From the NCBI GenBank assembly GCA_025266875.1, contig JALLLT010000069.1, forward strand, positions 1 to 64,000: 64,000 nt of DNA. The letters run 5' to 3'. This DNA comes from Fennellomyces sp. T-0311. Lineage: Eukaryota; Mucoromycota; Mucoromycetes; Mucorales; Lichtheimiaceae. The position numbers and the translations under genes were made by a program. Below the pieces are notes generated by a model. That model saw only the letters and a program-made list of their open reading frames with translations. It did no database searches and was not told where the DNA came from. Of the stretch, positions 1 to 64,000 are shown one piece after another (within the stretch, counting starts at the first letter, position 1; every line of letters begins with the position of its first letter).

Positions 1-860
1 AAATTAAAATCATAGCTTTCAAGACTTCGCTGCCATTTTCTAGAATTACTTCGACATGCATTCATTTTCCAAAATAAGAGGTATGCTTTCTGCAAGCAGT
101 TGCTTTTTTCTTCAAAAGGTTTCCATTTTTGGTTTGAGAAGATCTTTTCCATGTGCATCATGGCTTTTTTTGCCATAGATACCAGACTCCTGTTCGGATC
201 AACATTTTACCAGCCAATAGCCGTCGTTTCCAACGAGATTTCCACATAGCGTCCTATTGCTTTTCCAAAGCGCCTTATAAAAAATCATAGCTTGGAACTG
301 GAACCACTGTATACAGGTTCAACAAATAAAATACATTACTGTAAATGGCAATGTATCGCAATGTATGAATATAGCGCTATATGAAATACATGCTGTATGG
401 TAATGCTGAAGCTACGCGGAACGAGGTGTCCAGCAGTGTGCAGCGTAGTCATATGTAAGTCTACAAGCGGACGATCCGTTACCCCAAAGCTCCACAGTTG
501 TCCGGCCGGTGGAGATCGCAGGTAGACATTAGGCAGCGTGGCTTCTCGGACGTTCATAACACGTTATACCAGCAGGCACCATAGCTAGTCCGGCGCGGTT
601 TACTGAGGACACGGAGTTAGGTGCAGGGTAAACCGAAGGAACGCCACCGTTTTGGGGTGACGGCGCCAAAAAATCGGAACGCTAGGTACCTGCCCAGTGC
701 AGTACTCGCGCAACATGTTCTGTACGCTGTACGAGAAGCGTCCGTCGACGTAACTACGCGGCGTGGTTACAGATGCGCCGCCATTGTTCAGGTGCTGCCG
801 TAAAACCTCGGCTATAGACCATTCCGCTTTGTACATACAATTTAGCGACGTTAGCGCTAA
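1..860. other. Unassigned sequence with a CpG-rich patch
   Basis: Positions 1-335 are AT-rich and hold nothing I can name. From about 420 to 860 the sequence is clearly richer in CpG than its surroundings. The minus strand there has two short open frames (836-600, 78 residues; 557-336, 73 residues), the first beginning MYKAEWSIAEVLRQHL. Neither shows a domain I recognise, and both could be chance frames or the eroded end of a coding region. The contrast in CpG content with the decayed repeats next to it is the only real signal. Confidence 0.3.
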
Positions 861-1202
861 AAACGAGGAAATACTACGATATGTGTGATAGCGCTTCCAT
901 CGAAGTAACGACGTTTCGTTCTGCCCATGTATAACTTGTTTGATATATGTTATAGCACTTCAACAGACCCCCTAGTACTTTATATAGCCTATTGTAATGG
1001 TTTTATGCTTTTTAATGAAAATGAGTGAAATATAAGAATGTGAAAAATCTGAAAGCTTGAAGTATTAAAGCACCCAAAGTAGTAACTTTAAATCTCAAAA
1101 TCTTTAAATTAAAGTCAAACTTTTTTAAAATCGCCAGTAGACAATAGTTAACTGTAAGAAAGAACTATAAATTAACTCTTTAAATTTTTAACAAAAGTCT
1201 TT
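861..1202. other. AT-rich gap without recognisable genes
   Basis: About 340 bases of AT-rich sequence with short A and T runs. I see no open frame of note, repeat or RNA gene in it. Confidence 0.5.
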
Positions 1203-1206
1203 AATA

Positions 1207-1558
1207 TGTCGTAGCACATTGTTCGGTAAATCATATTGCTGATAACACTTCGTCTACTGCAGTGCGCAGCAGCATGTCTTGATGTAATGCGCAGCTGCTT
1301 ACTTCTTTCGTCATCAAGACCGGTGGTCACTACTGCACACCGCAGCTTCACTGTATATATTTTTAGTATTAGAAAACAGTATAAATATCAGAATAGTTTA
1401 TTGGAATAAAGGAGGACCTATCTACGCATATTCTTTGTGGTTACTACCTGTGTGGTCATCTACCTTCATGATCTATCTTTGTGGTCTCTATTCTTCATGG
1501 TCATCACTATCTTTGTGGGTCATCTATATTCCTCCGTGTTTCAAATATAATGACGACA
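1207..1558 (+). repeat. Solo LTR, copy 1
   Basis: A 352-bp sequence beginning TGTCGTAGCAC and ending ATGACGACA, so it has the 5'-TG..CA-3' ends and short inverted ends (TGTCGT/ACGACA) of a long terminal repeat. It is flanked by a 4-bp duplication AATA (1203-1206 and 1559-1562). A related copy lies in the opposite orientation at 2205-2525. No internal retroelement region lies next to it, so it is most simply a solo LTR left by LTR-LTR recombination. The parent element is not identified in the window. Confidence 0.75.
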
Positions 1559-2008
1559 AATATAAAAGATAATATTTTAAGTCTGTTATGACCAATTAGG
1601 TTATAGTAACATTATGCATCATTGTTACCCTATATCCCTTACTTCATTCATATTACCTTACATTATTGCTTATCTTAGCAGTATTGTATTTTGTTGTTAT
1701 TAATTCCATTGTTGTATTTATTTTTTCTTAAGAGTATTAGGGATATATATCAGATAAGAATAAGACCAATAAAGGCATTCACTGTGCAGCAGGTGAGGAA
1801 TTCCCTATCTGAAAAATGGGGGATTCCTCAACACTAACCAAAGGCAGAATGCATGCAAAGATACAAAAAGTGACATACACTGCATGACGCTTATATGTAC
1901 ATAGCCTGCTGGTGCATACATAAGAGTAACAGAATATGTGCTTTCGATTGATCAATTTTTAGCAGCAATGTGGTGCATACATAATTATAGTGCATTATTT
2001 GGTAGCAG
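1559..2008. other. Non-coding gap with a conserved hairpin motif
   Basis: No gene seen. At 1780-1829 a motif CACTGTGCAGCAGGTGAG leads into a hairpin whose arms are GAGGAATTCCC (1795-1805) and GGGGGATTCCTC (1818-1829). A diverged version of motif plus hairpin occurs at 3442-3488, so this is a repeat family, perhaps the end of a mobile element. Confidence 0.45.
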
Positions 2009-3440
2009 TGGTACTGGATTTTTCCTCTCTCTTTGTGGTGATTGGGTAGAACTTTTGCAGGTTCAAGTAAGATCGCTTTGTGGACAAAAATGAACCTTTC
2101 GCGCATGTGCTACTGCCTTTTGTGGCTGTGAATGTGCATTTGCAGCTATGGTGATAGTTCTTTGCATGCTTGCACTTTGTGTTTATAAATTGCAGTTATA
2201 GTTTTGTCGTCTTTATAATTGCTTGAACCATGGAGAAATGGACGACCCACGAAGAATAAGACCACAAAGGTAAGTAACCACGAAGGTGTATGACTATGAA
2301 GAATATAAGCAGATAGATGATGGTTTATTTAATAAACTGTACTGATATTTATACTATTTTCTAACACTAAAATTATATACAATATGCTGCGGTGCATAGC
2401 AATAGTAATCACTCTTGACAACAAAAGAGGTAAGTAGCTGTGCATTACATCAAGGCATATTGCTGCACGTCACAGTAGACGAAGTGTTGCCGGTAATAAG
2501 AATTGCTGAATAATGTACTATGACAGTTTGTAGGTGTGATTAAGCTTTCTTTGCGGATTTATTCATTGCACTTTCATATTGCGGCTAATGCTTATGAACT
2601 GGTCAAGCTTCTTTTGCGTCTAATGTTTGCGCACTAATCATGCTTCCTTTGCGGATATTATTTGCGGGCTTATACATTGCGTCTACTTCATTGCTTCTAA
2701 TGCATGCAACATGGTGATTCCGGTCTCTGTATCTACATTTTAAAAAGAAATCATATGATATATTTTATATTGTGTGCCATTGTGAAGGTGCATAGATACT
2801 GCCTAAGCATATTGATTATCATAGATAGATAATGTATCCAGGTGCATAAGAGACCTCAGAATGTGTGTATGGAAAGCGGTTATTGCTCAGAGACAGTTTA
2901 CGTCATGGCAGCTGGATATAGAAAAAGCACATATATAGCAGTTTCGGAAACTAAACAGACAATTATATATGAGCTTAAAATGTGTGCATGTGAGACGATC
3001 AGAATATACAGCAAATTCACTTGATCATTATGAGCATGTTTAAGTAGAGAGCATGGATAAAGATTGCAAATTAGGTGACTTGCCAAATGAGCATAGATTC
3101 TGTGCATGCTAAGAGATTATAAAAATGGATCATCAAAAGGATCATAAAAGTGTATATGCATAGAAAGATTATGAAACATATACAAGCTACAGATTACTAA
3201 TAAAGAGTACAGACTGTGGGAAAATTGGGTAGTTATATCGAGTGGACACAGGGAAGTGCATGTAATATGCTCATAAAGAGCGTATATTATATAGAATATA
3301 TAAATGGGCAGAGAAAAAAGATATGACTAAAGTAATATAAAAGAGAAATAATGATGGGGGAAAGGAAGAGGGTACTATTCAGTGACATTTTTACTAGCAT
3401 TCATTTCTGTTAACAATTTCAAAGTGAAGTCTTAGTTTAC
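2009..3440 (+). repeat. IS630-like element fragment, copy A (with nested solo LTR)
   Basis: This stretch aligns with 55134-56892. Both copies begin directly after a TA dinucleotide with CTGGATTTTTCCTC, as expected for the end of a Tc1/mariner-IS630 element. Copy A carries a nested solo LTR at 2205-2525. It lacks the 650-bp element inserted in the other copy, and homology stops near 3440. It is crowded with short degenerate motifs (TTTGCGG, GAGCAT). Differences from the other copy are mostly CpG to TpG or CpA, so this copy looks older or more methylated. No coding capacity remains. Confidence 0.75.
2205..2525 (-). repeat. Solo LTR, copy 2 (inverted)
   Basis: A 321-bp LTR starting TGTCGTC and ending TATGACA on the + strand, flanked by a 4-bp duplication GTTT (2201-2204, 2526-2529). 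Its reverse complement aligns along its length with the solo LTR at 1207-1558. The homologous site at 55323-55326 has a single GTTT and no insert, so the empty site is preserved in this window. The retroelement orientation is minus relative to copy 1. Confidence 0.8.
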
Positions 3441-3441
3441 T

Positions 3442-4470
3442 CACTGCGCACCAGGTGAGGAATCCTCTGCTAGAAAGGTAGAGGATTCTTAAGAATCTTT
3501 TGTTGGGGGATAAGACGCAGCTCGTACCCCCAGTTTCTAAAGTGAAAGCTATATGGAGAACTGCATAATTGCCTGAGAAAGATGGGTGCGGTGACTTTCT
3601 ACATGTTTCTGCACCAGTATGCAGAGTACTGTATAAGCAATTTGTAATTTTTGTGAATGATTAATTTTATTTCAGAAATGGTGATGATGATGATGCAGCA
3701 ATGTTGAAATGGAATAGAGAAGAAGCCTTTAACAAGTGGTGTTGAGTTTATAAAGAGTAGACAATATTTCGGTAGCATGAGAAACTTTGAAACTGGTACC
3801 ATGGTGCATCAGCAAGAAAAAAGAAAGCTGGATGCATTGTAGTATAGCGTCACACATTGTATGACAAGAAGTATATATGGCTCTAGCACATAGTAGTATT
3901 GTGCTATTGAAATAGTGATCCGTGTTCCTGTACATTTTACATATATATAGAAGAGCCTAATAAAGCCAAGACAGCAAAATGCACGGTTCACGTTGTACAT
4001 GGCAGTCCATAACAAATTAGTAACCGATTGTAATGCAATGCTGCCAAGGCAAAGGCAAACACTGCTGTTGTGAGACTTAGTCGCTATAATGGTGCCAAGA
4101 CATATTGATATGATCTTGCCAAGGTAAACAGTCATAGTGACATATAAACAATGTAATGATGGCATCCCCTTATTTCCTCCCGGTTGAGTTTGAAAAAAAT
4201 TAAACTTTGGGGGGCAGGTGGGAGGAAATAACAGCTGGGCAGGCAATTTGAAGAAAAAAATTTTTTCTTTCCCATTTTACATCGTGGTGTCATGAGCAAA
4301 AGATGGCTGGCAATTCATTAAACGACCTCACAACGTAGTTATCTTACGCACGGCGCGAGAAAAAGACGATTTCGTGTATAGGAAGAATAAACATACAAAA
4401 CGGCAAAAAGGCTTTGCTGACCGACTTTGAAAAAAAAGCACAAGTTCATCTGAAATCTTAAACAAGAAGC
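3442..4470. other. Non-coding gap with hairpins
   Basis: No credible gene. A second copy of the hairpin motif lies at 3442-3488 (arms GAATCCTCT and AGAGGATTC). A 62-bp hairpin with perfect 12-bp arms TTATTTCCTCCC / GGGAGGAAATAA lies at 4170-4231. The strip 4232-4470 may be a remnant of the minus-strand MULE whose gene lies at 8740-10803, because the element at 4471-8735 separates the two. One minus-strand frame here reads CLRFQMNLC, faintly like a SWIM finger; this is weak. Confidence 0.35.
4170..4231. repeat. 62-bp hairpin repeat
   Basis: Perfect 12-bp inverted arms (TTATTTCCTCCC at 4170-4181, GGGAGGAAATAA at 4220-4231) around a 38-bp loop. A structurally similar hairpin with CTTATTC..GAATAAG arms lies at 10892-10938, at the other side of the two MULEs. 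The pair may mark the two ends of the outer MULE; this is inference. Confidence 0.5.
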
Positions 4471-5330
4471 CAAAATACTTATATCGCCACCAATTTAAGC
4501 TGGCTCCCCTCACCAAAAAATTTAATTTCAATGCCAGCTGTGGCAGAGGCATGGTGGCTCAATTTCAGCAATAAAGTGAAGTTGTCCTTTACAGATTTAT
4601 AACTTTTTTTTTCATTCTGGGAGGGGCAGCTGTAAGCACCTTATGGTATAAACCTAATTGTGTTCAACAATGACAATGGCATAACTGTGTTGTAATGACT
4701 TGGAGAGAGCCAGATGAGAACAGACACAGCAGATTTCTGACGATTTTCAAAGATGGAGCTAATTAAACTCTTTGTAGATGGAAGATTGATTTCGCCATGC
4801 AACACATTTGGGCCGAGATCTAGCAAATAGACAACGCTCTTTTCGACTGGCATTATAAAGATGACGAGTACGCGAGATTCCACTGAGAAAAACGCATATC
4901 CACTTATATTTTGCTATGCACCAGCAATACAACGGTATCAAAAACGCGTAGATAAGAAGCTCCAACAGCTTTGCTCACCTCTTCTATCACATTGACGATC
5001 ACTGGAAGCTATATACTGTTTTCATCCCACCACCTGGTTAGATGGAAAGTACACAAACATGAGGAATGCAACTTTTTGATGCCTGAGAAAAAGTAAGTAT
5101 AGTTATCCATTGCTTGTATCTGCCGTTACACACAAAAGTCAACCATCAGTGCGTGAGATTACTATGGATACAGCTATTATTACGTTATGGAATGCTACTG
5201 TTAGCCATACGGTATACGGATGAAGGCTGGATGCTGTTGGATTATATAAGTCAGATAGAGTGAATGAGCTTGGACAGGATTATACATTGCTCATTCAGCA
5301 CATTTAATGTTGGTGGATCGCGCAGTGTGT
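4471..5330 (+). repeat. Left long terminal inverted repeat of the MULE
   Basis: Its reverse complement matches 7876-8735 almost base for base, apart from small indels in the T/A and G runs and scattered substitutions. The short minus-strand frame at 4883-4641 (MESRVLVIFIMPVEKS) is mirrored at 8303-8539 on the plus strand, because it lies in the repeat; I do not regard it as a gene. Confidence 0.9.
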
Positions 5331-5477
5331 ACTTTATAAAATAAAATTTATTTAAGTGGCATTGAATATCATATGTACCAGTAATGCGTAAGTGCAGTGA
5401 CAGACCATACATATATGACGATGTTTGGAAGCATAAATTTAAGTTTAACAGTTTAATAAAATAAGTGTAACGCGCGG

Positions 5478-5486
5478 TATAAAAGG
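5478..5486 (+). promoter_or_regulatory. TATA box of the MULE transposase
   Basis: TATAAAAGG about 21 bases before the first ATG (5507) of the transposase frame, just inside the left terminal repeat. The sequence and position suit a core promoter; transcription start is not determined. Confidence 0.5.
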
Positions 5487-5506
5487 CTTTCTTTCTTCCA
5501 CTCTCA

Positions 5507-7804
5507 ATGCTTAACTTTTCAAACGCCATTGCAATCACAATGTCTGACAATTTCAACATGCAATCAACTTCAGGATCGGACAACCCCATGCATATTTGTG
5601 GAAACGTCGCTCCAGACCGCGTTGTAACCTGCACTATTCATAACTATGAATCAATTATTCGTGCTGCACCACAAGAAAGTGGTGAACGCTGGGTATATCA
5701 GAAGACGTATAGGCCTACACCAAGAGTAGCAGATGGTACAAATATAAGCTGTGCAATATGTAAGCACTATAATAACTGTATTGTCTCTACCTACAGAAAG
5801 CAATCCTCCAAAGCGCCAACGAACTGCAACTGTTGTATTCACAAAAACGTATGGATGTCACCGTCACACCATCGAAGATAATCGCACAGAAGCACGGCGT
5901 GAGGATAGAACTGACGATCCAGACTTTATTGCTCGGCCTGTGCAAAAAAAGTCAAAGCAAGTTGGATGCCCAGCAATTTTGAAAGCCACCTGCCGTGTTG
6001 ATGATCCAAACGTCGTAACCATTACATATAAGCATGAGCATGTGAACCACGTGCCTGGCAGCATTGCTGATGTGCAGTACTTGCCTTACTCAGATGAAGT
6101 CAGGGACCGGATTGCTGAAGAGCTGGAGAAAGGCTATGGTGTTCGTGATGTTAGAACGTATCTGCAACGTGAATATGTTCACAAGGAAGAGACGTCGCAC
6201 GATTCATATATCACTACTGCTCTTGTTTACAACATTTTCTACAAGCATCGTCAGCAGAAAAATGAACGGGACTATGACGACTTTGCTTCTGTAAAGAAAT
6301 GGCTCATGGAACTTCAACAGCAGCAACATTATCATATCTGGATTGAAAGTAACACGGAAAGCACCAATTCATCACAGGAGCTTCTCTCTGTGGATGGATT
6401 TGCATTTGGATTTATTGCTCCATGGCAGAAACAGCTCCTATCTGTTGCCCATTTTATTTCCTTGGATGCTACTCACGACGTTTGTGATTATGACAGTGGG
6501 GTCCTTTATACCATGGTAATCCGCCATCCTGTTGTTGGTCGCGGTGTTCCCATTGCATATATGTTTACAAACGATCAATCATCTACACCACTTATCCATT
6601 GGTTTCAGTTCTTATCTGCTCTTGGTGTAAACCCTCAACGCATCACTATTGACTGCGATCTCGCTGAAGATAATGCAATTAGTGAAGTATGGCCACGCTG
6701 TACTATTCAATATTGCATCTGGCACGTATCGCGCGCCTGGGAGAACAATATTACATCGAAGGTAGTTGGAATGGTTGGCAGAACACCGGCACAAGCAAGA
6801 ACGGTCATTCGACATCATCTTTATGAGTTGATGTATGAAAAAGACGTCACCAAATTCCACGAGCTACTTGATGCCTTTATTGCCAATTTTGAAACAAGCC
6901 AAAGGATGTTCATCAGCTATTTTCAATGATACTGGGTGGATAGTCGTAATGAAGAAGGATGTGATCGTTGGGCAGCATGCTATCAACCTGAAATCTACAC
7001 CAATATGGAAACCAACAATTATGTTGAAACGTGGCATAACCAACTCAAGACTGCTTACCTTTAAAGAAAACGCATGCACCGCCTCGATTTTATGATTGAT
7101 GTACTTGCCAATGACGTAGCATTCGACATCCAGCAAGAAGTACGTCGTCTGTCTGCCAACATCGATAGGATGAGCAAGCTGGAGCATGGTTTCCGTGTCG
7201 AAGAACAAAAACTGGATCACCTGTCTCTTCACACCAAGCGATCCATGGTTCAGATGGTAACTGAATCCATATTTATGGTGAACTCCCTTAGTGTCGATGA
7301 TTTGACTTATGACGTAACATATAGTTGTTCTTTTGATCTTAGTCTGTACACTTAAACATTCTTACAATGTAGGTTCATACTGAAAATGGGTTGGTTACGA
7401 CCTGCACATGTGAAAAGTTCACAAGCACATTGCTTCCTTGTAAGCATATGTTTCTTGTTGAACAAGTTATAGAAACCATTACTGTGCGTCAATCTATGGA
7501 TAACTGAGAAGCGATGATGATGTCCTATCCATCAAGTAACAACCAGCCGCAGCTACATGCAATGCATGCTTCATCATCCTAAGACCAGCTTGGAAAAAGC
7601 CTTGAAGCTGCTCACAGCCAAAGCTAATGCTGTGAAGCGCCGTGTTGGCAAGTCGGCTGTAAATACATCGAATCCAGATTGCGTGCAAGGCATCATTGAC
7701 GAGATTGAAAGAGTTGTTACCAAACTGGATGACATAAACACTTCACTTAATGACATACTCTCCATCCCCTCTAATTCAAACTTTAGACGTCAAAATGATA
7801 ATTG
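5507..7804 (+). pseudogene. MULE transposase (FAR1-like zinc finger, DDE, SWIM), disrupted
   Basis: Cut-and-paste transposase of the Mutator-like superfamily. The first ATG at 5507 opens a short exon; a 61-bp GT..AG intron (5736-5796) joins it in frame to ESNPPKRQR. An N-terminal Cys/His region (YGCHRH ... HEHVNH, about 5850-6055) resembles a FAR1/WRKY-like DNA-binding domain. The DDE core has D in SLDATHD (about 6465), D in TIDCDLAED (about 6650), the C-x2-H pair in CIWH (about 6720) and E in NNYVETWH (about 7020). A SWIM finger CTCEKF...LPCKHM lies at about 7400-7450. Two in-frame stops interrupt it (TGA 6927-6929, TAA 7062-7064), and the tail after 7460 is scrambled. Domain order and residues are seen directly; loss of function is inferred from the stops. 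Confidence 0.85.
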
Positions 7805-7875
7805 AACTTTCTCATCATTTATTTTTACATTATTATCCTATAAATATCCAATATCATTTATATTTTTTACATTAG

Positions 7876-8735
7876 AGCACACTGCGCGATCCACTAACAT
7901 TAAATGTGCTGAATGAGCAATGTATAACCTGTCCAAGCCCATTCACTCTATCTGACTTATATAATCCAACAGCATCCAGCCTTCATCCGTATACTGTATG
8001 GCTAACAGTAGTATTCCATAACGTAATAATAGCTGTATCCATAGTAATCTCACGCACTGATGGTTGATTTTTGTGTGTAACGGCAGATACAAGCAATGGA
8101 TAACTATACTTACTTTTTCTCAGGCATCAAAAAGTTGCATTCCTCATGTTTGTGTACTTTCCATCTAACCAGGTGGTGGGATGAAAACAATATATAGCTT
8201 CCAGTGATCGTCAATGTGATAGAAGAGGTGAGCAAAGCTGTTGGAGCTTCTTATCTACGCGTTTTTGATACCGTTGTATTGCTGGTGCATAGCAAAATAT
8301 AAGTGGATATGCGTTTTTCTCATGGAATCTCGCGTACTCATCACCTCATAATGCCAGTCGAAAAGAGCGTTGTCTATTTGCTAGATCTCGGCCCAAATGT
8401 GTTGCACGGCGAAATCAATCTTCCATCTACAAAGAGTTTAATTAGCTCCATCTTTGAAAATCGTCAGAAATCTGCTGTGTCTGTTCTCATCTGGCTCTCT
8501 CCAATCATTACAACACAGTTATGCCATTGTCATTGTTGAACACAATTAGGTTTATACCATAAGGTGCTTACAGCTGCTCATCCCGGAATGAAAAAAAAAA
8601 AGTTATAAATCTGTAAAGGACAACTTCACTTTATTGCTGAAATTGAGCCACCATGCCTCTGCCACAGCTGGCATTGAAATTAAATTTTTTTGGTGGGGGG
8701 AGCCAGCTTAAATTGGTGGCGATATAAGTATTTTG
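7876..8735 (-). repeat. Right long terminal inverted repeat of the MULE
   Basis: Inverted counterpart of 4471-5330. The outer tip ends at ..AAGTATTTTG (8735), directly against the truncated minus-strand transposase reading frame of the neighbouring MULE. Confidence 0.9.
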
Positions 8736-10803
8736 CCATGGCACCACGTTCACTATCTTCTAGATTGATTGTGTAGGTAGTGTCGCCACGGGTGAAGGAC
8801 TTAACAAGAACATGGGTCTCATCCTGCCAATCGATGAGCTCAAATGCAACAGACTCTGCGATAATTCCAGGCAGCAAAATAATAATTAATCGATATAACA
8901 TTCACTTTATTTGCCAAACTTATAACAATAAGCTACATATGATATTAAACTTACCTTCGATATTGCTGGCTATGTCGCGACGTGTCGATTCAGCCTGGTT
9001 ACTGACAATTGCTTGTAGTTCGAGCCTGGCTTGGACGTGGTCCGCCATCACATCAGGTAGAACATTATCCCAAAGGATATGGACCAATACATCTGCACGT
9101 TGTCGCTTCAGCTTACCAAGGTATGCCTCTTTAAGCGTGCGGTGCCATGACTCAACATAGTTGTTGGTATTGATACCACAACGGAACTAATAAAACCATA
9201 AAGCTTTTGAATACCTTTTCGCACTACATTACTTACCTGGCGCCAAGCATTACTCCACTTCTTCTTCTTCGGGTAGTATTCCCGATCAAAGTATTCTTGG
9301 AGCGCCCCCATGTCCCACTGTTCGTGATGTTCCATACAGAAGATCTGTAGCTCATCGTACGCAAGATCAAAATCTACTTCTGTAGGGGGCAAGAACCATG
9401 TCGTTCAACCTGTTGAAGGTCTCATCTCGCATCTCCTTACCATCCCAGAGTATGTTGAAACACCTGGACGGACGAACACCTTCGAGGCGATATTCTTACG
9501 CCATGCACGCTTAAGATGCCAGTGGCAAATTGCCACTTCTACATCATCGCCGTAAGCTGACCGGATACCAGCCATCTCCGCGTCCGAATTGTCGATCATA
9601 ATGCTTCGTGGCTGGAACCTCAGGTCGTTCTTGAGCCATTTAAGCCAGAATTCCACCGGATACTGCGAATCTGAATTCGTCAACATCCAGCAGAGAGGGG
9701 CACCTTTTCCGGTCTCCTGGCAACGGGCGACAATAGTATATAGATAGCACTGGGACTTCGTACCGTCAATGCATGTACCATGAGTTGAATCAAGGCATAT
9801 AATACCACCGTTGAGGTTAAGCACCTAGTAAAACATAATAATATTAAACCATTTCCGTCATAGTTGATAACACTATATACTACTGTCAATTACCGTCAGC
9901 TGCCAGTCAGACATGAACGCAAAAAGAAACATGCCCTCTTGATATGATGACAAGTTCTTGGAGGTCCAATGGCCGTTTTCTTGGGCAATTTTCAAACCCC
10001 AGAGATGTAGACTTTCGTCAAACTCTGGAGAAAGATATGCCCTCTTGCTTAGTACCTTTGTCATGGCGTAATACACCTCTTGGTACGAGATGCGCAGGAC
10101 ATGTGGAATATTGGTGAAATCCCCGGAAAGAATAGCACCAAGACGCGCTTTGTCTAGACGGATCATATTCTTGATGTTGGTCCAGGTGTGATCCCTCTCG
10201 ACCAACTGCTCGATTATTTCTTTGGTTTCCCTTGATATGGGAGCAGAGCGCATATCAGCGATGCTATTTGGCTGGTGGCCTTGATGTATCCAGTGGTACT
10301 TGATGTTAACTACCTCTGGTGTTTTTTCGTCAGTCTTAACGATGATTTTCGCAGTGCAACCACATGCTAGACGACCATGTCTGCTGCGCGAAGGTGCTGT
10401 AGAAGGCGCCCCGGAGCGATGGCAATGATATTCCTATAATGTGATCAATAACGTGCTATAATTTTGGTTATGATACCATATGTACCAGCCTGAAGGAAAG
10501 TTTCTTTGGGCAGCCCATCCTGCTTGGCCGGGGTACTAACACAGTGTCGTTTCGGGGAATAGGGGCATCATGCGACCCATATCTTGCAATAAACTGGTCG
10601 TTTCTGGCACCCTCTTTGCGGTATTCACCACTAGTTCTGTCAATGAACTTGCATCCGTACTCATTCTCCTGGCTGCGGATCCATGCTTCGAAGGCAGGCC
10701 GGGCTAACGTGAACGTGGTGGGGCATTCAGGCGCAAAAGGAGCAGGTTCACCAGTGGTGCGCTCTTGGAGAAGACGAATGGCGTTGTCGATGAAGGTAGA
10801 CAT
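8736..10803 (-). pseudogene. Second MULE transposase, truncated at its C-terminus
   Basis: A multi-exon MULE transposase on the minus strand. It starts MSTFIDNAIRLLQERT at 10803; an N-terminal FAR1-like region includes CKFID and HGRLACGC. The catalytic core shows D in CLDSTHGT (about 9790), D in MIDNSDAEM (about 9600), ICHWHLKRAW (about 9530) and E in NNYVESWH (about 9155). Exons are separated by short introns, e.g. near 10440-10490, 9830-9895, 9190-9235 and 8895-8955. A frameshift near 9400 breaks the frame after the catalytic histidine. The C-terminus stops at LEDSERGAM where the neighbouring element begins (8735), so the SWIM finger expected in this family is missing on this side. Terminal repeats were not confirmed. 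Confidence 0.8.
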
Positions 10804-10891
10804 GGTGCAAGGGTAGATAATAAAAAGTGATTACACAGGGCATACATCCAGGCACGGATGTTTACAAAATGTTTTTCACAGTCATATTATT

Positions 10892-10938
10892 CTTATTCCG
10901 CACTTTTTTGCGAAAAATTCAAGTTTGTCCAGAATAAG
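10892..10938. repeat. Short hairpin between the MULE and Gypsy-1
   Basis: CTTATTC (10892-10898) and GAATAAG (10932-10938) can pair around a 33-bp loop. The gap 10804-10950 between the MULE start codon and the truncated retroelement holds nothing else. It may be the outer end of the minus-strand MULE. Confidence 0.35.
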
Positions 10939-10950
10939 TGATGCTGGGCA

Positions 10951-13900
10951 ATGATAGATTCAGGAGCTGAGATATCTGTTATAAATAAACATACCTGTGT
11001 TGAAAACAGTTGGCCTATTAAACCAGTCAATGGAGCAATCGAGTATGCTGGAACAGGCGACAGCCGGGTAAGAATTGGTACAACTGAACCCCTACAATTA
11101 AGCTATAACGGTCGAAAAAGAATATTTTCTTTTGAAGTCATGGATCTGGCCAGGGAGCAGGTGATCATTGGCAGAGACCTAATGCCGCGTATTGGCTTGG
11201 GAATATCTGGTCTTGCAGTGAAGTGGGACAATGAAGAAGAGCCAGAGGGGGATGCAATACCGTCAGCTTTGGCTGATGAGGAGGAAGAACCCAACAAGTC
11301 CCCTTTTGGCACAGCAGATGAGCATAACAATTTCCTGAAGAAGATTCAACCATTTATGGATGCCAATGCTAAAATCCCTCTGAATTCCTTTTATAATATC
11401 AAAGAATCTATAATTGAATTGCCCACTCCTGAAGGTGTATATTGCAATACGCGCCAGTACCCACATCCATACCATCAGAGACAAGCCATTGATGCGGCAG
11501 TCCAGCAATGGCTCGATGATGGTGTCATTGTAAAAGCACCGGTCAACACAACTTGGAATTCTCCATTAATAGTAGTACCGAAGACCGATTCCAAAGGAAA
11601 CACGGTAGGAATCCGTCCTTGCGCTGATCTACAGCTATTTAATAGGCATCTTCCAGACGATAAATTCCCTTTACCGGTTGTAAAGGAAATATTTTCGGAT
11701 CTTGCAAACTCACAAGTATACAGTGTAATTGATCTGAAGTCGGCGTACCATCGATTCCTGATTAGGGAAGAGGACCGTCATAAAACAACTTTTACCCATA
11801 ATGGCCAACAATTTATGTTCAAAGGTGCTTGCTTCGGTTTGAAACCAATAGGACCTAAATTCCAGCGGGTTTTATCCGGTATATTTGCCTCCATGGATTT
11901 TGTTCGCGTATTTGTTGACGACATTTGCATAAAATCCCCTAACTTGGAGATTCATAAGATCCACGTACAACAAGCAATCCAAGCGCTGACTGATGCCAAT
12001 TTGATAATCAACCAAGACAAATCAATTTTAGCCCAGAAAGTAATACGGTTATTAGGCTTCACAATAAGCCACAAAGGGATCCAACTTAACAAACATAAAG
12101 TGACTAATCTACTATGGATCGAAAGACCCAAAAGTGGTAAGGATGTCCAACGATGGCTTGGAATAGTCAATTACTTAAGGGACCATATCCCTAATGCATC
12201 CAAGCTTACCGCACCTCTCAGCGAGTTGCAATCTAGAGGTTCATTAAATGGCCTGTGGAATGAAACGCATCAGCAATGTTTTGACCTGATCAAGAAGGCA
12301 CTCGCTCACAACGTACTGCTATCATATCCATCCATGCGAGACCCTTTCTATGTGGCAACGGATGCATCGAACTTTTCGATCGGGACTTGCTTGTTTCAAA
12401 AAATAAATGGTCAAGAGCGTTATATTGCCTTCCATGCTCGTTTGTTGAGTGAGTCTGAACGGAACTATGGATCTGCCCGCCGGGAGTTGCTTGCAGTAGT
12501 TTTTGCATTAAAAAAGTACCATCAGTATTTATGGGGCAACCCATTCACTTTATACACAGACGCAAAGTGCTTAACATACCTTCACACACAAAAGATCGCA
12601 AACCCAATGATGATTAATTGGCACGATACCATATTTAACTACAATTTTGAAATCATACATATTCCAGGAATGCAAAACGTACTTCCCAATCATTTATCAC
12701 GCTTATTCACCCCAAGTGAAACGCTGGCGGGGGGTATTGGGCCAGAAAGTTTCAAAATAACAGCGATAAAGGCCAACACGCATAAGAAAACCAGGTTCCA
12801 AATGCGCGCACAGTATAAAGAGCCTAAAGATACAATGACTCCACCAGAAAGTGAAGACCGTAAGAGGGAACTACAGGATGCTCACTTGGAGATTGGCCAT
12901 GCTGGTGCAGAGCATATTGTTAGATACTTGCAATATACTAGAGGCATCCATTAGAACTCGATACTTCAAGGCGCTGTGGAAATGGTCAGAACTTGTCCAG
13001 AATGCCAGAAATACAATATCGTTCAAAAAGGGTATAACCCGTTGAAACCTATATACGCGTACCTTCCAGGTGATCATTGGGCGATGGATTTAGCAACATT
13101 TAATAAGACTTCAATGTCAGGAAATAATTATCTGTTTGTTATGGTTGATGTCTGTACTCGATTTTGTATATTACGTCCCATCCCGAACAAGCAAGCAGAT
13201 ACAATTATCAATACTTTAAATCAAATTATCTTTGACTTTGGCATACCAAAGGTAATCCAGAGTGATAATGGCAACGAGTTTAAAAATGCTCTCATGAGGA
13301 AGTTCCTAGAGAGTCTAGGAATATCACAACGCTTTTCAACGGCATATCATCCCAGAGGAAACGGAATTGCTGAGCGTCATGTGCAAACTGCAATACAAAT
13401 CATTCATAAGAAGATTAAAGGAGCTGGGAGAGATTGGGATTATTATGTTCCAAGTACACAGCTAGAAATCAATATACGCGTCTCTAAGCGTTTGCAAACT
13501 CCACCATTCTCATTAATGTTTGCTCGGAAAGTAAACAACAGCAAGAGTGGAGGAGACGAAAAGTTAAGTCAATCGGAACCATTGTCTTACGAAGATCTCC
13601 TAAAGCGAATTGAGAATATGCAAGAAATTGTATTCCCTGCGTTAAAAGAAAGGACAGAACTAATGATGTCTAAACAGAAGAGCACTTTCAATCGGAAACA
13701 CAAGATAATTGACTTCCCCGAGCAGAGCCACGTAATGGCCCGCGTGCATAACCGTAATAGTAAGCTTGCCCCAATATTTGAAGGGCCATATACCGTATTG
13801 CGCAAAACACAAGGAGGTACATACATTTTACAAGACGAAACAGGAGCATTGATGCCTCGTGATTATGTACCATCTGAACTTAAGCTTATTTCACAAGATG

Positions 13901-14229
13901 AAGTTGTGCCGGCAGATGAGCTGTATGAAGTCCAAGCCATCTTAAAGCACCGAGGCAAACCAGATAAGCGTGAATATTTGGTGCGGTGGAAAAACTATGG
14001 TCCCGAAGATGATTCATGGTTAACACCGGAAATGTTTACCGATCCAGATTTTATTCTGCAATACTGGAACCGTTTGGGAGCGAAAGAACTGACAATGCCT
14101 GCAGACAGGAAGCGCAAACCCTATCAAAACCCAAACATACGTAGCATGCGTAATAGAACACGCAAGCAAAAGTCTACTACATTCAACCCTCTAATTATCA
14201 ATACATCTTCAACGATTGTTCCAATCTAG
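10951..14229 (+). pseudogene. Gypsy-1 pol: protease-RT-RNase H-integrase-chromodomain
   Basis: Polyprotein of a chromovirus-type retrotransposon. It opens on the retropepsin active site (IDSGAEIS, 10954 onward). The RT palm motif is FVDD (about 11910-11925) in place of YxDD. RNase H carries VATDASN and the E in RRELLAV (about 12350-12500). The integrase zinc finger has H..H (HLEIGHAG) and CPECQ; the catalytic core has D in MDLATF, D in QSDNGNEF and E in IAERHV. A chromodomain lies at about 13920-14080 (YLVRWKNYGPEDDSW). A single in-frame TAG at 12952-12954 separates the two halves of the integrase zinc finger; the homologous residue in the other Gypsy here is tryptophan (GLHW), so this is a TGG to TAG change. 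Otherwise the frame is open throughout. The ATG at 10951 is not a real start, since gag and the protease N-terminus are gone. Confidence 0.9.
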
Positions 14230-14239
14230 CGGGGGGTTA
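14229..14239 (+). other. Polypurine tract of Gypsy-1
   Basis: GCGGGGGGTTA immediately before the LTR start TGTCG at 14240. A G-rich purine run adjoining the LTR is the usual plus-strand primer of reverse transcription. Confidence 0.65.
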
Positions 14240-14752
14240 TGTCGTATTTGGGAAACAATACTCCATATAAAAAGAAAGATTACGACGCGTAAATCACTCG
14301 GAAGCGGATAGTAGCCCTAGAACGCCAATATGCCTGTGTACCCCGATAATAATAGACATCCCCATCATATTCCCAATTAAGATATCAACAATACTCCATT
14401 TCCGGTAACCCTTTTACCACAGCAGTAGATATAAATACTGGTTGTAATCCTACATTGAAGAGGGAGGAATAAAGCCCGAGTCTCACAGGATCCACTCTTT
14501 CTGATAGTCGAGACCTCCAAATTCCTCACTAGTGCTGTCTGTACCTTCATCCAGGCAAAGACGTAGCTGAAACTTTGTAAAAAAATAAAATGCTTATTAT
14601 ATATACATACCACAATACTCATTCACATACGTCCAATTGAATTGTAATAATTACATGGCTGCTTGCACTTTTGGCCAATAACATCTACACATCAAGCCAA
14701 ACCATATGCTCTTTGTCCAATGAATGCTCATGCTACTCTGCAAAACTAAACT
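14240..14752 (+). repeat. Probable 3' LTR of Gypsy-1 (end not resolved)
   Basis: Starts TGTCGTATTTGGG after the polypurine tract. It contains a TATA-like site near 14430 and an AATAAAG near 14470. I do not find the expected CA end with confidence, and there is no second LTR to compare with. Part of 14640-14752 may lie outside the LTR. Confidence 0.5.
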
Positions 14753-14883
14753 AAAGTGTTCAAAAAGTGTGCAAAAACTGAACGAAAAATGCACAAAAGT
14801 AGTGTTCAAAAAGTGTGCATTTTAGGTAATTTTTTAATGGTTGTTGGAAGTTGCACAAAAAGCAAACACTTTCTGAACACTTT
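14753..14883. repeat. 131-bp inverted-repeat (MITE-like) element
   Basis: Ends AAAGTGTTCAAAAAGTGT (14753) and its near inverse ACACTTTCTGAACACTTT (14866-14883). The left motif is repeated directly inside at about 14801-14818. No clear target duplication was found. It replaces the last exon of the Plavaka transposase, whose frame runs into it and stops at 14760. Alternatively it is the subterminal repeat region of the Plavaka element itself. Confidence 0.55.
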
Positions 14884-17800
14884 TGAACGAAATTTTCCCA
14901 TGGTGAGTATCGGCGTGCCAGTACCAGATCGTATTCTCTACCCCTGTACTTCGCCCGGAAGACCATGAGGACTTGGCCATACGACTCGTATATCTCTTTG
15001 TCGCTCCTGTCTTTGATGTTGGGGAACTCAAATACCACGAAATCTTTCCTTTCACGGCCATGGAACTGATCATGTGTTCTGATCTTGTCGATAATAACCT
15101 TGCCATTGGTGTCGCAGTCCTCTACTATCAAGATTTGATACACCTTGATCGTATCGTCGTCGAGCTGTGGTAAGTTGCGTAGTGCAACACGTGCGAAGTT
15201 GTTATCGATAGTGGTGTGGAAGAAGGAGCGAAGGATTATGGACAATCCATGGAAAGTGCCTTGCTGTGATAATACGGATACTTCTTTGGGATCTGTTTCT
15301 GATGCGAGCTTATATGACAGTTGGCTTCGTCTGGAAATGATCTTGGAAATTGTCGCTCTTGCGCGAAGCGATGTTGTAAGAGTACTTGATTGGTTTATGG
15401 CAACGTCAAAAAGTAGGTCCTTCTTTTGAATAAAGTTGGCCATTTGGGACAGCGAATCAAACCGACCGTTAATTCGTTTTGCCGGCTTCTTTACATCGAT
15501 AGTGTGTTGATGCTCGGAGCTGGTTGTGCTATAGCCTTTGATTATACCCCGAGATCGGATATCGTGGGCATACTTTTGAAGCATGTGATTTTTGGGGAAG
15601 TTCAAACCAGATGGAGAGTACTTTTGGAATATTGGACTGTACTTATAATATGCATCCAATGACTCCTCCATTTCAGTAAGACTATCCTCGGTATGTTCCT
15701 CGGCGGTGGCGTGCATTACGAAATCCAAGAAATGACGCAAGCAAAGTGCTGCTTGTAGCGGAATATAATCGTAACAGCAAGGTAAGATGATAGCCATATT
15801 GCTTCGCCAATATGTATAAGTTGGATTTCGCAAAAAGTGTGGAAAAATGCCTTGGTTGAACCGACGATGATCTTTGTACTGAGGTATCATGGATGCTCGA
15901 TTGTTAATTTCTTCAATGATGGAAGCTCCTTTGGTACCATTCAGATCCATGATCAGTTTGTCGAGACAGTTGAGCAAGTGTCCGTATACACCGCCAAGCT
16001 GGTGCAAGTCATTCACAAGTAGTGAGTCATGGAGATCAAAGAATGGTTGAGGAAGTTTCCAAAATGCGTTCTATCATATATAGTATAATGTCATGTTTAG
16101 CAAAAAAGTAAAATATCTACATTATTGATTGATAGTACCTGGATGTTATGCATTGAAATCTCCATGAATATTTCCTCATCTTCTTCATCTTCTTCTTTTT
16201 CTCCTTCGGTGCCGTGCAAGAGACCGTTTCCAAGTTTGTACAAATGTTCCATCTTGGATGACGTTCGTAGTTCCGCTGTACCGTTTTCGCGGTACTCGCT
16301 TGTCAGAACGAAGCAACGTGGGCAACCTCGGGCGGTATTTCCGCTTTTAACTAAGGCGAGAAGCGATATAATATAATGTTTAATAAATATACATGCAAAG
16401 AGTCAGCGATACTTACTGTTCTTGGTAATCTGCGGAATACGCTGCCAACGCGGGGATACACTTGTATACTTTTTGATCTGGCCCTTGCATCTTGAAGATG
16501 TCGAACTTTCGAAAAGGTGCCATGACGAGACTAATACAGTAATGGAAGATCGCCTTTTTTGCTAATGGAAACCATTTCTTATTCGACAACCTCTTGCTTG
16601 CAATAACCGGCAAATATGCTAGTAAGCGAGTACCATGCAACGTATCTTTGGTTCTATACTCAAAAGGAGTGTTTGCTACGTAGCCATAAAATGCTTAGCC
16701 GTTACACATTAACCATATTTATGCCATATGTTACTACTAACCTAGCTTCAAGTATATCGGCCACGCACTATTTCTCAGGTTGCCGGTAATTACTGTTTTG
16801 TCTGATGCAAGCATAAGACCAAAAATAACGCATCCCTCCTTTGATATCTTCTATGGACGAACATTAACCGCGTTAATACGTATACCACTGATGCTAAATC
16901 GCTTGGTATATTTATACCTGGAGCTCTTGCCACCATTGTCTGCTGTAGATATCGCTATATACTCTTTTTCCATCTCTGGTAACAGTAGCGGGGTGTAAAC
17001 GTGTTACGTTGTTGAATAGTGGATGGCTGAAGAGTTTCTCGGCCAAATTGCGAATATCGCGGTAAATAAGGGACGGTTGGCCAATTACCTCCAGGAATTG
17101 CTGTTTGTGCTTTTTAGGGAAGTCAGGAACAAGATCGAGATCAATCTTTTCAGTTTTAAACGGCTAGAAAATACGTACAGTGGTCGCTTTATATAATGAT
17201 ATTTTATATAACGATAATTCGCTATAACGATACAATTCTCGATGCACCAATACGGTAATCACTGCCAAATCCCATTTTATATAACGATATTTTGATATAA
17301 CGATAAAGTTTGGGCTGTACCATCGTATCGTTATATAAAGCGGCCACTGTAGTCGAGTTGTTTGAAAAAATTCATCATGACATACACATAACATCAACGG
17401 TTACCTACCAGTGTATACTTCTCGCTTTGATTCTTAGATATCGTTCGAAATACGCTATCGAAAGTCGTGAATAGTGCATTATGCTCCAATGGCGCCACTC
17501 TTGCATGCTCTTGAGCAATCATAATAAGTTCAACAAGGCTAAGGTATACTCGAAATTAGTTGAGAATATAATGTTTTTTGATTTTATACCACTTGTATTG
17601 TGCCTGTGAGAGCCCGTTATCTAAAGCGAACTCGGCAATCAATAGTTCTAGGCTAGATGTGTCAATTGCCTTTGGGGAGTTCTTCGAGCTGGCTGGCTTA
17701 GACCACAAATCCCCAGAGAAAGGTTCTTTGTAGCGCAAACACGTTGATATCGAGTCGACGAGTCTATTTTACCGTTGTAACGTACCTTCAATATATGCAT

Positions 17801-18086
17801 CTTCATCGTTTTTGTCGGCTAGCGTGTCATGTTCCATAGTAAAATCCATGGGCGCAACATGAGCTTCTTGTTCGTGAAGCAAGTTACTTTCATTTATTTG
17901 CTCAGTCAGTGATGACATATGGGCATCCGCTGTGCTATCATCTTCAGAACACTGCAATGGCGTATCGACAAATGGCAAAGGTTGATTTGCATGCATCGTC
18001 ATTATATGAGAACGAAGAGCCTTTACTGACGCAAATGTGCGCTTAGAGAGGCAGTTACGATAGCAACATTGATATTGGTGTGGCAT
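14884..18086 (-). pseudogene. Plavaka transposase, copy 1 (C2H2 finger + Plavaka domain), C-terminus lost
   Basis: Transposase of the fungal Plavaka group (CACTA-related cut-and-paste elements). It starts MPHQYQCCYRNCLSKRTF at 18086 with a C2H2 zinc finger (C..C..H..H, about 18070-17990). Following exons are joined by short introns. One reads DLVPDFPKKHKQQFLEV...HPLFNNV (about 17155-16985), the next LMLASDKTVITGNLRNSAWPIYLKLG (about 16820-16745), the family hallmark. Then come RGCPRC (about 16325) and the long exon from about 16075 (NDLHQLGGVYGHLL ... FPKNHMLQKYAHDI). The terminal part after YSPWEN (about 14900) is replaced by the inverted-repeat element. A TA-flanked MITE sits in the intron before the DLVPDF exon. 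Copy 2 at 34226-41603 shares the whole exon order. Divergent from the gene at 18660-20408, with 573 bp between start codons. Confidence 0.8.
17178..17349. mobile_element. 172-bp Tc1/mariner-type MITE in a Plavaka intron
   Basis: Ends CAGTGGTCGCTTTATATAA and its inverse with one mismatch (19 bp), flanked by TA on both sides (17176-17177, 17350-17351). The interior has several direct copies of ATATAACGATA. It lies between two Plavaka exons just upstream of the acceptor tttctag (about 17162), so splicing could remove it. CAGTGG ends with a TA duplication fit the pogo/Fot branch of Tc1/mariner. Confidence 0.85.
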
Positions 18087-18659
18087 GGTGAATGTAAAGA
18101 GTAATAAAAGTGGTTCATGTACACTGATAAATTAAGCTAACATAAATGTTTGTTACACAGACTGTCAACCTGGTAATTCGTACATTTTTATCAAGTATCG
18201 TGATCATTCACTATATACTGCCACCTATAATGCAAAAGAGAAGCCCAAAGAAACTTAAAAGAAGATAAATAAGCTCAGATATGCCGCGATTTGCATATGA
18301 TATGCATGAGCCCGAACTTGACGTTCCGTTGCTAAGCTTATATTTTCTACAGCTTTAGCAAGTACATTAGTGATGATCATGAAATGCTATGGAAAATAGT
18401 AATCGCCACCAACTGGGAAAGTCTTTCATGATCCGGCTCGCGCTGCTTGCCATGTGTTTTTCATTGGTGTTAATGGAACGGCGATTTATATTAATTCCGC
18501 TTGGTGCTACAACGCCAAAAAACGAATTATCAGAATAAGGTTTGATAGGCTATACGCGAAACACCGATGACAAAGATCAGTACCGCCTTCGCGTGCGGAT
18601 ACAGCAGTCAGTCACTGAAAATACTTTTGTTTTCTTTCTTACTAATTACTTGTAAAAAA
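18087..18659. promoter_or_regulatory. Intergenic region between divergent Plavaka and DUF6532-like genes
   Basis: About 570 bp between two head-to-head start codons. No coding potential of note, no strong TATA that I would assign. It presumably holds both promoters; a corresponding position in the second Plavaka locus is where the Helentron lies. Confidence 0.4.
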
Positions 18660-20408
18660 ATGGTTAACACTCCAAACCCTACTAGAAAACAGTATCGGCC
18701 ACCTGTCAACTACTTGATACATAGTAAATACACTCTAGCGACCGCGCTATGCATGGATACATTCGTATTGTTTACATTGGTGCAATTATCTTTTATAGAT
18801 TTGGAAGACGAGGACGAAAGTATGAGCCAGCAACAAGGCAGAAGAGTCTTTGCTTCGAATGCTGGGCAGAATGGCTCTATGTAAGTTGTATATCAGTTTG
18901 TTCTTTACAGTGGTGGGTGATATAGTCGTCATTTAAACCGTTTTGGCGACATTCTTTTCTTAGCGTCCGAATGCCGAATCTGAGCCCATCTTTCAGTCGT
19001 CAATGGAATGAAGAGGTATAGCAACCTTTGAAGGGAAGCACATCTTTAATCATGTATCAATTGTAGGAAGAATCTTTGGAAGAATCTTTGGAAGAATCTT
19101 TGGAAGAATCTTTGGACGAATCTGAGTTCGAGGATGAAGGTGCAGCACCAAAGGTTGCTCGCATCAAAAACGTTCCTCAGCGTTTGCAGCAGCTTCCGCA
19201 ATCAAGGTAAGCAATCTATTAGTCCCCTGCATATTGCATATTCATATACTCTTCACTATCAAGTGCTGTTACGCCCCCACCTCCACCTCATTATAATATT
19301 GAGGTAGGCTCTCCTCAATGGCCAGCTCTGGTGGAAGGCGCTGCTCGCTATGTAGCTTTGGAAAATGCCTTTCCGAACGTGGCAGATGCAAGTCTGTCAT
19401 GTAAGAAACAGCTCCAGCTGATTTTTGGTGGCACTTTTGAACCAGACAGGCCAATTAGTCCAACGCTCGACGGCCATGTAAGCATAGAGCAGAATGGTAT
19501 CATGGTATATTGAACATAACATTCAAATCTCTTATTTATAGTACTTCAGAATGATCTCTATCCAACGTACACAGCTTCACAGTGCTGTTAACAATTGGCT
19601 GGCTGGCTATACTTTCCCCGGTTGCGATTTTCCTGCGGAAGTAAGTTCCCAGATCGAGATCTATCGATACATAGTAGAAGACCATCGGTATTGTGTTACT
19701 GCATCGATTTCCTTGTAAATCACAAAGCTTATGTTACTTGCATATGTATCATTAATAGATTCGCTCGCAAGAACTACAAGCTCGATGGAAAGTATCTCTA
19801 CTCGCGGTGCATCATCGACTGTATTGTCAGTGTGCTGGTCTGTGGCCGTGGGATTAAGAAGCTGAATCCTTGCCCCCGCCTCATATCCAAGGAGTGTATC
19901 GCGCTCATTACACTGATGGTAATTACACCAATACTAAGGTGAGTACTCATGCATATATATTCGTATATAGATTTTGTATTGGTTGGGCAAGAAAATCGGG
20001 GATATAGAGAAGCAGGAAGGTGAGAAGATCACCAATGATGCGGCTGGTGGGCCCAGCAATGCTGTGAATGAGGATTCTGGCGGTACCAAGGGCAAGCGTA
20101 CTGTCCAGAAAGACGAATTCAAGTGGGACTCCTTCTGGGATAGGGCTTACCGTGACATGCTTAGCAGCACTGGTGAGCTCGGCAAGTACATTTCCTGGCT
20201 ACCAGTTCAGAAATGGGTGCACGAGCACATCGAACGTGCAACGTTAAAAGCTAGCAATGCAGAACGTAGTGTTGCCGAGCTTTTTGCTGGCGTTATACGT
20301 CAAGAAGAGTTGCAAGCCCACCAGCCATATTCCATGGCTCCTGAAGCGCCTGAGGCGGATATCGTCCGCACTCAGGCAAAGCCTGTCAAAAGAAGACGCA
20401 TGAACTAG
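18660..20408 (+). CDS. Multi-exon DUF6532-like protein beside Plavaka (function unknown)
   Basis: A gene of about six or more exons with GT..AG introns. It starts MVNTPNPTRKQYRPP at 18660. Recognisable exons end at about 18883, 19013, 19205, 19480 and 19639, with the last running to a stop at 20406-20408. An acidic stretch contains four in-frame EESL repeats (about 19067-19126). The core reads LVEGAARYVALENAFPNV ... LHSAVNNWLAGYTF ... LYSRCIIDCIVSVLV ... LISKECIALITLM. The C-terminus is hydrophilic and ends KRRRMN, a possible nuclear signal. The core pattern (helical, ending in a short hydrophobic IAL segment) resembles DUF6532 proteins found with fungal transposons; this is from memory of the family and unverified. 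Its divergence from the Plavaka gene suggests an accessory role in that element. Exon borders are approximate. Confidence 0.6.
19067..19126 (+). repeat. 12-bp in-frame minisatellite (EESL repeats)
   Basis: About four and a half copies of GAAGAATCTTTG immediately after a splice acceptor, encoding acidic EESL units inside the gene at 18660-20408. Copy number is likely variable between strains. Confidence 0.85.
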
Positions 20409-20692
20409 AGTAAATAGCTGTTTGTATGTCCAAACGAATAAAACGTTCATATTTTGAAAGAAAATATCGTATACAGTATATATATAGTACTGTGAATGGG
20501 TTGGAAAGAATGTGTATACACTATATAATTGATTTGGCTCACGTGAAGGCTCTCCAGCTAAATAATCTTCCTAACGTTTGCATGATTTATAAATACGATA
20601 CAACGTTGTGGTATGTTGACTGAACGTTGAGAAGGGTTTATAAACCCGCTCAATGTTGAGAGCACATTTGAAGGCAGGGGGGTCCGTGAATC

Positions 20693-20759
20693 GGGGTTGA
20701 CGGGGTTGAGAAGGGTTGAGGAGGGTTGAGAAGGGTTGAGAAGGGTTGAGAAGGGTTGA
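20693..20759 (+). repeat. 10-bp minisatellite
   Basis: About six or seven copies of GAAGGGTTGA. A related motif occurs just upstream (20627-20640) beside the palindrome GGGTTTATAAACCC (20635-20648). No gene association is seen. The gap 20409-20692 holds nothing else I can name. Confidence 0.85.
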
Positions 20760-21326
20760 CAGTTTTTCCGATGCAGCAACGCCCAGCTCATCCCAGAATC
20801 CACTGCTACCCCCAAGAAAATCACATATAAAATGCGTGATCCTGCAAGGCTCTCAATGGAGCTGTGGCAATGGGCGTTCCCACTACATATATCCCATCAT
20901 ATACCCTTAAGATTACCGAATACCGTTTGCATTCCGCTCTTATTCAATAAAGAATACACAAAAAAAGCCATCGAGACAATAGAAGGCTGGCTTTTGGTAG
21001 ATCCGGAATTTCTTACTGCGGTATATATTACTGCTTCTTTTGATAAGCACATCACTAAGGTACTTTGTCACAATACCCGAATGTCATACCCAACTCTGGC
21101 TCTCGACCAGATCTTTCTTTTCCATCCGAGACCCTGTTATCGACATCATCGGGTATAGAATTTCTTTGTGTTGGTTCTGTACTTTCAAGATGGGGCATAA
21201 TATCGTCAATATTTGCAGTGTCATCAGTGCCAGTGTATTGCTGACCCTGCTACCGGTAATGTATGTGAGATTTAGCATGATGAACAATGAAAGAGTGCTA
21301 CGCGTATGCCGCCAAAACATATTCAG
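20760..21326. other. Unassigned non-coding gap
   Basis: Open frames here (e.g. 20832-21158) show no domain and no conserved pattern. I see no repeat linking it to another part of the window. Confidence 0.4.
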
Positions 21327-21522
21327 TGTTGTATCCACAACATGATTATGGCTTATGCATCATTTACCCTTGTTTGCTTATTGACAACGGGTTACTTTAA
21401 TTTTCCGATCTACAGCCAAATCCCTGTCTTGACATGCGTTCATCGTAATAACCTTGCCTATCTTAGTGAAACCCACATAACCCTGGTTACCACAGCGGTT
21501 CATGTGCCTTACAACCATGTCA
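21327..21522 (+). repeat. 196-bp inverted repeat, left arm
   Basis: Matches the reverse complement of 21944-22139 over its full 196 bp with only about two differences, both transitions (one at a CpG). It starts TGTTGTATCCACAACATG. The arms enclose 421 bp. Ends do not show a clear target duplication. Confidence 0.9.
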
Positions 21523-21943
21523 ATGATCCAACCCCTCGAGAATTAGGTTTTATTATTTAAAGTGATGATTCAACATACGAAATAAATCAGTTATTACTTG
21601 AGTCTCGTCACTTACCTGCCTTTTACTATTGTTGAATATCACATTCAGGTTCATTAGAATTAACATTGTCCTCATTGAAGTTGACGTTAATGCTTGTATT
21701 GTCAGCGGCACTACTTGTGGTGGATGAAGATCTAACACTGGCATGCTTTTGAGTGAAAAAACCAAGGCACTGTGCGCCACGTGAAGCCTGATTGGGTTTG
21801 CGTCCAGGAACGCCGTCTCTGTTAAAAACCTAAACTTTTTGATACGAAACAATTTAAGAGTGTCATATTTCATCTAGCCAGTGTGCACACTCAGGTGTCG
21901 GCCTGATGCTTGCTCATTTGCTTAACCCATTGATTGACTCCGC
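21523..21943. other. Spacer of the inverted repeat with an LTR-like fragment
   Basis: The stretch 21577-21611 (ATACGAAATAAATCAGTTA, then TTGAGTCTCGT) matches 24461-24495, the end of the Gypsy-2 LTR, so an old LTR end of the same family lies in the loop. No gene is seen. Confidence 0.5.
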
Positions 21944-22139
21944 TGACATGGTTGTAAGGCACATGAACCGCTGTGGTAACCAGGGTTATGTGGGTTTCAC
22001 TAAGATAGACAAGGTTATTACGATGAATGCATGTCAAGACAGGGATTTGGCTGTAGATCGGAAAATTAAAGTAACCCGTTGTCAATAAGCAAACAAGGGT
22101 AAATGATGCATAAGCCATAATCATGTTGTGGATACAACA
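21944..22139 (-). repeat. 196-bp inverted repeat, right arm
   Basis: Inverted partner of 21327-21522. Its near identity implies a recent duplication or ongoing homogenisation, unlike most of the decayed repeats nearby. Confidence 0.9.
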
Positions 22140-22462
22140 TCCGCTGATTGACGTTTTACTGACCTGGTCTATATCTGCCCATACGACATTGGATAGTGTT
22201 AGTCTCATCATAACTAGACAAGTGTAATATAAAGAGACCTTGTTTACAGGTGCGATTTTGTTATGTGCAAAAGACTGAACTGCACGTATTTTGCTACTGC
22301 GACCAATGTTCATACATTTTATAGGTATGCAGAATTTCATTAAACGGGATCGCTATCTGATGGCACCGCGCCATGGCTGATTGTGCAAGAAAAGTGTATC
22401 CCATCTGCATGCTTTCCCGTGTAAAACTTTTCACTTGATGGGACTATTGTTCCCAGTGGACT

Positions 22463-22984
22463 ATGGCAGAAAAGTATACATACAAAGTGCAGAAAAAAGC
22501 GAGCATAATGTTTCTTGAACAAATCCTGTCAAATCGTCATCTTGCTCGGAGCAGACAGTTAGAGTGGGCGCTATTACTTCAGGCCACGTGGAGAAAATCA
22601 TTCGTTACGCAAGTACTCAAGAAGCCAAGGTCCAAGACAAAGGAAGGTTCCCTGAATTTAACGAATTGCTATGGTTTCATCCGTATATTGAAGCACGGAA
22701 ACAATAAACTTTTTTATCACGTGACTATGACGTTAGGAAGTCTCCTTGTTCGGGGATTAAATTGTTGTCATGCAAGAATTGCCGCTCATGGTCTCATGCT
22801 TTTCCCCGCCATGTCAACTTCACTAGCGATGGATGTCCATTTTCTGGTATGCAAACAATACACGGTGGCTTTGAAGCCAGGTCAAAAAACTGATTACTTT
22901 TCATTTGCAAACATCGTTGATGATCCAGGCAAGAACCAAAAGGATTCTCAACTTGCAGGTCAACTCTGGCAGTTCAAAAAGTAA
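22463..22984 (+). CDS. Hypothetical reading frame, unknown function
   Basis: A 173-residue open frame starting MAEKYTYKVQKKAS. It has a basic N-terminal third and a middle rich in His and Cys (RGLNCCHARIAAHG). I recognise no domain. It lies between an inverted repeat and a tandem repeat and has no paralogue here. It could be a chance frame in old transposon DNA; a longer-than-usual length is the only support. Confidence 0.25.
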   Translation: MAEKYTYKVQKKASIMFLEQILSNRHLARSRQLEWALLLQATWRKSFVTQVLKKPRSKTKEGSLNLTNCYGFIRILKHGNNKLFYHVTMTLGSLLVRGLNCCHARIAAHGLMLFPAMSTSLAMDVHFLVCKQYTVALKPGQKTDYFSFANIVDDPGKNQKDSQLAGQLWQFKK

Positions 22985-23261
22985 GCTACCTTTCCATGTT
23001 TTGTCAGGGTTCTTCCGTTGGGTTTTCCTTCTCACCCCTTTAGAAATGTAGTGCCAATCCACAATTCGCAACGGTACCGGAGCATTGTTATTGTTCTCCG
23101 CGAATGGCGTCGCCTGATCACGAGGCATTTGACCACAAGGCACAATGAGGGCAAATGCTTACAGAGCGGCGATCAGAAAGGATGCAAAACCAAAGGTAAT
23201 CACGAAATAAGCTCTACATATTTGACATTAAACTCACAGTGCTTGTTCGCGAGGTAACCTT

Positions 23262-23828
23262 CAGACATTGTCGAACAGAGCAAAGTTATGCCAAGCGTTC
23301 TCGGTGCTGGTGGTTTGAGCAAATGAGTGGGATGGATTTACGGTCGTTAGGCGTGTTGATCTCCGTAGATACCTATGAGAGTGAACTGTCCAGCCTTTTC
23401 GATTGTACTTCTGTGGGATCCCTTCAACGTTCGCCTTTGAAAGCAATACCGGGTTAGAGTGAGTGCGTTCATGAAACTGGCAGACCTTCCTTTGGAATAC
23501 GATCAGCGGTGCCAATATGCCAAGTGTTCTCGGTGCTGGTGGCTTGAGCATATGAATGGGATGGATTTATGGTCATTAGGCGTGTTGATCTCTGTATGTA
23601 TATATGAGAGTAAACTGTCCAGCCTATTCGATTGCACTTCTGTTGGATCCCTTCAACGTTCGCCTTTGAAAGCAATACCGGGTTATCGTGTACGCACACA
23701 CGAACTGGCGGATCGTCCTTTGGAATATGATCAGCGTTATCACAATGCCAAGTGTTCTCGGTGCTGATGGCTTGAGCATATGAATGGGATGGATTTATGG
23801 TTGTTAGGCGTGTTGATCTCCATTGATA
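23262..23828 (+). repeat. 229-bp tandem repeat, about 2.4 copies
   Basis: Units can be anchored on CCAAG(C/T)GTTCTCGGTGCTG at 23291, 23520 and 23748, giving periods of 229 and 228 bp. The units stay alike through TTGGATCCCTTCAACG and AAAGCAATACCGGGTTA. The third unit is partial and ends near 23825. Copies differ by scattered substitutions. Confidence 0.9.
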
Positions 23829-23904
23829 AAATGTGTATGGCCTTTTAAAATGCATATGGCCTTTTAAAATGCGTATGGCCTTTTAAGATCTCATGGCCTT
23901 TTAC
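23828..23904 (+). repeat. 19-bp tandem repeat, four copies
   Basis: Four units of the type AAATGCGTATGGCCTTTTA, with the last diverged. They directly follow the partial third unit of the 229-bp repeat. Confidence 0.85.
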
Positions 23905-24499
23905 AATAAAGTTTTTTTTTTGGCCAATAAGATTCATTGAGCAAAAGCGTGTTTTGGTACACGGTATTGGCTTCCTGTTTCTTAACATATATGGTATCAG
24001 TAGAGAGGTTTGGGCCATCTCAAAAATGATTTTTGAGAAGAATATAAAAGGAAATTTGTGTCACAATTTCCTAATCGAGACTCCATTTGTGAGAACTGCA
24101 TCTTCAAAATGGATTCTGTTGTATCCAACATGAACACACCCTAACAAGCTTCTTTGTCATCTACGTTGACCGTCAGTGAATAAGAGCTTTCCATTCTTAC
24201 TGCCGCTTCCCACTTCTGACATCGGAACATTGAGCTTCATGCTTACCAAATACTCAGCCAATCAGGTTACTCATAGACATGACCTTCCAGTCAACGCGTC
24301 TCTTCACGGATATGCTCTGTCAGCATTCATCCTATCAATCATCACGATCTGTAACTGCTCAATGATAATAAGGTTGACATTACACATCATTCACAGAAAC
24401 ACCGGCTTAAGGAAATCCCATCATGGATAAGCATTTATTATAAATTGAGAGAGCAAAACATATGAAATAAATCAGTTACCTTTTTGAGTCTCGTTGACA
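23905..24499 (+). repeat. 5' LTR region of Gypsy-2 (start not resolved)
   Basis: A core promoter TATAAAAGG lies at 24043-24051, and an AATAAATCAG polyadenylation-type motif near 24466. The LTR probably ends TTGACA at 24499, 83 bp before the gag start. The 5' edge is not clear because the 3' LTR is missing. A fragment of the same end occurs at 21577-21611. Confidence 0.5.
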
Positions 24500-24582
24500 T
24501 ATTTGTCTTTCATACTTATTCTCTCTCTTGATTCAACATTTTTTTCAACGAATTCTCGTCTGATTATTTCTATCCATTTACC

Positions 24583-25316
24583 ATGTCTCACCAACCTACC
24601 ACTTCATCCAACGCCTCTGAAACTGGTTCAGTTCCCCAGCAACCTAGGATCCAAGCTACCACCACCAATACTCACCAAGACTCCCTGGACTTTGACATGC
24701 AAGATCCTATCACGTCAAATGGCGATCGCTCACCCATCGAGCACGTGCAAGAAGCGGTCGACCGCGCCACCCAGAATCTCATCCATTGGGCGATTCAGCT
24801 GTCTCATACAGATCTGCCGCTGGAGCAGCTCCAACTGGCACTTGCTTGCCATGATCTGGCCGATCGTTCCTTGGCGTCCCTTCAGGCAAGCCTGTAAAAA
24901 TTGACTGCCGAGTCCCAGCCAGCAACTCCTATTCCGGCTCCAAATGCCACCAACCGCCTTTTCGTGCCCTCGGACCTACCTCTACTCCAGTGGGCCGGCA
25001 ACGTATCCGACCGCACCAAGCCTGTTTTTGTCTCCGTGCAAGAGTGTCTCGACCGATTCGAGGACATCGTCGAGTCATATGCCCAAGACTTGGACTCTGC
25101 CTGGTGTTGTCTCCTTCCCCGCATGTTGTCTCCAGATCAACGCTCCTGGTTCGTGGACCACCTCAAGCCCCATGCCTCTTTGCCTTGGTCGTTCGCCTGC
25201 AAGGCCATCGTCAACAAGTATGGCATCCAAGATGCTGAGCGCCAGGCACAACACTTGCAAGAACTGGTGAACATGCGCATGCAGCGCAACGAGTCGGTCG
25301 AGTCCTACATCCCAAA
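24583..25316 (+). pseudogene. Gypsy-2 gag, N-terminal piece
   Basis: Retrotransposon capsid protein. The frame starts MSHQPTTSSNASETGS at 24583, is interrupted by an in-frame TAA at 24895-24897, and continues to NESVESYI at about 25310. The gag capsid-like helical region (DRFEDIVESYAQDL ... ACKAIVNKYGIQDAERQ) is clear. The frame is then cut, and the rest of gag (YTDWFHKVRCEAG...) resumes at 41937, some 16.6 kb downstream in the same orientation. Gag assembles the particle that packages the element's RNA. Confidence 0.8.
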
Positions 25317-25605
25317 AGTAAATATTCCATTCGTGGTCTTTCATGGCCTTCAATGGCACTGAAAGCCGCAAATGGCTGGTTTGGCTACCCCCCATCTTTC
25401 ACGGCCTCCAATGGCCCTGAAAGGTCTAATATAGAGGCTATTAATACCATGCATGGCAAATGCTGCATCTTGCGAGGCTATCAATGGCCTTTAATGGAGG
25501 TAAAGAGCTTTTTAAAAAATATATATATAGCCACTTCTTATTGCCTTTATATCACGATAAACATTTATTCAATGGTAACATATGGTTACATGAGACATGT
25601 GCTAG

Positions 25606-27331
25606 CTACTCGTCTCTCTCCTCACCTTCTGATTCATCTTGCACTGTTAAAAGGTCTGCCAGACAAAAGCTGCTTCCCGAGTTCGATCTCTGCAGAGAAT
25701 CAACTACAGCTTGCTGAGTTTCCAGCGCTTTTTTCCAGTTAACTAATCGACTTTCCGGTCCTTCCAACATTCCATAATATACATTTCTCCATTCTGATTT
25801 TTCCGAGAACTCATCGTTCGGCTTGTTCTGAACCGTTTTGTGTCTAAAGGTTTTCGCAAGCATAAAGCACATCTAGCCGTTAAGGTATGTAAGTATACAT
25901 TATTAAGTATTCGATATGGTAGAACGAACCATAGTATAAGTTAGGGCTAGCAGTGGCACAGTAACTTTGTGTTCTTGATAGTCCAGTCGCGTTCTTGAAG
26001 ATTGCTTGTTAAAGAAAAGTTCGTGTATGAAATGACCAAGGCATGGATTTTCCATTAGAGCACCATTGTCGTATCCTACACCTTCCCACAGAGAATGCCT
26101 TCTTGTTTCAGTCTCAGACACATCCATTCTATTCGTTCTTTCGACGGCACCAACCGTACGTCATCCATTGGTCCAGTTTCTGCCAACATCTGTCCAAAAC
26201 TACTTTGATCTAGATTAGGACATCAAAGGACTCATCACGTTTACCCGAAACATGGATAAGTTACTTAACAGGACGCTCGTCCTATATCGCCGCCTAAACA
26301 TGGATTCGGAACATCACCAAGAAGCGTTCATCCCGACCGCTTCAACAATATAAATATCTGAGTAGTTTGTCATCAATAAAAATATCTTTAATTCGGTCTC
26401 GCACTTTCACGTCTGATCTTATTTGAGAATATCACAACCATCGTCATTGAACCTATGACGCGCAAATCTGGGTACACAAACGTTTCACTGGATTGAGTAT
26501 TCAGTTAACTATTTACATTATAGTAACTTACCGAGATCCATTCAAGAGCCAATGGTACTGTTTCCGGGAGCGATGCGTTGTGACATTATTTTGCTGTAGT
26601 GCCACAATATCAAATTGATAATCAACCAAAGTTTCTTTCACAGACGAAACCAAAGCAGATCGTGCATCAGATACAGCCTTACAATACTACGAATCAATGT
26701 TAGAGTTGTATTGTCATAGACAGTGAAGCTTCATTAAGCACCATCTTTCGCAAAGATTGATCTGCATGATAACGAAAATCTTGGTTGAACGAAAGACCGA
26801 GCACTTTCATTGCGCATTCTGCAGTGCCAGCCGTAACATCACCGGTGGAGGGAAATGTGTTATCAATATAACCAAGACACCTTGCTTCCTTTTTAAATTG
26901 CTTCACATCTTTCGTTTTTGTCACGATCAAGTCAACTCTACAAAATAGATGAATAGTCTTCAGCTTTTGCACTCTTCTAAAAAAAACATACTGTCGGAAG
27001 TCTTTAACCACAATAGCACGTCGTTGATGGTCATTGGCACTACAGCGATAAAATCAGCGATCAGCTATTGTTCACACATTGCGAGAGAAACCTACCGCAC
27101 TTCTTCCTCTGACTCTTCCTCTGAATTTTCGGTGGGCGCTTGCCCGTTTGAACCGTCTTCAGAGCTGCCATCGTTCTCTCCTACAAGGTCATTAGGAAGA
27201 GATCGCATGACTCTGTTGGCATCACGTTCGTCGCTACTGTCATCCTCGTTGTGGTTTTCAAATTCACCAGATTCAAGAGTATCCTCAGATGAATCGAAAT
27301 CGAGAATCAAATTTCTACTTGACAAGTACAA
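25606..27331 (-). pseudogene. DUF6532-like accessory gene beside Plavaka copy 2
   Basis: A multi-exon minus-strand gene. The first exon from 27331 is acidic (DFDSSEDTLESGEFENHNED ... EESEEEVR). Later exons read KEARCLGYIDNTFPSTGDV (about 26890), KAVSDARSALVSSVKETLVDY (about 26680), SLWEGVGYDNGALMENP followed by HFIHELFFNKQSS (about 26100-25990), VPLLALTYTMV (about 25950) and a tail ending in ESEGEERDE at 25606. The pattern of a NGALMENP..HFIHELFF segment followed by a hydrophobic LAL helix resembles DUF6532 proteins; I could not run a profile search. The frame is broken between about 26130 and 26500 by AT-rich DNA with TATA and AATAAAA motifs, perhaps a solo LTR. It faces away from the Plavaka gene, as in the locus at 14.9-20.4 kb. 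Confidence 0.5.
26130..26500. other. AT-rich insert within the DUF6532-like gene, possible solo LTR
   Basis: Separates exon sequence ending ETFVYPDLRV from that starting SLWEGVGYDNG. It has ACAATATAAATATC (about 26345) and CAATAAAAATATC (about 26375), typical of LTR promoter and polyadenylation areas. Neither clear TG..CA ends nor a target duplication were found. Confidence 0.3.
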
Positions 27332-27874
27332 AGAGATTCAATTAGAATGGAGATAAATGACTTGTGGTGTAAAACTTGCTTGGTTCTGGACATGTTTGGT
27401 AGTGCTACAGTACTTGAGACCGCAGCAGCTGTATCTGTTCTCAGCCTATATAATCAGGGATAGATTTAAAGATGCACATTCTTCTAAGCTTTTAATTACC
27501 TTTTTGTAGTTACCAATGTATAGTCTTCTTTATCTGCTCGACTTCTTCGATGATTCCGAGGGGCATTGCTTTGTTGCTAAGATTAGCCTCTACATTTTCT
27601 CTAAATATGATAGCTTACGTTTGCTTAACGTTATTGGATTGTTTCGTAAAAGCAGCTGTATAAACACTTAGATCAACATTTACATTCATTCCTACACTAA
27701 TCTTACGCGTCTTTGATTTTGCTTTTTAGCGTTCTATACGGAGTTTGAAAGGAACGCTATAGGGGACATCGATGAGAAGGGTCTGTCTGTTGTCACATAT
27801 AAAACGAAAAATTTTCAGTGTTTTAATAAATAAAAGTAATCAACAAACACAAAAAAAGGCTATTGAAGTGAAAA
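27332..27874. other. Gap between the DUF6532-like gene and the Helentron frame
   Basis: No gene. ATATAAAACG at about 27796 is a possible promoter of the Helentron gene. The 5' end of the Helentron should lie here, but I could not place it. Confidence 0.4.
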
Positions 27875-30800
27875 ATGGTCAGGCCAAGATTAACTGATGA
27901 GGAACGTCGCGCACGAGCTGAAGAGCGTCAGGCTCGAGTTTCTGAAGAGCGTCGTGTCCGAGCTGAGGAGCGTCAGTCTCGAGCTGTGCAGCGTCGTGCG
28001 AATAATGCTGAACGCCAGCGAGCATACAGAGCGAATAACCCTGAAGCACTGGAGCGCCAGAGAATTGCGACGCGACGACGGCGTGAGGATCCGGAATACC
28101 GGCATGCCGAGCGGGAACGTGATGGTGAAAGAACTCGGCAACGAAGAGAGAATGAACGTGAACAACTTTTACAAGAGCAACAGGAGACATTTGACGATTC
28201 GACAAGCAATGGGGTTGATTCGGTAATAAAAGAACAAGTAGCCAGTTTTGTAGATCTAGCATTACTCATTTTAATCGTTCATTAGGAGCAAAATGTTGAA
28301 GTGCATGTGAACGTGACAGATAATAGTGAACAAAGTGCTGAACAGGTAATATTAATACTGCTGATTCATTTTACTTAAATGTTTAACACGCTTTCTCTTC
28401 GCTCGGGAGCAAGATATGCGTGAAGAGAGACCGCAGAGGAATTCATGGGCGTGGCTGGCTGCAAGATTTCGAACAACCATGAAAGAAGGGCCTACCCATA
28501 TTTGCTGCTGTTGCAGTGGTCTCTGGTTTGCTTCTTCGGTCAGAACTGTCAATCGTCAAACACTTCTGGCAAATCATACACCTGAGGTACTGGTAAACCT
28601 TATTTTCCAGGTGAATCCATATGCTGCAAGTGACAAACTATGCCATACTTGCTATTCGTACTTGAGCAGACGTCAGACGCCGAAGTTGTGCTTAGATAAT
28701 GGACTACAATTTCCTGAAATTCCACCAGTACTTTCTGAGCTTACCAGGTTAGAAGAAGGTTTAGTTGCTGCACGACATGTATTCCAGTCTATCTGGGCAG
28801 TAATGGGTCCTACAGGACAATATCGGCAGCGAGGCGCAGTAGTCAATGTACCAGTTACGGTGAACACTTCTGTATCACAGCTCCCTCGGGCAATGGATGA
28901 CTCCCAAGTAGTTCATGTTCAACTGGCACGGCGACTCATATACCGCAGCAACTACATCGATGGCAACGTTTCACCTAGAAGAGTTGCTGATGCTGCAATG
29001 TACCTTACACAGGAAGGAGCACTATATCGAGCTCTGAACATCGTGATGTCGGACGAGTGGGTGGCTCAACATCTCCCATCAACCCCAGTGGATCAAGCGA
29101 ACGAACCGTCGACAGATGAGCATGAGCTGGAAATGATACCTACTGTGGAAGTTGCTGATGTTGGGAACAGCGGAGATGACTTCAGTATTGAGTGGTCTGA
29201 TGATGATTTCGGCATTAATTGGTTTGACGATAACTTGAGTGCTGGATCTGTCAATGAGGATACTGAACCAGTTAATCCTGGTGGGCAAGAAACTCTTCTC
29301 GTTGGTGATGAAGGCCTACGTATGGCTCCAGCTGAAGGCCGTACACCTTTGTCGCTTATCATGGATGATGATGCTGAGTATCTGGCTTTTCCGAAAGTAT
29401 TCGCAGGGGCTAGGATGTCCCCAATCTATAATGGCCGGAAGATATCATACACTGACGTTGTTAAGTCGATGGTGCGTCGCTATGATCGTCGAGTCGTGGA
29501 GCGTAATGATCTTTTGCTTTTAATGTATCGAAAACGTCAACTGCTTCAACTATCGACAAACTGCAATGTTATACTTCGCAAGCGCACTGGTGGGCATGGC
29601 GATACATTTACAGCACGGGATGTGAGAAATTTCGGAGCGGTAGATAATATGATATCCAGAAACGAAGCGTACAAAGTCTTTTCCGGTATACGATCATCTG
29701 CGGAATATTGGAAGCAGGAAAAGATAAAGGTTCTTGCACTCGTACGCCAATACGGTATCTCAACATTCTTTATCACCCTGTCTGCTGCAGAAACGAAATG
29801 GCGTGAATTGATCAAAATTCTGAAAGCCGTCGTGGATAGCGAAGAAGTTACGGAGGAACAAGCCGAAGCACTTGAGTATAACGAGAAAGCAAGGCTTATC
29901 CAAGCCGATCCTGTAACATGTGCCAGATACTTTGACAAGCGCTTTCGAGAATTGATGAAGACGTGGGCTGCCGAAGATGGACCATTTGTTGGTCACAGAA
30001 TCGCTCATCAGTACCACCGGATAGAGTTCCAACACCGAGGATCTCCTCATGCTCATATGCTCGTCTGGTTGGAGAATGCACCATTATACAATGCAACTGA
30101 TCCTCAAAGTGAAACTACCGTTTGCCAGTTCATTGATTCCATCATACGATGCGACTCCACTCCAAGCTCTGAGGATGACGACCTCCCTGTATTGCTTCGA
30201 CGCCAACAGCATCACCACACCCATACCTGCTATAAGAACAGAGGCCCTAATAGTAAATGTCGCTTTGGAATTCCGTTCTTCCCAATGGATCGGACCCGCA
30301 TATTGACCCCGTTACCTGAAGAAACCGATGCTATTAGTACTGAGCGTCGAAGAGAGTTAAAGGCGACTCATGACAGAGTACGTGAGTATCTGGAATCTGA
30401 GCAAGGCAATTCGCAGACGACTTTCGATCAGTTTTTGGCAGCTATATCATTGTCACTGGATGAATACATCCTTTGCATCCGCCGAAGTTTGAAAAAGGAG
30501 AAAGTTTTCTTGCGCAGAGCACCAACAGACATTTTTCGCAATCCATATTCTGAAAATATTTTCCGACTTCACCAAGCAAATATGGATATACAATTCGTGC
30601 TGGACCCTTACGCATGTTGCACCTACATCGTCGACTACATAAACAAAGCGGACCGTGGCCTTAGCGAGATGTTGAATAGAGTAGTGGAAGAACACCGAAC
30701 CAACAACCAATCAATCAAGCAAATGGTTCGTGCGATGCAAAACACATTCTATAACAACAGTGAGGTATCAGCTCAAGAAGCAGCATATGACATTTTGCGT

Positions 30801-33752
30801 ATTCCAATGGCCGTTTCAAGTGCAAGGGTTGTATTCATCCCAACAGCACGACCAGAGGATCGACGCCATATGCTTAAAACTCAAGATGAACTTCGCCAAC
30901 TGGATCCCAATTCCACTGACTGCTTCGTCCCTGGACTTATAGAGCACTATTGCAACCACCCTGATCAGCTTGAGGATTTAAACCTCGCTCAGTTTGCTTC
31001 CCACTACGAGTATTCGAAACGTCATCCTAGACGTAGAACCAGAACACAATCTGAAGAAGATCAGAACGAAGACAACGGATCTGAAGATGAAGGAGATGTC
31101 GCCTCCACCCTTTCAGTGGTTTTACAGCTTCGTAACAACTCTGGATTTATTCGACTTCGTACTAAGGGAAAGGTCATACGCTACTATAAGTACCGCCGAG
31201 ATACCGAACCTGAAAATTACTATCGATCGATGCTGATGCTCTACCGACCTTGGAGAGACGAAGAAGATGAACTGATTGATATTAATCACGCAGCAGTGTT
31301 CATGCAACATCGAGAAGAATTGCTAAGAAATCACCGAGAGTTTAACTTTTTTGATGATGTGACTCTTGACGAAATCATGAACGAAGCTGAGCGCACTGCA
31401 GCAAACAGAATCGGTGACGCAGAGGAAGATCCAAACGAACCTCCCGAAATTAATGAATTTCGTAACTTTGTCCTGAATGACCCAGATAATGTCGTCGATG
31501 TTATGGGTGAGATGGGTGAATATGAGCGGCAACCGTACATTGAGCGAATCACCACTCCTGGACGTCTCAACGACAACGACTACCACTCACTAGTGGCACG
31601 ATTAAACGAAAGGCAGAGAGACTATCTATTCCACGTCCTTGCGCATATTCGTTCGTCCGATCAGCCAGAACCACTGTATCATTTCGTTACTGGAGGAGCA
31701 GGTACCGGAAAGAGTTTACTCATATCAGCTTTGTTTCAAAGTTTGATCCGTATTTTCGATACCCGGAGAGAGCGAGATCTCGAGCGACCGTCCGTTGTCC
31801 TTGCAGCATTCACGGGAAAGGCCGCGTTCAACATTTCAGGACAAACAGTTCATTCGCTATTTCACCTCCCTGTCAATCAGCGTGACCTCACTGAACTCTC
31901 TCCAGACGTTTCCAACTCAATGGCGGTATCTCTTTTTGAAGTGCAATACGTCATTGTCGACGAAATCAGCATGTTGTGCGAACGAACCTTGCGTTGGATG
32001 GATCAGCGCCTTCAACAGGTGTTTCAGACCCATCGACTGTTTGGAGGCAAAAGTATCATCGCAGTAGGTGATCTTTATCAGCTCCCACCAGTGTTTGGCA
32101 GCCCTGTTTATACAATTGATCCGAATGATCAACTGGAGAACTTGTTGAGCATTCCTCGATGGTACAGCTTTACAATGTTCAAATTGACAGAAATTATGCG
32201 CCAAAGAGACGATCTTGTTTTTGCTCAAGCACTCAACAACATGGCCATTGGTCGTATGACTACAGAAGACGTAGCATTGATCCGTACTCGGTGCTTTAAC
32301 GATACTCCAGCAGAAGTACGAGAGTACGACCCTGTACATCTCTACTACAGAAATCGAGATGTCGATAGTTTCAACATCCAGATAATGGAAGCTCTTCCTG
32401 GAGAAGAGACTATATCTGAAGCGCATGATTCCATTTCTGGTCAAGGTTCACCTGATGTACGTCAAGCAATACTCACCCGAGCGCAAAATACACGACGAGT
32501 AGATGCCATGGGCTTAGATTTCATCATTCGCCTAAAGGTTGGCGCACGATATATGGTAACAAGCAATGTGAACACTGCAGACGGGATTGTCAATGGTGTT
32601 ACGGGCAGGCTTCGTCGCATTGATAACGGAACTCATCGTGATGGCAGTGGACGAACAAAGCCTCTACGAGTCTGGCTGGAACTGGATGATGCACGATGTG
32701 GTGCTGATGCTCGGAGGGCGCTACGACGGTATATGACGGATAACCAATTGCCACAAACATGGACCCCCATCGAACCGACGACATTCGTTATCAAACGATC
32801 GCAAAGGGGCAGGGGGAACTTGCAAGTTTCAAGGACCCAGTTCCCAATGTATTGGCCGAAGCAATTACGATCCATAAGTCACAAGGAGATACCTATGATA
32901 ACGTTGTCGTTTCCTTACGTACATCTCTCTCACGAGCACTTTTGTATGTGGCATGTTCTCGGGCTAAAACGGTCTCCGGATTATATTTAGTCGGTGGTAC
33001 ATTCAACCCTCCTGCCCCATTAGCGGACAGTGATCCTATCAACATGGAAATGCAGAGGCTCCATCGCAACCAACTGGTCCCAAGGTTTGCCTTTATACAT
33101 GACACAAACAACGACGTGGAAAAGCAAGTTATCGTCCACAACGTTCAAAGCCTGCGTGCACATGTTGATCAAGTGATCCATGATCGTGTGTATCTCTGCT
33201 CCTCTGTCCTTTTGTTTAACGAGACACATACAACTGTCCGAGATCGGATTGATATTCCCGGCTTTACTCTGATTGCTGCTGCTGACCAAGCTCGCTATCG
33301 TAATCCTAAAGGTTCGCGTATTTACGTTCGTGATACCCTACAGGATCGTGCCATCCATCTATATAGTAGCATTGTGTCCTTCAACCAAACCAAAAGCGTC
33401 AGCGTAGCTGTGATCTCCTTGGATGACACAACCCTGTGCTCTGTTTATGCTTCTCCTGGGACTATACCACAGCAAATCATCGATGCATTGTCTCCTGCTT
33501 TGGACCTCGCCGACCCAAAAGTTATCGTTGCTGGTGACTTTAATATTGACTTTCACTCTGATAACGACAGGCGACAACGCTTCTTGCATCTACTCTCTGA
33601 TCTTGGACTCAGACCTGCTTTCGACAACAGTCAATCCACAACAATCAGAGGCACTAGCATCGATAGTATATTTACTTCTTTCCCTACCATCAGTAGTGGT
33701 CTATATTATTCAGTCACAAGCTATCATATGCCTTTGTGGCTGCGCTATGAAT
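27875..33752 (+). CDS. Helentron protein: Rep (HUH) - PIF1-like helicase - endonuclease
   Basis: Rolling-circle transposase of the Helitron/Helentron group, over 1900 residues. Exon 1 (27875-28237) is a basic, coiled-coil-like region rich in R and E. Introns 28238-28285 and 28346-28409 keep frame into QDMREERPQRN. A Cys-rich segment (ICCCCSGLWF) and acidic linker follow. The Rep domain has the two-histidine motif HRGSPHAH (about 30034-30057) and tyrosines in TYIVDYINK (about 30622-30645). The SF1 helicase has Walker A GGAGTGKS (31692-31715), DEIS (about 31958) and, near the end, HKSQGDTYDNV and YVACSRA. It is followed by an apurinic-type endonuclease domain (NETHT, AGDFNIDF at 33529-33552, SIDSIF, SYHMP). 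One 1-nt frameshift near 32800-32830, in G-rich runs, separates the helicase C-terminus and endonuclease from the rest. A Rep-Hel-endonuclease fusion is the Helentron signature. Confidence 0.9.
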
Positions 33753-33988
33753 AATAATAAAAAATAACGAGCCGGCTCACCGTTGAATGACCCGGAGCGC
33801 AGCGAAGGGGCTCATTCAGTTGAGCGTAGCGAGACAGGTGACGTGCTCATAACAAGCAAGCTATTATATGTCTTTATGGTTGCGTTATGAATAATAAAAA
33901 TAACGAGCCGGCTCACCGTTGAATGACCCGGAGCGCAGCGAAGGGGCTCATTCAGTCGAGCGCAGTGAGACAGGTGACGTGCTCGTAA
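33717..33988 (+). repeat. Tandemly duplicated, hairpin-rich 3' end of the Helentron
   Basis: Two copies with a 140-bp period (33717-33852 and 33857-33988). Each has the palindrome GAGCCGGCTC, an imperfect stem between TGAATGACCC and GGGGCTCATTCA, and a GTGACGTGCTC end. Copy 1 overlaps the last codons of the protein (SYHMPLWLRYE, stop); copy 2 repeats these codons in decayed form. Differences are mainly transitions. This is what a duplicated Helitron 3' terminus, or a second truncated Helentron end, would look like. Confidence 0.85.
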
Positions 33989-34007
33989 AAAATAATAGGT
34001 ATTGGTG

Positions 34008-34136
34008 GTCTACAATGGCTTAGGGTTTAGTAGGATAGTATGGTTTAGGGTGTGTAACACTCGCGAAGCGAGTGCTAGGGTTTCGGAGTATAGAACGCGT
34101 AGCAAGCTAAGGTTTAGGGTCTTAGCGTTTAGGGTT
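34008..34136 (+). repeat. Interspersed TTTAGGGT (telomere-like) motifs with a hairpin
   Basis: About seven copies or near copies of TTAGGGTTT/TTTAGGGT within 130 bp, mixed with CACTCGCGAAGCGAGTG (a perfect 7-bp stem with a 3-base loop, about 34050-34066). They are not a pure tandem array. The likeness to the fungal telomere repeat TTAGGG may be chance or reflect an ancient interstitial telomere seed. Confidence 0.6.
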
Positions 34137-34236
34137 TATTTTGTCATTGCGAAAACACAAGGCGGAGATAAGTGTTATGGAGGCGTCGGCATTTTTAAAA
34201 CATCACCTCCTTCGGCTTTGACACAATGACAAAATA
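34137..34236. repeat. 100-bp inverted-repeat element at the Plavaka start codon
   Basis: Perfect 13-bp ends TATTTTGTCATTG (34137-34149) and CAATGACAAAATA (34224-34236). The second end contains the ATG (34226) of the Plavaka zinc-finger exon, so the repeat supplies, or overlaps, the start codon. It may be a small MITE or part of the Plavaka promoter. Confidence 0.65.
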
Positions 34237-36671
34237 TACGTGTGAACATGAATCTTGCAGGAAATCTTTCGCGAAATCAGTTTCGCTTGAACGCCATTAC
34301 GACGTTATGCATACCACAGAATCACTGGTCGCAAAAGAAGTTGATGTAAAGCCTAAACGATCGGTGAAACGCAGGATACCCGAATCACACGATCCCGAAA
34401 CCCTACATAACAAGCAAGCTGTTAATGTTCCTGATTCAACGTTACTATACCCACCGACATCCGCGAGGGAATCCACTCAGGAGAGAGCTATACGTTCACG
34501 ATTATATAAAGGTATGATACCCAGGAAACAATGCGTATTCATTTCACCAACAGGCTCTGATGTAGTACCCCTCGTTCCTATCGAAGACGATGATGTCACA
34601 AAAAAAAATACCAAAGGCAAGAAGGCGAGAACGAAGGTGACAAGAATATTGATAGGGAGACTGAAGCACGGGAATACACTGGTTCATTGAATGCCATAGA
34701 GCAAAAAATGGCACGCTTTGCCTTTGACGCAGAGCTCACAAAATCTGAATATGAGAGGTAAAGGCTTACTAATATAAGTCATTGAGCATTAGCAATCATT
34801 AATGTATATAAGTATAGCTTTGTGGATATCATAAAAGCAGCAATCGATATGGGCCACAATGCAAAAGAGTTGATCGAAATCAAAATTACCACAATGGATA
34901 AACTTAAAAAAACTCTTGTAAAAGATGCGGATCCTTGTTCACTGGTGGTAAGCTGCAAAGTTACTGCTTTATATTGATACATAAGTTAAAATTTAGTGGT
35001 AAACCTTTAGGACTTTACAACCTGCCCTATTGATGTGCATGTCATTGAAGATTTCCCAAAGGGACATGAGAAAGAATTTACCAAAGGCATAGTAGAACCA
35101 CTGGAACTTGTTTACAGAGATATACATGACCTGTGCGAGCACTTGTTCGGTCACCCGTCCTTCTCAGAAGTTTTGAACATTTATCCCAGCATATATCGCC
35201 GTGACGACGATGTCAATGGTCCACGAGTGTATGACGACCTCGACTCGGGGATTTGGTGGCAGTCGTTGCAGGTAAGAACTGAAATTTATATGCTTTAATA
35301 GTTGGCTAATTGCATGATGAAAATATAGGCAGAACTTCCTGATGAGTATGTCATACTACCTATCATGCTTGCATCAGACCAGACCTTAGTGTCAGGGAAT
35401 TTGCGAACAAAATCTTGGCCCATTTATATGAAATTAGGTATTCATTGGATCCAACCAAGTCTTACGACCGGATTATTATAACAACTTAATATAGGTAATA
35501 TTCCAGTTGAAGTCCGAGATCAACCTACCTATGGAGCTAGCCATCTTCTGGGATACTTTCCGACAATTGAGTGGAAAGCACCAACAGCCGCTCCTTCATG
35601 GTTTACAACTGCGAAGTACGCGGTCATACATCACTGCATGTCCAAAATACTTGGTCGTTTTAGCTACATCGAGGATGAGTTACTACTACGTTATAATACT
35701 GACCTATAACTGGAATACTTATCACTCCGTTGATTAGGATCCATGCTTTTCAGATGAAAGGGCCTGGGAAAAAATGTATAAATGCGTCCCAGCACTCGCC
35801 TCATACATAGCAGATTTGCCAGAACAGGAAGTGTCCTTTGCTAATAGGTTAATTCAATAGCTAACAGTGTATCTTTGGTGTTATTAGAAGGATGTTAGCC
35901 CTTGTTAAAGGTGGTGCTTCCAAATTTTCCTGCCCTCGATGTAAAATTGGTACATGCAGTTTTCATAATCGGTACGATTTTTCGTTTGAAGAAGATTCAG
36001 TTGGTCGTACCAAAAAGTATATGGAGAGTTTATATGAAAAAGGCAAGATGCTTGGAAAGGTCAAGTCTTCAGAGCATGGGCAAACGCATTCATATCATCT
36101 TGTGAAGGTACACGAGGCAATGATGTCTACTTCAATACTTATTCAACTTGATACAAAATAGAACGCGTTTTGGAATGTGCCGTATTTTGATATATACCAG
36201 GCACTAACAGTTGATGACTTACATCAAATCGGTGGCATGTACACGAACTTGTTAGAGCTCATTGAAAGGATCTTAAAGGATGGCGGCAATAAAAATATTA
36301 TCAAGCAAATCACGAAAAGGTATATATGCATCTATTATTCTAACACTACTTAGCAAACCCATATATTTATTTAATGCTACAGAGCCTCTCTATTACCACC
36401 GTTTCAGAAACTTCGCCCTTTTACAAGTGGGTTCTTTCCCAGTGACCTTAAGAACCCAACGTATACCGAATTAAAAAGTCATATGGCGGTATGTATAGTG
36501 CGATGGTTGGTTGGCTTTCTTATAGGGTTAAGTGGCGGTTAAATTATATGCTTCTTCAGATTTTCATGTCCTGTACCCATGATCTTTTACCACCGCAAAT
36601 TGTGCTGTGTATGCGGAACTTTATTGATTTCGTCCAACAGGCATTGGCAAAAGAACACACGGCGCAATGCT

Positions 36672-39600
36672 GACTCCGCCTACGCGTTTCCAAATTTTCA
36701 CGGATGAGCACTGGGAATTTCTGCCCAGATAGGTCAAAAGAAAGGCTGTGGCTTAACAGCAGGTGGCTTATGCCAGGAGCGGTCCCTTGGATGGCGGGAC
36801 ACACAGATGGTAACCCTTCAACCATCCATCACAACTTAATACACGAGTAAAAAGCACAAAAAAAAGCAGAAAATCATGGCAAAAGCTGCATATTTATTTA
36901 TCTTGTCACATAAATACCATGTACACTTGCCTTAAATTAGACAGCTGACATTAAAACAGGCAGTTGACATTCCTATATAACACTTAGCATGTAACAACAC
37001 TTACATTGTTCAATTGAGGGACTTGCACAATAGACCGCTTAGTATTCGAGTTCTGAGAAGTCGCGGCGTATGAATACGTGTATAGCTCGTGTAATATAAT
37101 AAATAAACAATGATTTGTTAAAGTGTATAATGAAAAGAGATAAGAAAAGTATATAGTGAAAAGAATCAAGAAAGTCTATAACGAAACAAAAAAATGGAAG
37201 CACAAAAAGTAAAAAAAAATAAAGATGATAAAGAAAAATAAGTCTATAAAGGATAATACTGAATGTACGGATGGACACCACGCGAGTTCCTTGAGCGGAT
37301 ATTCTCGTTGCGGTGTTGACGAACTCTTCTGACATATTCTTCAGTGTCGCCACGTAGAAAGGCATCGTCGAATGTTCGTCGCTGGTTCGGTGGCAGCATC
37401 ATCCGATAGCTTGCTACTTCTTCTTGTAGCTGAAGGCATGTCTCATTTAATTGCTGCATTAATTGTTGATGCCGTTGATATGTTTGCAGCAAACTATCTT
37501 CCGATGTACCCAAACGGGTCCACAAATCAGTCTCTTCATCGTCAATGTCGGCATCTACGTCTAAAGCATCTTCAACCAGTCCGTCGTCGTCGTCATCGTC
37601 GTCGTCGTCATCGATCACTATGATCTCATCCTCTTCGTCCACAGTAACGTGACCAGGCAAAGGAGGCAAATTATCCCCTTCCATTTGAACGCCACTAACC
37701 GATAGGATATCAGCTTCTTGAGTAGCATTGAAATCCGTTAGTGCGTCTATAAATAATGCACTCAGTACTTTGAATATCACTAATGTTAACCTATACTACA
37801 AAAGCCACGCACCATCTTCGAGAGGGCGAGCAGCATTTGTAGGTACATCGTCTACTGCTGTCAGAATATCGTCTTCATCGCCCCGAGGCCAAGAAAGAGG
37901 GGAAAGTCGCATTAGCCTAAAGGGATATACTTGGATCTACGTGTTAAACACGTTAGAAAGCAGATTTTTTTCATGTAGCTATAGGCGCACATACGTCTTC
38001 TTCAACGTGCACATAAGGCGCAGTGTCTTTGCGCTGGATATAAACATCCAGTGCACTAAAGAGACTCCATGATTGTCTAACTGCATCATTGTACCGTTTG
38101 ACAAGGTGCTTGCAGAGCATGAATCTGCTATTAATGAATGCAGGACAACCACAAGTAAAATCCTCTATCGAGGGCATATACCGTGCATCTGCATTGGGTT
38201 CCTCTCCTCCATTGCGTCGTCGAAGAGTTTGCGTCAAAGTTTTCCATGACCTAGCAAACTCTTTCTCCCACTCCAATGCCTGACGGCGATTCTGAATCTT
38301 GAGCTGAAAGTTTGCTCTCATCAGTGGAAGTTGTTGGTTGATGATTATATACATCAGCAGGTCGAGTCGTGGACGAGGGAAGTTCAAAAGAAAGTCCCTC
38401 TTTAGCACTCGCCATTGTGCTTCTATCATCATCGTGGTTTTCGCCATCGGGATGTTGTCAGGGCGACTGCTGCGAGCCCATCGATCCCACCACACACGAG
38501 CGTACCAGCAGTTGTACATATACGCCCACACATCAGGAAGATTGTGCTGAACGCAAAAGCGATATAACTCGCGACCAGCACGCTGGCGAAGTTGATCTGC
38601 ATTCTCACGGCCAACTAAGTCCAATATTAACAATGTATCTTATACCTACTCGATTCAACGGTTACAACATACCACGTTGAAGTGGAATATGCGGGTGCAT
38701 ATGATAGTGCTTTCGCACCATGGCTACAATTTGGTCGCGATGGTCCGCATTCGGGCAAATTTTTCCACTGCGGTCTGATGGTGGAACAAAGCGCAAAGAA
38801 ACGAATGGGAATTGCTCGCGAGCATCTGCTGCATTGTAGCGCGGATCAACTCTTTTGTCTTCACCCAACCGTAGCTTTACTGCTCGTTGAATATGCCAGA
38901 GACATAGGCGTAGTGGATGACGACCAAACACAGTTTCAATTGCATTGATTTGGCCGCGATCCTTGTCCGAAAAGATGAAGTCCGGGGCAAATCCATAAGT
39001 CTGTAGACTACGGAAAAAGCGTCGTATCATCTCCTGGCGTGAAGGTGCTCTTTGGTGTTCTGGAACGACGCCATCATTGACACCAAGGAACATATAGGCG
39101 ATAGGGAATCCACATCCATTAAAGTTGGCAACAACGCCGAAGAGCTCGTATCCCATTCTATTCGTCTTATATGTCGAATCGACATGGAATTCGCGTACCA
39201 GAGGGGATGCACACGCCGAAACAAAAAACTCGGTGACAAAACCGAAACCAACAACACCACCATAATTCCGATAAAGAATCTGTTTTTTATTCATCATAAA
39301 TATGTATGAACTCTTTATTGTTGACTACCATTTTTGTTGCATAGTAATCATCGCAAAGAAAGCTATGGCCATGCACATATGGTTATCTTACACATACCTT
39401 GCAGACACCATTGGTGCCTCTATCAACGTGCATTATGGCCGAAGTAAGTTGATTGTCGTGGAGTTTATAACGGTTTTCAACTTGACGCGCCCATGAAGCA
39501 TAGACCTACAACATCATCATCGTACCAACATCATACCACCACTTGTTACATACCTGTGGTTGCGTAACAGTACCAGCAGCAGTCGGAAACTGAGCAACAA

Positions 39601-40404
39601 TGCGACGATATAGCGGTTGAGCTGAAAGCTCTTCCGCATGTTCGACGATATACTCACGAACTTCTCGCGGCATCTCTGTGCGGATATTCTCTCGCAGTCG
39701 AGGAGGAGGGTGACCAGAAGAGTGCTGAATTTTGAGGTATACATACCCACTCTCCCGGTCAATATACCCCGAGATTTTCCCATTGCAGGGATGAGTTCGC
39801 ATGCGAGAATGAAGACGAGCACGAACTTCATCCGGCACTTGAGATTAAACTCTGGTATCCTGACAACAGACATACTTAAAGGAAATCGAGCGTCGTAGCC
39901 GTGGATCAGCAAGGTTCTTCAGGTAATACATATAACCATCGCATGCCTCGATTTGACTAACGATGTGCATAAGAAGAGCGCGATCGTCAGTCAGTTGCAG
40001 CATGAACCCTTCGATTAACACATCGGCCTCGTATACATAGGATACACCGGCTAAAAAAAGCTTGTTAAGTATAGTTTCGGTTTATTCTGATTATTTGATA
40101 CAAACCATCAGTGCGTGCTGGGATAAACTCAATCATTTCTTCCATTGTCGTCGCGAATTCCGAAGCTGGGCGTGTCACATTGGACTGCCTACGACGACAG
40201 GTAATACACGTCCTGTACTGTCCATTTCTAGCCGTAAAATCCCGGGTAGGACGATACACCTTGCAGTGGGAGCAATATTGAAGAGAATCCATGGTAAAGA
40301 GCGAAGATATGTGGCTTACAACAAAAAAACTTAATTTGACCTGTCGGAAAATGAAACTTAACGGTGGCTTCATCCGTGAAAATTTGGTAACGCGTAGCCG
40401 AACG
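36672..40404 (-). mobile_element. 3.7-kb MULE inserted in the Plavaka gene
   Basis: The ends share about 30 bp in inverted order (left CTACGCGTTTCCAAATTTTC from about 36680; right is the inverse with few changes). Both sides are flanked by GCAATGCT (36664-36671 and 40405-40412). The duplication is probably ACGGCAATGCT (11 bp), with two extra bases in the left copy; with that reading, removing the element restores an open Plavaka frame (EHTA joined to MLDDMQ). An 8-11 bp duplication fits MULEs. Confidence 0.9.
37244..40292 (-). pseudogene. MULE transposase with SWIM finger and acidic, SIM-like tail
   Basis: Starts MDSLQYCSHCKVYRPTRDF at 40292, a Cys4-type finger (CSHC...CITC). Exons with short introns follow: VPDEVRARLHSRMRTHP (about 39838), then the catalytic core with D in FHVDSTYKTN (about 39180), D in FSDKDRGQINA (about 38960), LCLWHIQRA (about 38900) and E in MIEAQWRVLKRDF (about 38415). 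The SWIM finger is FTCGCPAF...MLCKHLV (about 38160-38105). The last exon is acidic and contains EIIVIDDDDDD (about 37640-37600), a classic SUMO-interacting pattern, followed by a coiled-coil-like stretch. An in-frame stop near 39842 (RV, stop, SQVPDE) breaks the N-terminal part. The rest is open, so this copy is fairly young. Confidence 0.85.
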
Positions 40405-41603
40405 GCAATGCTGGACGACATGCAAGAGTCTTTGGGTTTATACAACAAATATAGTGCAATTTTCGGATCTGTGGCACGTAGTTTATTTTTCGTCACCATT
40501 AAGTTTTACTATCGGATAGCTAATTTCTATCATTAGAGTAAAATGATCTATCCAAAAAACCATGCATTATGGAAGTATATGTTTGGCATCCGCCAAAAAG
40601 GATGTATAAACGGGTACAGTACTATGCACTCAGAGAACCAGCACAAATTTGACGCTAAGCGACCGGCCAAACGAACGAACTATATACGAAATACGTTAGC
40701 TCTTCAAATGGCAAAGTACGTCATGTATCGCGATTTACTGTTTGACACCTATCAGGCTGCTTCGTCAGAAATGATCAAGAGCAAGATGATCAGCAAAATC
40801 TCAAGCCATAACAATGCAAGCGCGCCACATACAGTGCAGAAGCCCGTGTTTACTGTTTCATCCCCACTACTATCGAACAACCATACAAGTTTTGACCAAC
40901 TCATAGAGGAACTTCCTTCGCTCAAGGTACTCTATAACCTTACACGTATATATCTCAGCACCCTTAAAGATGGGGAAAATCGGATGAGGCTTAAAGATAT
41001 GCCAAAGCCAAAAGATGACAAGGTAATGAACGGTGTTAGTTAATAGTCTCCATACGCTAAGCAGGTTTTCGTGTGTAGATACAAGCATATCAGACATTAA
41101 AGGTGGAAAATACTGATGACCGTGGAGCAGCATATACTGAAATCATACGCGCAAATCCATCGTTTCACAGCCGATCTCGGTTTGACTTCATACAGACAAA
41201 GGATGGATACTTCGTTCAAGTGCTATTATTCTTCAGCATCGAAAGGACATTCACAGTGGCGAGTGATGATTCACCATCTGCTGCTATCGAAGAACAACTG
41301 TGTCTTGTACGCGTCTTCATCAAAATCGACAAAATTCATGCTAGTGGAATGCAAATCCTTCAGTATCCAAATGACTTAAGTATCCGGCATGAAGGTTTAT
41401 GTGTAATGTCAATCCACAACATTGAGCGTTTGGTATATGTAGTTCCTGACTTTTCAACTGCTCTAAACCAAGCTGAAAACGAAAATAGTACTTACGATCA
41501 TTACTTGGTCAACCATGACATTAATCCAAATCATTGGTCATATGGCGCAACGAAGAATTTCGTTGATATACCGCAGGAAGAACTTGTAGAATGGCCCCAA
41601 TAA

Positions 41604-41936
41604 AGTTTTAACTGAGTTATGTAATACAATATAACTATATTATATATACGGTTGGATCAGGGATTGGCTTCCGAATGATGCGAATGAGATGTAGATATTA
41701 CTCTAGGTATTGCTATCCCTATAAAGGACATGTAAGACATCTCAGTTCTACTATAATTACTTGCGACTCCATTAAAGCACATATATGCAGCATTCTACAA
41801 CATCCGAGTCCATTCATGGCCTTCCAACGCCATTTCAGTTTCGTACTATCCTTCTGGGCACTCGAAGGTTCAAATGGCCTAGGAAGGGAGATAAGTTGCC
41901 CGTCTGAGCCCCAAAAGGCTTTTTCCATTTTTTGAT
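41604..41936. other. Right margin of the composite insertion
   Basis: No gene. Includes CATGGCCTTCCAACGCCATTT (first bases near 41816), the inverted counterpart of motifs at the left margin near 25342. It ends at about 41936, where the Gypsy-2 gag frame resumes. Confidence 0.45.
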
Positions 41937-42787
41937 GTATACCGATTGGTTCCACAAGGTTCGCTGCGAGGCAGGTTGTGAGGACAGCCGCATCATCGCC
42001 ACCATCTTCACCAACTCCCTGCTTCCGGAGCTCCAGCAGCATGTGAGCCTTGGGCAAGCTCACTTGTCCGCTGACCAGCGTGCCTCCACTGACCAAGCCG
42101 CCAACCTGGCTCGCAACCTATATGGCAAGGTCGTGCTCTCGCAGCACAGCAAACAGGCCACCGCCTATGACTCTGCTGCCAACAGCAAAGGCAAGGCTGT
42201 CAAGAGGTCCGCGCCCTCCGAGCACAACAACAAGAAGTTTTGCCAGACCCATGGCCACTGCTATCATTCGACCGAGGAGTGTCGCAAGCCTGACCCCGCA
42301 CTCAAGGTTCGCACTTCGGGTGCAAAAGTTTAGACGCATGCTGCTTCATCGTCTTCTGGTTCTGGTTTGGGTTCGCGTGCTAGTTCGTCGTCTTCCGCCT
42401 CGGGAAACCTTTGCTTCCGCTGCAAAGCACCTTGGTCTCCAGACCATGTGTGCAAGGTTAACTACATGGCAATTCGATCGGCAACTCTTCTCCTCGAAGA
42501 AAACGCCACCACAACACCAGTCACACTACCGCCTGCTCCTGCCACTTCTGCGCTTCCTGTTTCGGACAATTTGCCTACCAACCCTGCTTCTGTGGCTTCC
42601 GAGCCATCGCCACCACCACTCGCTACCAACGTAGCTTCGTCCTCATTGCCCGCGACACCTGAGGACATTGTCATGTCCGACGTGGAGCCCGACCTCTGCA
42701 ACGTCTCCTCTTAGTGTAAGCCTTCTACAGAGCTTGTGAAACATTCTTTCATAAACACTAAATCTTTTTACACCTGTCTGTCTATTC
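41937..42787 (+). pseudogene. Gypsy-2 gag, C-terminal piece with zinc knuckle
   Basis: Continues gag from 25316: YTDWFHKVRCEAGC ... LPELQQHVSLGQAHL, then a basic region and a knuckle CFRCKAPWSPDHVC (about 42412-42453). The spacing is C-x2-C-x7-H-x-C, not the common CX2CX4HX4C. In-frame TAG codons fall at 42331-42333 and 42712-42714. The frame beyond the second TAG runs on (CKPSTELVKHSF ...) to 42787, where Gypsy-3 is inserted, and rejoins the protease at 53249 in the same frame. Confidence 0.8.
42783..42787. other. Left target-site duplication of Gypsy-3 (TATTC)
   Basis: TATTC immediately left of the LTR. The right copy is split: TA at 48017-48018, then the IS630-type element, then TATTC at 53244-53248. 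This fixes the insertion order. Confidence 0.85.
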
Positions 42788-43061
42788 TGTGTTATCTGGT
42801 TTAGATAGTGATAGAAGAACAAATAGAAGAGACAATCGGAATCCTTTGAGACACAGATTTATTCTGAATAACAGATCAAGTTCAACTATCAATTCAATAT
42901 TCCTTTTATACTGGGCAATACGTTGTACGGATTGCACCATCCATGATTCTAAGTGACAATGTAGTACGGATTGCACCATCCTTGATTCTGAACGCGCATT
43001 AAGCTGAGTGCGACTCGGTATTTTAATCTTCCATTTTCGGACTTAACTCTTGGACACCACA
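42788..43061 (-). repeat. 3' LTR of Gypsy-3
   Basis: 274 bp, starting TGTGTTATCTGG and ending GACACCACA on the + strand. A TATA box (TATAAAAGG on the minus strand) lies at 42902-42910. It contains two imperfect copies of GTACGGATTGCACCATCC. Confidence 0.95.
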
Positions 43062-43100
43062 TTTGCTCCCTCCAGGCTCCTTTTGCCGTTAGAGAAGCAT

Positions 43101-45925
43101 CTAAGCTTTGATATCAGCTCTATTACGAAAGTTGTACTTTCTTTTCTTAACGCTCTTATTCTTTTGTTCGCGTTTTCTCTTTGTTAGTGGTTTAGTCTTC
43201 TCAGACGTTGAGTTGTCCTTTTGAGGTACTTCACCGGAGTTCAATCCTCTTCTTTTCCAGTACTTGGTAACGAAAGTAGGATCGCTGAAATTCTGTGGCG
43301 GCTCCCATGTATCATCACTCTCGTCATAACCTGTCCATCTAACACGGTATAGAAAATTACCATTGTGCTCTTTGTGATCTACAATGTTCTCTACATCGTA
43401 AATTTCGTCTACAGGTACGTCTTCGACCTTTTGGACTGGTTTCATCTGTTCTAGCGAAAAGTTTCTTCCAGCGAGTTTTCCCTCATAATCTTCTAAAGAA
43501 TATGATCCGCCTTTGGTATGGCTAATCACTTTGTATGGTCCTTTGTAACGAGGGTCCATTTTACCGGTCATCTCTGGCACTCTAACCATGACATAGTCTC
43601 CTGGTTTATATTCTACGATCTTGTGCGTTCTGTTGAATCTCTCTTCTTGTTTCTTATTGACACTTTTAGTTCTTTCTCCGATTGCGGGGAAGACAATCTG
43701 CTTCATATAATCTATTCTTTTCTGTAGCTCTTCTTGGCTAACTGGTTCAACGTCTGGATCTTCTCTGTAATCTTTAAAGTCATTTAACTTTCTTGCAAAC
43801 ATTAATGAAAATGGTGGAGTGTTATGACGCGTGGAAACATTTGCATTGATCGCTAGTTGTACCGATGGTACTACTTTGTCCCAGTCTAACATAGCTCCTC
43901 TGATCATCTTCTTGATGACGATGGTTGCCTTTTGTACCCATCTTTCTGCAGTACCATTTGCGCGCGGGTGATATGGAACGACTAGTCTATGTTCGAATCC
44001 GGAGTGTCTGGTAAATCTTTTCATCAGATCATTGACGAACTCAGTGCCGTTATCTGATTGGAGAACTTTTGGTAATCCAAAATCGCAGAAAATCTGAACC
44101 AGTGTCTTCACTATAGTGTCTGCTGCTTTATCCGGCAGTGGTCTCAGAATGCAAAATCTGGTCGCAATATCTACTAAGACCATCAGGTACCTGTTACCGG
44201 TTCTAGACTTGTCAAACGTCGCCAAATCAATAGCAAGATGATCAAACGGTCCATCTGCTGTGATCGTTCTTAAAGGATGATATCCTTTCTGCACAATATT
44301 AAACTTCTGGCACTCTCGACAGGACATAACCAAATCTACCGCGTCTTTCTTTATGTTCGGCCAATGTAACCCATTGTTGTGTAGGGCTTGCACTATGGCA
44401 TTTGCACCAAAGTGACCAAATAAGTGTGCTTTCTCTAGCAACTCTTTTCTCTCTAAAGCCGGCGGTTCAATTGTGTTTGCTTCTATTGAGGCAGCTCTGC
44501 TGTATCCATCTGTGGACTCTTCTTCTTCTTCTGTTTCAGCTTCTTCTTTATGCTCCATCAGAGCACTTCCCCCCTTCGAAGAGGCAACGACATCTTCATG
44601 GAACAGTCGTGATAAGCTGTCAGGAAGTCCATTCTGTTTTCCGGGAATATGGATAACCTCAAAATCATAATCAAATAATGTGTCGTACCAATTGGTTAAC
44701 ATATGATTCAAGTGCTTCTGTCTGTGTATGTAAATGAGAGCTTTGTGATCTGTATAAAGCGTGAACTCATTACCCCATAGGTATGCATGGAACTTCTTGA
44801 ATGCAAAAATCACTGCACACAATTCTTTCTTGGTGACCATATATGACCGTTCTGACTTGGTCAAGGCTCTAGCCATGAATGATATGATGTGCTTCTTGTT
44901 ATCGTACTTCTGGTACAAAACAGCGGAAATGCCTACATTGGAAGCATCCGTAGCAACATGGAATCTCTTGGTCATATCTGGGAAGCTCAAAAGGGGTGCA
45001 TGGAATAATGCATGCTTGAGTCTCTCAAAAGCATCTTGATGTTTCTGTGTCCATTGACTCTCTACGTCAGTTGAATATCTCAATTCATCTAATGGATTTG
45101 TGATATCTGAAATATATGGGATATGTTGGCGGAAATAATTGATGAAGCCTAAATAAGACATCACCTCTTTGGCGGTGGTGGTACTGGCCAATTCTGAGCA
45201 TTGACAACGCGCCTTCTGTCTAAGGAATGACCATTCTGATCGATCCTGAATCCCAATAGATATACACTCTTCTGCATAAAATAGCACTTCTTTGGCTGTA
45301 AAATCAGATTTGCATCCGTCAAACGATCGATCACAGTCGAAACGTGGTAGGCATGCTCTCCAATACTCTTTGAGTGTACCAAAATATCGTCTACGAAAAT
45401 GGTAACCCATGGTAAATCTCCCAGTATCTTGTTCATAGTTCTCTGAAACCGTGCACTCAGGAACTTCAATCCAAAACATGATCCACGATGCATGTATCTC
45501 TTTGAATCTGGTCCTGTGAAAGCAAGTTTGTGTCTGTGCTCTTTTCTAATCAGAAATCTGGTGAACGTGAGTGCTAAATCTAGCTTTGTAAAGACTCTTG
45601 AACCGTTCAATCTGTCGAAGACTTGCTGCAGTGTTGGACTACAGTATTTGTCATTCTTCTGATACTGGTTGATCATTCTGACGTCAAGGCAAATTCTGAA
45701 TTTGGTAAAATTTCCATCTTCATCGCGTTTCTTAGCAACGGTGAGTGGATTGTTCCAACGGTTGTCTTCATCCAGAGAAATTTCTACGATTGTTCTGTCG
45801 TCGAGCCATTTCTGAATTTGTTCTTGTACGGCTGGTTTCGCTTTGTGTGGAATGTCGTACTGTCTACGATGGCACACAATGCCTTCTGGTGTTGGAATGG
45901 AAACCAGTGCTCTGGCAACGGGCAA
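43101..45925 (-). CDS. Gypsy-3 pol: RT-RNase H-integrase-chromodomain
   Basis: Reading from about 45925 on the minus strand: RT begins LVSIPTPEGIVCHRRQY, with the palm motif FVDD (IFVDDILVHS, about 45385) and CFGLKFLSARFQR. A 1-nt shift at about 45175-45185 (in CCACCACCGCC) leads into TAKEVMSYLGFINYFRQH. RNase H has VATDASN, KKELCAV and YTDHKAL. The integrase has the H..H/C..C finger (HLFGHFGA ... CRECQ), D in AIDLATF, D in QSDNGTEF and E in TAERWV. The chromodomain is FLYRVRWTGYDESDDTW (about 43355-43300). The C-terminus is basic (KRKREQKNKSVKKRK). Catalytic residues are all present; the two 1-nt shifts may be real or sequencing errors. The chromodomain probably guides integration to methylated histone marks, as known for chromoviruses. 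Confidence 0.9.
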
Positions 45926-47709
45926 AGTTTTGTCTTGTCTACCAACGCGTTTTTCTTCAGGCTCGATTTGATCAACCTGTGAAATGTGGCTTGCTCTTTC
46001 TCAGTCCCGGCAGGTGACTCATTTGGAATAACCGAATCATCTATCTCCAGTTCCTTTTCTTCTTTCAAACCATCTTTCCAAATTGAAGCAAGTCCAGTAT
46101 AGCCAATGCCCAAATCGTTGAAAAGGTCTTTTCCAATGCTTGCTGGGTGGCCTCTTGTAATTCTCATAACCTCAAATTGGTACTTTATACTTCTGTTGTT
46201 GTGCCATATTTCTAAGGGCTCTGTAATACCAATTCTTTTACTCTTCTTATCTGCACTTGCAAGTGAAATATGACCATCTGTTGGCAGCACACGAATATTC
46301 TCTTTATTACAAAAAATGTAATCTACTGCGCTAAACGTGGCGCCTCCATCCACAAGAGCAACCAAACGGCGACTTCCTATGGTGACAAAAGTGAGAGTTT
46401 CGTCCTCTTGGTCAGTGATCTCATCTTTTCTCTCTTCTTTCTTCTGTGACTTACAAGGCAAGGCATCTTTTGTGGATAAATCCACGACTCTATGAGCTGC
46501 ACGGCTCGTTCTCTGATTACCACTTCTAGTGGCAGGTGTCAGGGGAATCCCCTTCATGACCTTATACTCATCACACTCATGACCAGGTCTTCTTTGTTTC
46601 CGGCAATAAATGCAGACGTTGGGATCATATGGAGCCCGGTTGCGGCGGTGTTGGTTGGCCGGGTTGTGGATGGATGCGGCAGTGCCCACATGAGCAAACA
46701 TATGTGAACGACGACTCGGCGGCAAACCAGAATTCTCTTCATTCCGGGATCTCTTGTTGTCAGACGAATCCAACTGCAAACTAGCCACATAACCAACCAT
46801 CTCTTGTAGTGACACCGTCAACAAATCTTTGCTGAACTTTGTCAACACCAGGTCATACACGTCGTGCTTGTTCACCAGCAATGAAAGGAGGGCCACGTTC
46901 ATGATCTTGGGGAACTGCTCTAGTCCAGCTTCGATGCACTTTTGGTGGAACTTGCGTGCATATACCGCCACTTTCTCTTTGCTCTGTTGGCGCATATGGA
47001 GGATGGACTCCATTGTCTTGAGTTGTCGCTCGGGGGTGTCAAATTGCTTGACAATCTCCGAACGGAGCTCGGCCCAAGTGATGGCAGGGTTTTCTTGCAA
47101 CATGGTGTCCAGCCAAATGGATTGCATGTCGTTGAGGCATTTCGGCAATAGACAAGCCCAGTGGTCTTCCACCTTGAAGTTGGCCGATACAACCTCTTTC
47201 TCGAACTTGCACAAAAACATCTCGGTTGATACGTGCGTGGACTTCGTGGGGTGCCATTCTTCGGAACCGACGATCTGGAGGACAGGTAAGTCCTTAGGCA
47301 CGAAGTGACTCACGTCAGCAGCTTCGGCCTTAGCAGCGGCAGTCTTGCGGGCAGCAACCTCTTGCTTGGTCAAGAACTTCAAGCACGTGGGATGGCGTTG
47401 CTTGCAAAACGACCGGTAGCTCTCAGCATTGGCTTGCGCCTCCATAAGCACATCCAATGCTTGCTTCTTGTCCTTAGCGGCAGCGTTCTTGGTAACCGCT
47501 TCTTGGTAGGCCACGTTTGCCTCATCGACCTCCTTAACCAGTGCCTGGTAAGTGTCCAACTCCTTGCAGTGAGGCTCATCGCTCAGAGACAACTGGTCGA
47601 TGTCAAGGTCCATATCTGTTGGTCCGGCTAGGGTCTTGTTCTTCTCAGGATGTTCTTGCAACTCCTGGACGTTCTTGGGTTCCTTGGTAGTCTCGGGCTT
47701 GAGTGACAT
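45926..47709 (-). CDS. Gypsy-3 gag-protease
   Basis: Starts MSLKPETTKEPKNVQ at 47709, just 35 bases after the 5' LTR. The N-terminal third is a coiled-coil-like region rich in A, K, E. A capsid region follows (HWACLLPKCLND ... YARKFHQKCIEAG), then a knuckle CIYCRKQRRPGHEC with C-x2-C-x7-H-x-C spacing, as in Gypsy-2. The protease active site is VDGGATFSA (about 46360). The gag-protease frame is open to 45784, but homology shifts frame near 45925, joining to LVSIPTPEG of the RT. Whether that shift is programmed or an error cannot be told from one copy. Gag forms the particle; protease matures it. Confidence 0.9.
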
Positions 47710-47744
47710 GATATTGGTAGGTGGGTGAATTCAAAGGAAAAAAA

Positions 47745-48016
47745 TGTGTTATCTGGTTTAGATAGTGATAGAAGAACAAATAGAAGAGACAATAGGAATC
47801 CTTTGAGACACGGATTTATTCTGAATAACAGATCAAGTTCAACTATCAATTCAATATTCCTTTTATACTGGGCAATACGTTGTACGGATTGCACCATCCA
47901 TGATTCTAAGTGACAATGTAGTATGGATTGCACCATCCTTGATTCTGAACGCGCATTAAGCTGAGTGCGACTCGGTATTTTAATCTTCCATTTTCGGACT
48001 TCTCTTGGACACCACA
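47745..48016 (-). repeat. 5' LTR of Gypsy-3
   Basis: 272 bp and almost identical to 42788-43061. On the minus strand the promoter TATAAAAGG is at 47867-47859. Its outer end abuts the TA of the IS630-type element. Confidence 0.95.
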
Positions 48017-48018
48017 TA

Positions 48019-48215
48019 CAGTCGTTCCAGTTCCAAATGATAAAATTTTCTTAGGGTTTGGGGAACCGATCGAATGGAGTATGGGAGACCATGTGGGAAA
48101 CGTTTACTATTGGACGGAACAATCATCAACCGAATCGAAGTAGCACGCAGCAGATGGGAACTGTTGTACAAAACCCTAAAAAGGAAAGCTTGATTCAAAA
48201 AGAATCCCAACTTTT
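48019..48215 (+). repeat. Left TIR of the IS630-type element
   Basis: 197 bp, inverse of 53047-53243 with a few differences that are all transitions (for example GTCG/GTCA at the tip). Its inner end coincides with the stop codon (48214-48216) of the minus-strand DDE-like gene. Confidence 0.9.
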
Positions 48216-49470
48216 ATTGCTGTGGAGAATAGGCAGAAAAACTCTTCGTACATTCATCTACCCAAGCCTGGCAATCCTTTTGACTGACCGTTTCGATGAC
48301 CTCTGTCATCCTCGTGGCCAGGTTTTCATTGACTCCAAGAGGGGTCCTTCTGACGTTTGACTTCACCTTAGCCTATAAGGGACGGCTGGGATTAAAGAGT
48401 GATGACTTTACTGGGATCGGAATCACTCTGTGCTTGGCCTTCTTGATCGCTTCGATAACTTTCTGATCTTTATGATCAGGTAGATCCTCAAAGACGAAGT
48501 AGAGATTGGCCTGCTGCTACTCCTTAAGGATCTGAATCACGCCATTGACAAAATGCCGAAAATGATCGACCCTTGTGCCTTAAGCAGATCCTTGTCTCTC
48601 GAGATTTGGCAGCTTCTTCATGTTTGGTGTTGGAATCGCATCCTGGAAGAACGCCAAAACACCATTAGCACTCATATACACGAAACTCTGCAACGGAATG
48701 GCAGTATCCTTTTGCTTTTTCGGTCTTGTTTTGGCAATCAGGAGATCGGTTCTGGACAATTTGCACCTGTCGAAGAAAATACACTTGCTATAGTCGATCT
48801 TGTTCCCAAGCAAAGCACTCACGTATTCTTTACGTGCAGCGTCGACAATCTCCTTCTCTGACTCGGATACCAAAGGTTCGTCTGCGATATGGATATTAAA
48901 TGTGAAGTTTTGCTTAAGGTAGGACTGGATTGCATTGTTGGTCACTTGTTGGTCTATGTGGTTGTAGGTTGTCAGTATTTATCGATCCACTGGGATATTT
49001 TGATAATCACCTGGGTATCCTTGGGCCAGAGCATCTACCACTTCTTTTAAAATGATTTGTGGACCGTATCTCTCGACATAGTCTGCAAGAAAGAGTTTCT
49101 GCGCATGTGAAAGCTCGACGGAGGATACTGCAGAGCGTGGCTTCCAACCTGGAATGACGTCTGGATTGGCCTTCAGCATACTACTATATCTGTACGCCGA
49201 TCCCGAGGAAAGCCTATGGCCTTTCGATGCTTGATTAACGGTGGCCCCGTTGTACTTGATCGCATTAGTGAACTTTGCGATACGAGCAGGGGTGTGGCCG
49301 ACACTGGTTCTTAGAGTCCACACATACTCAGGAACATCATCTTGCGACATTGCTCCAGACGAGTTGGATTCATTTTCGGTGGCAGGATCGGACATAATCG
49401 CATCCGTGTCCATTGGGGTTAGGCGGTAGTAGTGCTTTCCGGCTTCGTAATAGAAAAAGGTCAGTTGCAT
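48214..49470 (-). pseudogene. Divergent DDE-like IS630-family protein
   Basis: Starts MQLTFFYYEAGKHYY at 49470 (a second ATG, MDTDAIMSD, lies at about 49413). An N-terminal HTH region (VELSHAQKLFLADYVERYG, VVDALAQGYP) is followed by a 57-bp intron (48954-49010) that joins GYP to DQQVTNNAIQSYLKQNF. The RNase H-like core has FFDRCKLSRTDLL, matching FIDESGFKKGNL of the plus-strand transposase, then FVFEDLPDHKD and FNPSRPL, stop, AKVK, matching LNPIEKVWKQLK. Arginine thus takes the place of the catalytic glutamate. Stops lie at 48580-48582, 48517-48519 and 48373-48375. If the missing glutamate is ancestral, this is a non-catalytic partner; if not, simple decay. Confidence 0.7.
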
Positions 49471-49548
49471 GGTTTGCGTTAAAAGTAAAGGAAAAGTGGT
49501 TCAAAGGAACATCTTATATATACATTTTATGTAACACAACTATCTTTT

Positions 49549-50046
49549 TTATTTCAACTGAGGCTTAATTGTCTGCTCAAAAAACATGGCGATTTCTGGA
49601 TCGGTACGAGCTGAACGGACTTTTGGTGTTCTGGTTCGAGGAACCTTTGGAACTGGAGGGTAGCCATGGTTTTTCACCAGGTCACGCAACAAGCCCTCGA
49701 GGGTCTTTTTCTTGATACCTGATTGTTCTGCTGCCATCGGAATTCCCTTTTTTTCAACATACACCAATTGCAGAGCGTTTTTCACCTTCACGGGGTCATA
49801 CTTGTCATAGCTAGCCCTCTTCTTGCGCGGCTTAGCCTTCTCCTTGGCAGGATCCACCGTTTCCTTGTTAAGGTCCATATGGCTAATACTCTCGCTCATA
49901 TGGACGTCGTCATCGTCTTGCATAGGCTGATCCTGGTTGGGCTCTTTCAGAACTTCTTGCTCCAGTATCGCAGGTGCAACATGCATATCTTGCAGAGGCA
50001 CGGCAGCTTGCTTGTTGGATGAAGAGGTGGAGCTGAAAAGATGCAT
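49549..50046 (-). CDS. Small helix-turn-helix protein of the IS630-type element
   Basis: An intact 165-residue frame starting MHLFSSTSSSNKQAAV. An acidic N-terminal half (QPMQDDDDVHMSESIS) is followed by a basic linker (KPRKKRAS) and a helix-turn-helix-like segment (VKNALQLVYVEKKGIPMAAEQSGIKKKTLEGLLRDL region, about 49810-49710). The C-terminus is basic. TATA-type ATATAAGG on the minus strand lies at 50100-50090, about 45 bases before the ATG. It resembles the N-terminal DNA-binding part of IS630 transposases and the fragment at 57394-56825. It may bind the terminal or spacer repeats; that is inference. Confidence 0.65.
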   Translation of the reverse strand: MHLFSSTSSSNKQAAVPLQDMHVAPAILEQEVLKEPNQDQPMQDDDDVHMSESISHMDLNKETVDPAKEKAKPRKKRASYDKYDPVKVKNALQLVYVEKKGIPMAAEQSGIKKKTLEGLLRDLVKNHGYPPVPKVPRTRTPKVRSARTDPEIAMFFEQTIKPQLK

Positions 50047-51369
50047 CTTGATAATTGAATAATAGCTATAATGAAAATGACAGCTACTGCCTTATATACT
50101 TTTATTGGTTACACCCGTTTCAAGTAGACGATGTCAATAATTGAGCTGAAGTATAATATATTTTTGATCACATGTATTCGGTAGTTCGATTGAGAAAAAG
50201 CTAAAGGCAATTATATTGAGAATAAAGATTGGTGCACAATATTAAGCTGAGCATCAAGGATGCTCTTGATCCACCAGATAAGGTAATGTGGTTGAGCATA
50301 GCAATTTAGCATACATGTTCCGCATTACAAATAAGTGTCTCCAATGGGCATATAGATTAAGCTTCCAAATTGGCGTTGTAAATTAGGCCACGGTCCCCAT
50401 AGCATTGAGACACAAGTTTGGTTCTAGAATTTGGTCATTTTATCGAGGTGGAAGGTTCAGCACGTGATTTGAGCTTAAAGTTGAGCATGAGGTGAATGGG
50501 AATATAGCACAAAAATTAAGCTCATACTTAAGGAATCTGATTAAGGCATCCAATAGGGTGCTAAAGTTAAGCAGCTCGGGTAATATTTTAGGTGAGTTAA
50601 TTAAGCATCTTTACTTCAGCATGTAAGTAGAGCCATAGATTAAGGCAAAACTGAGCTTTTTTGAGCAGTAAAAGTGAGCATCGGGATTAAGTTTTGAGTT
50701 GAGCACAATCATTGAGTATTCGAAGGAAGCAATTGGTTTAGGTCATCTAATTAAGCATCTGCTCCGGCAAATTCAGGCAGATATTTAAGCATTTAAAGAG
50801 AGCACAAGGATACAGTGACCAAATTGGGTTACAAATTAGGCATCGTGTTGAGCAGCCCATTGATAACTCAGCTTGAGCAACAAGAGAGAGCATCTGGGTT
50901 CGGCCTTACTTTAAGCATTTGAGTTTGACTGCAAAAGTTCAGTAAGCTAATTAAGCTTTCACATCCAGAAATCAATTTGCGGATTGAATTTGGCGGCCGA
51001 TCTTGAGCACGTGGGTTCAGTCTAGCTGTCAAGGATGTCAATTCATCCTTCAGAGCACCCGAATAGGAACATAAGTCCAATATACAATCCACATTAATCA
51101 ATGCAGTACACTATTTTAGCTCGCATATCGAGAGCGAACATCATATCTTTTAAGCCTTGAAGTATAGCACACCGAAATTTGGCAACAGCAAGAACGTATG
51201 GTCGCTCTTATTCCGCACATCAATTGAGCATTGAAATTAAGTACGACTACTTTGATAATTTAAGTTTCCGGATATGATGCTACGCTGTTGTTGCGATCTA
51301 TAATCCATATAAAAAGGGCACTGTAAGCCAAATCAATCAGTCAGTATCTATCTTTCCCCTCTTCACCCT
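50047..51369. promoter_or_regulatory. Divergent promoter spacer with dispersed short repeats
   Basis: About 1.3 kb without coding potential. It is packed with variants of two motifs, ATTAAGC(A) and TTGAGCA(T), spaced irregularly and often 20-50 bp apart, on both strands, from about 50230 to 51260. TATA boxes lie at each edge: 50090-50100 (minus) and 51308-51317 (plus). The arrangement resembles clustered protein-binding sites. Confidence 0.7.
51308..51317 (+). promoter_or_regulatory. TATA box of the plus-strand IS630 transposase
   Basis: TATAAAAAGG, 52 bases before the ATG at 51370. Confidence 0.5.
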
Positions 51370-52993
51370 ATGAGCAATCGAACTGTCCAATTCATTAGCT
51401 GCCAGCCTGACGCAAGTGGTTCTCAGCGATCTACAAGACGACGTGTGGTTAAGACCGCCAAGCCTAGAAGTACCAGACAGCCAAGAAAGAAAAGCACCCA
51501 GTCCACCGGCCTTCAATTCCATTTCTATAAGCCGAGAAATCATGTTGAAGAACAAGACCGTGCCATTGAGTTTTCCGGTCCACTGATGTATTACAAGTAC
51601 CAAGACCTGGGAGACGATGGAGGATACAATGTGCGGGTTTCTGGGCCCAAGCCCATAGAGGAAATGACCGTTCGCCACATCTTCCGGATGGCCGAGTTGC
51701 CTGCCAGCGCCACCCAAGCTGCTGTTGAAGGAGACCAGATCTCTGATGGCGATGAAGAAGTGGTACCATTTGATATCGATCCCGCCAAAAAGTACATTTG
51801 GACAAAGCAGTACAAGGTCAAGAATGTTTGGGGATTGATTGATTTGGTGTGCCACCAAAATGTGTCCATCAAGGAAGCCGCTGTGAAGGCCTATATCAAA
51901 CAGCCTACAGCTTACAAGATGGTGGATGAGTACCGACAGGACCCCTCCAAACTCCCAGGTTTTAAGCTGGTCACCGACGTGTACAAGCCAAATCATAACC
52001 AAAAATTCAAGCAAGAGCACACTGCTTTCCTTGACCAGCTCATCACCGCAGACCCACTCCATACGATGAAAGAGCTACGCTTCAAGCTTATTGAGCAATT
52101 CTCAGGTAACAGAGACTCATTCCTTTGCCTAATCCAGATCAACTGATATATATCATTTCTAAAAAGGCTTCCAAATCAGTCTATCTGGCATTTACAATCA
52201 TGTCACTGGCGCAATGAACTACAGCCGCAAAAAGGTACGAATGATTTCAGAATCACGGAATTCGAAAGAGAAGAAGCAGGCGCGGTTCGACTTTGTCCGA
52301 AAGCTTCTGAAAGATGGGATTGACTACATGAACGATTGCGTCTTCATTGACGAAAGCGGCTTCAAGAAGGGCAATCTGCAACGTGCCGGCTACTTCAAGA
52401 GAGGTGTTCCATGCGTGATGGAAGTTAGTGACAGTCGTGGCGTTAACCAAAGCATCATCAGCTGCATGTCTAGTGAGGGTGTTATTTTGCTTTCAAGACA
52501 CGCCCCAAGGGAAAACATCCTGGATCACCACGATCAAATTGGATCCAAGAGAAAGTGCAAGGACCAGTTCTATGACACCACCTCCACACACTTCCATGAT
52601 TTCATTGAAGATCTTCTTCAAGTGATGCAAGACCTCGGCCTCAAGGAGAAGTACATCGTTATGGGCAATTGCTCCATCCACAGAGGCGATGGGACTGAGG
52701 ACCTTATTGCGCAAGCCGGTCATACTCTTCTCTACTTGCCAGCACGCGCCCCCTTTTTGAACCCGATCGAAAAGGTGTGGAAGCAGCTAAAGGAGGAGGT
52801 GCATCGGCATTCTTTGGTTTCCAACAAAGATCTTATTGCCAGGATCGAGAGGGCAGCGTGAAAAGTGAGCGCGAAGAACTGCCGCGGATATATAAGAAAC
52901 GCAATCTCGTTCTTCGATGCTTGTCTAGACAAGCAAGACATTTACTTCGACGAGCAGTTTAGATTGACAAAAAATAAACCTGGGGAGCAGTGA
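51370..52993 (+). pseudogene. IS630-type DDE transposase, two lesions
   Basis: Cut-and-paste transposase. The start MSNRTVQFISCQ at 51370 opens a basic N-terminal region. HTH segments follow (WGLIDLVCHQNVSIKEAAVKAY, about 51830-51900). A 61-bp intron (52106-52166) joins EQFSG to FQISLSGIYNHV. Catalytic D is in FIDESGF (about 52345-52365). The second position, normally D in the pattern DNCxIH, reads GNCSIH (GGC at 52664-52666). The E is in LNPIEKVW (GAA 52769-52771). An in-frame TGA at 52859-52861 (likely CGA originally) is followed by open frame KVSAKNCRGYIRNAISFF to a stop at 52991-52993. So the copy should be inactive, though otherwise well preserved. Confidence 0.85.
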
Positions 52994-53046
52994 GCGCTTT
53001 CTTCATTGGAGTTGTCATGTATTTGACAGAGTGAAGCCTTTTTGTA

Positions 53047-53243
53047 AAAAGTTGGGATTCTTTTTGAATCAAGTTTTCCTTTTTAAGGTTTTGTACAACA
53101 GTTCCCATCTGCTGCGTGCTACTTCGATTCGGTTGATGATTGTTCCGTCCAATAGTAAACGTTTCCCACATGGTCTCCCATACTCCACTTGATCGGTTCC
53201 TCAAACCCTAAGAAAATTTTATCATTTGGAACTGAAATGACTG
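53047..53243 (-). repeat. Right TIR of the IS630-type element
   Basis: Inverse of 48019-48215, ending CTG at 53243 before the TA. Confidence 0.9.
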
Positions 53244-53245
53244 TA

Positions 53246-55133
53246 TTCAAAACAGAAACACCTTTGGCTTTGTCGATTCCAGTGCTACGTTTAGCGCGAT
53301 CACTCCTTCCTTGGCCTCTCGTCTGGGTCTTTTGGTTACGCCATCCGTTGGCAAGATTGGTCTTGCGGCCCCCAGGCTACAGATAGATAGAATTGGATCT
53401 GTCCAAATAAAGATCTCTCATAATGGCTACACTACTGTTCACACTTTCGAAGTCATGGACTTCAATGCTGATGCTGATATTTCTATCGGTGCTGATCTTA
53501 TGCATCACATTGGTATTTACTTGCAAGGTCTCGCTTATTGCTGGCACAAACTCAACAGACCTTTAGCTCCGGCTACTACTTTCTTGCATGAGCCTAGCAA
53601 TTCTCCAGCAGGCACTCCTGAAGAACATGCAAAATTCATTGCTGCATTACAACCTTTTCTTGATGCAAATGCTGCTATTCCTCGTACAGCATCTTGTCCG
53701 CTTCCTGAAGCTATGCTCTATATTCCTACCAAGGAAGGCGAAACAGCCTATAGATGGCAATACCCCTTACCCAATAAGGCAATGCCGGCAATTTGGGAAC
53801 AGATCAACAAATGGATCGATGACGGCGTTGTTGTTCCTGCACCTCCAGGCAACACTTTTAACAACCCTCTTACCTTCGTTCCTAAGCGTGATTCCTCCGG
53901 GAACATCAAATCCTTAAGAATTTGTCTTGACCCACGCAGACTTAACGCCATTAGTGAAGTCTCAAGATACCTGATTCTGCTTATCAAGGATATTTTCAGA
54001 AAACTGCGACATGCAAAATACTTCGTTCTTCTTGACTTGAGCGACGCCTTTACAGCACTACCTATCTTTCCTGGTCACCAACATAAGGTATCATTCACCT
54101 TCGATGATCGCCAATACATGTTTGCCAGAATGCCTTTTGGTCTAGCAGATGCTAGTAGCCACTACATGCACACGTTGCACACAATCACTCATGACCTCGA
54201 GCGGACTTAATTCTACATTGATGATGCCATCATTTGAGGTGACGATTTTGACTCGCTGCTTGAAGCAACTTCTCGCACTATCTGTCGACTGACTGAATAC
54301 AACCTTCGTATCAACATTGACAAAGCACGCTTCTATCAGAAATGTGTCTATCTCCTTGGCTACTACATTCAGGAAGGCATCATCGCGCCTGATCCACGCA
54401 AAGTCTGTAACGTCACGGATTGGCCACAACCCAAAACGGGCAAAGACATCATGTCCTTTCTTGGCCTTACTGGCTATTTTCAGGAACACATTCCCAACTA
54501 TGCGTACATCACTGCGCCATTGGACGCCCTTTGCTCGGCTAAAAGCCTTAAGGGTATATGGACTGAAGAGCATTCAATTGCCTTCAACAAGGTCAAACTC
54601 GCCTTACAATCTGCACTGGTTCTTAGCCAACCCGTAGAAGGCTTGCCTTACTACTTGGTCACTGATGCTTCTCAGTACGCAATCGCCTGTTGTCTCTACC
54701 AGATCGTGGACAATACCTACTACTACATTGGTTTCATGGCTCGTTCCTTGAACAAAGCTGAACGCAACTACTCTACTAGTCGCCGGGAACTCTTAGTGAT
54801 TGTTTATGACTTGACCAAGTTCCACAAGTTCACTTGGCAAAACAAACTCACAGTCATGTGCGACCACAAGTCCCTGCAATATCTGCACACTCAACTGGTA
54901 GCATCTCCAATAATGGTCAACTGGCTCGACACTATTTGCAATTACGACTTCGACGTTGTATATCTGCCTGGCATTCGCAACATCCTTCCCGATGCATTAA
55001 GTCGCCTCTTTCCATCGAACGTGCTGGAGAGGGGTAATGTGTCAGATGAAGACAACAATTTCGCACGTTCTCCTTATTTAGGCAATTTTATCTCGTCTCG
55101 GAAAAACAAGAGCACAGAAGCCTCTTCTTCCAC
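53246..55133 (+). pseudogene. Gypsy-2 protease-RT-RNase H piece
   Basis: Third segment of Gypsy-2. Protease FVDSSATFSAITPSL (about 53262; DSS where DSG or DTG is usual), then RT with RICLDPRRLNA, LLDLSDAF, the palm motif YIDD (54214-54225) flanked by in-frame TAA (54208-54210) and TGA (54235-54237). LGLTGYFQEHIPNYAY and the RNase H residues VTDASQ, RRELLVI and CDHKSLQY follow. The frame is one and the same from 53249 to about 55130, where it runs into the IS630-like repeat (after KSTEASSSTT). Integrase and 3' LTR are not found in the window. Confidence 0.85.
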
Positions 55134-56892
55134 TACTGGATTTTTCCTCTCTCTTTGCGGTGATTGGGTAGAACTTTTGCGGGTTCAAGTAAGATCGCTT
55201 TGCGGACAAAAATAAACCTTTTGCTCATGTGCTGCTGCCTTTTGCGGCTGTGAATGTGCATTTGCGGCTATGGTGATAGTTCTTTGCGTGCTTGCACTTT
55301 GCGTTTACAAATTGTGGTTATAGTTTGTGAGCGTGATTAAGCTTCCTTTGCGGATTTATTCATTGCGCTTTCACATTGTGGCTAATGCTTGCGGACTGGT
55401 CAAGCTTCTTTTGCAACTAATGTTTGCGCACTAATCATGCTTCCTTTGCGGATATTATTTGCGGGCTTATACATTGCGTCTACTTCATTGCTTCTAATGC
55501 ACGCAACATGGTGATTCCGGTCTCCGTACCTACATTTTAAAAAGAAATCATATGATATATTTTATATTGTGTGCCATTGTGAAGGTGCATAGATACTGCC
55601 TAAGCATATTGATTATCATGGATAGATAATGTATCCGGGCGCATAAGAGACCTCAGAATGTGTATATGGAAAGCGGTTATTGCTCAGAGACAGTTTACGT
55701 CATGGCAGCTGGATATAGAAAAAGCACATGTATAGCGGTTCCGGAAACTAAACAGACGATTATATATGAGCTTAAAATGTGTGCATGTGGGACGATCAGA
55801 ATATACAGCAAATTCACTTGATCATTACGGGCATGTCTAAGTAGAGAGCATAGACAAAGATTGCAAATTAGGTGACTTGCCAAATGAGCATAGATTCTAT
55901 GCACGCTAAGAGATTATAAAAATGGATCATCGAAAGGATCGTAAAAGTGTATATGCATAGAAAGATTATGAAACATATACAAGCTACAGATTACTAATAA
56001 AGAGCACAGACTGTGGGAAAATTGAGCGGCTATATCGAGTGGACACAGGAAAGTGCATGTAATATGCTCATAAAGAGCGTATATTGTATAGAATATATAA
56101 ATGGGCAGAGAAAAAAGATATGACTAAAGTAATATAAAAGAGAAATAATGATGGGGGAAAGGAAGAGGGTACTGGATGACTTCCAAAACGTTTATACACT
56201 GCGTGATAAAATAAAATAAACGAGAATTGTTACACGGATTTCCTAATTCGACGATGGATAAACCTTAATCACCCCTCGATAAACAGCATTGGGGGGACGG
56301 GGATAACTTTTTTTTACTTAGTGTTTATCCGCGATAAACTTGGATATACCCGACGGTCTATTGACCCCCTCTGACCCCCCTCAATAAACTTTTGCCATTT
56401 ATTGATTTCCGACCTTGGCTTCCATCTTGCGCTCTAATTCGGCCAATCTGCTCCGGATCTCCTCCAGCTGGATGCAGAGAGTGCTGTCCATGCCTCTCAC
56501 CATCCTGTGCACATCCTGCATCATCGTATGGATCTACGTCTTCTGTAAAAAAGATGTTGACATCCGATGAGCATCATCATAGACAAATCTTGCATGTATT
56601 GTTCAAATCACACAATTTCTGTGTGCCTGAGGTTGGTATCAGCCAGATACGCACTGTATTTTATGGTGTTTGGAGAGAAAGAAATAGAGGAAACTAAAGA
56701 AGTACGTCTATCATGGATAAACCGAGTTTTGGAAGTCTTCTTGGAAATAGAAAGCGAATAAACTTTATTCTACTTTGTATCACCCCATCTATTTATTCTG
56801 TATAAACGTTTTGGAAGTCATCCACTATTCGGTGACATTTTTACTAGCGTTCATTTTCGTTAACAATTTCAAAGCGATGTCTTGGTTTACTA
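55134..56892 (+). repeat. IS630-like element fragment, copy B (with nested TIR element)
   Basis: Second copy of 2009-3440, starting at a TA with CTGGATTTTTCCTC. It is richer in CpG than copy A. Within 55150-55500 the motif TTTGCGG or its variants recurs about every 15-25 bp. It lacks the solo LTR of copy A and has a 650-bp insertion at 56174-56823. It breaks the RNase H end of Gypsy-2. The right end and a matching TIR were not found. Confidence 0.75.
56174..56823. mobile_element. 650-bp TIR element with 3-bp target duplication
   Basis: Perfect 25-bp inverted ends beginning GGATGACTTCCAAAACGTTT, flanked by ACT (56171-56173 and 56824-56826). The empty site GGTACTATTC is preserved in the other copy of the host repeat at about 3374-3383. 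The minus strand can encode a short coiled-coil-like end (LCIQLEEIRSRLAELERKME, about 56480-56420) preceded by an intron-like acceptor, so it may be an internal-deletion derivative of a larger gene-bearing element. A 3-bp duplication occurs in CACTA and Harbinger elements, but the ends fit neither clearly. Confidence 0.85.
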
Positions 56893-57394
56893 TGGACAGA
56901 TTTGACTTTGCTTTACGAGCTTTCCGTTTTTTCTCCACCTTCGGAAACAAATGCTTGTACGTGTTGACTAGCTTTCTTGCCGATGCTTTCGGCATCCCAA
57001 CAGTTGCTCCTGCCTCTTCCATTGAGGTAATGCTGGGATCATTGAAGTAAGCATCAAGGACTTTCTCAATTTCATCGTCAGTGTATGTCCTGCTAGTGCC
57101 ACTGCTTCGCTTCGCTCTAGTCTTTCTTGTCTTCGGGACTTGAACCTTCTTCGTCTTTGCTGGCTGTTGTGCCTGCATTGACGATTGTTGTTGCTGCTGC
57201 TCTTCTGCTTGGGTTAGAGGCTCCTTGACGTGTGTCATCTGTTCTTGGGCATTTCCGTCAACAGCCATCGGGTTATATTGTTGCTACCCTTGTCCGCCAC
57301 GAGGATACTCATCATAATCCGCTAGTTCGTCATCCACGTCGCTGCTATTGATTTTCATGTGGTCAATTGAGCTTCTATCGATATAATGGGACAT
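56825..57394 (-). pseudogene. HTH (N-terminal transposase) gene of the IS630-like repeat
   Basis: Frame starting MSHYIDRSSIDHMKIN at 57394 with a TATA box (GTATAAATAC, minus strand) at 57450-57441. An in-frame TAG at about 57286-57288 interrupts GGQG and QQYNPMAVDG. The remainder has Q-rich and basic segments (KTKKVQVPKTRKTRAKR), then an HTH-like region (DDEIEKVLDAYFNDPSI, TVGMPKASARKLVNTY) and ends SKNVTE at 56825. It corresponds to the DNA-binding part of an IS630-type transposase; the catalytic part is absent. The last codons lie in the part shared with copy A (about 3390-3440). Confidence 0.65.
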
Positions 57395-57499
57395 TTTGTG
57401 GGTAGTAAGAATAATGCACACAACGAGACACTTTCTGTGCGTATTTATACCTTTAACTAATAGTAAGCTTTGATAAAACACATGCACCGCATGCAAATA

Positions 57500-58127
57500 C
57501 TATCGAAGTAGACCGTCAATATCATATCAGAAATATAATCTTATTATTATAATTGGAAAATATGCAAACGTGTAAAGATAATAGCTATCTATATGGTATT
57601 GGCAAACTGAAAAATATCATGTGCAAAATACACAGCAGGTAGTAGCTATCATACCAGTGCAAGTAAACTAAGTATAGTAAAAGAGCATGAGAGATGTTTG
57701 TAATGTGATGCTTGTAGAATGTGAATAAGTCAAGTGATTATAGGAAAAGATGATAAAAAAACGTGCAAAATCTGCACATATACTGAGGCATGTTACTAGA
57801 AAATAGTAAAGGAGGATGAATAATGTTTACGGTATCTGATTATCTTACGAGAGCAGGTTAACTAGGCGAAAACAATCGTGTAATATGGTACTTACAGAAT
57901 ATAGGTACGTTTCAATAAACTTAAGAGAGCTTATAAATATGATGGCGAATCAGGATAGCTAAGTTGCGTGATAATATGAATAAAGCACCATTCTTACACG
58001 GAATTACCATTTCGTAACAAATGACATGGTTACACAAAGGCAATATGATAGTTAGTTATATTACCACCTCACTGGAAAAGCAATTAACTACATTTCTTCT
58101 CCCCGAATCCAACTACATACAGATACG
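57500..58127. other. AT-rich non-coding gap
   Basis: No gene, repeat or RNA recognised. The end of the IS630-like element should be here but I do not see it. Confidence 0.4.
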
Positions 58128-59290
58128 ATGTACTTCTATGAAGATCCAGATCTCGTATTTCAATCAGAAGTCCCATCCACCTATGAATTGTATCAACAGC
58201 CATCACATCGGTTAGTCAACTATCCTGTTTTTATTCGACCGGCAAACATCTGTGTCCATTGCTTCATCACGGGAAAAGACTGTCATGGATTCAGAGAATA
58301 CTTCAATGGTAATCCAGGAGTCTGTGGTAGGGTTCTCCATTTGGGTTTTTGAGTCAGGTATCTACTGACTCATACTCGTCAAATACCTGAAAAACTCGAA
58401 AACTCATACTCGAAACCCGACTCGAAAATGATAAAATGACTTAGGTGCAATCAGCGTAGGGTTCTCCATTCGGGTTTTCGAGTCAGGTATCTACTGACTC
58501 GTATCTGACCCAAAAAAAGTCGACTTGTACTCGTCAAATACCCGAAAAACTCGAAAACTCGTACTCGAAGCCTGACTCGAAAATGATATAATGACTTAGG
58601 TGCAATCAGCATAAAAGTAGCAAAGATTCCGGAAATCGAGCTCAATGCGACAATATCAAGCATAAAAATGATTATACTGGTGTAAAATGGATCTACATTG
58701 GCTTGAAACAGATATTAATAAGAGGCAAACACTGAATTTGAGGCATGTGAAAAAGACACATTCATCAATATTGTTTTATTATTGTTGTTGTTGTAAGCGG
58801 CACATATCGTGACGATAACAGTTTCAAACGGGAAATAAATGGAGGTAGCAGGCAATAGAAGTATGGTTTGGTAAAAAAAAATTCACTTTCTAGCTCATTT
58901 TATGACCACCTTGCATTTGCACATGATTAAGCCTATTTATGAATGACATTGACGCACGCCTTTAGTAGCCACTCTGTAAATAAAGCTTAATTATCAAGTG
59001 CAACTATACATTACTTTCCATTTGCTATATATCCCAGATGCATCCACCTGTATATATTATCTTGTACATATAACTGACCGAGTCGAGTCGGGTATTTCAA
59101 AAAAACTCGAAAACATAACGAGTCGAGTATCTATCAACTCTTACCCGACTCGTCATGCCGAGTATCGAGTCGGGTACGAGTATTCGGGTATATTGGAGAA
59201 GCCTAGTCTGTGGCCAATGTAGACATGACGGCTGGCACTACGAAAAAGGAGAAGTTTCAGCAAGGTTTCAGCTGCTGAAAGCTTGCTGAA
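58128..59290 (+). pseudogene. Cysteine-rich coding fragment interrupted by a hAT-type element
   Basis: From MYFYEDPDLVFQSEV (58128) the frame reads RPANICVHCFITGKDCHGF and NPGVCG, then is interrupted at 58327. If the 878-bp element and one 8-bp duplication are left out, the frame goes on as QCRHDGWHYEKGEVSARF. Together this makes a C-x2-C ... C ... C-x2-C pattern typical of a zinc-binding module. I do not recognise the family. The ends of the gene are unknown, and the downstream part dissolves into CAGC-rich repeats after about 59255. Confidence 0.55.
58328..59205. mobile_element. Non-autonomous hAT-type element, 878 bp
   Basis: Ends TAGGGTTCTCCA and the inverse TGGAGAAGCCTA, flanked by a perfect 8-bp duplication GTCTGTGG (58320-58327, 59206-59213). 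Subterminal sequence is rich in GAGTCGGGT and ACTCGAAAA on both sides. The left end carries a tandem duplication: about 58328-58450 is repeated at 58452-58610. 8-bp duplications with TA(G)GG ends and GGGT-rich subterminal repeats are typical of hAT elements. No transposase frame. Confidence 0.9.
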
Positions 59291-59395
59291 AGCTCAATCT
59301 TTTAGTTAAATGTCAGCTGGCTGAAAGCTATTGCTGAAAGCTCAGTTTTCAGCTATCTATCAGCACAATTTCAGCTGGCTGAAAACATATTCTTA
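59252..59395. repeat. Palindromic CAGC/GCTG repeat cluster
   Basis: A near-perfect palindrome of about 37 bp (TTTCAGCAAGGTTTCAGC and its inverse, one mismatch) is followed by more CAGCTGGCTGAAAGCT units. Could form strong hairpins; may be a MITE end. Confidence 0.6.
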
Positions 59396-59846
59396 AAAAA
59401 GACCCTTTATGGTACACAAATTTACTTTTTGGCGTTGATTTCGTCCCCAAAGTTACTTAAACTACAATAGTCTGGTAGTAGATTCCAAAGCCTCACAGCA
59501 GTGTGACACGTAGTGTTATCGACTTATCCAGCCTCGGCCATATTTCCTTTAGTTTAAGAACACAATGTCAGCCCATCATAATATTCCATTCATTATATTA
59601 CACTTTAGTTTATGAACTTGAGGGCTAGTTTTACATTTTAGCTTTCCTGCCAACCTCTCCCCCATTTTTAAGCTCTATCTACGCTATGTCTAGCTCAGAA
59701 TCGGTCTTCCAGACAAGTCTTTTACACCTTATGATGCAATCCTTACCTAACCGACCTTATTTCTTCTTCCGTTCATCGATCTAAGGAAATTAGCGCATAT
59801 TAATAGCGCAATATATATATGAAAACAATACGGAAAATAAAAAAAA
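59396..59846. other. Unassigned gap
   Basis: No gene or repeat recognised. It might contain an eroded LTR upstream of the gag remnant, but I cannot show ends. Confidence 0.35.
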
Positions 59847-59927
59847 ACAAGAGTATTCTCTGGGCAAAAAAAATTTCAGAACCCAATCAAGGAGAAATTG
59901 TGAGGATTCGAACATTACGCATGACAA
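59847..59927 (+). repeat. 81-bp direct repeat flanking a gag remnant, copy 1
   Basis: Matches 60820-60902 (ACAAGAGTATTCTCTGGGC ... GAACATTACGC) with a few substitutions and indels. The two copies flank the gag frame. Confidence 0.85.
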
Positions 59928-59928
59928 A

Positions 59929-60760
59929 TTGGCGAGCTTACCAGGGGAAAACTTTTCCAGCTCACACGTTTTGAATATATCAACAAGCGATTCGACAAAC
60001 AAGGATCCCGTCAGGACTCTTGCCAAGTTCGTAGGCGAGCCTGATGATTTTTCCTCGAGCAACAAGACAAATCCCCTTACCTGGCTTCGTCGCATCAACC
60101 GCATCTGTCGCACAATGCGTTGGCAGGACGACACAGCTATCCTTGTTGCTGCTTCGCATTTTCGCGGTCATGCAGAATTGTGGTGGGACTCTGTTGAAAA
60201 CCAAGCTGGGAATTGGCATCAATTTGAGATCCTCTTCAAGAAACAGTTCTGCAATCAGATGGAAGATTTGTGGTGGTCTGAGCTGCAAAAGAAACGTCAA
60301 GATGACAAGGAATCAGTCGACGACCTAGCATTGGAGTTATTGGACCTCTTTCGACTTGTCGATGTAAATGATCAAAAGCTTCAAGTCCGGTACTTCATTC
60401 AAGCCCTACGCCTGGAAATCGCATGTGAAATGGAGAGTTGTGGAGTGCCAAGATCATGGGATGAAATGGTTTCACAAGCACGAAAGATCGAACAAGCAAA
60501 AGAAAAGTACAAAGTAACTACTTTCACACCCACTTCCATGACTCCGGATAGAGCAATTCCACAACCGACGTCAACATACACTCCCTTGTCGTCAAGCAAA
60601 AGTGACACGTCGAACATTGGTGATGCCTTAAGCGAATTGGCCGAAAACATGTGAGCACTTAAGGTCAGTCTTGTCGACCGTCAAGGTTCAAGGGAGCCCA
60701 TCAGATGTTTCCAATGTGGGTAAGAAGGACACAAGGCATTCAGATGTCCCCAGCGAAGTC
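59929..60760 (+). pseudogene. Gag remnant of a third retrotransposon family (CCHC type)
   Basis: Open frame continuing from the upstream repeat, without its own ATG; the coherent part begins LASLPGENFSSSHVL. A gag capsid pattern is clear (TWLRRINRICRTMRW, HFRGHAELWWDSV, WHQFEILFKKQF, LRLEIACEMES), ending at a TGA at 60652-60654. Another frame just after reads CFQCG, stop, EGHKAFRC (about 60698-60740), a standard CX2CX4HX4C knuckle with an internal stop. It differs from the Gypsy-2 and Gypsy-3 gags. No RT or LTR follow, so only gag survives. Confidence 0.75.
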
Positions 60761-60819
60761 AAGAGCAGGGAAAAGACGCTGGGCGCCAGTAGAGAGAGAT
60801 ACTGGTGCCCGACAAGAAA

Positions 60820-60902
60820 ACAAGAGTACTCTCTGGGCAAAAAAAAATTTCAAAGAACCCAATCAAGAAGAAATTGTGAGGATTCGAACATTACGCGTGA
60901 CA
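60820..60902 (+). repeat. Direct repeat flanking a gag remnant, copy 2
   Basis: Second copy of 59847-59927. It lies in the reading frame RQENKSTLWAKKNFKEPNQ, which looks like eroded retroelement coding sequence, so copy 1 may be a displaced duplicate. Confidence 0.8.
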
Positions 60903-61587
60903 AGTGTAACATGTATTGTTACATCTGCTCCTTGCAATCCCAATGCCCCGCTACGTATTACCTTCCCTCACTCCCTTGCGCAAAAGGCCAAAGTCCATTG
61001 TTTCAACGATAATACATGCACGTACTTGGTATGCATTCTGGATTTCAATATTCAATCATGCAACCTTTTTCACACGTTAGCGAGCTACATTTATATATCT
61101 ATAAGGACATACAGAGCTGAAGCAATGATAAATAAAGTATGGACGCGTGTATTTATGGTACTCTACATAGCTCCCGGGTCCAAAAAGTGGTTACTGCCGA
61201 ATTTGATTGTTGATACAAAACAACAGTTGTCTGTGTCACGGAGGAGCTGAGATATATTTTTAAAAAGTAGCAAACAGGAGTGGTACAAGAGGTGTTCCCT
61301 TCACTTTTAATCTGCTATCATCTGAGAAATCGCAGTTGCAAATCACTGGCAAGCGCTTTGTGATGACCTAGCAATGTCACAAAAGATATCGAAGTAAGGA
61401 ATTCCCTGTTAAATCGCTTTTGAAATCCTCGCTTTAATGTTCTTCACTATGACAAATTACAGATGCACACGATCTGTACGACTTCTTTCTTTAGTGAATT
61501 GAAAACAGACAAGTAAGGCTACTATTTGATCTCAGTATTTAAGTCATGTAGAAACCTCGTTGTGCTTCTTATTACCTTTCACGATAT
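60903..61587. other. Unassigned gap
   Basis: Mostly AT-rich; open frames are short and featureless. The promoter and end of the CACTA element may be included. Confidence 0.35.
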
Positions 61588-62573
61588 GAGTACCAATAGT
61601 GATTACGACGAAAACACACAGCACTCCGGAAACCACAGAGAGTACTTACAGTCAACTCGTGTATCGCATTGACAAGTGCGCTAACTCTAGTCGTCATATA
61701 GCTTGCTCGGTGAAATTTCGGATGTTGAGCGGGAGTTATACACTCCTGGTGACAGCTGGACCGTCGTAACTGATGCCGAGCATCAATTGGAATTGTTTGA
61801 AAAGCGAGTAAAACAGGAACGCCGTAGACTGTAAGTATAAACTTATCAGTGGAGTACTTTTTATTAACAAGCTAATTATCAACCACATATCAGTGTGCAG
61901 GCAGCATTACAGGAGTACAGCGGCTCGCAATACGTCTTCGCGAGATTCTATCGTGGTGCGTACGAAGATGATCCCGCCCTGAATACGGTACTTGAAAGAA
62001 GATGGTATGATATCTTTAATTTTTATTACAAACCTGCTAAAATAAATGATTCTAGGCGGGAAAACAGGGATATAATTCTGGTGATGCAGTTAAATGGCGA
62101 GCTGGGGATTGGCGGCTATGGGTACCCCATGAACCATGATCAGCATGCAGAGGAAGTGTTTGGACCTGAACCTGACGATGATGACGGTACCTTGTATGGC
62201 AGGAGGATTGCGTTGGAGGATGCGACATCTGTAGCTGACGGTGCGATCATCCATGACGATGTCTGTTGGTGTGAATGTGCCGGATGCTGGGATTGTCACC
62301 AGGTCAGCTGCTGCCTTCGAGGGAAGTTTGGCTTATCCTCCTCCAGTGAATCTAACTGATTCTTCGGTTACGCATTCCGAAAGCCCTGACACGCTTGTAG
62401 CACCCTTGCCCAGTTGTTTGTCTGTTGATGGAGTGGATACTTTGGTCGCTGAAGAGAGTCGTCCATCGGCTGTTCCATCAGAAACCAAAGTAATCAACAT
62501 TGACTCAAGTGATGACGAGTTAGAGTTTCCTCGTATAAAGCGAATCAAATATAGACGTCGCACAGACCACTAA
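61588..62573 (+). CDS. Accessory gene upstream of Tnp2, function unknown
   Basis: Multi-exon gene starting MSTNSDYDENTQHSG at 61588. Exons read LLGEISDVERELYTPGDSW (about 61700), then after an intron (about 61832-61892) VQAALQEYSGSQYVFARFYRG, and after an intron at about 62007-62055 WRENRDIILVMQLNGELGI. An apparent 1-nt shift near 62260 leads into VNVPDAGIVTRSAAAFEG and a Ser/Thr-rich tail. The C-terminus has VINIDSSDDELE, a SUMO-interacting-type pattern, followed by the basic run RIKRIKYRRR and stop at 62573. No known domain. It ends about 90 bp before the Tnp2 start and in the same direction, like the second (DNA-binding) gene of CACTA elements. Confidence 0.5.
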
Positions 62574-62663
62574 AAGAGCTGCAATAAATGTCTTTTGTGT
62601 ACGAACTTTTTTCTATTACCTCTTCTTTACTACCGGTACACTTTATCAGCTTTTAAATCCAAG

Positions 62664-64000
62664 ATGTCTTTGTACGAAGTTTGCAATTGCAGCCAGTGCG
62701 GTGGTAAATTGTCGCAAACAAAGCGCACCATCGCAAACCATATGGAAAGAGACCAAATGCGCGAACTTGACGACCTGATGGCTGGTATAGTATAGCGATA
62801 AAAGTGTAGAAAACAGAGCCAACATGCCTTATTATATCTAGAAGCGTATCCAACGTCATCTGCTGTTACTGCTGAGGGTTTTGCCTTGGAAGCGAACAGC
62901 CCCATCAATGAGCACGGATCTTCAAATGAGGATAACAGCACTTTGGAGCCAATGGATACCAACGACGGTTCGCGGATTATGACTTCTATATATGAAAGGC
63001 TTATCAGATTTAAGTAGATCAACAACCTGATTACGTTGATTACACCTCCCCTTCGCCTCAGGGTCAATGTGAACTTGATGAAGAGGTGCAGGTTGAAAGT
63101 TTTTTGTCGACTCAGCAGGAGCAAGGATTGCAGACGGTAGATGAAATCGAAATGGCGATGTTCGAAGATGACGACTTGGATTTTGCAACAACGGAACCAG
63201 TAACGCAAGAAACACTCCCGGAAGGTAAGTCAGTCTTAGTGCAATTTATCCTGCTAGATTATCTGACATTTTCTTATCAGCACCAACGCCCATCCAAAAC
63301 TTGCTGTGTTTCATTGCGTACTTTGTTTCGTTGTTTCACCTGCTCTCCTTGACAGACAGAGCTGCTACGACGTTGCTGCACTTCTTCAACATGATACTGC
63401 CCTTTTTCAACATCGACGCTCGTATTCCGGTAACTCCATCGACCATCAGAAAGGAAATTGACTTCGACCAAATTTCGAGTCATATTATCTGTATTGTTGT
63501 CTGTCCTGAGTGTCATAAGCTTTATGAAATGGATCGTGATCGAATCCCAGATACTTGCGACTTCATTCGTTATCCAAACCACCCTCAGGAACGTCATCGC
63601 CAACCTTGCGGACATCCTTTATTTAAGGATCAACAGAAGAAGCGGCCACGAAAAGAGTATTGCTACAACAGCATTCGAAAACACCTTGAGCACTTGTTTG
63701 CGCGCCAAGGCTTTGAGGAGAGTATCAATTTGTGGCGTAGACGTCAAAAGTTACAGATACCTATTCGGATGTTTACGACGGAAGCATGTGGGAAGCGATT
63801 AGTGATCCTGACGGTGATTTCGCCAGCTACGTGGAGTTGCACGAGAAGTCTCTTCTTCTTACCCTGAATACGGATTGGTTTGGGCCCTTTGAAAACAGCT
63901 CATATTCATGTGGTGCCATATATTTGACCATCAATAATCTTCCTCGCACGGAGCGCTTCAAGAAAGAAAATGTTATTCTTGTCGGAATCATGCCCGGACC
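62664..64000 (+). CDS. Tnp2-type CACTA transposase, 5' part (runs off the window)
   Basis: Starts MSLYEVCNCSQCGGKLSQ at 62664 with the Cys finger and HMERD typical of fungal Tnp2 proteins. Introns at 62785-62841, 62968-63017 and 63225-63280 keep frame. An acidic linker (EMAMFEDDDLDF) leads to IQNLLCFIAYFVSLFHL, then CPECHKLYEM and CGHPLF (about 63515-63625). VYDGSMWEAI, LLLTLNTDWFGPFENSSYS and AIYLTINNLPRTERFKKENV follow to the window end at VGIMPGP, the most conserved block of the family. A 1-nt deletion near 63740 (WRRR/SKVTDTYSDVYDG) shifts the frame; it may be real or an error. The catalytic remainder lies beyond the window. Confidence 0.85.

Follow-up and report, generated by a model that had tools for sequence, protein, structure and literature searches.

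The TA-flanked unit at 48019-53243 of the window (the 64,000-nucleotide stretch of Fennellomyces sp. T-0311 (Mucorales) DNA analysed here) is a decayed member of an old family of three-gene IS630-Tc1/mariner (DD34E) transposons. Two of them, A and B, encode transposase-type proteins, and the third, C, encodes a small protein. On the evidence of alignments and trees, B is paralogous to A over its full length, and two of its three catalytic residues were lost before the subfamilies sampled here diverged; substitution patterns between subfamilies indicate that it has been kept by purifying selection. A preliminary description had proposed such a pair from the window alone; what is new is that the window copy is dead and that a second lineage of such pairs exists, apparently independent of the first.

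The window element

An inverted-repeat search recovers arms at 48016-48215 and 53047-53246 with 97% complementarity. The 197-bp ends differ by 7 mismatches and have TA outside both, in agreement with the TA-flanked unit first described. Its three genes are also as described, with a DDE_3 gene (A) on the plus strand and the C reading frame and a second transposase-like gene (B) on the minus strand, in a divergent arrangement (Table 1).

Table 1. Features of the three-gene element, in window coordinates.
Feature	Position	Strand	Remarks
Left terminal inverted repeat	48019..48215	+	starts CAGTCGTTCC, TA outside
Gene B exon 2	48214..48953	-	RNase H-like domain; splice as in public gene model P0004
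Gene B predicted intron	48954..49010	-	57 bp; site homologous to A intron
Gene B exon 1	49011..49470	-	N-terminal domain, with a homologous counterpart in A
Gene C	49549..50046	-	165 aa, small putative HTH-like protein
Central non-coding region between divergent genes	50047..51369		TTRAGC array
Gene A exon 1	51370..52105	+	N-terminal region of DD34E transposase
Gene A predicted intron	52106..52166	+	61 bp
Gene A exon 2	52167..52861	+	DDE domain; D2 = Gly, early frame end in window copy
Right terminal inverted repeat	53047..53243	-	TA outside

Gene A had been called a canonical transposase, and the domain (DDE_3, E=6.9e-24) and motifs (CVFIDESGF ... LNPIE) are indeed those of one, but here Gly (codon at 52664) stands in place of the second catalytic Asp (D2), and there is one early stop. 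A copy on contig C165, 97.8% identical to the window copy, has an intact D2, and its A frame continues to the place equivalent to 52990. PF13358 matches A with E=1.9e-25 in the C165 copy and 3e-27 in the C1 copy, and the gap from D2 to the catalytic Glu is 34 residues in all four A proteins measured (and in both measured transposases of the second lineage, below). Decay of the window copy affects both transposase genes, as B has three in-frame stops, all in exon 2.

The predicted intron site is common to five A and seven B models. Several splice choices are possible for most of the genes, and the homologous site was chosen, backed by public models P0004 and P0005; one C165 model of B was built with a 66-bp intron, which the public model gives as 57 bp for the window copy.

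The identity of C as an HTH protein is less secure than the initial reading implied. The reading frame is there, and a gene occupies this place in all ten end-bounded elements described below, but HTH_23 matches the C1 type only, below the cut-off (E=0.0033), and does not match the C165 type. Between the two groups of subfamilies, C proteins are only 14-18% identical and not evidently homologous. The profile of C matches the N-terminal part of the transposase weakly (probability 15%), which does not show C to be derived from it. TTRAGC in the central region is strand-biased (20 on the plus strand, one on the minus).

Co-occurrence of the three genes

Elements were sought in the genome with the ends of four subfamilies (C57, C171b/C117 and C60 fell outside these searches) and were kept if facing ends lay less than 10 kb apart. 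The four sets of ends gave at least 11, 9, 19 and 13 matches, and ten bounded elements were found. All ten contain A, C and B together and have TA at both edges, and none lacks B and C; copies without the minus-strand genes had been named as one outcome that would speak against the proposed pair. The elements are 5.2-8.4 kb in size, and their inverted ends are roughly 197 to 452 bp long. Pieces with only A or only B do occur; where they could be judged, one end was missing, the contig end was reached, or other sequence was entered. B retains its position and strand among subfamilies that share only 25-38% identity in B or A.

Two apparent same-strand layouts are not exceptions: the pieces on C163 are separate fragments of C32-type elements, and at L019 (C171) the B gene is 96% C4-type and the A gene comes from another subfamily. 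A nested or composite transposon is also rejected, given that a search of the window element for internal inverted repeats of at least 20 nt found none and that B is in the same position in every bounded element. Outside the Fennellomyces genome, this first lineage is represented by one B and four A proteins, which are sequences without genomic context.

B as a non-catalytic paralogue of A

In profile-profile comparison, the catalytic exons of A and B match with a probability of 99.9% (E=8e-36) and the N-terminal exons with one of 99.4% (E=2e-21, over 110 columns), by which the two are homologous beyond chance. DDE_3 scores for B are 33 bits in the C1 subfamily, above the cut-off of 28.6, and 22.9 in the window subfamily (copy on C165), which falls below it. 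The structure model of B matches SETMAR, Sleeping Beauty and Mos1. These profile and fold matches agree with the RNase H-like character originally assigned to B.

The motif blocks of B in the window, CIFFDRCKL ... FNPSR, line up with those of A, with Arg at the position of the catalytic Glu, exactly as first noted; in addition, D2 is lost (Glu), while the first Asp (D1) is kept. In the residue alignment B has 16 rows, and the other two sites can be read in 15 of them, the C57 protein being truncated without either; copies on C5, C8, C60, C96 and C4:15 kb are not included in the counts. D1 is present in all 16 rows, and both other sites are lost in 15 of 15, with Glu or Pro at the D2 place and Arg, Lys, Tyr or Ile at the third. 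The homologue P0001 has lost both as well, and has Cys at the third. An acid often lies at or beside the D2 place (ED, PD), and the neighbouring residue is Asn in C171b and C117. The residue after D1 is R in the window and variable elsewhere (G in 8 of 16 rows).

In trees, B forms a single clade (support 100/100, 15 rows) beside A, and the A+B grouping has support of 94/92 (98/95 in a further tree). Both A and B divide into the same two groups, {C177b, C32, C163, C1, C24} and {C57, C171, C178/C4, C165}; within the second, C57 and C171 are placed differently in the two trees, at weakly supported forks. B diverges faster than A. In the material examined, the opposite finding, an ancestral B with an intact triad or a B that is simply a nested transposon, is not borne out: the 15 readable rows and P0001 are degenerate, B is a single clade, no separate inverted repeat surrounds it in the window element, and it keeps its place and strand.

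Selection on A, B and C

In the catalytic exon, dN/dS for B is 0.16 in C165-C13 (a pair that appears twice, C13 belonging to two comparison groups) and 0.16 in C1-C27. Where both genes were measured, B and A are under similar constraint: 0.16 and 0.21, respectively, in C177b-C32; 0.23 and 0.22 in C177b-C163; and, in the N-terminal exon, 0.28 and 0.26 in C57-C165. C gives 0.36, 0.25 and 0.10 between subfamilies. Fisher p values range from 2e-5 to 3e-27 in all 13 between-subfamily comparisons tested. Rows labelled C174 combine an A of the window subfamily with a B of C1 type, and mixed comparisons were ignored.

The neutral control from recent copies is uneven. Exon 2 of A is near neutral in recent window-subfamily copies (0.76-0.92, three pairs), while in recent C1-type copies the ratios are 0.09-0.34 for B exon 2 (15 pairs) and 0.05-0.73 for A exon 2 (six pairs). 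B exon 1 gives 0.45-0.96 in the 7 of 10 C1-type pairs with finite values, in frames that include codons before the start. Ratios among other recent copies scatter widely, and A exon 2 in C32-C163 gives 2.81 on 20 differences, which counts against our reading. A decaying leftover of A is nevertheless rejected as an account of B, whose frames are open and whose dN/dS is well below 1 between subfamilies. Purifying selection does not distinguish a subunit from a regulator.

A second lineage of pairs

A second lineage couples another DD34E transposase (Ax) with a paralogue (Bx) in a tail-to-tail (convergent) layout. Here it is the first catalytic Asp that is replaced, by Gly in nine of nine Bx proteins; gene model P0049 skips this site. 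Bx also occurs in Circinella (P0050, P0052 and P0053). The structure model obtained for Bx is of low quality (mean pLDDT 57; best matches Mos1 and SETMAR), and the assignment of Bx therefore rests on the sequence profile. Ax and Bx together make up one side of a weakly supported branch (76/73). A single origin of B and Bx is rejected, as the best tree joining them fails the AU test (p=0.0028), a result to be taken with caution because of the long branches and because Bx already stood apart in an earlier tree, so that the grouping was not blind. With its different catalytic loss, the second lineage appears to be independent of the first.

Possible roles of B

We consider A and B to be probably the subunits of a heteromeric transposase. 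In such a mechanism, A and B would assemble on the long inverted ends as a mixed transpososome, in which A would cut and join while B would recognise the ends, bridge them, or position the cut. C may be a DNA-binding helper at the ends or in a shared central promoter region. That B acts at the ends rather than in an unrelated task is suggested by its being a transposase paralogue over both exons.

The same paralogy would also suit the main rival, a self-encoded brake, with a dominant-negative B that occupies the same ends or enters dead heteromers with A and so holds copy number low. B retains both domains homologous to those of A with the full triad missing, and copy number looks low, judging from the end matches in the four subfamilies. 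However, a brake encoded in cis should easily be lost by copies that would then spread faster, yet none of the ten bounded copies lacks B; constraint on B is close to that on A in the three pairs measured for both, and two lineages have reached the same pairing, all of which makes this account rather unlikely. A role for B and C outside the cutting complex (selecting targets, entering the nucleus, evading silencing, or driving transcription from the common central region) seems quite improbable. In its favour are the TBE elements of Oxytricha, also Tc1/mariner, whose two constrained accessory proteins left DNA-binding profiles in E. coli unchanged, as far as the available text of PMC12242761 describes, and the strand-biased TTRAGC array in the centre of two subfamilies; but the array is absent from four elements of the other group, and the paralogy of B points to the ends. 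We give hardly any credence to a B that is still catalytic with shifted acids, to which the D1 in all 16 rows and the frequent acids at or near D2 would point, in view of the residues at the third site in every readable row and P0001, and of the Asn beside D2 in C171b and C117.

Returning to the heteromeric transposase, a wider reading is possible, and we hold it tentatively: two Mucorales Tc1/mariner lineages may each have made a non-catalytic partner, by loss of D2 and Glu with divergent genes in one and by D1 to Gly with convergent genes in the other, and long kept it. The pairs would then be obligate heteromers in which one subunit cuts and the other is structural, equivalent on a mobile element to the Pgm/PgmL system.

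Comparison with known systems

Tc1/mariner elements are the standard textbook example of transposons moved by one protein that needs no partner. MuDR (mudrA/mudrB), Tn7 (TnsA/TnsB) and RAG1/RAG2 elements encode or depend on additional proteins, but in these the partner is not known to be a degenerate DDE subunit. A dead paralogue under strong constraint, apparently arisen twice, would illustrate the origin of a division of labour within a transposase, and the two lineages offer natural experiments in one fold, with either the first or the second and third catalytic residues missing.

The Fennellomyces elements have the features of their superfamily: the DDE_3 domain, DD34 spacing, TA edges and inverted ends. 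In these they resemble DD34E transposons such as Tc1-MP1 of Rhizopodaceae and Mucoraceae, for which the available text of PMC9977792 mentions no second ORF. The classical Tc1/mariner element, as described in the parts available of that paper and of PMC12242761, encodes one transposase; the Fennellomyces elements differ in having three genes (A, C and B in 10 of 10), one of them a non-catalytic transposase paralogue. With Oxytricha TBE they share, according to the same text of PMC12242761, a Tc1/mariner transposase accompanied by two extra proteins under purifying selection. A precedent for catalytic and non-catalytic transposase subunits is PiggyMac of Paramecium, in which one catalytic and several non-catalytic paralogues (PgmL1-5) work together, as presented in the available part of PMC6143343. 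A conserved paralogue without the full triad is found in the first lineage by residues and dN/dS and in the second by residues. Unlike PiggyMac and the PgmL proteins, which that source treats as domesticated PiggyBac-family host genes, the A and B genes travel on a mobile element, and would offer a mobile model for the ciliate step to PiggyMac and its partners.

The window element and its relatives

The window element agrees with the preliminary description in its anatomy, being a single TA-flanked unit with a plus-strand transposase and two minus-strand genes (see the table), all transcribed outward from a 1.3-kb centre within a genome of 45.6 Mb in 182 contigs. This copy is dead: gene A, the DD34E transposase, has one early stop and a Gly for its second catalytic Asp, and exon 2 of gene B, the divergent paralogue, has three in-frame stops. 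A 97.8% identical copy on contig C165 has all three genes open, and the other members of the family are informative. The pairing of a canonical with a divergent transposase, as originally proposed, holds for the family, where D, D and E are kept in 9/9 aligned lineage-1 A rows (a set outside which the decayed window and C180 copies fall); A of the window itself is no longer canonical.

Features of the window element and of a second-lineage element
Feature	Position	Strand	Remarks
Window element	48019-53243		inverted ends of 197 bp, 7 mismatches; TA on each side
Gene A		plus	DD34E transposase
Gene C		minus	small HTH-like protein
Gene B		minus	non-catalytic transposase paralogue
Centre	50060-51330		strand-biased TTRAGC array, 20 versus 1
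Left flank	45784-47709	minus	bordering retroelement-like piece; gag/protease-like frame (label by eye from translation)
Right flank	53244-55215	plus	bordering retroelement-like piece; protease/reverse transcriptase/RNase H-like frames (labels by eye from translation)
Second-lineage element	L011:1-5074		ends 251 bp or longer; left end at the contig edge
Gene Ax	within L011	plus	DD34E transposase
Gene Bx	within L011		RNase H-like protein, tail to tail with Ax
Small open frames	L011:287-658; L011:4289-4588		near both ends of the C30-type element

When the ends of four subfamilies were searched against the genome, they matched at least 11, 9, 19 and 13 times, with 10 pairs of facing ends less than 10 kb apart (contigs C149, C165, C4, C178, C1, C130, C24, C166, C177 (20-27 kb) and C32); a possible C117 pair, 15.7 kb apart, lies outside this count. 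A, C and B are present in all ten, in unchanged divergent layout, so that the two DDE-like genes co-occur in each of them and no end-bounded copy lacks B or the minus-strand genes (0/10, in an end search that omitted the C57, C171b/C117 and C60 subfamilies). Frames appear unbroken in five (C165, C4, C177, C1 and C130) and are broken in C149 (A and B), C166 and C178 (B), C24 (C and the end of A) and C32 (A exon 1). The remaining fetched loci are mostly partial, with one end lost, a contig end reached or an interruption by other sequence, and no ends were found in L020, L024 and L036. Several copies, including those of C24, C57, C117 and many short contigs, lie on short contigs or within ~25 kb of contig ends, which suggests a repeat-rich or subtelomeric niche. 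One further subfamily has its A and B, on C171 and C4:1-16k, in the usual orientation but ~7.8 and 13 kb apart, perhaps owing to nested insertions.

A gene is found at the place of C in 10/10 elements. The C proteins of the C165/C178 and C1/C177b groups share 14-18% identity, too low to establish one family, and their HTH matches score below the cut-off. The TTRAGC array recurs in the centres of the C165 (21 versus 1) and C178 (locus L017; 24 versus 1) elements, is absent from those of C177b, C32, C1 and C130, and may be a set of sites bound by C, A or B. Elements of the C1 and C177b/C32 groups (L023, L025, L027-L030) have large central inverted repeats (arms ~0.5-1.4 kb), with repeated units, between the divergent genes.

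Gene B: structure, history and constraint

Two exons are predicted in each of 5 A and 7 B models, with an intron of ~54-66 bp at a homologous place; alternative splices are possible for most models, and the homologous site was chosen. The public model of window B (P0004, "hypothetical protein"), identical as far as the first stop, splices at that site. A and B share 24-25% identity across 339-370 residues in four comparisons, each within one element or between two close ones. An RNase H-like fold is predicted for the B catalytic exon (mean pLDDT 71); among solved structures it is most like SETMAR, Sleeping Beauty and Mos1.

The first Asp is retained in 16/16 B rows. In the 15 readable further on, the second site is Glu, or Pro in the C177b group, and the third, described initially as arginine, is Arg, Lys, Tyr or Ile, so that no readable row has an intact triad; a further B protein, 68% identical, carries D, E and Cys at the three sites. 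Judged from all these rows together, the catalytic loss looks ancestral to B.

In a tree of 49 catalytic-exon sequences, 15/15 B rows form one clade (100/100) adjoining A (94/92), and the same two groups recur within A and within B. A tree of 32 longer rows supports A+B (98/95) and does not settle the monophyly of A alone. The A proteins are 35-38% identical across the groups. On the evidence of the parallel splits, the A/B duplication either dates from about the time when the groups separated or precedes it.

Constraint on the divergent gene, which the preliminary description had proposed to examine, is evident between subfamilies, dN/dS of the B catalytic exon being 0.16 in each of three pairs (C165-C13, C177b-C32, C1-C27) and that of the N-terminal exon 0.35, 0.08 and 0.20, respectively. 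The A catalytic exon gives 0.21 (C177b-C32), and C gives 0.36, 0.25 and 0.10. Synonymous and nonsynonymous proportions differ in 13/13 between-subfamily comparisons tested (Fisher p 2e-5 to 3e-27), and do not in two controls from recent A copies of the window subfamily (p 0.58 and 1). The recent-copy control is uneven: C1-type copies give 0.09-0.34 for the B catalytic exon (15 pairs), 0.05-0.73 for the A catalytic exon (6 pairs) and, where finite, 0.45-0.96 for the first B exon, and the A pair C32-C163 gives 2.81 from 20 differences. The argument rests on the deeper comparisons, by which B has been required through many successive cycles of transposition.

A second lineage

A second element, in locus L011, adjoins a partial C30 copy; the small frames near its ends may be further lineage-2 genes. 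A search with Bx, its RNase H-like protein, gave 11 long matches, 8 with a convergent match to the transposase Ax (from an Ax list that scored 150 of 173 candidates). The lineage is seen in L011 and on contigs C13, C168, C130, C98, C29, C111 and C21. Bx is also present in Circinella minor and C. umbellata. Its first catalytic site is Gly in 9/9 rows read there, within V-F-[VI]-G-E or I-F-V-G-E (C168, C30, C29, the divergent C21, three proteins of two Circinella species and two further proteins); the second Asp is kept in 8/9, and the Glu position is Asp in 7/8. Some mariners use Asp rather than Glu at the third site, so that the loss that counts is that of the first Asp, replaced by Gly.

Bx is homologous to Ax (probability 98%) and lies beside it in the tree, weakly supported (76/73). 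A single origin of B and Bx was considered, and the tree joining them was rejected (AU p=0.0028). On this evidence, non-catalytic partners apparently evolved on two occasions, losing different catalytic residues, with some doubt left by long branches.

Proposed mechanism and comparison with known systems

Characterised mariner elements rely on a single transposase for every step. In this family, A and B accompany each other in every end-bounded element, are under similar constraint and have the same two-exon structure, and the active site of B is dead; these features suggest that the two form a mixed complex on the long inverted ends, in which A would cut and B would recognise the ends, bridge them or position the cut.

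No case of a Tc1/mariner element carrying a catalytically inactive paralogue of its transposase was found in the literature searched, which includes PMC6143343, PMC12242761, PMC7928374 and PMC9977792 and covers fungal cut-and-paste transposons incompletely. Within it, the closest working precedent for such a partnership is that of Paramecium, in which a single catalytic Pgm works jointly with five groups of PgmL proteins that lack the full triad (PMC6143343). The closest anatomical precedent within Tc1/mariner is TBE, which has two accessory proteins, a feature called surprising for the superfamily (PMC12242761).
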